Of a DNA stretch of 36,418 nt, positions 1 through 36,418 are shown one piece after another (position 1 is the first letter of the stretch; each line of letters begins with the position of its first letter). Source of the stretch: Candidatus Nomurabacteria bacterium. GTDB lineage: Bacteria; Patescibacteriota; Minisyncoccia; Phycocordibacterales; UBA9973. Made by a program: the position numbers and the translations under genes. Under the pieces are notes generated by a model. That model was not told where the DNA came from, did no database searches, and worked only from the letters and a program-made list of their open reading frames with translations. The stretch covers positions 1 to 36,418 of the forward strand of contig CALRET010000003.1 of NCBI GenBank assembly GCA_943356375.1, in the 5' to 3' direction.

Positions 1-41
1 GACTTTCACCAACTAGTGTACTCAATCGCATGGCGACCCGA
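1..41 (-). other. Non-rRNA sequence at the 16S 3' edge: probable start of an intron or intervening sequence
   Basis: Directly after the conserved CUUGUAC of 16S the RNA reads into sequence unlike any part of the decoding site. It can fold into a long hairpin: GUACUC (47-42 and inward) pairs with GAGUAC, and GGUCGC pairs with GCGAUU around a CAU loop. Insertions in CPR 16S genes, including group I introns, are well documented. A group I intron would place the 5' splice site after a U, here U at base 44. I could not find a convincing P1 guide in the 41 visible bases, so an intervening sequence removed by RNase III or an assembly artefact remain possible. Confidence 0.5.
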
Positions 42-1467
<1,426 letters not shown>

Positions 1468-1721
1468 ATTCGGAAACGGGATAAATCCCGGTTCGCAAAT
1501 TTAGAACGGAACAAAAGAAAAAATAGTAATAATTTCAGTTGTTTTAGTCATAGCTCGAAAACTTGCATTTGCCCGCCATATTATGTGATACGGCGGACAT
1601 GTTCTCCGCACCATACCCAAGAGATCAATCCTGAGTAGATGCGTCTGTAATTATCAAAAATCAATAGGTAATCTTATTTCTTTCTTCGAAATAAAAACGC
1701 CTTCCTTAGACGTTCCGAGAG

Positions 1722-1750
1722 AGTATATATGAATGGTAAAGTAAAGTCAA
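1722..1750 (-). promoter_or_regulatory. rRNA operon promoter (TTGACT-17-TATACT)
   Basis: On the minus strand TTGACT (1750-1745) and TATACT (1727-1722) are separated by exactly 17 bases. Transcription would start near 1715 and give a leader of roughly 248 nt before the mature 16S 5' end. The leader contains a hairpin around 1574-1600 (GCCGTATCAC...ATATGGCGG). A 7-bp-period repeat lies just upstream of the -35 box, where an UP element would sit. Confidence 0.75.
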
Positions 1751-1760
1751 GCGGAGAACA

Positions 1761-1788
1761 GGTGCTAGGTTCTAGGTTGTAGGTTCTA
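1761..1788. repeat. Heptad repeat tract 1 (GGTTCTA type)
   Basis: Four consecutive 7-base units, GGTGCTA, GGTTCTA, GGTTGTA and GGTTCTA, followed by an A-rich run. The tract sits directly upstream of the rRNA -35 box. It belongs to the same family as the tracts listed below near ftsE, in gatA and ligA, and in the pilin genes. Confidence 0.85.
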
Positions 1789-1799
1789 GAAAAATACCT

Positions 1800-1960
1800 A
1801 TATAAATTAAGGGTTAATTTCAATTCACTATTTACAAATTATGTCCCTTCGGAGACATCGCTCGAAGGGGGACAAGTGAATTTATAAATTTTAAAATGAT
1901 AAATTTATAATTAATTTGTAACTTGTACTTTTAACTTTAAAATTGTCTCATGTGTCTCCA
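1800..1960. other. AT-rich intergenic spacer with degenerate heptad-like periodicity
   Basis: No gene is visible between the rRNA promoter and secG. Stretches such as AATTTGT, AACTTGT, ACTTTTA and ACTTTAA (1913-1940) keep a 7-base period and look like decayed members of the heptad family. An imperfect inverted repeat around TCCCTTCGGAG...CTCGAAGGGGGA (1844-1872) may form a hairpin. Confidence 0.45.
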
Positions 1961-1963
1961 GGT

Positions 1964-1992
1964 TTGCAAAATAATTGCTTTCTTGCTATGCT
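1964..1992 (+). promoter_or_regulatory. secG promoter (TTGCAA-17-TATGCT), leaderless
   Basis: TTGCAA (1964-1969) and TATGCT (1987-1992) are 17 bases apart. The predicted start of transcription, about 7 bases after the -10 box, falls on the ATG at 1999. This supports a leaderless mRNA and the shorter SecG start. Confidence 0.6.
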
Positions 1993-1998
1993 TTCCTC

Positions 1999-2229
1999 AT
2001 GACTGCAATAACTACTGTATTGCCTTATATACAAATCATTCTCTCGATACTCCTTTGTCTAAGTATTTTACTTCAGCAATCTGGCGCAGGATTAGGTGGT
2101 GCCATGGGAGGAGGTGACGGCAATACAACATTTCACACACGTCGCGGTTTTGAAAAACTGCTTTTCCGATCTACGATACTTTTCGCGGTGTTATTTGTTA
2201 TTTCTGCAATTCTCGCAGTCATACTCTAA
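1999..2229 (+). CDS. secG: Preprotein translocase subunit SecG
   Basis: This 76-residue protein has the SecG layout: two hydrophobic helices (about residues 4-25 and 52-75) joined by a glycine-rich loop. The loop carries the family signature LLQQSGAGLGGAMGGG, and the FHTRRGFEKLL segment precedes helix two. SecG is the small accessory subunit of the SecYEG channel in the inner membrane and helps SecA-driven export. An in-frame ATG eight codons upstream exists (1975), but the promoter places the mRNA start at 1999, and that start gives the usual length. No Shine-Dalgarno sequence is present. SecY and SecE are not in the window. The gene heads a plus-strand run that includes the binding protein and RNase J. 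Confidence 0.9.
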   Translation: MTAITTVLPYIQIILSILLCLSILLQQSGAGLGGAMGGGDGNTTFHTRRGFEKLLFRSTILFAVLFVISAILAVIL

Positions 2230-2307
2230 TTCTATAACCAAAAACTACATACTCTCTTTTACTACACGTGTGAAGCACGGAATAGTATTTCTGAAGTATC
2301 TATATCT

Positions 2308-4041
2308 ATGAAAAATGTATTCCGCTCTCTTATACAAACATTCCCTACGGTACGAGAAGTAAAACTTTCTTTAACTCTTTTTACTAAACGTGAGTGGATT
2401 ATTTTTTTTATTGCACTTATTATAAGTACTGCGAGTGCGCTCATCCTTGTATATAAAATAAATGCTCGGATAAGCACTGCTGTCCCAGTTCCTGGTGGAA
2501 CTATCTCAGAAGGAGTCGTTGGTGCTCCACGATTTATTAACCCGACACTCGAGATATCAGATGCTGATAAAGACATTACCTCACTTGTATATGCAGGACT
2601 TATGCAACTAGACACCAATGGAAATCCTATACCAGATCTTGCTGAAAGTTATGAAGTTTCTAAGGATGGACTCACATACACAGTAACACTCAAGAATGAT
2701 ATTTACTTTCACGATAATAAACCGGTGACCATAGACGATATTTTGTTTACTATTCAAATCATTAAAGACCCTATCCTTAAAAGTCCCAAACGAGTATCAT
2801 GGGAAGGTGTCGCTGTACAAAAAATAGATGATCAAACTGTTGAATTTACTCTTAAAAAACCGTTTGTATCTTTTCTTGAAAATCTTACTATCGGGATTCT
2901 CCCTTCTCACTTATGGAGTGAAGTTCCTATTGATCAAATGACCTTCAGCGAACTCAACACACGTGCAATTGGTGCAGGTCCATATAAAATAACCGATATA
3001 CAAAAAAAATCTTCAGGGATTATCGAATCATACTCTCTTTCTGCTTTTAAAAAATACTTGCCACACGAATCATATATACAACATATCAATTTTACATTCT
3101 TTCCAAATGAAGGAGATCTCATAAAAGCTCTCGAAAATGGTTCTGTTGACAGTGGTAGTGCGCTTTCTCCCATTAATGCAGAACGATTATTAGAATCAGG
3201 TCTTCGTATTGAAAAAACTGTACTCCCAAGATTATTTGCTCTTTTCTTCAATCAAAACAAAGCGCCACTATTCACAGATAAAAGTGTTGTACAGGCGCTG
3301 AACAGCGCTATTGATCGAAACCTATTAGTCAATGATGTTCTCGGAGGGTATGGTATTGCAACCAATAGTCCTATCCCAAAAAACAAAGATTCTGTATTCG
3401 TCGAATCTTTTACTTCACAAGAAGAACGTTTCGCAGAAGCATCGTCAATACTAACCAAAAACGGTTGGACGAAAAATGACGCAGGCGTCTTTGAAAAGAA
3501 ATCAAAGACTAGCACCATACCTCTCTCATTCTCAATAGCAACAGCAGACAACACTGAACTAAAAAAAGCAGCAGAGAGCATCAGAAAGCAACTCGAAACA
3601 TTTGGCGCTCTTGTGGAAGTTAAAATATACGATACAGGTACACTCAATCAGACCATTATCCGTCCTCGTGAATATGAAGTGCTTTTATTTGGACAAGTCA
3701 TTAGTCATGAGTCTGATTTCTTTGCATTTTGGCACTCCTCACAAAGAAATGATCCAGGGCTCAATATTGCAATGTATACAAACGCAAAAGTGGATAATTT
3801 ACTAGAGAGTGGGTTAAAAACGCTTGATCAAGGATTGCGCGATAAAAATTATAGAGCATTTGAAGCAGAAATACAGAAAGATATGCCCGCATTATTTCTG
3901 TATTCACCAGAATTCATTTATGCTATTCCTAAAAACTTAAAAGGAGTATCCATGGATCATGTCACTCTTTCATCAGATAGATTTTTAGGAGTGACGGATT
4001 GGCACATCGAGACTGATATAATTTGGAATATTTTCAAATAA
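2308..4041 (+). CDS. Membrane-anchored ABC-type peptide-binding protein (SBP_bac_5 family)
   Basis: A 577-residue protein with one N-terminal membrane helix (about residues 29-49, IIFFIALIISTASALILVY), then an extracellular domain of the oligopeptide/dipeptide-binding family. Recognisable family features are GAPRFINPTLE, LVYAGLMQLD, LAESYEVSKDGLTYTVTLK and the FHDNKPVTIDDILFT segment near residues 132-147. The C-terminal half has YTNAKVDNLLE and later motifs typical of the fold. It has no lipobox and appears anchored by the uncleaved helix. Family members deliver peptides or nickel to an ABC permease. No permease or ATPase gene is nearby, so the partner is unknown and the protein may act elsewhere, for instance in peptide sensing. 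It lies 78 bases after secG and 25 bases before RNase J. Confidence 0.85.
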   Translation: MKNVFRSLIQTFPTVREVKLSLTLFTKREWIIFFIALIISTASALILVYKINARISTAVPVPGGTISEGVVGAPRFINPTLEISDADKDITSLVYAGLMQLDTNGNPIPDLAESYEVSKDGLTYTVTLKNDIYFHDNKPVTIDDILFTIQIIKDPILKSPKRVSWEGVAVQKIDDQTVEFTLKKPFVSFLENLTIGILPSHLWSEVPIDQMTFSELNTRAIGAGPYKITDIQKKSSGIIESYSLSAFKKYLPHESYIQHINFTFFPNEGDLIKALENGSVDSGSALSPINAERLLESGLRIEKTVLPRLFALFFNQNKAPLFTDKSVVQALNSAIDRNLLVNDVLGGYGIATNSPIPKNKDSVFVESFTSQEERFAEASSILTKNGWTKNDAGVFEKKSKTSTIPLSFSIATADNTELKKAAESIRKQLETFGALVEVKIYDTGTLNQTIIRPREYEVLLFGQVISHESDFFAFWHSSQRNDPGLNIAMYTNAKVDNLLESGLKTLDQGLRDKNYRAFEAEIQKDMPALFLYSPEFIYAIPKNLKGVSMDHVTLSSDRFLGVTDWHIETDIIWNIFK

Positions 4042-4066
4042 TTAAAATTAATATAACAATTACTAT

Positions 4067-5983
4067 ATGAATCAACACACGGGAGCACAATCAAATATAC
4101 CGAATGGAGGGCAAACTGTATCAACACCACACACACCCCGAAGACAAAGTGGGAATGGAAAACCATCTAGACCACACACATCCCGCCCAAAAAGCGGTAA
4201 CCGTGGAGGAAGTTTTCAATACCAAGGACGAGGAGGACGACCACCACAAGGAGGATCGTACCGAACAGCACCTCGTGCAAATATAACCATCCCAAAACCT
4301 GAAGCAGGTGTTATTCGAATAATTCCACTCGGCGGTGTCGAAGAAATCGGTAAAAATATGACTGCAATCGAAATCGGTAATGATATTATTGTCATCGACG
4401 CAGGTATGCATTTCTCGACTGGTGAAACACCAGGTATTGATTACGTCATCCCTAACACCACATACCTAGAGGAACGAAAAGATAAAATTCGTGCACTCAT
4501 TATTACCCATGGACACCTTGACCACATTGGTGGAGTACCACTTGTACTTTCTCGTATCGGTAATCCTCCAGTCTACTCTCGTAATCTCTCGGTATTAATG
4601 CTCAAGAAACGTCAAAGTGAATTCCCGCATCTTCCTCCAATGAATGCACAGGTTGTTGAACGTGGCGAAACACTTACTCTTGGAAATATTAAAGTTCGTT
4701 TTTGGGGTGTCACTCACACTATTCCTGATAGTATGGGAGTTATTATTGAAACTCCACATGGGTGGATCGTAACCCCGGGAGACTATAAACTCGACCAAGT
4801 GGACGGCATAGTAACAGATCAAGAGGAAGAAGAATATGCAATGTTCGACAATGCAAAAGTCTTACTATTAATGACTGATTCGACGAATGTTGAAAATGAA
4901 GGTTTTGCATTACCAGAAATAAAGGTACATCAAGGTCTTGAGAACATACTCCGACGTGTCCAAGGGCGCATTATTATTGCAGCATTTGCGTCACATATAA
5001 CTCGCCTTATTAAGATAATCCATATCGCTGAAGCACTTGGAAAGAAAGTTATTCTCGAGGGACGGTCTATGAAAGGAAACATCGAGGTTGCAATTGAAGC
5101 AGGATTACTTAAACCAGAAAAAGGAACACTTATACCGATTGACCAAATAGATGATCACCCTCCACATCGTGTGATTGTTCTTTCGACTGGTGGACAAGGA
5201 GAGGAATTTTCTGCACTCTCTCGAGCAGCAAATAAAACAAACAAAAAGTTCGTTCTCAAAAAAGGAGATACGATTATTCTATCTTCATCTATTGTTCCCG
5301 GTAATGAACGTGCGGTTCAAAAAATGAAGGATGGTCTCTCACGCCAAGGAGTAAAAATTATTAGTTATCGAACCCCTGGTGAAGATTTTGTTCACGCAAC
5401 TGGTCATGGAAACAAAGAAGACATCCGATGGCTCCACAGAAAAATGAAAGAAAAATTCTTTATTCCAATTCACGGACATCATTATCATCTCGAGCTCCAC
5501 AAAGAACTTGCTATTGAACTCGGCATACCAGAAGAAAATATTGTCGTTCCTGATAACGGTTCAATTATTGAAATAAATCCTGAGGGAACAAAAATCTCAG
5601 TCCGCAAAGAAAAAGCTCCCGCTGCACCAATGATTGTTGACGGACTCTCTGTTGGCGATGAACAAGATGTAGTTATTCGAGATAGACAAATGCTCGCTCA
5701 AGATGGCATGTTTGTTATCATTGCAAGTGTGGATTCAAATACCGGGAAATTAAAAAAATCTCCAGACCTTATTTCTCGTGGATTCGTATATCTAAAAGAA
5801 AACCAAGAATTATTGAGACAGGCACGCACACTCATTAAAACAACAATTGAAAATGATAATAAATCATGGAATGCATCGAATTACGACATGATTAAAAGTG
5901 ATGTTGGGGAGGTTGTTTCAAAATTCTTATTTCAAAAAACAGCAAAACGTCCATTAGTAATACCGGTAATTCTCGGTGTGTAG
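4067..5983 (+). CDS. rnj: Ribonuclease J with disordered basic N-terminal extension
   Basis: This 638-residue metallo-beta-lactamase/beta-CASP nuclease carries the metal-binding motif HGHLDHIGG (H148, H150, D152, H153). It starts its fold at IIPLGGVEEIGKNM (about 85-98). Other family motifs are DAGMHF, the TPGDYKLD segment, DSTNVE, GRSMKGN and the late PIHGHHYHL histidines. RNase J degrades and matures mRNA and rRNA with 5'-exo and endo activity, and replaces RNase E in many bacteria. Residues 1-72 are low in complexity and rich in Gly, Arg, Ser, Gln and Pro, with several GG/RGG-like groups. Such a tail could bind RNA or partners and is longer than in typical family members. It is tightly spaced with the MFS gene downstream (14 bases). 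Confidence 0.95.
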   Translation: MNQHTGAQSNIPNGGQTVSTPHTPRRQSGNGKPSRPHTSRPKSGNRGGSFQYQGRGGRPPQGGSYRTAPRANITIPKPEAGVIRIIPLGGVEEIGKNMTAIEIGNDIIVIDAGMHFSTGETPGIDYVIPNTTYLEERKDKIRALIITHGHLDHIGGVPLVLSRIGNPPVYSRNLSVLMLKKRQSEFPHLPPMNAQVVERGETLTLGNIKVRFWGVTHTIPDSMGVIIETPHGWIVTPGDYKLDQVDGIVTDQEEEEYAMFDNAKVLLLMTDSTNVENEGFALPEIKVHQGLENILRRVQGRIIIAAFASHITRLIKIIHIAEALGKKVILEGRSMKGNIEVAIEAGLLKPEKGTLIPIDQIDDHPPHRVIVLSTGGQGEEFSALSRAANKTNKKFVLKKGDTIILSSSIVPGNERAVQKMKDGLSRQGVKIISYRTPGEDFVHATGHGNKEDIRWLHRKMKEKFFIPIHGHHYHLELHKELAIELGIPEENIVVPDNGSIIEINPEGTKISVRKEKAPAAPMIVDGLSVGDEQDVVIRDRQMLAQDGMFVIIASVDSNTGKLKKSPDLISRGFVYLKENQELLRQARTLIKTTIENDNKSWNASNYDMIKSDVGEVVSKFLFQKTAKRPLVIPVILGV

Positions 5984-5997
5984 TAGAATATATACAA

Positions 5998-7128
5998 ATG
6001 AAAAGACTCTATATTCTAGCATTCATATTTACTCTCCATATCGCTCTCTCTGGATATGTTAATTCGACATATCTTTCAGAATTTATAAATGAAAACTATG
6101 TCGGACTTCTTTATACAGCAGGATCACTGGTAACCCTCATTGCATTCAGTTATAGTTCTGAGATTCTCGCAAAGATTGGAGACCGGAAAGCTATCATCCT
6201 TGGTGTGCTTATAAATTTCATAACACTCCTCGTACTCGGCTTTGCAAAGACCCCAATACTCATTATAGGCGCTTTTATTGCATTTATGGTTACCAATAGT
6301 ATTATCATGCTCTTACTTGATGTATTCTTTGAGCATCTCGAAGATGGAAAAACCATCGGAAATATGCGCGGTATTTATCTCTCTGTCACCAACCTTGCAT
6401 GGCTTGTCTCCCCTGTTCTTTCAGGATACATTATTAGTGTTTATGGACATGCATCAATATATATTGTTGCGTCAGTACTCGCACTCCTTATGCTTTCTGG
6501 ATTCTTTATTGCACGATTCCCTGCAAGTAGAAAATATCTAAAGATATCTTTCTTCAAAGCAATCAAACATCTAAATGGTAATAAAAATATTCGCGCCATT
6601 GTTGGGGTAAACTTTTTACTACAATTCTTCTATGCGATTATGGTCATTTACACACCAATCTATCTTATTGATCATATTGGATTTGACTGGGAAACACTTG
6701 GTATAATATTTACCATTATGTTGCTTCCTTTCATACTATTAGGTATTCCTGTCGGGAAAATAATAGACAAAGGGGTGTCAGAGAAAAAGTTGATTACAGT
6801 AGGATTTATTGTAATGGCGCTAGCTACTTTCTGTTTGCTATTAATTCAGACTAAAACAATTATCCTATGGGCGATAATACTTTTTACAACTCGATTTGGT
6901 GCAGCTCTTGTGGAGACTGCATCAGAAATATATTTCTTTAAAAGATCAGAGGTAACCGATACTGATATCCTCTCTATTTTCCGAGATATGTCTCCCTTTG
7001 CATACATAGTCGCACCAATTACTGCAACACTTCTCTTATTGATTTTCCCTTTCAAGGTACTCTTTATACTCATTACTATTCTAATGTTTTTCGGCGCACT
7101 CCTCTCCCGTGTATGGCTCACTAAATAA
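5998..7128 (+). CDS. Major facilitator superfamily transporter
   Basis: A 376-residue membrane protein with about 11-12 hydrophobic segments arranged in two halves, and a degenerate MFS loop motif between helices two and three (LAKIGDRKAIILG, about residues 57-69). The central loop (about 176-198) is basic, as in MFS carriers. The substrate cannot be predicted. In many genomes such proteins next to RNA-processing genes are drug or metabolite exporters, but that is only a guess. It starts 14 bases after RNase J and ends 3 bases before the pseudouridine synthase gene, so the three are probably co-transcribed. Confidence 0.8.
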   Translation: MKRLYILAFIFTLHIALSGYVNSTYLSEFINENYVGLLYTAGSLVTLIAFSYSSEILAKIGDRKAIILGVLINFITLLVLGFAKTPILIIGAFIAFMVTNSIIMLLLDVFFEHLEDGKTIGNMRGIYLSVTNLAWLVSPVLSGYIISVYGHASIYIVASVLALLMLSGFFIARFPASRKYLKISFFKAIKHLNGNKNIRAIVGVNFLLQFFYAIMVIYTPIYLIDHIGFDWETLGIIFTIMLLPFILLGIPVGKIIDKGVSEKKLITVGFIVMALATFCLLLIQTKTIILWAIILFTTRFGAALVETASEIYFFKRSEVTDTDILSIFRDMSPFAYIVAPITATLLLLIFPFKVLFILITILMFFGALLSRVWLTK

Positions 7129-7131
7129 TAT

Positions 7132-7863
7132 ATGAAAAAAAATACACCTATAAAAGAAATAAAAAAAGATTTTCCTGTGCGCATAAATAAATATCTCGCA
7201 GATAAAGGTTTTTCAACACGACGAGGTGGCGATGAGTTAATCAAAAAAGGATTAGTATATATAAATGGCAAAATAGCAGTGCTTGGAGATAGTGTGAATG
7301 AGCACGATATTGTCACCATACCTAAACCAAAAAAATCCTCATACACATACTATCTGTATCATAAACCAGTTGGTATAGTGACTGTTGGTCGTGGTCCGGG
7401 TGAAAAAGAAATCAAAGATGTGACGAAACTTCCGGAGGGAGTTTTTCCTATTGGTCGTCTCGACAAAGATTCACACGGGCTCATAATACTAACTAATGAT
7501 GGACGCGTGACCGATCGCCTACTCAATCCTAAATACGATCACGAAAAAGAATACCGAGTTATTCTTGATAAACCAGTGACACATGAATTCATGATTCGTC
7601 TCAGAAATGGTGTATCTCTTGGAAAGAATTTTAAAACAAAGAAAGCTGATGTCCGTCGGTTTAATTCTCATACGATTGATATTGTTATCACTGAGGGTAA
7701 AAATCGTCAGGTACGCCGCATGTGTGCATCTTTTAATTATGCCGTAGAAGATCTCTGTCGTATCAGAATCATGAATCTAGAACTTGAAAAACTCGGATCT
7801 AATTCCCTAAAGAAATTAACCGGGGAAACCTTGCAGATATTCCTAAAATCTATAGGGCTTTAA
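7132..7863 (+). CDS. RsuA/RluB/RluF-family rRNA pseudouridine synthase (RluF-like)
   Basis: A 243-residue enzyme. An S4 RNA-binding domain lies at about residues 15-60 (VRINKYLADKGFSTRRGGDELI). The catalytic domain has the family motif FPIGRLDKDSHGLIILTNDG with D111 as the expected nucleophile. The later segment EGKNRQVRRMCASF is the conserved RNA-binding stretch. CRIRIMNLEL resembles the RTRIMN motif of RluF, which modifies 23S U2604, so RluF-like is the best subgroup, but RluB or RsuA cannot be excluded. The gene follows the MFS gene by 3 bases. Its stop codon overlaps that of the convergent methyltransferase gene. Confidence 0.88.
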   Translation: MKKNTPIKEIKKDFPVRINKYLADKGFSTRRGGDELIKKGLVYINGKIAVLGDSVNEHDIVTIPKPKKSSYTYYLYHKPVGIVTVGRGPGEKEIKDVTKLPEGVFPIGRLDKDSHGLIILTNDGRVTDRLLNPKYDHEKEYRVILDKPVTHEFMIRLRNGVSLGKNFKTKKADVRRFNSHTIDIVITEGKNRQVRRMCASFNYAVEDLCRIRIMNLELEKLGSNSLKKLTGETLQIFLKSIGL

Positions 7864-8426
7864 TACTGGTAGACGTATAATTTTCTGCCAAGACGTTCTG
7901 TTGGTACACTACAATCAACCACCTTAATCGGTTCTTTGTTCTCAATAAAAAAATCACAAGTAATGACTACTGTGCCAGGTTTGAGTTCCTTGACACATTT
8001 TTCTGCAAGCTTATTCGTCAACTTTTGACTAAGATACATAAAAACATGAGTCGCTGGGGTAAGAAGAACTTTTTGAGCATCTCCATACAAAAGAGTTATT
8101 CTTTGTTCTTTTTGGGAAAAAAATTGACGCATAGTACCAATAAACCATGGAAGTGGTGCGAATTCGACTCCGACAGCAGTTATTGTCGGTGATAACTTTT
8201 TTAAATACGAAAGCACCCGTCCATGTCCCGCACCAAGATCGTATACAACACTTTCTGAGGAAAAATTAAACTCTCTATACAAATGCAATAATACATGTTT
8301 ACGAACACTGAGATATGGAACACGAAGTTTCATTGATCCATAAAAATCAAGGACAATAAATATACAGATAACTAATTGAACTATTTGTAAAACAAAAATA
8401 ACGACGTGTGCCATGAAAATACTCAT
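7860..8426 (-). CDS. Membrane-anchored class I SAM-dependent methyltransferase-like protein
   Basis: 188 residues. One N-terminal membrane helix (about residues 5-27) precedes a Rossmann-like domain with a clear SAM motif I, VVYDLGAGHGRVL (about 62-74). An acidic residue follows at the end of strand two (GVEFAP). A later YLSQKLTNKLAEKCVKEL segment fits the helix after motif IV. Proteins of this layout are common in CPR genomes and are often annotated as methyltransferases or as DOT1-like/50S L11 methyltransferase-like. The target is unknown. The start at 8426 is chosen because a TGG-TATAAT box ends exactly 6 bases upstream, which predicts a leaderless mRNA. The promoter overlaps the last codons of the mutY-like gene. 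The stop overlaps the convergent rluF-like stop. Confidence 0.75.
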   Translation of the reverse strand: MSIFMAHVVIFVLQIVQLVICIFIVLDFYGSMKLRVPYLSVRKHVLLHLYREFNFSSESVVYDLGAGHGRVLSYLKKLSPTITAVGVEFAPLPWFIGTMRQFFSQKEQRITLLYGDAQKVLLTPATHVFMYLSQKLTNKLAEKCVKELKPGTVVITCDFFIENKEPIKVVDCSVPTERLGRKLYVYQY

Positions 8427-8432
8427 ACAGCT

Positions 8433-8441
8433 ATTATACCA
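8433..8441 (-). promoter_or_regulatory. Extended -10 promoter (TGG-TATAAT) of the methyltransferase gene, leaderless
   Basis: On the minus strand TGG precedes TATAAT (8438-8433), and the ATG follows after six bases, so base +1 coincides with the start codon. The stop codon of the upstream gene (TAA) is part of the -10 box. Confidence 0.6.
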
Positions 8442-9240
8442 AAGAAAAAGTATTCTTCTTATTTAGAATAAATCCTTCCTTTTCTAGTGAGATAAGTTCA
8501 TCTTGTATCCTATCATCACCTTCTAATATCTTTGACATATTCTTAAATGTAACCGATGATTCATTTACCAGTGTACGCAAAATAGCTCCACGAAGTTGCC
8601 GCCTTGAACCTTTGAATGGTTTTTGCTTACCGTACGTCTTACTCGCAGTATTTTTTGCTCTCTCTATTTTTTTGAGCATAGTTCCATAATCCATAAGTGC
8701 GAAGTACCATTCACGTGGATTATGATTATCGACTGTTTTTTCGATTTTCTGCATCAAATCATTATCAGATATAGATTTCAGTTCAGCATTCTTAAAAAAG
8801 AAATATAAATATACAGTGCGAATATTTGTCTCTATAAAAACATTAGGAATATTGTATGCAAAAGTGAGTATCGCTCGCGCAGTATATGAACCGATTCCTG
8901 GAAGCACGGTAAGCTCTTGAATTGTTTTAGGAAATTTTCCTCCATATTTCTCTGTAATGATTTTCGCAGCGCGCATAAGATAAAGTGCACGACGATTGTA
9001 TCCAAGCCCTTGCCATAGAGTAAGTACGTCCCGCTGAGACGCCCGCGCAAGATCTCCGACCGTTTTATATTTTTCTATAAATACCAGATATTTTGGAACA
9101 ACACGGTCCGCTTGGGTTTGCTGAAGCATCAATTCAGAAACAAATATGCGATATGGGTCGTGTGTTTTTCGCCATGGAAAAGATCTTTTATTTTTATAAT
9201 AAAATTTCCAGATAGTTTCTTTAAAATTACCAAAAATCAT
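8434..9240 (-). CDS. MutY-like A/G-specific DNA glycosylase lacking the Fe-S cluster
   Basis: This 268-residue helix-hairpin-helix glycosylase has the MutY-type catalytic start FPWRKTHDPYRIFVSELMLQ with E36, then QTQ. The HhH motif is LPGIGSYTARAI (about 113-124). Where MutY and Nth have the catalytic Asp, this protein reads FIETNIRTVY with Glu at 137. The four cysteines of the [4Fe-4S] loop are absent: after DYGTMLKK the sequence is basic (KPFKGSRRQLRG). MutY removes adenine mispaired with 8-oxoG. Fe-S-free MutY homologues are known. The open frame extends 79 codons further upstream, but that part overlaps the channel gene in another frame and has no glycosylase similarity. ATG 9240 is therefore used, 10 bases after the upstream gene. 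Confidence 0.82.
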   Translation of the reverse strand: MIFGNFKETIWKFYYKNKRSFPWRKTHDPYRIFVSELMLQQTQADRVVPKYLVFIEKYKTVGDLARASQRDVLTLWQGLGYNRRALYLMRAAKIITEKYGGKFPKTIQELTVLPGIGSYTARAILTFAYNIPNVFIETNIRTVYLYFFFKNAELKSISDNDLMQKIEKTVDNHNPREWYFALMDYGTMLKKIERAKNTASKTYGKQKPFKGSRRQLRGAILRTLVNESSVTFKNMSKILEGDDRIQDELISLEKEGFILNKKNTFSLV

Positions 9241-9250
9241 AGCTGTGTGT

Positions 9251-9883
9251 TTATTTAATTTTAGGAAAGAAAAACCGAATAGGAGAAAAGATAATCTTTG
9301 TACTTCTTCGAGACAAATTAAATAAAATCCCAATAGTAAACAACGTGAGCGACAATGTCGGATTTGCAAAACTTGTTGTAATGGCAACAACAGCACAGAA
9401 AACAGGAAAGAGAATTCTTGTGTATGCATGAGCGGTTTCCATCGGGGACGTTTCCTCATTTTCAATAGTCTCTGCAATAGTTACATATCGACGCATCCAG
9501 AAAAGTGAAAGCCCTATAGCCATAATATTGAGTGCGAAAATAATTATTGCAAGTTGTGATGTACCATAGTGCCCAAGTAGGTTTGAAGAAAATGGCACGA
9601 GTGCCACAAAAAAGAAAAACAATGCATTTATATTTGTTAATTTTGCATCGATATTTTTTGCATAGACTGATGCAATAAAATGGTGTGCGCGCCAATAAGT
9701 AAACAATAAAGAGAAACTAAGTAGATAACTAAGGAAAAGTGGTATATTCTTTTTGAGTGCAAATAAAAGTGAGATATCGGACACCCCTGGCGGCAACAGT
9801 GGCACACGAATTTCAAGCACAATAAGAGTCATTACGATGGCAAAGATACCGTCAGCAAGCGATTCAAGTCGAAATTGTTTCAT
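9251..9883 (-). CDS. TMEM175-family (DUF1211) ion channel-like protein
   Basis: 210 residues with about six membrane helices. The first helix carries the family signature at residues 5-28: RLESLADGIFAIVMTLIVLE. Canonical members read RxxxFSDG, and here the FS pair is LA. Bacterial TMEM175 proteins are tetrameric potassium-leak channels. The altered selectivity-helix motif means that ion specificity should not be assumed. A TGG-TATAAT box lies just upstream with only a two-base leader. The mutY-like gene follows after 10 bases, so the two form a small operon. Confidence 0.8.
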   Translation of the reverse strand: MKQFRLESLADGIFAIVMTLIVLEIRVPLLPPGVSDISLLFALKKNIPLFLSYLLSFSLLFTYWRAHHFIASVYAKNIDAKLTNINALFFFFVALVPFSSNLLGHYGTSQLAIIIFALNIMAIGLSLFWMRRYVTIAETIENEETSPMETAHAYTRILFPVFCAVVAITTSFANPTLSLTLFTIGILFNLSRRSTKIIFSPIRFFFPKIK

Positions 9884-9891
9884 ATATGTTT

Positions 9892-9900
9892 ATTATACCA
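9892..9900 (-). promoter_or_regulatory. Extended -10 promoter (TGG-TATAAT) of the TMEM175-like gene
   Basis: TATAAT at 9897-9892 on the minus strand is preceded by TGG. The predicted transcript starts about 2 bases before the ATG at 9883. Confidence 0.55.
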
Positions 9901-9916
9901 TGCAGGCAATTTAGAG

Positions 9917-10312
9917 TTAAGGTTTCATCTCTCTATTAATATCATCTGTTTTCAGATAACGATTCCTTTTTCCTAAATGCATATTTTTAGCGGCCGTATA
10001 TATAAGGGTTCCTTGTTGAATAGCTAATTCTTTTTGTGCTATTTCTGCCCCCTTTTCTCCACTTTTACGATATTCTTTCAGAACCCCAGCGAGCCAACCT
10101 CTATATGCTTGTAAAACAAACTTTTCAGTTTCTGGGCCAATTTCAAGACCCCCCTCAATTTTTTTAGTTAATCTCTTTTCAAAATCTATTAAATACATAA
10201 TATCGCGAATCTCTTCGGGAGATGCACCAAGACCACTCAAGGTGTCAATAAGGTCTCTCCTTATTTCCTCCTCTGATCTTTCTCTTCGACTACCCATGTT
10301 TTCGAATCCCAT
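9917..10312 (-). CDS. Hypothetical protein, highly charged and helical
   Basis: 131 residues from the ATG at 10312. I do not recognise a family. The sequence is mostly charged helix-forming residues with no membrane segment: an acidic/basic N-terminus (GSRRERSEEEIRRDLIDTL), then GASPEEIRDIMYLIDFEKR and a lysine-rich C-terminus. Such proteins are common cytosolic small proteins in CPR. An ATG three codons upstream (10321) overlaps the TATAAT box itself and is rejected, because the promoter predicts the transcript to begin at about 10313. Confidence 0.6.
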   Translation of the reverse strand: MGFENMGSRRERSEEEIRRDLIDTLSGLGASPEEIRDIMYLIDFEKRLTKKIEGGLEIGPETEKFVLQAYRGWLAGVLKEYRKSGEKGAEIAQKELAIQQGTLIYTAAKNMHLGKRNRYLKTDDINREMKP

Positions 10313-10319
10313 AAAATAC

Positions 10320-10328
10320 ATTATACCA
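10320..10328 (-). promoter_or_regulatory. Extended -10 promoter (TGG-TATAAT), leaderless
   Basis: TGG-TATAAT on the minus strand at 10328-10320 puts +1 at about 10313, one base before the ATG at 10312. Confidence 0.55.
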
Positions 10329-10356
10329 CGCCAAATAAAATCCTAATACTACAAAA

Positions 10357-10379
10357 AAGGCCTTCGAGGTGAAGGCCTT
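10357..10379 (-). terminator. Intrinsic terminator of the lipoprotein gene
   Basis: A perfect 9-bp stem, AAGGCCTTC with GAAGGCCTT around a 5-base loop, is followed on the minus strand by six T residues. It lies 19 bases after the stop of the lipoprotein gene. Confidence 0.85.
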
Positions 10380-10397
10380 AAAAAACAGTTCTTTCCA

Positions 10398-10847
10398 TTA
10401 TACTTTCAAAAACTTAGTTTCTGAAAGAGCTCTCCATAATGTTCCACACGTTCCAGACCAAGCGGCCATATCTCTCTCGGTGGACATCTTTACATTTGGA
10501 TGAGAGAATTTCCCATCCAGCGATGTCCATCCAATAGCACCAGGAACAGTGTTTTTGTATCTTGGAAATTGACTATCGAGAACTTTCATACGAACTTTTA
10601 GGACGAAATTCCCGGTAACTTCAATCGTCCTAAAAACAGGAGTTAAGCTGTCTTTATTGACTAACACGTAGTCACTTATTAAAATTATTTCTCTTTTAAA
10701 AAAAGCGGAATCTGCTTCCAAAGAAATAACTTCATATGTAACCGTTGTGTATAACGGTTCAGTTTCGGATAAATACCCGAGAGTATCATCCTTCTTACAG
10801 GAATTTAATACCAGAGTAATAAATAGAAAATAGATTATTTGTTTCAT
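10398..10847 (-). CDS. Putative lipoprotein with Bacteroidota-like signal peptide
   Basis: 149 residues. The N-terminus MKQIIYFLFITLVLNSCKKD is a type II signal peptide with lipobox LNSC, so the mature protein would be anchored by a lipidated Cys17. The SCKKDD junction is a style seen very often in Bacteroidota lipoproteins and looks unlike the neighbouring genes. The rest is beta-rich and unrecognised, with two further cysteines near the C-terminus (a TCGTLW segment). The frame is open for 29 codons upstream, but that part lies in the leader stem-loop, so ATG 10847 is used. It has a sigma70-like promoter, not the Bacteroidota TTTG/TAnnTTTG type. Horizontal acquisition is possible. It is flanked by its own promoter and terminator and forms a one-gene unit. 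Confidence 0.6.
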   Translation of the reverse strand: MKQIIYFLFITLVLNSCKKDDTLGYLSETEPLYTTVTYEVISLEADSAFFKREIILISDYVLVNKDSLTPVFRTIEVTGNFVLKVRMKVLDSQFPRYKNTVPGAIGWTSLDGKFSHPNVKMSTERDMAAWSGTCGTLWRALSETKFLKV

Positions 10848-10853
10848 TTGATT

Positions 10854-10910
10854 GGGTTTTAGTTGGTTTTCACAAAATCCAAAAGAGTCTGTGAAAACCA
10901 ACAAAAACCC
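10854..10910 (-). other. Long stem-loop in the 5' leader of the lipoprotein gene
   Basis: The leader RNA can form a stem of about 20 pairs. TGGTTTTCACA pairs with TGTGAAAACCA, extended outward by GGGTTTT with AAAACCC. The loop is about 15 bases. It ends only seven bases before the ATG at 10847 and would occlude the ribosome-binding region. Confidence 0.7.
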
Positions 10911-10934
10911 TGTTTTAAAGAACCCACTTAACAC

Positions 10935-10963
10935 ATAATACCATATTTAATTAGAAAAGTCAA
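10935..10963 (-). promoter_or_regulatory. Lipoprotein gene promoter (TTGACT-17-TATTAT)
   Basis: TTGACT (10963-10958) and TATTAT (10940-10935) are 17 bases apart on the minus strand, giving a leader of about 80 bases that contains the stem-loop. Confidence 0.7.
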
Positions 10964-11038
10964 GACTTACATTACCCAAAATAGTATTGTAAAATTACCC
11001 TATTAAATAAGGATTTTATACACATAATTTACAAACAT

Positions 11039-11827
11039 ATGCTCACAAAATACACATCCCCTATCTTACTATTTTCCCTATGTTTAGCGCTCTTGATATA
11101 CCCTCTTACCCAAGCACATGCCACAACGTCGGATATTGATCGTGCGATGTATGTTTGGTCTACCGCAGAAACAACCTACGGCGCTGAATATATTAAAAAT
11201 TATCTAATAGAAAACAATATAACAACAGTCGTTGCATCGAGTACTAACAAAACGGTATTTAAACAATTACTCGCAACATTGCCCGATGAAGGAATCCAAG
11301 TAGAACTTTTGGTTGGCAGTAACTCCCTGTTAACAAACCCAGATCCGACAGCATATTTTGATAACCTACTCAATGGTATTGACACAACAAAACTTTCTGC
11401 GATACATCTAGATGTTGAACCACACGCAACATCATCATTTCCAGATTATCATTCACGAGAATCCTATTACCAAAATCTATACATCAAACTTCTTAAAACG
11501 ACAAAATCATATTTAGAGGAACGAGACATACAACTTGCTGTCAGTATCCCCGTTTTTTATCCAAAGACGATAGTGAAGAAAATATATAAACAAGCAGATA
11601 CGATATATGTCATGGCATACCAAATAACCAGTATGGATTATTTGAAGAAAAAATTAAAAGAAGAATTCGCACAAGGAAAAAATAAAACCGTTGTCGCATT
11701 CCGCGCGAACGATTTCGAAAATCGAGCAGATTTTGAAAATTATTTAGCTCGCGCAGCAACAAAACTACAAACTAATTCATTCGCATTACACGATTTTGGT
11801 AGATTTGTAACACTTGATACCCAATAA
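11039..11827 (+). CDS. Secreted TIM-barrel-like protein, possible glycoside hydrolase
   Basis: 262 residues. A signal peptide covers about residues 1-28, ending in AHA before TTSDID. The mature part has features of a glycosidase-type barrel: AMYVWST at the first strand, AIHLDVEPH (about 120-128) with the D-x-E pair at a strand end typical of GH18-like catalytic sites, and TIYVMAYQ late in the chain. The pattern resembles secreted putative glycosyl hydrolases of other CPR bacteria. I cannot assign a family, and the substrate is unknown. It stands alone: the lipoprotein gene points away from it, and 88 bases separate it from the next gene. Confidence 0.6.
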   Translation: MLTKYTSPILLFSLCLALLIYPLTQAHATTSDIDRAMYVWSTAETTYGAEYIKNYLIENNITTVVASSTNKTVFKQLLATLPDEGIQVELLVGSNSLLTNPDPTAYFDNLLNGIDTTKLSAIHLDVEPHATSSFPDYHSRESYYQNLYIKLLKTTKSYLEERDIQLAVSIPVFYPKTIVKKIYKQADTIYVMAYQITSMDYLKKKLKEEFAQGKNKTVVAFRANDFENRADFENYLARAATKLQTNSFALHDFGRFVTLDTQ

Positions 11828-11915
11828 CAGATACGGAGCATAACGGTGCTGTCTTGCCTTAATTTGACATGAGCATTTTGAAGTAGTAGTGTATAGAAAG
11901 ATATTACTATAGAAC

Positions 11916-12392
11916 ATGTACATAAAGAGTTTTAACCGTATTCTCGGAAAAGGGATTAGAACCCTATTACAACAACAAGGGTTGCAGGCCTATTCTCTAC
12001 TGGATAAGATGGATTTCAAGAACACCGAAGGTATACTCTACTTACCCCAAATGGTGCAGGTATTGCGTGGGTCACGCGAATTACAACCAAAACAACTCCA
12101 AAAAATATGCAAAGCACTCGATACAACCAGTATAGATATTTTTCTCACTGGTCTATCAGAATTGAAGAGAAAAGACCTGACCGATCACGAAAAAGAAGTT
12201 GTTGATATGTCTATCGCAATTGCCAGAAAATTAATTTCCAATGAGGAAGAATTGGAGAAATTAAAAAAACTGAAAAAAGAAGATTTGGGTGATCGCTTCA
12301 ACGAGGAGGAAAAAAGTGAAGTAATGATTATGAAAGAATGTGCGATTCAACTTGCAGAAGTAATTAAAAAATTTGAAATAGAAAATACATAA
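11916..12392 (+). CDS. Putative HTH (Cro/CI-like) protein with charged C-terminal helix
   Basis: 158 residues. The N-terminal 70 residues resemble a small helix-turn-helix domain: GIRTLLQQQGLQAYSLLDKM, then LPQMVQVLRGSRELQPKQLQKICKALD, in which the last helix plus KALD-type ending is common in XRE regulators. Residues 85-155 are a highly charged helix (KKLKKLKKEDLG-like), probably coiled coil. It could be a DNA-binding regulator, but there is no cognate neighbour that proves this. A TACTAT box ends five bases before the ATG, which fits the near-leaderless pattern of this genome. It converges on the GIY-YIG gene and shares a terminator with it. Confidence 0.55.
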   Translation: MYIKSFNRILGKGIRTLLQQQGLQAYSLLDKMDFKNTEGILYLPQMVQVLRGSRELQPKQLQKICKALDTTSIDIFLTGLSELKRKDLTDHEKEVVDMSIAIARKLISNEEELEKLKKLKKEDLGDRFNEEEKSEVMIMKECAIQLAEVIKKFEIENT

Positions 12393-12395
12393 AAC

Positions 12396-12420
12396 AAAAA
12401 GCGGCCCACAGCCGCTTTTT
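12396..12420. terminator. Bidirectional terminator
   Basis: AAAAAGCGGC and GCCGCTTTTT flank a CCACA loop. It serves the HTH-like gene on the plus strand and the GIY-YIG gene on the minus strand, whose stop codon overlaps its edge. Confidence 0.85.
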
Positions 12421-12683
12421 TAAATGTGATTTTTTATCAATTTTAATTTCTCTATCCTTGTCATGCGCTTCAATTGAGCCTCTCGAGATCGCGATTCTTT
12501 AAATGTGGCAACCGCTTCTGAATACTTAAGTATAACCGGGCGACGAATCTTTGTGTAGTGAGCGCCGGATTTTGCTGTATTGTGCTCTTTCAATCTCTTC
12601 TCTAGATTGTTCGTTGAACCCACATAGAGCGTCGTATCAGCACATTCGAGAATATACACAAAAAATGTCGGAGTGATTTTCAT
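12420..12683 (-). CDS. GIY-YIG domain protein (UPF0213/YhbQ-like)
   Basis: 87 residues covering one GIY-YIG nuclease domain. The first strand is FFVYILECADTTLYVG, where VYI and YVG stand for GIY and YIG. NNLEKRLKEHN follows with the conserved Arg, then the catalytic-region HYTKIRRPVIL and SREAQLKRMTRIEKL. Small single-domain members may repair or process DNA, and some are mobile nucleases; the exact role is unknown. Its ATG overlaps the stop of the metalloprotease-like gene in a TAATG arrangement, so translation is probably coupled. Confidence 0.85.
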   Translation of the reverse strand: MKITPTFFVYILECADTTLYVGSTNNLEKRLKEHNTAKSGAHYTKIRRPVILKYSEAVATFKESRSREAQLKRMTRIEKLKLIKNHI

Positions 12684-13693
12684 TAGATTGCTGGCAAACG
12701 ATTTGCAAATTTCATAATAGTGGCATCATCGTAATGAGAAAAAAGATCTTTTGTATCTTGATCCAATTGTCCTTTAGTCAATTTATCTCTGAGTATCTCT
12801 AAATGTTTTTTACCAAACACTTCCTTTTTAGGATCAAATGTCTCACCAAGATCTCTAAACATTGAACGAATCCTCGTATCTGTTTCGTATATAAGACCGA
12901 CGTATTCCTTATCTGGTGCCCCCTCTTTAAAAGTTGGTTTCCAATCACCATACAATTCACTATCTAATAATCCATCCTGAGCAACATGACCGACTTCATG
13001 CTGTAACACATTAGTATCAATTGTTTCCGCTGGTCTATATTCTTGACCAGGGATCGGCGGTTTTGCTGGAGTTTCTTTCATAAAGACACTGCTAGTTATG
13101 TATTCAGGAACATCTGTTCTTCCACCAGAAACATGAAATGCCTGACCTTCCTGCAAACCATCTTCTCCTGTCATTTCGCGCAATACATCTACCACATTCT
13201 TAAATGTATCAGATGGTAATATAAAAGTCTTTGCATTATTCGTATTATTAATTAACCAATTTTTAACTTGTACAACATCTTCACCTGTCGCACCTCTTAA
13301 TTTCAATCGTCTCGCAAGTTCGTCTGAATGAGCCCAATCAATTTTTGATTTTTTTACTTTATCGATAATATCTTTATATTTTTCTGAAACGTCAAATTTT
13401 AAAAGTTCTTGCAATTTTTTTTCGAGTTGAATCTTCTTATTTTCCAATTGAACAATTTGTTTTTTATCAGATTCAATTGAAGGAATGTCTGTCTTCTCAC
13501 CAGAAAGACCCAGGTCAACTCGAATCAGGTTAATTTCTTTTATTGTATTAGAAACAACATCTTGATGTCTCGTAATTTCAAGATTAGTATTTTCTAGTTC
13601 TTTAACAAAATTATTCTCGGTAACGGGTATAATTTGCTCTTGTTTTTCAAGAGGACTATTTGACACAACTTCTTTTTTTGATATTTCTTCCAT
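12683..13693 (-). CDS. Putative HEXXH zinc metalloprotease-like protein with coiled-coil N-terminus
   Basis: 336 residues from ATG 13693. The C-terminal third has HEVGHVAQDG (about residue 235), a zincin HEXXH motif, with possible further ligands downstream in EYVGLIYETDTRIRS. Residues 25-115 are charged with strong heptad-like helix character (KKQIVQLENKKIQLEKKLQ). There is no signal peptide or membrane helix. No known family was recognised, and the catalytic assignment rests on the motif alone. An in-frame GTG 29 codons upstream (13780) would start within a hairpin region and adds only basic residues, so it is not used. It is coupled to the GIY-YIG gene by a one-base TAATG overlap and follows tRNA-Gln on the same strand. 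Confidence 0.55.
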   Translation of the reverse strand: MEEISKKEVVSNSPLEKQEQIIPVTENNFVKELENTNLEITRHQDVVSNTIKEINLIRVDLGLSGEKTDIPSIESDKKQIVQLENKKIQLEKKLQELLKFDVSEKYKDIIDKVKKSKIDWAHSDELARRLKLRGATGEDVVQVKNWLINNTNNAKTFILPSDTFKNVVDVLREMTGEDGLQEGQAFHVSGGRTDVPEYITSSVFMKETPAKPPIPGQEYRPAETIDTNVLQHEVGHVAQDGLLDSELYGDWKPTFKEGAPDKEYVGLIYETDTRIRSMFRDLGETFDPKKEVFGKKHLEILRDKLTKGQLDQDTKDLFSHYDDATIMKFANRLPAI

Positions 13694-13760
13694 ATTATAG
13701 TAAATATTCAACGTCGAAAGCGTGCTCGTTTCGACGCGATTTTTACGCTTGATACCTTCT

Positions 13761-13840
13761 CGTGTTTTCTTTGAAAACACAGCGAAGCGATTTTAAGCTT
13801 TTTTAGAAATGATCGCTTCGCTTGTAAAAAACTTAAAATC
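13761..13840 (-). other. Interleaved inverted repeats between tRNA-Gln and the metalloprotease gene
   Basis: Two inverted repeats interlock. AGCGAAGCG (13780) pairs with CGCTTCGCT (13813). CGATTTTAAG (13787) pairs with CTTAAAATCG (13831). The order is a-b-a'-b', so they form either alternative hairpins or a pseudoknot. A third hairpin of 8 bp (GTGTTTTC/GAAAACAC) lies at 13761-13779. On the minus strand this is the 3' trailer of tRNA-Gln or the leader of the next gene. Confidence 0.65.
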
Positions 13841-13842
13841 GG

Positions 13843-13913
13843 CTGCCAGACTTGGATTCGAACCAAAGTGACGACTTTCAGAGAGTCGCATCCTACCACT
13901 AGATGATCTGGCA
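13843..13913 (-). tRNA. tRNA-Gln(CTG)
   Basis: Acceptor TGCCAGA pairs with TCTGGCA, giving the U1-A72 pair typical of bacterial tRNA-Gln, and base 73 is G. The anticodon stem CGACT/AGTCG encloses loop CTCTGAA with anticodon CTG. The T-loop is TTCGAAT. No CCA is encoded. It fits with the gatCA genes in the window, which serve the indirect route to Gln-tRNA. Confidence 0.92.
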
Positions 13914-13968
13914 ATACAAACCATACAGTACACTAAAAACGGCTATTTTTCAATACAAAACTTCATGC

Positions 13969-14016
13969 TATACCCGCACACTTGTTTTATTGCAATAAAA
14001 CAAGTGTGCGGGTATA
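13969..14016. promoter_or_regulatory. 48-bp perfect palindrome carrying a divergent promoter (TTGCAA-17-TATACT)
   Basis: Both arms are 24 bases with no loop, centred on TTGCAA (13990-13995). Rightwards, TATACT (14013-14018) is 17 bases from TTGCAA and places +1 at the ATG of the LOG gene. Leftwards, the same centre is 17 bases from TATAGC, which would serve tRNA-Gln. The inner 44 bases share ends (TACCCGCACA...TGTGCGGGTA) and centre with a second palindrome at 30807-30850. Confidence 0.85.
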
Positions 14017-14025
14017 CTACTACCC

Positions 14026-14736
14026 ATGGATACACAAAACACACAACTAAAACATCTCAGTCTCGATGAGATACGAGAAGGATGTATTACGATACATGGC
14101 GGAGAAAATGACGGATCAAAAGTCTGCATGATGCAAGAAGAATTTCGACAAGGAATCGATCTTATACAAGACTACAAACACGCAGTTACTTTCTATGGAT
14201 CAGCAGTGCTTCATGAAGAAGATCCAATATACAAACGAGTGCAGAATATTGCATATAAAATGGTTAAAGAATTTGGAGTCGCAGTTATCACTGGTGGTGG
14301 ACCAGGGCTCATGGAGGCAGCAAACCGTGGAGCATTTGAAGCTGGTGGAAAATCTGTTGGCGCAACCATTAAACTTCCCCATGAACAAGAGACTAATAAA
14401 TATGTGACTGATATGATTCCTTTTTATTTTTTCTTCGCACGAAAAGTAACACTCTCATATACAACAGAAGCATGTTTTTTTGTACCTGGAGGATTTGGCA
14501 CACTCGATGAATTATTTGATGTTCTTACTCTTGTTGAAACTAAGAAAATAACACCAGTTCCTATCATCTTGATCGGGAGCGATTTCTGGAAACCTCTTGA
14601 TACTTTTATCAAAGAGCAGTTATTAAAGAAATTCAAAACAGTACAAACAGAAGACATAAATATCTACCACATTCTCGATGACGAAGAAGAAATCATGAAC
14701 GTCGTCAGGAATGCAAAACCACGAGTGAGTTTCTAA
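14026..14736 (+). CDS. LOG family protein (lysine decarboxylase-like / cytokinin riboside phosphoribohydrolase fold)
   Basis: 236 residues with the two LOG hallmarks: GGGPGLMEAANRGA (about 89-102) and PGGFGTLDELFDVLTL (about 152-167). The Rossmann-like fold begins at HAVTFYGSA. LOG proteins hydrolyse nucleoside 5'-monophosphates to base plus ribose phosphate; the nucleotide used here is unknown. The chain is larger than minimal LOG proteins (about 190) because of an extra N-terminal 45 residues. The start is at the predicted +1 of the palindromic promoter, so the mRNA is leaderless. It stands alone, ending in a strong bidirectional terminator shared with pyrG. Confidence 0.88.
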   Translation: MDTQNTQLKHLSLDEIREGCITIHGGENDGSKVCMMQEEFRQGIDLIQDYKHAVTFYGSAVLHEEDPIYKRVQNIAYKMVKEFGVAVITGGGPGLMEAANRGAFEAGGKSVGATIKLPHEQETNKYVTDMIPFYFFFARKVTLSYTTEACFFVPGGFGTLDELFDVLTLVETKKITPVPIILIGSDFWKPLDTFIKEQLLKKFKTVQTEDINIYHILDDEEEIMNVVRNAKPRVSF

Positions 14737-14739
14737 TAA

Positions 14740-14772
14740 AAAAAAAGCGCAAGCCTTGCTTGCGCTTTTTTT
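14740..14772. terminator. Bidirectional terminator between LOG gene and pyrG
   Basis: GCGCAAGC and GCTTGCGC pair around CTT (14747-14765), with A-tract on the left and T-tract on the right. Confidence 0.9.
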
Positions 14773-14773
14773 A

Positions 14774-16486
14774 TTAACCCTTCTTTTTTCTATTGATAGC
14801 TGCTTGTATAAAAGCAGTAAAAAGTGGGTGTGGGGAAAGTGGTCGCGCAAGGAATTCGGGATGGAATTGAACCCCAAGGAAAAATGGATGTTCTTTTTTC
14901 GGGAGTTCGGCTATTTCCATGAGCACACCAGAAGGTGATGTCCCGGAAAACACCAACCCTCCTTTCTTAAGCATTTCGACATATTCAGGATTTACTTCAT
15001 ATCGATGACGATGTCGTTCGCTGACAATAATATTCCGATTTATATTTTTTTTAAGTTTATCTTTTTTCTTCAAAAAAATCCCATATGCATCATGAGCAAT
15101 AGTGTCCAAGTGAATTATTGCGTCATACGCACCAAGTCGCATAGTGGCTCCATATTTTCCTTCTTTGAGATTAACTTTTTGTTCAGGGAGGATGTCAATG
15201 ACCGGATTTGTCGTCTTTGGTCTTATTTCTGTTGTATGTGCATCAGAGAGACTGAGTACATGACGAGCATACTCAACCACAATAAGTTGCATACCATAAC
15301 AGAGTCCAAAATACGGAATTTTATTCTCTCGCGCATACCGAATGGCTTTAATCTTCCCCTCCACACCAGATTCACCAAATCCACCAGGAACCAAAACACC
15401 ATCAAAATTCTTTAATATGGAAATCTTTTTCTTACCACTCTCAAAATCTTTTGAATTAATCCAGGTGAGTTCCGCTTTAACAGAAAGAGATCCCGCGGAA
15501 ATTTTCATTGCCTCAATAACTGATATATATGCATCAGAAAGAACAAAATCCCCAGTATCAAAATATTTCCCAACAACAGCAATCTTAACAGTACTCTTTG
15601 AGTGTTTAATACGAGAAACCATCGCACGCCATTCTATAAGATCTTTATGTTTTGGTTTAAGCCCAAAATGCTCCAATATCTTTTGTCCTGCTTTATCATT
15701 ATCAAAATTAATCGGAACATCATAGATACTATCAATATCTGGTGCTGAAATAACATTTTCATGAGACATACCGCACATGCCCGCGATTTTCTCTTTTCGT
15801 TTTGCATCAAGTGGCGTCTCTGATCGAGCAACAATAATATCCGGACTGATGCCATAAGAATTCAATTGGCGAACAGCGTTTTGTGTTGGTTTTGTTTTCA
15901 TCTCACCTAATTTTGATGGAACAGGAAGAAATGAAACCATAACAAATAAAACATCCTTTGGGTGTTTTATTTTTAATTGCCGAGCAGCTTCGAGAAAGAT
16001 AGCATTTTGATACTCACCTACCGTACCACCAACTTCAACAATCATAATATCCGGGTTCATTTCTGCAACTGATTCACTTATTCGTCGAAGTATTTCTTCT
16101 GTTATATGAAATGTTGGCTCAACACAAGCCCCCTTATAACCAAGCGCACGCTCTTTGTCGATGACATATTTAAAAACCATTCCATTGGTCATGTAGTTCA
16201 CCGCAGGCATACTTTTATTCAAAAAACGCTCGTAGTTCCCCATGTCCTGATCCGTCTCAAGTCCGGAATCAAGAACGAAAACTTCACCATGCTCTGTCGG
16301 GTTCATCGTACCAGCATCAACATTCAAATACGGATCGGCTTTCATAATACTCACAGAAAACCCTTTTGACTGAAGAACCGTCCCAATAGATGCACTCGTA
16401 ATACCCTTACCCACACCCGACATGACTCCACCGACGACAAAAATGTATTTAGGAGACTTTTTGTTGCGAATGGTTTTCTTTTTCAT
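14774..16486 (-). CDS. pyrG: CTP synthase
   Basis: 570 residues, a little longer than usual because of a basic N-terminal tail (first 12 residues). The synthase domain starts with YIFVVGGVMSGVGKGITSAS, the glycine-rich ATP loop. It continues with KADPYLNVDAGTMNP and EHGEVFVLDSGLETDQDMG, the substrate and metal segments. The C-terminal class I glutaminase domain has FGLCYGMQ with nucleophile C396 and the HPE pair in FHPEF near 544. The enzyme makes CTP from UTP with glutamine and ATP. It is the last gene of an ftsE-ftsX-pyrG run (gap 18 bases). With pyrE in the window it shows that parts of pyrimidine synthesis remain. Confidence 0.97.
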   Translation of the reverse strand: MKKKTIRNKKSPKYIFVVGGVMSGVGKGITSASIGTVLQSKGFSVSIMKADPYLNVDAGTMNPTEHGEVFVLDSGLETDQDMGNYERFLNKSMPAVNYMTNGMVFKYVIDKERALGYKGACVEPTFHITEEILRRISESVAEMNPDIMIVEVGGTVGEYQNAIFLEAARQLKIKHPKDVLFVMVSFLPVPSKLGEMKTKPTQNAVRQLNSYGISPDIIVARSETPLDAKRKEKIAGMCGMSHENVISAPDIDSIYDVPINFDNDKAGQKILEHFGLKPKHKDLIEWRAMVSRIKHSKSTVKIAVVGKYFDTGDFVLSDAYISVIEAMKISAGSLSVKAELTWINSKDFESGKKKISILKNFDGVLVPGGFGESGVEGKIKAIRYARENKIPYFGLCYGMQLIVVEYARHVLSLSDAHTTEIRPKTTNPVIDILPEQKVNLKEGKYGATMRLGAYDAIIHLDTIAHDAYGIFLKKKDKLKKNINRNIIVSERHRHRYEVNPEYVEMLKKGGLVFSGTSPSGVLMEIAELPKKEHPFFLGVQFHPEFLARPLSPHPLFTAFIQAAINRKKKG

Positions 16487-16504
16487 GCAAGTGGTAAGGT
16501 TATT

Positions 16505-17428
16505 TTATTTGTTTAAATATTTCCTGATTGCCAGAAAACTTGAGACTGACCCAAGTACAGCACCAGATGCAAGAACAATAAGTGCTATCTGGAAGAAATT
16601 TTCTCTATAGTATATTGCCATATTGATTCCCAAGAAATCAGTCATTGTATTACCCAACCATATAGTTATCGGAATAAATAGAATAAGCGTAATCAATGCA
16701 GAAACCATTCCATAAATGACTCCCTCAACGATAAATGGCCCTCTAATATAGAAATTACTTGCGCCGACGAGACGCATAACACCAATTTCTTCACGAGCAA
16801 TGTAGATAGTGAGACGGATGGTATTAAGTGTGATAATAACAGAAATAACAATCAATATAAGTGTGACCAAAAAACCAAGTTTCTCAGCACCATTGATAAT
16901 AGCGTTCAACCGATCAATAATTATTTTATTCTGATTATAATTAATCTTATCAATGATTGTTGCACTGTCTTTCGCTAAGACTCCATCTCCTTCTAAGAAT
17001 TTTGCGATACTTTCATATTGAGATGTCTCTCTTGCTTTAACATTAATCGTTGCTCCAAGTGGATTTTCATTTAATTCTTCAAGTGCTTGTAACGTCAAGT
17101 AATCGTCTTTATGACGCTCTTTAAACTGTAGCAACGCATCATCTGAAGAAATATATGATGCGCTTGCTACTTCTGGAATTTTCTCTATAGACTCTTTAAG
17201 TGATAATATCTTCGACTCGGACGCATCAGGAACAAAATAAATAGTCACATCAACTTTATTTCTAATATCACCAAGAGCTGATTGGAGTACAGCTTGGACA
17301 AAAATAAGACTAGTGATGACTGATAATGTAATAGTCACCACTAATACAGATGACAGAGAGACAACTGTATTTCTAGCAAAACTTACAAATCCTGATCTAA
17401 GTATTCTTTTTAAAAGTATCCATCCCAT
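16505..17428 (-). CDS. ftsX: Cell division protein FtsX
   Basis: 307 residues with the FtsX topology: N-terminal helix (about 21-45), an extracellular domain (about 46-185), and three C-terminal helices (about 187-210, 235-260, 280-303). The segment REEIGVMRLVGASNFYIRGPFIVEGV is the conserved cytoplasmic coupling region. FtsX is the permease-like partner of FtsE and activates cell-wall hydrolases during division. It lies 18 bases downstream of ftsE and is in the same operon. No hydrolase partner is visible nearby. Confidence 0.95.
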   Translation of the reverse strand: MGWILLKRILRSGFVSFARNTVVSLSSVLVVTITLSVITSLIFVQAVLQSALGDIRNKVDVTIYFVPDASESKILSLKESIEKIPEVASASYISSDDALLQFKERHKDDYLTLQALEELNENPLGATINVKARETSQYESIAKFLEGDGVLAKDSATIIDKINYNQNKIIIDRLNAIINGAEKLGFLVTLILIVISVIITLNTIRLTIYIAREEIGVMRLVGASNFYIRGPFIVEGVIYGMVSALITLILFIPITIWLGNTMTDFLGINMAIYYRENFFQIALIVLASGAVLGSVSSFLAIRKYLNK

Positions 17429-17446
17429 AAAATAATGTTTGAAAAA

Positions 17447-18133
17447 TTAAATAATATATTTACCATCTTTATCATCCCTGATAAGTCTCCCTTTCTCAAG
17501 AGTGATCACGCGTTTACCTATAGAATCAATAACTCCACGATTATGTGTCGTTAAAATAACCGTTGTTCCAAGATCATTAATCTTCTTCAAGATCTGCACT
17601 ACTTCATAAGTATTCACTGGATCAAGATTTCCTGTCGGTTCATCAGCAATAATAAGTTCGGGTTGATTAATTATGGCACGTGCAATAGCAAGACGTTGAC
17701 GTTCACCGCCAGACATTTGATGTGGAAAATGATACATTTTACTCGTTAAATCCACGAGATCGAGTACATGTGGAACATCACTCATAATTTCTTCTTCATC
17801 TTTACCTGCTGCTTCCATAGCAAAAGCGATATTTTCATATGCAGTTTTATTTGCAAGGAGACGAAAATCTTGAAAGACAACTCCAATGCGACGACGATAA
17901 TTGGTAAGTTCTTTATGTTTCAATGCGTGAATATTTAGTGATTCAAAAAATACAGAACCTGCTGTTGGTTTTTCTTCACAAAGTAAAAGCTTGATAAGAG
18001 TTGTCTTTCCGGCACCAGAATGTCCGACAACTGAGACAAATTCCCCGGGTGCGACAGAAAATGTCACATCTTCGAGTGATGCGTCGTTTCCTCCTTGTGG
18101 ATATACTTTTGATACATTATTGAAATAAATCAT
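17447..18133 (-). CDS. ftsE: Cell division ATP-binding protein FtsE
   Basis: 228 residues, a single ABC ATPase. Walker A is GHSGAGKTTL (about 37-46), the Q-loop is VVFQDFRLL, the signature is MSGGERQRLAIARA and Walker B is LIIADEPTGNLD. The H-loop is TTHNR. Family-specific features such as the PTAGSVFFESLNIHAL region and a short C-terminus support FtsE rather than LolD. ATP hydrolysis by FtsE gates FtsX. The promoter lies about 100 bases upstream, and the intervening leader contains two inverted heptad repeat tracts. Confidence 0.95.
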   Translation of the reverse strand: MIYFNNVSKVYPQGGNDASLEDVTFSVAPGEFVSVVGHSGAGKTTLIKLLLCEEKPTAGSVFFESLNIHALKHKELTNYRRRIGVVFQDFRLLANKTAYENIAFAMEAAGKDEEEIMSDVPHVLDLVDLTSKMYHFPHQMSGGERQRLAIARAIINQPELIIADEPTGNLDPVNTYEVVQILKKINDLGTTVILTTHNRGVIDSIGKRVITLEKGRLIRDDKDGKYII

Positions 18134-18139
18134 TGGGAC

Positions 18140-18174
18140 AGTTACTAGTTGATAGTTTATAGCTTGTAGAAAAA
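18140..18174. repeat. Heptad repeat tract 2a (AGTTnnT / AGCTTGT)
   Basis: Units AGTTACT, AGTTGAT, AGTTTAT, AGCTTGT and AGAAAAA follow each other with a period of 7. The tract lies in the ftsE leader. Confidence 0.8.
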
Positions 18175-18200
18175 TACTTGTTGTATTTTGAATTCCCTGT

Positions 18201-18235
18201 AAGCTACTTTCTACTATCTACAAACTAGTTTCTAT
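18201..18235. repeat. Heptad repeat tract 2b, inverted relative to 2a
   Basis: Units AAGCTAC, TTTCTAC, TATCTAC, AAACTAG and TTTCTAT have a period of 7 and are the reverse complement of the 2a type. The two tracts can pair (TAGCTT with AAGCTA, ACTAGTT with AACTAGT) into a long imperfect hairpin in the ftsE leader. Confidence 0.8.
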
Positions 18236-18261
18236 TATACCCTACTTGAAAAAATCAACAA
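18234..18261 (-). promoter_or_regulatory. ftsE promoter (TTGTTG-16-TATAAT)
   Basis: On the minus strand TATAAT (18239-18234) follows TTGTTG (18261-18256) by 16 bases. The leader of about 95 bases contains tracts 2a and 2b. Confidence 0.5.
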
Positions 18262-18288
18262 ATTCCCGAACACTATAGCACCATAAAT

Positions 18289-18317
18289 TTGACATTTGTG
18301 TGATAAATATGTTAAAT
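18289..18317 (+). promoter_or_regulatory. Promoter of the alpha-CTD protein gene (TTGACA-17-TTAAAT)
   Basis: A consensus -35 TTGACA (18289-18294) is followed after 17 bases by TTAAAT (18312-18317). Transcription would start near 18324, about 21 bases before ATG 18345. The two upstream in-frame starts (18300 and 18309) lie before the -10 box or overlap it and are excluded. Confidence 0.65.
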
Positions 18318-18344
18318 TATGTCCAGAAATTAGAACTTTTTATA

Positions 18345-19679
18345 ATGAGCAAAAAAGTGGACGGAAAGATGCTTTCCTATATACGGCAAGCGTTTCTGAT
18401 GAATATCCCTTTACCACTCATCGGTAAAGTCTGTGGGATCAACCATCTAACGATCGGACGGTATACTGAAGATATACGAGACCAAGTAAAAAAGATGACT
18501 AGAAATGGTCTAACAATGAATTTATTGAAACTGTATGTTTCCACAGCAATTGAACCAAAAGAATTTGGAGCATTACTCGGATATGCAAAAAAGACTGAGC
18601 GAGTACTCTATGAATACTTGAAATTAAATGTATGGAAACTCTATATTCAGGGAGTGTGTGATTCAGTGAACAGATATTCGAGATTGTCTTTCGAAGAAGG
18701 TATACCTGATTCGTATCAGAAACTTATATTACATCTGGTGAGAGAATACAGGGTATCATTGAATCAGGAAGAGGTATTCCATAAAATTCTTTTGAAAATG
18801 CATGGAAGTGGAATATACCCGAAAGCGATGATCAGAAATCCGACAAAATCTATACAACCGATTTTGGAAGACATCTTAGTTGATGAACGAAAAAAAGTTG
18901 GGTATGCAATATCTGTTGCGTTCTATAAACAACTTCGTTCTTTGATTATGGGGAGTGAACTGCCGAAACAACATAGAGCGGCATTGGTATTGAGTTTTGA
19001 TCTACCAGAAGAAGATGCACCAGTGGAGTACAAAGAGTTTTTCAGCGAGTATCAAACAAATATACCAAGAGACCGAGCATGCAGAGAAGCCATTCGCAGA
19101 CTGCGATCTCATATGATGTTATCAGATTTACCGGAAAACTGGAGCCAGGTCGTTGAGTCACATATCACTCATGAAACAAAAGTACGGTCATTGGATATTA
19201 AAGTATCTCAATTGCATAATGAATTGATTGAGGAGAAAAAATGGAAAGACGATATTGATAAATATCCTGTTTCCTATTTAGTAAAATTCATTCACGATCA
19301 CATGACTGAGGATACATCACTCCCTGTTCAAATTCAAGAAGCGCTACTTATGTATGTGCCTGAGTATAAGAAGAAAGTAGAGGCGTCAGGTGTTCCCACG
19401 GAATTTTCACCATCTATGCTGGCATTTCTGATACAACCTATTCAAGATTTGGACATGAGTGTGCGTACGTATAATTGCCTACGCGCTGCTGATATTTTTT
19501 ATGTGTGGCGAATTTTTAATTATAACAGAAATGATTTTTTAAAATTCAGAAATTTTGGCAAAAAAAGTCTCACTGAGCTTGATGATTTTGCGCATGGTAA
19601 AAATATGCACTTTGGTTTCAAGTATGATACCGCAACATTTAATTATCTGTTAAGTAAGACAAATAACGGCAAACCGTAA
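18345..19679 (+). CDS. Orphan RNA polymerase alpha-CTD protein with HTH and sigma-region-4-like segments
   Basis: 444 residues. The C-terminal domain (about 363-425) is a clear RNA polymerase alpha-CTD: DLDMSVRTYNCLRAADI, then FLKFRNFGKKSLTEL. It keeps the residues that in E. coli alpha bind the UP element (R265, N268, G296, K298, S299). The N-terminal 45 residues (PLIGKVCGINHLTIGRYTED) look like a helix-turn-helix. The segment 205-257 (LPKQHRAALVLSFDLPEE ... RACREAIRRLRSH) resembles sigma region 4. This could be a transcription factor that touches promoter DNA in several places, or a sigma-like or alpha-like accessory of RNA polymerase. Only the alpha-CTD is certain. It has its own consensus promoter and terminator and is divergent from ftsE. 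Confidence 0.75.
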   Translation: MSKKVDGKMLSYIRQAFLMNIPLPLIGKVCGINHLTIGRYTEDIRDQVKKMTRNGLTMNLLKLYVSTAIEPKEFGALLGYAKKTERVLYEYLKLNVWKLYIQGVCDSVNRYSRLSFEEGIPDSYQKLILHLVREYRVSLNQEEVFHKILLKMHGSGIYPKAMIRNPTKSIQPILEDILVDERKKVGYAISVAFYKQLRSLIMGSELPKQHRAALVLSFDLPEEDAPVEYKEFFSEYQTNIPRDRACREAIRRLRSHMMLSDLPENWSQVVESHITHETKVRSLDIKVSQLHNELIEEKKWKDDIDKYPVSYLVKFIHDHMTEDTSLPVQIQEALLMYVPEYKKKVEASGVPTEFSPSMLAFLIQPIQDLDMSVRTYNCLRAADIFYVWRIFNYNRNDFLKFRNFGKKSLTELDDFAHGKNMHFGFKYDTATFNYLLSKTNNGKP

Positions 19680-19683
19680 CAGT

Positions 19684-19705
19684 AAACCCCGCATGTGCGG
19701 GGTTT
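19684..19705 (+). terminator. Intrinsic terminator of the alpha-CTD gene
   Basis: AAACCCCGCA pairs with TGCGGGGTTT around TG and is followed by T residues. Confidence 0.9.
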
Positions 19706-19724
19706 TTATTTAAGTAATTACTTC

Positions 19725-20117
19725 TTACTTTTTCTTTGTTATCTTCCAAGCGAGACGATGTCCATACATCTCCCTTCCATGGGGATAATCAAATTCGGTA
19801 ATTATGTACCCCATATCCTCAAGTCTTTTTTTAACATTTTTAAAGCATTGAAGATCTCTTGATTTATAATACCCCAAATGTTTGGATATATTATCTTTAC
19901 TAATACCATTCATAAGAACAGTCTCTTTACTAAATCTTTTTGGAATGATCTCAAATTTTGTAACAATATCTTTACCTTTTTCAATGACAGCTTTAGTGTC
20001 TCGAAGATAATGAATAACACCAGCAAGTATTTGAATTTCATCATGTAGTGTTTGAAGATCACTGGCCTGCTTTGAGTTACATACCAGGGTTTGCCCTGGT
20101 ACAACAATATTTTTCAT
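19725..20117 (-). CDS. Hypothetical protein
   Basis: 130 residues, cytosolic, not recognised. The middle part (SKETVLMNGISKDNISKHLGY) and the C-terminal part (KNVKKRLEDMGYIITEFDYPHG) could be a winged-helix-like arrangement, but there is no clear motif. The ending KITKKK is basic. It has its own promoter (TTGCAT-17-TACTAT) and about 20 bases of leader, and follows prfB on the same strand. Confidence 0.6.
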   Translation of the reverse strand: MKNIVVPGQTLVCNSKQASDLQTLHDEIQILAGVIHYLRDTKAVIEKGKDIVTKFEIIPKRFSKETVLMNGISKDNISKHLGYYKSRDLQCFKNVKKRLEDMGYIITEFDYPHGREMYGHRLAWKITKKK

Positions 20118-20143
20118 ATATTAAAACATGTATTTCTAAAAAA

Positions 20144-20172
20144 ATAGTAGCACGAATTTACAATATATGCAA
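20144..20172 (-). promoter_or_regulatory. Promoter (TTGCAT-17-TACTAT) of the hypothetical gene
   Basis: TTGCAT (20172-20167) and TACTAT (20149-20144) are 17 bases apart on the minus strand; +1 falls near 20137. Confidence 0.55.
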
Positions 20173-20185
20173 GTACCTAGCTATA

Positions 20186-21064
20186 CTACAATTTCTGTTG
20201 TGCTTCAATAAATTCATCAAGTTCGCCACGCTCTAACACTGAATCAGCATCGCCAGTCTCAACACCAGTACGCAAATCTTTGACCAGTTTATACGGATGG
20301 AGAACATAATTTCTGATCTGATTCCCCCATTCGATATCAGTCGTCTTAGCGATCTGCATACTTTCTTCAAGACTTTTTTTCTCTGCTTCGGCTTTTGCAA
20401 ACAGTTTTCCTTTCACGAGTTCAATCGCTTTTTGCTTATTCTGTTCCTGAGAACGTTCACTGGTTACATGCACCGTTATGCCGGTCGCCGTATGCGTTGC
20501 TCGAACAGCAGTCTCCCGCTTGTTTACATTCTGTCCACCTGGACCACCTGATTTTGAAAATTCTACTTTAATATCAGCGTCTTTAATTTCGGGTAATTGA
20601 CCATGTACAATTTTAGGAACTATTTCAACCAAAGAGAAGCTCGTATTTCTTTTTTGTTTGGAATTAAATGGAGAAAGACGGACCAATCGATGTACACCTG
20701 ATTCACGTTTGAGTGCACAGTAAACACCTTGCCCAATGACTTCAATTGAAATATTACGATATCCGCCATTGTCATTTTTATTCTCATGAATGAGCGACAC
20801 AGACCATCCTTTCTTTTCAAAATATTTCATATACATTCGAAGAAGCATAGCTGAGAAATCTTCGGCATCATCTCCACCTGCACCAGAGAGAATCGAAAGT
20901 AATGCACCACCTCGGTCGAAAGCACTACTGCCCTCTTTTTTATCTTTCAGATCTCTGAGTTCTTTAAGTACTTCCTGTGCATGAAGTTTATCATTCCAAA
21001 AATCTGTTGATATCATTTCTAATTCAAGTGATTCTATTTTCTTTTGTATATCATTGGTATCCAT
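20186..21064 (-). CDS. prfB: Peptide chain release factor 2, shortened domain 1
   Basis: 292 residues against about 365 in E. coli. The codon-recognition tripeptide is SPF (131-133), the RF2 signature for UGA and UAA. The catalytic GGQ lies at 176-178 in SGGPGGQNVNKRETAV. The C-terminal QIRNYVLHPYKLVKDLRTG segment is also typical. The shortening lies in domain 1: the first helix (LELEMISTDFWNDKLHAQEV) is kept, but roughly 60 residues up to ILSGAGGDDAEDFSAML are missing. No programmed frameshift site (CTTTGA) is seen near the start, which lies 5 bases after the DedA stop. The protein should still terminate at UGA and UAA. It probably shares an operon with the DedA gene. Confidence 0.92.
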   Translation of the reverse strand: MDTNDIQKKIESLELEMISTDFWNDKLHAQEVLKELRDLKDKKEGSSAFDRGGALLSILSGAGGDDAEDFSAMLLRMYMKYFEKKGWSVSLIHENKNDNGGYRNISIEVIGQGVYCALKRESGVHRLVRLSPFNSKQKRNTSFSLVEIVPKIVHGQLPEIKDADIKVEFSKSGGPGGQNVNKRETAVRATHTATGITVHVTSERSQEQNKQKAIELVKGKLFAKAEAEKKSLEESMQIAKTTDIEWGNQIRNYVLHPYKLVKDLRTGVETGDADSVLERGELDEFIEAQQKL

Positions 21065-21069
21065 AACTA

Positions 21070-21711
21070 TTATTTACTTGATTTCTTTTTTAACAAACGA
21101 TACAAGAGAAATGCTCCGACCCCAAGCGTAATACACACGAGTATAATATTCTCAATGGTACCCAAACTTCCCGCAAGCGAAGTATATGAATTACCTAATT
21201 TCCATCCAATAAACCCAAGAACAAATGCACGAGGAATTGTCCCTAAAAATGACAATAGAGTGTACTTAAATAAATTCATCCTAATAACTCCTGAAAGAGT
21301 TGAGAGGACCACAGATGGAATTGCTGGAATTGTTCGTGCAATAAAAAATGCAAATTCATCTTTAGTTGTATGTGAAAATTTATCCTCAAATTTTTCAATC
21401 ATGTCCCATGACACGGTGAAAAATTTCCCATATTTTTCTATAATCGGTTTTCCTCCCATATATCCGATTGCATAAAATACCAGAGATCCTATCGCAAGCC
21501 CAAGTGACGCCGGTAACGCCACATGCGTGAATAAAAAAATAACACTTGAGAGAGATGTTTCCATCCCTTGTAGCATAAAGAACCCTGCTCCCAGCTGAAC
21601 TAATGCCGAAGGAATCACCGATATAACCTCTTCAATAACAGATCCAGCAAATACGCCAGTCGCACCCCACGATAAGATGAGTTGATGGATGATTTCGAGA
21701 ATATGTTCCAT
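21070..21711 (-). CDS. DedA / VTT-domain membrane protein
   Basis: 213 residues with several membrane segments and the DedA/VTT (SNARE-associated) signature. An early acidic segment, VIEEVISVIPSALVQLGAG, is followed by YMGGKPIIEKYGKF, then FFIARTIPAIPSVVLSTLSGVIRMN, the conserved region with its arginine, and FLGTIPRAFVLGFIGWKLG near the end. DedA proteins act in membrane lipid movement and proton-motive-force balance. The C-terminus RLLKKKSSK is cytosolic and basic. It is directly upstream of prfB with a 5-base gap. Confidence 0.88.
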   Translation of the reverse strand: MEHILEIIHQLILSWGATGVFAGSVIEEVISVIPSALVQLGAGFFMLQGMETSLSSVIFLFTHVALPASLGLAIGSLVFYAIGYMGGKPIIEKYGKFFTVSWDMIEKFEDKFSHTTKDEFAFFIARTIPAIPSVVLSTLSGVIRMNLFKYTLLSFLGTIPRAFVLGFIGWKLGNSYTSLAGSLGTIENIILVCITLGVGAFLLYRLLKKKSSK

Positions 21712-21801
21712 AATCAGTATATTATCACAAAACCGCCCTCTTTAATCAGGGGGTATCTTTTAAACATCACTAGAATTCACTTTAGCGAAATAAGGTAATA
21801 A

Positions 21802-21827
21802 AAAAGCCCTCCTAGCTGAGAGCTTTT
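21802..21827 (-). terminator. Terminator of the hypothetical gene at 21827
   Basis: A 10-bp stem with one mismatch (AAAAGCCCTC with GAGAGCTTTT) is followed on the minus strand by a T run. It starts at the stop codon. Confidence 0.75.
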
Positions 21828-22423
21828 CATTCATCCAATTCTTCTCGATTGCGTTTCCATTCCACAATTTTCTTTTGGACTTCGCGCGGAAATATACCCT
21901 CTCCTTGTATAGACCAATTCCAGATGCGTATTGCATTATCTTCACCGAGCATTCTTTCGAAATATTTCAGTGTAAATTTTTGCAATTCTAGGATTTTCAT
22001 ATGCTTCTCATACCAAGAAGGATCAATGGTATTTTCCTTGATTGCTCGTTTGAGGCTATATGGATGATCGGGAAAATAACAATGCAAATTATACTTAACG
22101 ATCTCATACACAAATGTCATCGTGAGCACAAAATTATTTTCAACCGCTTTTTGTTTGATCCGATCAAAGTACCATCCATGAGTGTGCGCAAGTTGTTCGA
22201 GTGGCTCCCGATGTAGTACTTGGTGTCTCTCGATACGGACAAAATCGCAAACGCAGAGAGTTTCCTCAGACTGATTCTTACCATTCATAAGATTCACTGC
22301 TGGTGAAGGATAATATGAGGATCCAGCATCATACAAATGCATATTTGTAGGCACTGTTTTTGGTTGAAACAATATTACTTGCTGACTAAAACCGTTCGGA
22401 GACGGGATAAGAACTGCTTTCAT
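21827..22423 (-). CDS. Hypothetical protein
   Basis: 198 residues. I do not recognise it. It has no signal peptide or membrane segment. The N-terminus (MKAVLIPSPNGFSQQVILFQ) is beta-like, the middle part is helical with a HTHGWYFDRI segment, and the C-terminus is charged (KIVEWKRNREELDE). It stands alone between tRNA-Thr and the DedA gene, with its own terminator. Confidence 0.6.
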   Translation of the reverse strand: MKAVLIPSPNGFSQQVILFQPKTVPTNMHLYDAGSSYYPSPAVNLMNGKNQSEETLCVCDFVRIERHQVLHREPLEQLAHTHGWYFDRIKQKAVENNFVLTMTFVYEIVKYNLHCYFPDHPYSLKRAIKENTIDPSWYEKHMKILELQKFTLKYFERMLGEDNAIRIWNWSIQGEGIFPREVQKKIVEWKRNREELDE

Positions 22424-22494
22424 GATAAATAACTTTTTTGTAACTATATCAAAAACTCCCAGAAAGTCTACTTGGGATACCTTTCATTCTGATT

Positions 22495-22540
22495 GCGGAG
22501 CCGTTGAGCAGGATTGAACTGCTGAACCTTACAGGTTCTG
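22495..22540 (-). other. Orphan tRNA 3' half (T-arm plus acceptor strand)
   Basis: On the minus strand this reads GGTTC, then a T-arm AGCAG-TTCAATC-CTGCT and CAACGGC. It closely resembles the 3' half of the adjacent tRNA-Thr but has the canonical T-loop. No matching 5' acceptor strand (GCCGTTG) or D-arm exists in the 95 bases between them. It is either a decayed tandem duplicate, an att-like copy left by an integrated element, or the 3' end of an unusual RNA. The gap contains two hairpins: GCTTGGG/CCCAAGC near 22597-22616, and ACCTTTTG/CAAAAGGT bracketing 22542-22591. Confidence 0.6.
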
Positions 22541-22639
22541 TACACCTTTTGGATTTTTTATTTCGATTACTTATAAAAACTCTCAAAAGGTCTTGCGCTT
22601 GGGTCCCACCCCAAGCTCACTCGTCATTCACCCCCTTAG

Positions 22640-22712
22640 AGCCGTTAAACAGATTTGCACTGTTGACCTCGATATTACCAATATCGTGCTCTACTACCTG
22701 AGCTATAACGGC
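22640..22712 (-). tRNA. tRNA-Thr(GGT) with unusual T-loop
   Basis: Acceptor GCCGTTA/TAACGGC is a perfect 7 bp. The D-arm is GCTC-AGGTAGTA-GAGC, the anticodon stem CGATA/TATCG has loop TTGGTAA (anticodon GGT), and the T-stem is AACAG/CTGTT. The T-loop is TGCAAAT, so position 55 is G instead of the near-universal U, which should weaken the D-loop contact. Base 73 is T. It has a good promoter upstream. Confidence 0.88.
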
Positions 22713-22746
22713 TCTAATGGGACCAATGAGTAAGGAAACAGACTTC

Positions 22747-22775
22747 ATACTACTCGTTTTTCTTTATTTTTTCAA
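22747..22775 (-). promoter_or_regulatory. tRNA-Thr promoter (TTGAAA-17-TAGTAT)
   Basis: TTGAAA (22775-22770) and TAGTAT (22752-22747) are 17 bases apart on the minus strand, with +1 about 28 bases before the tRNA. Confidence 0.6.
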
Positions 22776-22779
22776 GCTA

Positions 22780-22814
22780 AATTAAAAAACAGGATGTATC
22801 CCTGTTTTTTAATT
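22780..22814. terminator. Strong bidirectional hairpin terminator
   Basis: AATTAAAAAACAGG pairs with CCTGTTTTTTAATT around a 7-base loop. It ends the small membrane protein gene on the minus strand and separates it from tRNA-Thr. Confidence 0.85.
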
Positions 22815-22819
22815 AAATA

Positions 22820-23152
22820 CTATTTCTTTCCGTGTGTACTAATTGATTTCCAATGTTTCTTTAATTCTTTGACCATCTTTTCGACATCCACAGAATCAAT
22901 AGATTTTACTGCTCCATATTTCTTTGCCACAACATCAACCACTTGATGATATGCAGGCTCAGAAACTTCTTTCATTTTTTCTATTTTCTCAATAATTTCA
23001 CCTTTCATTTTAATCATCCATCCTTTTGTCTTCTTTATATTTTTCTCTCCATTAGGACCGAAGAAAAAATATCCTGCTGCCGCAAGCGCTGCAACACTAG
23101 CCGTTACCGCAAGCACCTTTACTCCTGTATTATTTTTGGGTTTTATTTTCAT
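22820..23152 (-). CDS. Small single-pass membrane protein (YtxH-like layout)
   Basis: 110 residues from ATG 23152. A basic N-terminus (MKIKPKNNTGVK) is followed by one membrane helix (about 13-32, VLAVTASVAALAAAGYFFFG) and a lysine/glutamate-rich helix, as in YtxH-like or gas-vesicle-like stress proteins. The function is unknown. A TGC-TATACT extended -10 box (about 23185-23193) places the mRNA start near 23178. This rules out the longer reading that begins before it and supports the chosen start. Confidence 0.6.
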   Translation of the reverse strand: MKIKPKNNTGVKVLAVTASVAALAAAGYFFFGPNGEKNIKKTKGWMIKMKGEIIEKIEKMKEVSEPAYHQVVDVVAKKYGAVKSIDSVDVEKMVKELKKHWKSISTHGKK

Positions 23153-23202
23153 CTTTTTATATACATTATTAATAGACGGAAAGAAGTATAGCATATACTA
23201 TG

Positions 23203-23787
23203 TCATTCCTTTCTATTTTTCTTCTTCTTGTGACAGAAACAAGTAACTTCATGATCATGAACCATACCAATACCTTGCATAAATGCATAGCAGATAGTCG
23301 ATCCAACAAATTTAAATCCTCGCTTTTTAAGATCAAAACTCATAGTATCCGATATGCTTGATGTGCTTGGTAAACCCGTAGTACGTGTCCACGCATTGTA
23401 AATAGTTTTACCACCAACAAATGACCAAATATATTTTGAAAAAGCACCAAATTCTTTTTGAATTTTCAAAAATTCTTGTGCGTTTTTTATAGTACTAGAA
23501 ATTTTGAGACGATTACGAATAATACCTGGATTTTCCATAAGTCTCTCCACATCCTTTTCGGTAAATCGAGCTACCTCCTTTGGGTTGAAGTCTCTATATA
23601 CTTTTGCAAAATTATCGCGTTTGTGAAGTATTATTTTCCAGGAAAGCCCAGCCTGATTCGTATCAAGTACAATTGCTTCAAATATATCTCGATCATCGCG
23701 TTTCGGTACACCCCAAACAGTATCATGATATGTTTTCATTTGTTCGTCATTCCCTGCCCACGCGCATCGTATTTTTTCTTTCTTCAT
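23203..23787 (-). CDS. tag: DNA-3-methyladenine glycosylase I
   Basis: 194 residues with the Tag signature. RCAWAGNDEQMKTYHDTVWG contains zinc ligands C8 and H21. Further family segments are LDTNQAGLSWKIILHKRDNF, NPGIIRNRLKI, YIWSFVGG and the C-terminal MVHDHEVTCFCH that supplies the other zinc ligands. It excises 3-methyladenine from alkylated DNA. The extended tail is lysine-rich. The ATG lies at the end of a long inverted repeat in the leader, so its translation may be controlled by RNA folding. Confidence 0.95.
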   Translation of the reverse strand: MKKEKIRCAWAGNDEQMKTYHDTVWGVPKRDDRDIFEAIVLDTNQAGLSWKIILHKRDNFAKVYRDFNPKEVARFTEKDVERLMENPGIIRNRLKISSTIKNAQEFLKIQKEFGAFSKYIWSFVGGKTIYNAWTRTTGLPSTSSISDTMSFDLKKRGFKFVGSTICYAFMQGIGMVHDHEVTCFCHKKKKNRKE

Positions 23788-23907
23788 CCCGTTAGAGATA
23801 GGAAATCTGCTGATTTCCGTATTTAATTAATTGTTTGTAATTTCAACCATGTACATATTTTACCTTTCTTGTTAAATCTAATATAACTCTCTGATCTCTA
23901 ACGGGAT
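23786..23907 (-). other. Leader RNA of tag closed by a 14-bp inverted repeat that includes the start codon
   Basis: ATCCCGTTAGAGAT on one side and ATCTCTAACGGGAT on the other are perfect 14-base arms, 94 bases apart. The inner arm contains the first two bases of the tag ATG, so the closed form would bury the start codon. Inside lie a small hairpin (GGAAATC/GATTTCC) and a short frame, ATGTACATGG..., of nine codons. Confidence 0.7.
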
Positions 23908-23921
23908 TCAATATATGTACT

Positions 23922-23930
23922 AGTATAACA
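23922..23930 (-). promoter_or_regulatory. tag promoter, extended -10 (TGT-TATACT)
   Basis: TATACT at 23927-23922 on the minus strand is preceded by TG with one spacer base. +1 falls near 23915, eight bases before the outer arm of the leader hairpin. No good -35 is visible because the region is the adjacent terminator. Confidence 0.5.
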
Positions 23931-23952
23931 AAAACCCGCTCATGCGGGTTTT
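23930..23952 (-). terminator. Terminator of the HAD gene
   Basis: AAAACCCGC pairs with GCGGGTTTT around TCAT. On the minus strand it is followed by T residues and then the tag promoter. Confidence 0.85.
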
Positions 23953-23958
23953 TATACT

Positions 23959-24585
23959 TCAAATCTTAATACTCAGAGAACTAAAAAAGTCTATAGTCTT
24001 TTTTTCAAGCTCGACTTCAGTCTTCCAGTTAAATAAAAATGTCTCAAATCCTAAAGAATCAGCCTTCACTACATTTTTAAGACTGTCATCAACAAAGAGG
24101 ACATCTTTAGGCAGAAGATTAAACTGGTTACACGCTTCCATAAAAAATTCGTCTTGTTCTTTGTTTGTGTGTGTACAACAAGAAAACAATTTGAATTCAA
24201 ATGGATCGTCAAGTCTCAAATTAGTAAGAATTATATCTTTCTTATCTCGTGGACAGTCAGACAATAGTCCGATTCTGTACTCATATAAAGACTTTATATG
24301 ATTCCATAAATATTCATTTCTATCGACTTGTAAAACAATATCTCGTACTGCTGTAATACTGTTAACATGAAATGTCTGTGATAAAACATTCCAAAATTTA
24401 ATAGTATTCACATTCCCTTTGGTAAAATCATCCGAACCTATACTAATAAGAATTTCTTTTATCTCTTCTTGAGTAAGTCTACTTTTATTAGCATTCGTAA
24501 AAAGATATTCAACCAATGATTCAAAACGAATTTTATCGAATACCCCATGCCAATCAAAAAGAATGGCTCGTACTGCTTTCAGCAT
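23959..24585 (-). CDS. HAD-superfamily hydrolase-like protein
   Basis: 208 residues. HAD motif I is ILFDWHGVF (D10; the usual second Asp is His), motif II is GLLSDCPRD, the motif III lysine region follows around FKLFSCCTHTNKEQ, and motif IV is VLFVDDSLKNVVKADSLGF. The cap is helical, as in the class IA phosphatases. The loss of the second aspartate is like the FDxGGV branch and may alter activity. The frame is open to a TTG at 24639, but that TTG is the -35 element, so ATG 24585 is used with a leader of about 19 bases. Confidence 0.8.
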   Translation of the reverse strand: MLKAVRAILFDWHGVFDKIRFESLVEYLFTNANKSRLTQEEIKEILISIGSDDFTKGNVNTIKFWNVLSQTFHVNSITAVRDIVLQVDRNEYLWNHIKSLYEYRIGLLSDCPRDKKDIILTNLRLDDPFEFKLFSCCTHTNKEQDEFFMEACNQFNLLPKDVLFVDDSLKNVVKADSLGFETFLFNWKTEVELEKKTIDFFSSLSIKI

Positions 24586-24610
24586 ATATTGTATTATTAC
24601 TTCTTTTACA

Positions 24611-24639
24611 TTTATACCATAAATCGATGTTATTTGCAA
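24611..24639 (-). promoter_or_regulatory. HAD gene promoter (TTGCAA-17-TATAAA)
   Basis: TTGCAA (24639-24634) and TATAAA (24616-24611) are 17 bases apart on the minus strand. Confidence 0.65.
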
Positions 24640-24648
24640 ATACAGGGA

Positions 24649-24677
24649 TTGACTTTACGCATATAGTTAGATATCTT
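24649..24677 (+). promoter_or_regulatory. pgeF-like gene promoter (TTGACT-17-TATCTT)
   Basis: TTGACT (24649-24654) and TATCTT (24672-24677) are 17 bases apart, with +1 about 17 bases before ATG 24701. It is divergent from the HAD promoter. Confidence 0.5.
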
Positions 24678-24700
24678 TGTGTTAGAAGTTTTTTCTTTAT

Positions 24701-25285
24701 ATGAAAAAAATAATAGCCAAACAAACCCATAGCTCTATTGTGCAAAAAGTAGATCGACACACTCACTCTTGGGGACAGTATGATGGCATGATAACAGATG
24801 ATCTATCGGTTGCTCTTGTTGCTTATGGAGCAGACTGTGCACTTATTGCGTTCTGGGATGATAAAAAAATTGGTATCTGTCATGCTGGATGGAAAGGATT
24901 TGTCGAAGGAATTATAGAAAATATACTCAATAATTTTACGATTGAAGTACGGTGTCATATTGCTCCATTTCTTCATGAATTTGAAATCAAACGAGACACT
25001 TGTTATGAATTGATACGTGAAAAATTTGGAGACAGATATTTCAGATATGAAAATACTAAAATCATATTTGAATTTAGACGAGCAATCGTCCATTCCCTTG
25101 AATCAATTCCGTATACTATTGATGATCGATCAACAATAGACCATCCAACACTTGCGAGCTTCAGACGTGACAAGAAAAAAGGTAATGGTACACAGAATAG
25201 ACTTGTTGTATGGAGAGACTACAAAAATAATGTCCACACATCATTATTTTACCCGAAAGAAGAAATTGTTCTCTGGCACCCATAA
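24701..25285 (+). CDS. YfiH/PgeF family (DUF152) protein, shortened
   Basis: 194 residues. KQTHSSIVQKVD and DGMITDD open the family pattern. ADCALIAFWDDKKIGICHAGWKGFVEGII contains the zinc-site Cys and His and the conserved HAGW motif. The first zinc histidine is in QTHS. Members remove wrongly incorporated amino acids from peptidoglycan precursors or act on purine nucleosides. This copy is shorter than the usual 240 residues at the N-terminus. It converges with pyrE across a structured spacer. Confidence 0.85.
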   Translation: MKKIIAKQTHSSIVQKVDRHTHSWGQYDGMITDDLSVALVAYGADCALIAFWDDKKIGICHAGWKGFVEGIIENILNNFTIEVRCHIAPFLHEFEIKRDTCYELIREKFGDRYFRYENTKIIFEFRRAIVHSLESIPYTIDDRSTIDHPTLASFRRDKKKGNGTQNRLVVWRDYKNNVHTSLFYPKEEIVLWHP

Positions 25286-25480
25286 AGGGTATTAATAACC
25301 CCAGAGCAAGCTCTGGGCTCGCTTGAATACTCGTGGATACATTCGTGCGAGTCCCGCAGTAGAACTGCGGGGTATTCTACCCTATAATACGTCGTCGAAC
25401 CCAGTAGGTGATTCCACTGAATCATCGGACGCTGTGTGAGTGAATACACTCCCACGCGCTCCTCGCTAGACGTAATAACA
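25286..25480. other. Dense structured intergenic block, possible ncRNA or REP-like elements
   Basis: Block A (25286-25384) is closed by AGGGTA/TACCCT and contains three hairpins: CCCAGAGC-AA-GCTCTGGG, ACTCG/CGAGT and CCCGCAG-TAGAA-CTGCGGG. Block B (25388-25475) is closed by TACGTC/GACGTA and contains GAGTG-AATA-CACTC and TGATT/AATCA hairpins. There is no supported ORF. Because both blocks are palindromic the strand is unclear. Confidence 0.6.
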
Positions 25481-25504
25481 AAAACCGGTCAATTGACCGG
25501 TTTT
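25481..25504. terminator. Perfect palindromic bidirectional terminator
   Basis: AAAACCGGTCAA and TTGACCGGTTTT are exact complements. The hairpin separates the pgeF-like gene and pyrE, which converge. Confidence 0.9.
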
Positions 25505-25512
25505 AATTTTAC

Positions 25513-26157
25513 CTACAGAGCTTCCTGTTTTTTAGTCCACGTGTGTGGATCTCTATGCCATGTATACAAAACTTCTGATTGAATTTCTGTTATCTTTTCC
25601 ATTTTCAACGCTTCTTCTATAATTATTGAAAAAGATACAAGTGAATGAAGTTCTACCTGAGCATCAGTGAATGCTTTTTTCGCTTCCGGAAGACAGTAGC
25701 TGACGATTGAAACACAATCATTCACAGTCGCGCCAGCTTCTCTAAGTACTTTAACTGCTTCCAAACTGCTTCCACCTTTTGTCACCAAGTCTTCAAATAA
25801 AAGAACTGTAAATCCTTTAACCGAACCCCCGACAATTTGTTCTTTCATGCCGTGATCTTTTGCCTGCTTGCGAACAATAACTGAAGGCTTCCCTAAATAA
25901 AAACCTACTACAGACGCATGCGGAACGCCACCCAATTCAACACTTCCGATAACATCGTAATCAATATGTACATCATCAATCATATCTGTCATTTCATCAA
26001 TGAGTGTTTCCCATATTCCCGGATGATACGGCAATATCCGATTATTAACATAGACTGGAGATAATATTCCCGATTTGAACTGTATCGGCTTATCAAATGA
26101 AAACCCAACAGCATTTATTTGAAGTAATAGTCGCGCAATTCTTTGTTCTCTGGACAT
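25513..26157 (-). CDS. pyrE: Orotate phosphoribosyltransferase
   Basis: 214 residues. The PRPP-binding motif is VLLFEDLVTKGGSS (about 118-131), preceded by VIVRKQAKDHGMKEQIVGG, the catalytic loop with its Lys residues. IQFKSGILSPVYVNNR at the N-terminus is the orotate-side segment. The enzyme converts orotate and PRPP to OMP. No pyrF or other pyr genes lie near it. The promoter is TTGACA-16-TAATGT upstream. Confidence 0.95.
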   Translation of the reverse strand: MSREQRIARLLLQINAVGFSFDKPIQFKSGILSPVYVNNRILPYHPGIWETLIDEMTDMIDDVHIDYDVIGSVELGGVPHASVVGFYLGKPSVIVRKQAKDHGMKEQIVGGSVKGFTVLLFEDLVTKGGSSLEAVKVLREAGATVNDCVSIVSYCLPEAKKAFTDAQVELHSLVSFSIIIEEALKMEKITEIQSEVLYTWHRDPHTWTKKQEAL

Positions 26158-26181
26158 TGTAAAGTATCTAAATCTACTGCG

Positions 26182-26209
26182 ACATTACCATAATCCCATT
26201 TATTGTCAA
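26182..26209 (-). promoter_or_regulatory. pyrE promoter (TTGACA-16-TAATGT)
   Basis: TTGACA (26209-26204) and TAATGT (26187-26182) lie 16 bases apart on the minus strand. +1 is about 18 bases before the ATG. Confidence 0.55.
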
Positions 26210-26234
26210 AATACCGTATTCAAAAATTCAAACA

Positions 26235-26642
26235 TCAACTAACAGTTTTTGATAACAAATATATTAAAGCTCCACATAAACCCCATAGAGGGACAGAGAG
26301 CAGACTCGTATGGCCCGCAATGGAATATTTGTTGTATACCCAAAGCCTTTGCCCAACAACTGTTTGATAGGAAAAACCAATACAATACTCAAGTACTGTT
26401 CCTAAAACAGCGAATATTAAAAAGTATTTTAATATTGAGACACTGACAGTCAGTGACATTACTAGCACGGCAAGCACAGGAACAGAAAGAAGAAATAAAT
26501 ATCTAGAAAGTTTAAAGTGTACAACTCGATGTTTCTTTTCAATACCATCTTTCTTAAAATAAATTTTAGACAAAAATGATTCAATACCTACTCCTAAAAC
26601 CACAATTCCCAAAAAAATTATTAAATCAAAATATGGATTCAT
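26235..26642 (-). CDS. Small polytopic membrane protein, possibly PF06541-like
   Basis: 135 residues with about four membrane helices. The motif EYCIGFSYQTVVGQRLWVY followed by SLLSVPLWGLCG resembles the putative ABC-transporter type IV membrane family (PF06541, CmpB) in its E...G...W.Y...P.WG pattern. This is weak, and the function is unknown. An extended -10 box, TGA-TATACT, ends six bases before the ATG, so the mRNA should be leaderless. Confidence 0.6.
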   Translation of the reverse strand: MNPYFDLIIFLGIVVLGVGIESFLSKIYFKKDGIEKKHRVVHFKLSRYLFLLSVPVLAVLVMSLTVSVSILKYFLIFAVLGTVLEYCIGFSYQTVVGQRLWVYNKYSIAGHTSLLSVPLWGLCGALIYLLSKTVS

Positions 26643-26648
26643 AGAGGT

Positions 26649-26657
26649 AGTATATCA
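26649..26657 (-). promoter_or_regulatory. Extended -10 promoter (TGA-TATACT), leaderless
   Basis: TATACT (26654-26649) with TG one base upstream places +1 exactly on the ATG at 26642. Confidence 0.6.
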
Positions 26658-26682
26658 GTTCTAATGTCCAATTAGTACATAG

Positions 26683-26712
26683 AAAAAGAGCCCTATTTCT
26701 AGGACTCTTTTT
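26683..26712 (-). terminator. Terminator after tRNA-Asp
   Basis: AAAAAGAGCCCTA pairs with TAGGACTCTTTTT (one mismatch) around TTTC. It lies six bases downstream of the tRNA end. Confidence 0.85.
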
Positions 26713-26717
26713 CAATG

Positions 26718-26755
26718 CGCGGCCAACCGGGCTCGAACCGGCAACCTCTCACGTG
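26718..26755 (-). tRNA. tRNA-Asp(GTC), 3' exon
   Basis: The exon begins with C36, A37 and C38, then GTGAG (anticodon stem), AGGTT, the T-arm GCCGG-TTCGAGC-CCGGT and acceptor TGGCCGC, with G73 as in bacterial tRNA-Asp. Joined to the 5' exon it gives a perfect cloverleaf with loop CTGTCAC. Confidence 0.93.
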
Positions 26756-27009
26756 CACTAAATCCAATATTTTCATAAAGGCGTGGACTATATCTTTACC
26801 AATAGGTGTAGAGTTCCCTTCGCCGAGAATACTCGGCATAAGTGTTCGCTACGCTCCCTTAGGTACTCCGGTATCTAGTCTCTACGGCGCCCCCGACCGT
26901 ATGTCGGGGTTCCCTCGGTATTCGCATATCCGTCACATGACGAACTTAGCCTCCACCGATATCCCAGAGAGTTTCAATCTGCCCTTTCGACAGAAAGCTG
27001 CACGAATCT
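26756..27009 (-). other. Group I intron (254 nt, no internal ORF) in the tRNA-Asp anticodon
   Basis: The intron separates U35 from C36 of the anticodon. The exon ends in U and the intron ends in G, as required. The guide GCAG near 27001 pairs with exon CUGU, giving a U-G pair at the splice site. Core element R is GUAGAGACUAGA (26885-26874) and S is AAGAUAUAGUCC (26796-26785), which form P7. Group I introns in tRNA anticodon loops are known in bacteria, for example tRNA-Leu and tRNA-fMet. Confidence 0.9.
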
Positions 27010-27045
27010 ACAGGCGAGTGCTCTAACCAGTTGAGCTATGGCCGC
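27010..27045 (-). tRNA. tRNA-Asp(GTC), 5' exon
   Basis: GCGGCCA, TA, D-arm GCTC-AACTGGTTA-GAGC, A, anticodon stem CTCGC, then C32 T33 G34 T35. Its first ten bases are also the last codons and stop of the upstream nuclease gene. Confidence 0.93.
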
Positions 27046-27716
27046 AAATGTTTAAACTTTTCAAAAATTACCCTCTTTCTCTTGAGATACAGTATAGGTA
27101 AATCTTTGACCATACCATTATACATAAAATCATATAATTTCAAAGAGTCTTTGGCGCTGAATTGCAAACGGGAAAAATTTCCTTTTGCTGTATATAAGGA
27201 TCCTCCCACTACGCCATGAATACGAAGTCTTTCGTGTATATCATGTAAAAATCTATAAGAACAAGAAGTAAACATTGTCTGCAACCCGAGTAAGGGAATT
27301 TTTCTTGATTTATGTAAAAATCCAACCCATACATTTCCATCTCCATCAAAATATCCCCTAATGAAATCAGGAAAATATTTTTTCGAAATATATGGTACCG
27401 CTAAACTTTTTGTTTTATTTTCTGAAAATCCAATTGCTCTTAAATCATTACACATCTCTATACTACCAATCTGTAACCGATATTGTGTCTTCTCAGTACG
27501 ATTTTTTCTTTTCCGAACACTGATTGCGTGATTTGATCCGATAATTTTTCTGATAGAAAAAAGTAGATTTCTATCTGTAATTTGAATACACCAAAATTGC
27601 CCGCCTCGTTTATTTACCGTAATATATCCGTCTGCAGCAAAAAATCCGACTACGTATGCCATGGTACCCGTCCATTTTTTAAAAAAATTCTTATTCACCT
27701 TTTTATATACAGGCAT
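27036..27716 (-). CDS. LAGLIDADG homing endonuclease adjacent to tRNA-Asp
   Basis: 226 residues with two LAGLIDADG motifs: MAYVVGFFAADGYI (about 19-32) and FIRGYFDGDGNV (about 112-123). Both keep the catalytic Asp. Such proteins cut intronless target genes and drive spread of introns or themselves. The gene is not inside the intron: it ends in the 5' exon, using TAG formed by tRNA bases 8-10 as its stop. Gene and tRNA therefore overlap by 10 bases. A TAGTAT box six bases before ATG 27716 predicts a leaderless mRNA, and this start is preferred over the GTG two codons earlier. Confidence 0.88.
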   Translation of the reverse strand: MPVYKKVNKNFFKKWTGTMAYVVGFFAADGYITVNKRGGQFWCIQITDRNLLFSIRKIIGSNHAISVRKRKNRTEKTQYRLQIGSIEMCNDLRAIGFSENKTKSLAVPYISKKYFPDFIRGYFDGDGNVWVGFLHKSRKIPLLGLQTMFTSCSYRFLHDIHERLRIHGVVGGSLYTAKGNFSRLQFSAKDSLKLYDFMYNGMVKDLPILYLKRKRVIFEKFKHLRP

Positions 27717-27722
27717 ACACAC

Positions 27723-27728
27723 ATACTA
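27723..27728 (-). promoter_or_regulatory. -10 box (TAGTAT) of the LAGLIDADG gene
   Basis: TAGTAT, six bases, then ATG: +1 equals the start codon. No strong -35 is visible. Confidence 0.4.
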
Positions 27729-27791
27729 GCATGTGACAGGAAAATATACTAACCATACACCCGAACAATATTGGAGAAAAAATAAGAAATG

Positions 27792-27865
27792 TGTCGACGG
27801 GTGGAATCGAACCACCGACCTTGGCTTTATGAGTGCCACGCTCTAACCGTCTGAGCTACGCCGAC
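27792..27865 (-). tRNA. tRNA-Met(CAT) (elongator; tRNA-Ile2 not excluded)
   Basis: Acceptor GTCGGCG/CGTCGAC has one G-U pair, the D-arm is GCTC-AGACGGTTA-GAGC, and the T-arm is GGTGG-TTCGATT-CCACC with A73. The anticodon loop is CTCATAA, anticodon CAT. The 31-39 pair is A-A. A CAT anticodon may be Met or lysidine-modified Ile, which sequence alone cannot settle. Confidence 0.9.
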
Positions 27866-27918
27866 AATAGGAGAAATATAGCATATTTTTACTAAATTTC
27901 AATATGATGAATGATTTT

Positions 27919-28272
27919 TTATTTTCTCCGTTTGAAAGTCCGTATTCTATGACAGTTTGCACATACGAGTTCACATTTTTCAATTTCTTTCTTCACTTTA
28001 TCCATATTTGATGTTTGTTGGTAAAATGTGGAAATATTAAATTCTTTGTTATTACCTATATGATCAAATTCTAAGACTTCAGGATATTCCTTCCCCATAA
28101 ACCCACAGTCGGTACATTTATTATTCTGTTTATAATCTAAAATGAAATCAGAAATCTTTTTTTTAATTCTGTCAACATATCCTATATGCTTTTCTCTGTT
28201 CTTGGGATACCAAATTTCCCGCATATATTTCTTATGACGTTCTTTCCTTTTTGTTATATCTTTATAGGGCAT
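27919..28272 (-). CDS. HNH endonuclease between tRNA genes
   Basis: 117 residues. The core is CTDCG ... LEFDHIG ... CELVCANCHRIRT, a CxxC-type HNH (beta-beta-alpha metal) nuclease with catalytic DH and the late NCH. The N-terminus (MPYKDITKRKERHKKYMREIW) is basic and helical. Free-standing HNH genes like this are often homing endonucleases. It lies between tRNA-fMet and tRNA-Met on the same strand. ATG 28272 is chosen because the TATGAT box predicts +1 near 28277, so the ATG three codons earlier (28281) would be lost. Confidence 0.85.
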   Translation of the reverse strand: MPYKDITKRKERHKKYMREIWYPKNREKHIGYVDRIKKKISDFILDYKQNNKCTDCGFMGKEYPEVLEFDHIGNNKEFNISTFYQQTSNMDKVKKEIEKCELVCANCHRIRTFKRRK

Positions 28273-28283
28273 AATACTCATAA

Positions 28284-28312
28284 ATCATAGCATTTATGAG
28301 CCCCTACTGTAA
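28284..28312 (-). promoter_or_regulatory. HNH gene promoter (TTACAG-17-TATGAT)
   Basis: TATGAT (28289-28284) with TTACAG 17 bases upstream; leader of about five bases. Confidence 0.4.
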
Positions 28313-28325
28313 ATACATAAAATTG

Positions 28326-28396
28326 TTGCGGAGGGCCGAATCGAACGGCCACCTCAAGGTTATGAGCCTTGCGAGATGCCTTTTCTCTACTCCGCT
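28326..28396 (-). tRNA. Initiator tRNA-fMet(CAT)
   Basis: Acceptor GCGGAG/CTCCGC pairs from position 2, leaving A1 and A72 unpaired, which is the initiator mark (normally C1-A72). D-arm GAGA...TCTC, anticodon stem CAAGG/CCTTG with loop CTCATAA, T-arm GGCCG-TTCGATT-CGGCC, A73. The usual three G-C pairs below the anticodon loop are only two here (A29-U41). Confidence 0.88.
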
Positions 28397-28449
28397 ACGG
28401 TGAAAGCCCTATTATTATACAAAACGGGGAAAAAATCAACCCTCTACGA

Positions 28450-29076
28450 CTAGATTTGCCCCATATCACTCAATACTTCACCAAACTGATCGATTGCTAT
28501 TTTTGCATCTCGTTGAGAGAGTTCGAATGCAGACCCATCATGAGCAATACGATTTCTCACTTTATGTGCTTCCCACGCACTATCAATATTAGGTATATCA
28601 CTCTTGTCAGCATTTTTCAGACGATCACCAAGTGAATCACCGGGAATACCCATAGTTTTAGTCACCTCTTCAAGAATAGTATCTGCTTCGATAATAGCCA
28701 ATCGCCATTCTGATGAATTAACACTATCGACATGTTGCAGAACCTGTTCCCAGCGTGCGTTTTTAGGTGGAGCGATTTCAGCTTGTTTTTGTTTTGCAAA
28801 TAATGCTTTCATTTTTTCAGCTTCTTCTTTTTTGATCTCCCAAATACGTACCAATGAGTACAGAATAATCGTAATAAGGATGATTGCCAAAACGATAAGG
28901 AAATTTTTTAACATCACCCAAAAGAGAGATTCGGAAACGGAATTCAAAAGACCACCGTTGCTAGAATTTTTTGATGCATATCCAGAATCACGAAGTGGTA
29001 CGCCAACCCAAAGCAACAAGCGATACACTTGATAAAAGAAATAATCTAAATTTAAGAAATTAGTCAACCCATTCAT
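28450..29076 (-). CDS. Membrane-anchored protein with HEPN-like C-terminal domain
   Basis: 208 residues. An N-terminal amphipathic part and one membrane helix (about 55-77) precede a charged helix (KEEAEKMKALFAKQKQAE). The C-terminal domain of about 90 residues (WRLAIIEADTILEEV ... DSAWEAHKVRNRIAHDG) carries RNxxxH with R-x4-H. This is the signature of HEPN nucleases and of HEPN-like domains, and it is common in CPR as an unknown family. There is no toxin-antitoxin partner beside it, only gatA 2 bases upstream, so RNase activity is not certain. Confidence 0.65.
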   Translation of the reverse strand: MNGLTNFLNLDYFFYQVYRLLLWVGVPLRDSGYASKNSSNGGLLNSVSESLFWVMLKNFLIVLAIILITIILYSLVRIWEIKKEEAEKMKALFAKQKQAEIAPPKNARWEQVLQHVDSVNSSEWRLAIIEADTILEEVTKTMGIPGDSLGDRLKNADKSDIPNIDSAWEAHKVRNRIAHDGSAFELSQRDAKIAIDQFGEVLSDMGQI

Positions 29077-29078
29077 AC

Positions 29079-30518
29079 TTATAATTGTACAGCACTTTCA
29101 AACGCTTTACCAATCGCAAAAAGTCGATCCTCGCAAAAGTGTGGCGCCATAAACTGAATACTATGCGGAAGTCCATTGTTTGTTTTTCCTGAAGGAATAG
29201 CAATCCCTGGAATACCTACAATATTTGCAGGGACAGTAAAGAGATCTGACATATACATAGCGAGTGGATCTTCTGTTTTCTCTCCTGCTTTAAATGGTGG
29301 AAACGGAGATGTAGGGGTCGCAATAACACCAACTGTTTCGAAAACTTTTTTAAATTCTTCTTCAATTTGAGTACGAACAATACCTGCGGTCCCATAAAAT
29401 GCATCATAATATCCGTGAGACAGAATATATGTACCTAAAAGGATTCTTCTTCGAACTTCTTTCCCAAATCCTTCCCCGCGGCTTTTTTCATATACATCAA
29501 GTAAGTCTCCTTCCTGATTCGAGTGTCCATATCGAATACCATCAAAACGTGCAAGATTACTCGACACCTCGGCTGGCTGTAAAATATAATAGGCAGCAAG
29601 AGAATATCGCGATACCGGAAGCTCAATATCAACAAGTTCATAACCGAGTTTTTTCAATATATTAAGTGATTCTTCAAAATTCTTTTTCACCTCTTCATCT
29701 ATTCCCTCCCCAGAAAGCCAATCACGCGGAACACCAACTCTGTTAGTTTGTAGTTTGTAGCTTGTAGCTTGTAGCTGTCTTGCCTCCATCGGTACTGATG
29801 TTGCTTCTAAAGGATCGTGACTGGTGATTGCCGAAAAAATAATTTCTGCATCACGCACAGTTTTAGCAAATGGACCAATCTGATCAAGCGAAGACGCCAT
29901 AGCCATGAGTCCTGATCGAGATACTGTTCCATACGTCGGTTTCATTCCTACGATTCCACAGAAGGCTGCAGGCTGTCTGATAGACCCTCCAGTATCAGAA
30001 CCAAGTGCAATCAGTGCTCCCTCCATAGCAACAGCAGCAGCAGAACCGCCTGATGAACCTCCAGGCACATAGTCTGGCGCAAGCGGATTTTTCGTTCTCC
30101 CAAATGCACTGTTTTCAGTCGATGAGCCCATGGCAAACTCATCCATATTGGTTCGTCCCAAAAATACCACTCCTTGTTTTTTTAAAATAGATACAACTGT
30201 ACTGTCATATGTTGCTGTATAATTTTCGAGCATCTTTGAAGATGCACTTGCGATATGACCAGCAAACAACATGTTATCTTTTAGTGCGATCGGGATACCT
30301 GTAAGGATAGTCGCAGTACCATCAGAAAACATTTTCTGTGCAGATAAAACTTGTTCATTAATATCATTATATATTTCGAGATATGCATTAATATCAGAAT
30401 TCTTCTCCGAAATCACCGCAAGATACCGATCAACAAGTTCGCGTACTGAAAATTCACCACCCCGCAGAGATTCATGTGCTTTTTCAATAGTTAAATTTTT
30501 TAGATCAATATTTTTCAT
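29079..30518 (-). CDS. gatA: Glutamyl-tRNA(Gln) amidotransferase subunit A
   Basis: 479 residues. The amidase triad is present: K80 in PIALKDN, S155 in VPGGSSGGS and S179 in GSDTGGSIRQP. Family segments GRTNMDEFAMGSSTENSAFG and KPTYGTVSR are typical. GatA releases ammonia from glutamine for amidation of Glu-tRNA(Gln). A heptad repeat tract lies in the linker at about residues 247-258 (QLQATSYKLQTN). Its ATG overlaps the gatC stop in TAATG. gatB is not in the window. Confidence 0.97.
   Translation of the reverse strand: MKNIDLKNLTIEKAHESLRGGEFSVRELVDRYLAVISEKNSDINAYLEIYNDINEQVLSAQKMFSDGTATILTGIPIALKDNMLFAGHIASASSKMLENYTATYDSTVVSILKKQGVVFLGRTNMDEFAMGSSTENSAFGRTKNPLAPDYVPGGSSGGSAAAVAMEGALIALGSDTGGSIRQPAAFCGIVGMKPTYGTVSRSGLMAMASSLDQIGPFAKTVRDAEIIFSAITSHDPLEATSVPMEARQLQATSYKLQTNRVGVPRDWLSGEGIDEEVKKNFEESLNILKKLGYELVDIELPVSRYSLAAYYILQPAEVSSNLARFDGIRYGHSNQEGDLLDVYEKSRGEGFGKEVRRRILLGTYILSHGYYDAFYGTAGIVRTQIEEEFKKVFETVGVIATPTSPFPPFKAGEKTEDPLAMYMSDLFTVPANIVGIPGIAIPSGKTNNGLPHSIQFMAPHFCEDRLFAIGKAFESAVQL
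29745..29779. repeat. Heptad repeat tract 3, inside gatA
   Basis: AGTTTGT, AGTTTGT, AGCTTGT, AGCTTGT and AGCTGTC are consecutive 7-base units. They encode QLQATSYKLQT in GatA, in place of the usual linker before the conserved VGVP segment. Confidence 0.9.
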
Positions 30519-30796
30519 TACAGTATTTTTTTAACTTTCACATAATTCCCTTCGTGCGCCGGAGCTTCAGCAAGCACTACATTCGTATATGTTCCAGTTT
30601 CAATAGTAACCACATCATCTTTTCCTCTATTAATAAGATCTGGAATATTTTTCTCACCCACCATTCCTGCAACTTTTTGGACTTGTGCTACGTACTCCAA
30701 AATAGGATCCATACCTTTTGCGGCAGCTTCAAGTTCATCATCTGTAGCCGACAGACGAGCAAGACGAGCAAGTTTTTTAATATCTGAGATATTCAT
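30518..30796 (-). CDS. gatC: Glutamyl-tRNA(Gln) amidotransferase subunit C
   Basis: 92 residues. The start MNISDIKKLARLARL and the end APAHEGNYVKVKKIL fit the GatC family, whose ~95-residue chain wraps around GatA and GatB. ATG 30796 is used; the frame runs further upstream but into the palindromic promoter, and +1 is exactly at this ATG. It overlaps gatA by one base (TAATG), so translation is coupled. Confidence 0.9.
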   Translation of the reverse strand: MNISDIKKLARLARLSATDDELEAAAKGMDPILEYVAQVQKVAGMVGEKNIPDLINRGKDDVVTIETGTYTNVVLAEAPAHEGNYVKVKKIL

Positions 30797-30802
30797 AGAA
30801 GC

Positions 30803-30831
30803 AGTATACCCGCACAGATACTTTCTTGCAA
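30803..30831 (-). promoter_or_regulatory. gatC promoter (TTGCAA-17-TATACT) in palindrome 2, leaderless
   Basis: TTGCAA is the palindrome centre (30831-30826) and TATACT lies at 30808-30803, just past the palindrome edge. +1 is 30796, the start codon. Confidence 0.75.
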
Positions 30832-30850
30832 GAAAGTATCTGTGCGGGTA
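30807..30850. repeat. 44-bp perfect palindrome 2
   Basis: Two 22-base arms, no loop: ends TACCCGCACA/TGTGCGGGTA and centre TTGCAA, identical to palindrome 1 (13971-14014). The 9-10 inner bases per arm differ, but both arms differ together. Confidence 0.9.
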
Positions 30851-30852
30851 AG

Positions 30853-30881
30853 TTGACATAATCATATAATTTAAGTACTAT
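30853..30881 (+). promoter_or_regulatory. Promoter (TTGACA-17-TACTAT) of the small hypothetical gene
   Basis: TTGACA starts three bases after palindrome 2, with TACTAT 17 bases further. +1 is near 30888, 19 bases before ATG 30907. Confidence 0.7.
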
Positions 30882-30906
30882 TATATACAGTCATTAGTTC
30901 TTGTAT

Positions 30907-31242
30907 ATGAATCTTTTAATGGAACGCCTTATTGATAAGATAGAAATTTTTGATATATATTTAGATAAGATACCTCCGCTATTACGAGAATCTGAATGTA
31001 TTAAAAAACTTGATTCTTTCGTACATGGAGAAAATAAAATCGCAGAGCGATTTATTGCACTAGAAGAATCCTCTGATGAAGTTTGGGAGATTATTGAATA
31101 TTATCAATTAGAAAAATTAATTGGGGAAGCATTAGACTATCTAATAGATTTTCTAAAAAATATAGGGATTCTTCCAAAAATACTTATGGTAAAGACAGCT
31201 ACCAGACCGTTAGTTATGGAAACACACTATTCTTTAAACTAA
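30907..31242 (+). CDS. Small hypothetical protein
   Basis: 111 residues from ATG 30907; a TTG two codons upstream is less likely. It is mostly helical and acidic (KIEIFDIYLDKIPPLLRESE, EESSDEVWEIIEYYQ) and no family is recognised. It has a consensus promoter and its own terminator, so it is probably expressed. It is divergent from gatC across palindrome 2. Confidence 0.55.
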   Translation: MNLLMERLIDKIEIFDIYLDKIPPLLRESECIKKLDSFVHGENKIAERFIALEESSDEVWEIIEYYQLEKLIGEALDYLIDFLKNIGILPKILMVKTATRPLVMETHYSLN

Positions 31243-31244
31243 CA

Positions 31245-31268
31245 AAAAAGCGATCACAAGATCGCTTT

Positions 31269-31270
<2 letters not shown>
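31245..31270. terminator. Bidirectional terminator
   Basis: AAAAAGCGATC and GATCGCTTTTT pair around ACAA. It serves the hypothetical gene on the plus strand and overlaps the ligA stop on the minus strand. Confidence 0.85.
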
Positions 31271-33317
<2,047 letters not shown>

Positions 33318-34037
33318 TTATGGAGTCAATGATTGTATCTGTGGTCCTCCTGGTAAGTCAACCACTGTGTCACCTGATCCTCCACCTGAAGGAACACCTC
33401 CACCACCAGGACCCCCTAAACTACCTGATCCCCCTGGACCACCACCTCCTGGTGGAAGAACTATTACTGGATTTGGATATGTTGCTCTTACTGAACGTTC
33501 AATAGATTTTGGAGATAAAACAGGTTGAAATGAACCATCACCTGTGCATTGAGCAGTAAAACCACGAGAAGTGATACGGGTATGTGATACAGATACACCA
33601 TTAACATCTATTGGAAAATTTTTGTTGACAGAAACAACCGCACAAGTATCTAGTGTTGGCGCAAACTCAAACATATACATGTCCAGTGATGGTGTACTAA
33701 ATGAAATTGTTTGATCATTACAATAAATTGGATTTAATTGTCCTGTATAAAAGACATTAGTATTATTCCCTATGTCCCAATACAATGCACATTCAGCTCC
33801 AGTATCAGCTGCGAAAAAAGCGATATTTGCATCTCTGGCTTCAGATGATAAGACCAATTCTTTATAAGTTACATTTGCAATACCAATCGCCATAGTAAGA
33901 ATAATACCGGCAATAAGAACAGTGAACAGAGCAACGAAACCACCTGAAGAGCTAATAGCTAGTAGCTTACAGCTTGTAGGTAAAGAATCCTGAACTCCGA
34001 CTTTGTTGTTTTTACTTTTTACCATTTGCTGTGTCAT
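33318..34037 (-). CDS. Prepilin-like protein with Gly/Pro-rich tail (PilX-type position)
   Basis: 239 residues. After a 32-residue leader comes GGFVALFTVLIAGIILTMAIG, a prepilin-like hydrophobic helix with Gly before Phe, though the usual Glu5 is not at the expected place. The extracellular part has several Cys. The last 55 residues are rich in Gly and Pro (PPGGGGPGGSGSLGG type). The leader includes KLLAISSSG from heptad repeats. It is the last gene of the pilin run, in the position of a PilX-like minor pilin. It begins MTQQ like the first pilin gene. Confidence 0.7.
   Translation of the reverse strand: MTQQMVKSKNNKVGVQDSLPTSCKLLAISSSGGFVALFTVLIAGIILTMAIGIANVTYKELVLSSEARDANIAFFAADTGAECALYWDIGNNTNVFYTGQLNPIYCNDQTISFSTPSLDMYMFEFAPTLDTCAVVSVNKNFPIDVNGVSVSHTRITSRGFTAQCTGDGSFQPVLSPKSIERSVRATYPNPVIVLPPGGGGPGGSGSLGGPGGGGVPSGGGSGDTVVDLPGGPQIQSLTP
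33950..33984. repeat. Heptad repeat tract 6, pilin leader
   Basis: AGCTAAT, AGCTAGT, AGCTTAC, AGCTTGT and AGGTAAA, period 7, lie just before the codons of the prepilin cleavage site. Confidence 0.85.
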
Positions 34038-34038
34038 A

Positions 34039-34599
34039 TTATAGTATCCAATTAAATAAATTCTCTTCTGCTTTTACTGAATACACAGTGGTACTCGACC
34101 CCTGTGTCCAAGAAACTTCAGATATAATATTCAATTCGTCAGCAGAGAGATCTTGTGCTCTGAGTGTACGGTAAAATTTTGTCGCAGAAAAATTAGAATC
34201 TTGAATATACCCTTTTCCACCCGGACTATCATCATAGTAAACTAAACAATCAATAGGACTCACGCATGAAGTAAACGGCGGCGTACCACCATTCATCCAA
34301 AAAGTATAATCCAAACTACAACCATCCTGACAAGTAGGAATCATTAGATTAACAAAATCTGTCCACCCGGTATTACCCATAACAGTGGTATCACGAATAT
34401 TCCTCGTTAACTCAATTCCCTCTTGGGCAAGGTACGATGCAATAAGACGATTTTTTGCATACTGAACATCTCCTACTCCATGACTACTGATAACAATAAT
34501 ACCAAGGATTGAGAACGAGAAAATAAAAATCGCCACCAGTGTCTCAATAAGTGTGAATCCAGAATTTTTACTTTTTAGTTTTAACTTTTTACTTTGCAT
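34039..34599 (-). CDS. PilV-like minor prepilin
   Basis: 186 residues. The leader MQSKKLKLKSKNSG ends at the prepilin site G-FTLIETLVAIFIFSFSILGI with Glu at +5. The hydrophobic helix is followed by a short extracellular domain with several cysteines. It fits the PilV-type class (YLAQEGIELTRNIRD). The leader is encoded by a 7-base period T-rich tract (34566-34593). It lies between the PilW-like and PilX-like genes with 1-5 base gaps. Confidence 0.82.
   Translation of the reverse strand: MQSKKLKLKSKNSGFTLIETLVAIFIFSFSILGIIVISSHGVGDVQYAKNRLIASYLAQEGIELTRNIRDTTVMGNTGWTDFVNLMIPTCQDGCSLDYTFWMNGGTPPFTSCVSPIDCLVYYDDSPGGKGYIQDSNFSATKFYRTLRAQDLSADELNIISEVSWTQGSSTTVYSVKAEENLFNWIL
34566..34593. repeat. 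Heptad repeat tract 7, PilV-like leader
   Basis: TTTTACT, TTTTAGT, TTTAACT and TTTTACT with period 7 encode KKLKLKSK. Confidence 0.75.
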
Positions 34600-34604
34600 A
34601 TATA

Positions 34605-35273
34605 TTATTCATCTACTTGTCTCTGAGATATTATCGTCTCGAGCGCAAAGGGTGTCACCACTCCTCTATAGTCTATCACCCCTGCGAGACGAATTCGAAC
34701 GTACGGTTGACGAGCTGGACTTTCAGGAGTCGCAGAGCCAATAACTATAAAACCAGACTTTGCCATATCTATATGTACTTCTGTTGGAAGTAGATTATAA
34801 AAGTCATCGTTACTTGACGTCAGTCCAAATTCTGATTTCTGCAATATTCCATCATCACTTGTACCAGTTATTCTATAGACATATTCATCTCCTATGCCCG
34901 TAACAGGATCCCAATCTCCATCCACTTGTTCAAATGAAAACTGATAGGTTAAAACTGAACAATCGCCACCACTAGTTCCACAATTATACGCACTACCTAG
35001 TCTCGCATTACGCGCAATATCTTCCATAGCAAAACTGATCGTATCTATAACAGAACGAAGTTTTTGATTTTTCTTGTGTACTGATGTGACAGTAAGCACT
35101 GCACCGATCCCAATTAAAATAATAATCGTAAATAATCCTGCGGAAATCATCATTTCGATTAGCGTGAATCCAGCTGAGCAGGTTCTAGGTTCTAGGTGCG
35201 AGGTTCTAGAAGAATTCCCAATTCCGGATTTCAATTTGTATTTTGTAAATGGTAATTTAAAATTGTATTTCAT
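34605..35273 (-). CDS. PilW-like minor prepilin with long repeat-derived leader
   Basis: 222 residues. A 35-residue leader precedes G-FTLIEMMISAGLFTIIILIG, with Glu at +5 of the mature protein. Normal prepilin leaders have 5-25 residues. The leader is made of two kinds of heptad tract: AATTTGT-type for MKYNFKLPFTKYKLK and GGTTCTA-type for NSSRTSHLEPRTCS. The mature part (SVIDTISFAMEDIARNARLG) resembles PilW/PulJ proteins. Confidence 0.82.
   Translation of the reverse strand: MKYNFKLPFTKYKLKSGIGNSSRTSHLEPRTCSAGFTLIEMMISAGLFTIIILIGIGAVLTVTSVHKKNQKLRSVIDTISFAMEDIARNARLGSAYNCGTSGGDCSVLTYQFSFEQVDGDWDPVTGIGDEYVYRITGTSDDGILQKSEFGLTSSNDDFYNLLPTEVHIDMAKSGFIVIGSATPESPARQPYVRIRLAGVIDYRGVVTPFALETIISQRQVDE
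35180..35214. repeat. Heptad repeat tract 8, PilW-like leader
   Basis: AGGTTCT, AGGTTCT, AGGTGCG, AGGTTCT and AGAAGAA, period 7, of the same type as the tract upstream of the rRNA promoter. A more decayed, AATTTGT-like tract continues to about 35272. Confidence 0.88.
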
Positions 35274-35276
35274 ATT

Positions 35277-35999
35277 TTATTGTGCGCTTATTTGTCCGAT
35301 TCGTGAGACTGAGACAGTACGTTCTTGTCCACGTGAAGACCTCAGTGTTATTTTAGCACTAATAAGTGTTCCAATATTAGGATCATTAACAGCAAAAGAT
35401 GCCTCTAGTTTCGGTCTCGTAAAAATAATATCAAGCGATTGGAAGGTTGATATAGAAGCAAGATGGGGACCATTTGCATCTATTACCTCTATTCCAGAAA
35501 TAATGAATTCATCTGGAAGTGACAAGACATCAATACACTCATTGTCTGAATAATGAACGACATCACAATATGAAGTAGAATTATCATATTCGCCAATAGT
35601 TGCCATATCAAAATCAGCAAAATAAACAAACTGAGTGTTTTCAGTAATATCAAAATGAACTCCATATGCAGGTTTAAGTCCATTAGCAAAATCTGTTGGT
35701 GTAAATGTATTACTCCCTTGGGTCACTTGTGGCGGCATACGCCCAGAGCTTCCAGAAAGTTGTGCTTGTCGGATTTGCAATGCAACATCTTGCACAAGAT
35801 TTTGCAATTTCACATTTGAACTAAAATCAGTAAAATTAAACATCACAACACTAGAGAGGGCTGCAAAAATAGAAATGACGATGATGAGCTCGACGAAAGT
35901 AAAACCAGATGTTCGTGAAGCTTGAAGCTTGAAGCTTGAAGCAGAAAAATCCTTAGTCCCAACATTTTTCTTTTTACTTTTTTCTTTTTGCTGTGTCAT
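35277..35999 (-). CDS. FimT/GspH-like minor prepilin
   Basis: 240 residues from ATG 35999. The leader (MTQQKEKSKKKNVG ... LQASRTSG) ends at G-FTFVELIIVISIFAALSSVV with Glu at +5. The C-terminal part fits GspH/FimT pseudopilins. The open frame continues 80 codons upstream, but that part overlaps the prepilin peptidase gene in another frame and is hydrophobic nonsense for a leader. It is the first of four pilin genes, 4 bases after the peptidase. Confidence 0.82.
   Translation of the reverse strand: MTQQKEKSKKKNVGTKDFSASSFKLQASRTSGFTFVELIIVISIFAALSSVVMFNFTDFSSNVKLQNLVQDVALQIRQAQLSGSSGRMPPQVTQGSNTFTPTDFANGLKPAYGVHFDITENTQFVYFADFDMATIGEYDNSTSYCDVVHYSDNECIDVLSLPDEFIISGIEVIDANGPHLASISTFQSLDIIFTRPKLEASFAVNDPNIGTLISAKITLRSSRGQERTVSVSRIGQISAQ
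35919..35946. repeat. Heptad repeat tract 9, FimT-like leader
   Basis: Three exact AGCTTGA units plus AGCAGAA; they encode SASSFKLQAS just before the cleavage site. Confidence 0.9.
35965..35992. repeat. Heptad repeat tract 10, FimT-like N-terminus
   Basis: TTTTTCT, TTTTACT, TTTTTCT and TTTTGCT, period 7, encode the lysine-rich start QKEKSKKK. Confidence 0.7.
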
Positions 36000-36003
36000 T
36001 TTT

Positions 36004-36418
36004 TTATCCGAATAACAATGCAATTGAACCCAAATCAAACCCACAGAAAAATACAATGGCGAGAGCGGTGACCAAAAATGGCGCAAATGGGAGCGGGGTT
36101 TTTGTGGTAAATGTACGACCTTTAACAACAAGCAGAAATACCCCAACAAGTGCACCAAGCCAAAATGCCATAAGAAGTGTGGTTGCTCCACCAGATAAAC
36201 CAAGAAGGAATCCAATACCCAACATGAGTTTTGCATCACCTAACCCCATCATTTCACCCTTTGAGAAAAACCAAATTGCCCAAAATGGAAATGCGAGAAT
36301 TGGACCCGCTAATACATGCCACAACCCTGGTAATGAGAATGTTTGGAAAACACCATCACCAAAAAACATTCCAATAAATGCGAGACCTGCAAAAAGATAG
36401 ACCAATCTATCTGGAATA
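36004..36418 (-). CDS. pilD: Prepilin peptidase (A24 family), C-terminal part, cut by window edge
   Basis: The visible 137 codons run open to the window end (IPDRLVYLFAG at the edge). IPDR belongs to the family pattern after the first catalytic Asp region. The second catalytic Asp is in GEMMGLGDAKLMLGIG, the GxGD motif. About four to five membrane helices are seen. The enzyme removes leader peptides from the pilins encoded directly downstream. The N-terminal half is outside the window. Confidence 0.92.
   Translation of the reverse strand, partial: IPDRLVYLFAGLAFIGMFFGDGVFQTFSLPGLWHVLAGPILAFPFWAIWFFSKGEMMGLGDAKLMLGIGFLLGLSGGATTLLMAFWLGALVGVFLLVVKGRTFTTKTPLPFAPFLVTALAIVFFCGFDLGSIALLFG

Follow-up and report, generated by a model that had tools for sequence, protein, structure and literature searches.

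In the RNA polymerase holoenzyme, the C-terminal domain of the alpha subunit (α-CTD) and region 4 of sigma (sigma-4) adjoin one another on UP element/-35 DNA, yet they are parts of different subunits. What, then, is to be made of a free bacterial protein in which an α-CTD follows a segment resembling sigma-4 in the same chain? The question is posed by P0001, a predicted protein of 444 amino acids encoded by a 36,418-nucleotide stretch of DNA (the window), which is contig C3 of a 657 kb Candidatus Nomurabacteria genome (90.8% complete). A preliminary description made from the letters of the window had called it an orphan α-CTD protein with a sigma-4-like segment, and this label holds as a statement of domain ancestry, by virtue of a Pfam sigma-4 match (PF04545) in one full-length relative (L014) and of a profile built from the whole family.

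The gene and its surroundings

The P0001 coding sequence occupies positions 18345–19679 of the forward strand (ORF list and translation), and its start is correctly placed at the ATG at 18345, the position that aligns with the first residue of three full-length relatives. The gene stands alone between a divergent ftsE on one side and, on the other, a convergent 130 amino acid ORF and prfB, and its GC content resembles that of the surrounding DNA. The 130 amino acid ORF (19725–20117, reverse strand) faces the P0001 terminator and matched no known family in Pfam or NCBIfam.

Two expression signals had been claimed for this gene and they have fared differently. The strong terminator is borne out: an intrinsic terminator, AAACCCCGCATGTGCGGGGTTT, followed by a T-rich tract, is located at 19684–19705 on the forward strand (9-bp stem, -15.6 kcal/mol, z -3.2). 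The ‘consensus promoter’ is weak: the promoter-like site TTGACA-18-TAAATT (18289–18318, forward strand), with a TG before the -10 element, scores 10 of 12 in a consensus scan, but sites like it number 11 in the window against 9.9 ± 3.1 in shuffled sequence, no commoner than expected by chance in AT-rich DNA.

An α-CTD with conserved DNA-contact residues

The α-CTD, a helix-hairpin-helix fold, occupies residues 357–428 of P0001 (19413–19628, forward strand). The Pfam family PF03118 (RNA_pol_A_CTD) matches residues 357–413 with 58.2 bits against a cut-off of 23.8 (E 6.6e-16), solved α-CTDs are the top matches in both PDB sequence searches and structure searches, and Foldseek superimposes the modelled domain on α-CTD crystal structures with an rmsd of 1.0–1.5 Å. 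The P0001 C-terminus is a genuine α-CTD.

In the Escherichia coli domain, R265 and N294 insert into the minor groove whilst K291 and K298 contact phosphates (PMC7822876), and D259/E261 contact R603 of sigma, with R265/N294 contacting DNA (PMC5511352). PDB entry 3n97 contains, according to its title, the α-CTD and sigma-4 together on UP/-35 DNA. The P0001 sequences VRTYNCLR and NFGKKS align with the DNA-contact residues, such that E. coli R265, N268, C269, K291, N294, G296, K298 and S299 correspond to R374, N377, C378, K400, N403, G405, K407 and S408, whilst the acidic pair D368/D370 corresponds to D259/E261. All 13 tabulated functional positions are equal or similar to those in E. coli, the sole change being E261D. 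The contact residues are therefore intact, as had been proposed, and at the residue level the capacity to bind UP-element-like DNA is well supported.

Relationship to host RpoA

Could P0001 simply be a second RpoA? Neither Pfam nor NCBIfam detects an α-NTD in the protein, which should therefore be unable to assemble into core polymerase, and the RpoA equivalog model TIGR02027 scores 48.9 bits against a cut-off of 227.8, with the CTD part only being matched. The host rpoA is a separate gene elsewhere in the genome, as are genes for a full-length sigma-70 and for ECF-type sigmas. The CTD of the host RpoA is also quite different: at E. coli positions 259, 261, 264, 265, 268, 269 and 291 it has S, A, T, R, N, A and E, and at 294, 296, 297, 298, 299 and 302 it has G, G, E, K, G and E. 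It thus differs at eight of the 13 tabulated positions, including 259, 261, 269, 291, 294 and 299, with C269, K291, N294 and S299 all lost along with the two acidic residues that contact sigma.

Nearly all of these changes are common to the other RpoA proteins read in the same GTDB family, although most of those retain D at 261, and it follows that the lineage as a whole may recognise UP elements in a non-canonical way. Nine RpoA sequences (L003, L007, L009, L010, L012, L013, L015, L029 and L082) carry C269A, N294G and S299G and have E or D in place of K291.

A tree built from 58 CTDs places the Patescibacteria RpoA CTDs in one supported group (95/90), with the CTDs of P0001 and its relative L040 paired (97/93) outside that group, near a Bacteroidota-type RpoA; the alignment has about 70 columns, a length at which the deeper branches are not resolved. 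Position in the tree and differing contact residues together rule out P0001 as a recent copy of host rpoA.

A segment descended from sigma region 4

The preliminary description placed a sigma-4-like stretch at about residues 205–257. In P0001 itself nothing of the kind is detectable: the Pfam model Sigma70_r4 (PF04545) gives no match up to E 10, and an HMM built from 11 region 4 sequences, one of which is a duplicate, taken from sigma factors of the host's phylum scores only 0.9 bits. The ancestry emerges from the relatives. At the corresponding place, L014 scores 40.6 bits and L021 20.3 bits with the local HMM, and with PF04545 L014 reaches 24.2 bits (cut-off 24.1) and L021 14.2 bits. When a profile of the four full-length proteins is compared with sigma-4 using hhalign, residues 189–261 are matched with a probability of 96.6% (E 6.2e-10). 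The pair formed by P0001 and L040 alone finds its best match at the same residues, albeit weakly (score 24.2, P 0.005). In a control with 150 column-shuffled sigma-4 profiles, shuffled profiles scored at most 20.0 against the pair and 20.4 against the family, versus 24.2 and 65.4 observed, though column shuffling is a lenient control as it destroys helix periodicity. Descent of P0001 residues 189–262 (18909–19130, forward strand) from sigma-4 is thus supported by profile comparison at the family level.

Ancestry is not the same as retained function, however. The sigma recognition helix TRERVRQI reads NIPRDRACRE in P0001, TESTVNGI in L021 and TVERVKQL in L014, being mostly kept in the last of these only. 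As judged by looking at the alignment, P0001 fits the first half of sigma-4 (a hydrophobic pattern at about 193–219) better than the DNA-reading half, and a single structure model of P0001 has helices in suitable places between residues 189 and 262 but with a pLDDT of about 35–50, too low to confirm the fold of sigma-4. Sigma-4 ancestry is thus supported but not -35 reading, and direct -35 binding, an ability that P0001 had been suggested to possess, is unlikely to be conserved. As no sigma region 2 is matched in Pfam, P0001 is ruled out as an intact sigma factor.

The N-terminus, middle region and linker

An HTH-like domain appears to be present at the N-terminus (residues 7–47; 18363–18485, forward strand). 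The four-member family profile matches a NarL HTH profile at profile positions 11–50 with a marginal E value of 0.045, the P0001 model has short helices at residues 7–18, 23–30, 34–40 and 42–47 with a pLDDT of about 60–70, and in this region a P and a TI are invariant in all four full-length members. The HTH assignment that had been proposed here is therefore plausible, though the profile match is marginal. Residues 53–185 (18501–18899, forward strand) form an all-helical middle region that is specific to the family and conserved in its four full-length members; they match no known family in Pfam or NCBIfam. A long predicted helix (residues 264–297; 19134–19235, forward strand), seen in the secondary structure of the low-confidence model, links the sigma-4-like and α-CTD parts and could possibly act as a dimerisation or tether segment; a simple hydrophobic-moment look gave no convincing coiled-coil signal there. 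The mean pLDDT of the single model is 47.5, with the CTD at about 80–87, the N-terminus at 60–70 and the remainder low.

Distribution of the full-length family

The three full-length relatives of P0001 are L014 (genome G060, 454 amino acids), L021 (G071, 422 amino acids) and L040 (G149, 457 amino acids). L040 aligns with P0001 from end to end with 27% identity (E 2e-36), whilst the E values for L021 and L014 are 4e-16 and 3e-15, respectively. The relatives that have the gene bear the labels Candidatus Nomurabacteria and Candidatus Paceibacterota, making the host a Patescibacteria of this type, and the full-length family is present in four of the 147 genomes of its GTDB family, each in a different genus. 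Such rarity indicates that the gene is not part of the core machinery.

Beyond this one GTDB family, scans covering the order (397 genomes) and the class (383 genomes) found no further full-length members; the remaining matches were mostly ordinary sigma factors recognised through region 4, the rest being unrelated proteins. Genome contigs searched with P0001 alone gave no match, and a genome-contig scan with an alignment query (A5) returned only two relatives that were already known; the phylum scan used a threshold of E 1e-10. Viral contigs and phage records yielded no close relative, so close similarity does not identify P0001 as a phage or plasmid gene. The four full-length copies lie at unrelated sites amongst ordinary chromosomal genes and have no neighbour in common; around them we recognised no integrase or phage genes, nor any regulon, operon partner or conserved neighbour that might indicate the targets of P0001.

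Other sigma-4/α-CTD fusions

Whilst the full-length family was found in only four genera, the type of fusion recurs in other Patescibacteria and beyond. Within the same GTDB family, five proteins (L016, L020, L017, L022 and L025) combine a CTD with a sigma-4-like segment of varying strength. In other Patescibacteria, L062 (sigma-4 62.6 bits, CTD 59.7 bits) and L068 (54.8 and 75.2 bits) have both Pfam domains over cut-off, and L067 is a fusion by the local HMM; L062 is colinear with the four-member family profile through sigma-4 and the CTD, whilst for L068 the colinear stretch begins at the sigma-4 HTH and runs to the CTD. Outside the Patescibacteria genomes, a gut phage contig (L056/L057) has an HTH_17 domain, sigma-4 and CTD all over cut-off, and L059 and a Chryseobacterium protein (WP_124785686.1, L058), the latter from a mobilizable plasmid of Bacteroidota, are fusions by local HMM. 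No description of sigma-4/α-CTD fusion proteins was found in the literature searched. As read from sequence, then, the HTH/sigma-4/α-CTD architecture is real, recurrent and, in that literature, undescribed.

L022 (2768–4303, forward strand) is unusual in that its 512 amino acids comprise two α-CTDs, then a segment of the sigma-4 type and finally a tail rich in Cys. The CTDs of L022 are nested within host-type RpoA CTDs, implying that it had an independent origin and that fusions of this kind arose more than once.

Detached modules are also seen. The P0001 host itself encodes a stand-alone protein of ~342 amino acids (L092; G000:C23:9419–9580, reverse strand) with Sigma70_r4 at its N-terminus (44.5 bits) plus a HARE-HTH domain (28.7 bits), which is thus another detached sigma-4 module, and a similar-looking protein occurs in another family of the class (L046). 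Related genomes encode short orphan α-CTD proteins of 114–163 amino acids (L018, L019, L024 and L028) and, in one case, a 307 amino acid protein with its α-CTD in mid-protein rather than at the terminus (L026:2061–2981, reverse strand). At least two α-CTD matches are present in 27 of the 147 genomes of the GTDB family, although a few of these are probably split rpoA genes.

What might P0001 do?

P0001 has an α-CTD with its contact residues and a segment of family-level sigma-4 ancestry, has no α-NTD or sigma-2, and is encoded in a genome with separate rpoA and sigma genes. The interpretation that we favour, and to which we would give about an even chance, is that it is a stand-alone transcription regulator assembled from the promoter-recognition modules of the holoenzyme (an N-terminal HTH, a family-specific helical region, a sigma-4-descended domain, a helical linker and a DNA-binding-competent α-CTD) that acts in trans as an activator. 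The α-CTD, with the HTH, would bind the minor groove of AT-rich DNA on the upstream side of selected promoters, and specificity may be increased by the HTH. D368/D370 could then contact region 4 of a holoenzyme sigma already at the -35 element or, alternatively, P0001's own sigma-4-like domain could dock on the β flap. In either case, polymerase would be recruited to, or repositioned at, a small set of promoters; that this leads to activation and not to repression is assumed. It seems unlikely, though conceivable, that P0001 also serves as a detached, swappable promoter-reading module, giving chosen genes upstream-promoter recognition in a host whose own α-CTD no longer has most of its UP-element contacts (K291, N294, S299 and 259/261 being changed). 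P0001 cannot replace the weakened RpoA CTD in general, since relatives without P0001 share most of the RpoA changes.

The main rivals to an activator or repositioning factor are that P0001 competes with sigma or that it is a regulator from a mobile element, and we consider both rather improbable. A competitor would place its sigma-4-like domain on the β-flap tip and displace the housekeeping sigma-4, either silencing -35 promoters or sending polymerase instead to sites marked by the HTH and α-CTD, as sigma-appropriating phage factors do. In favour of this, the first half of sigma-4 fits better than its DNA-reading half, related fusions are present on phage contigs, and there is a precedent in T4 gp33, a small factor that clamps the flap tip in the way of sigma-4, although gp33 is structurally unrelated to sigma-4 (PMC7892883). 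Retention of the DNA-contact residues in the α-CTD, however, suggests a role in DNA binding and not pure inhibition. Alternatively, P0001 may have come from a phage or plasmid gene of the HTH/sigma-4/α-CTD class, its chromosomal copy being a remnant or having been adopted by the host; on the element of origin, such a protein would control element genes. Consistent with this are the patchy spread of the family over four genera and four unrelated chromosomal sites, a CTD that falls outside the host RpoA clade and near a Bacteroidota-type RpoA, and similar fusions in gut phage contigs and on the mobilizable Chryseobacterium plasmid. The ordinary chromosomal surroundings of all four copies, where neither integrase nor phage genes were recognised, a GC content like that of the surrounding DNA and the lack of close relatives in viral contigs or phage records all point the other way.

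More doubtful still is a generic DNA-binding protein using its α-CTD and HTH solely to bind DNA, perhaps to organise the nucleoid or to process DNA, without touching polymerase. The degeneracy of its sigma-4 part would fit, and polymerase contact is for now inferred, but the repeated joining of two polymerase-specific domains in otherwise unrelated proteins would be difficult to account for if they did not act at promoters, and D368/D370 are kept at positions used in E. coli for contact with sigma, not DNA.

If such proteins are indeed active at promoters, they would constitute natural minimal promoter-recognition modules that can be tested in vitro, the two domains being joined in one free chain not only in P0001 but also in proteins, unrelated in other respects, from other Patescibacteria, phages and a plasmid. 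They would also bear on how transcription is regulated in reduced Patescibacteria genomes whose RpoA CTD has lost its canonical DNA contacts.

Comparison with known systems

P0001 has the same C-terminal domain as RpoA (PF03118), complete with all of the E. coli DNA-contact residues, but differs from RpoA in having no α-NTD and in being encoded separately from host rpoA. Its likeness to sigma-70 region 4 (PF04545) is one of descent, at residues 189–262 and by family profile; compared to members of the sigma-70 family, it has no sigma-2 or sigma-3, and its recognition helix is degenerate and below Pfam detection. With the T4 late-transcription coactivator gp33 there is analogy only: gp33 clamps the β-flap tip as sigma-4 does but is not structurally related to sigma-4 (PMC7892883), and it has no α-CTD. 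No full-length homology was found between the P0001 family and the gut phage and plasmid fusion proteins, which have a different N-terminal domain, an overt sigma-4 and a length of about 295–335 amino acids. In the gut phage contig proteins (MT835636, MT837876) and WP_124785686.1, nonetheless, the order is the same as in P0001, with sigma-4 followed by the α-CTD and, in the phage proteins, an HTH (HTH_17) ahead of both.
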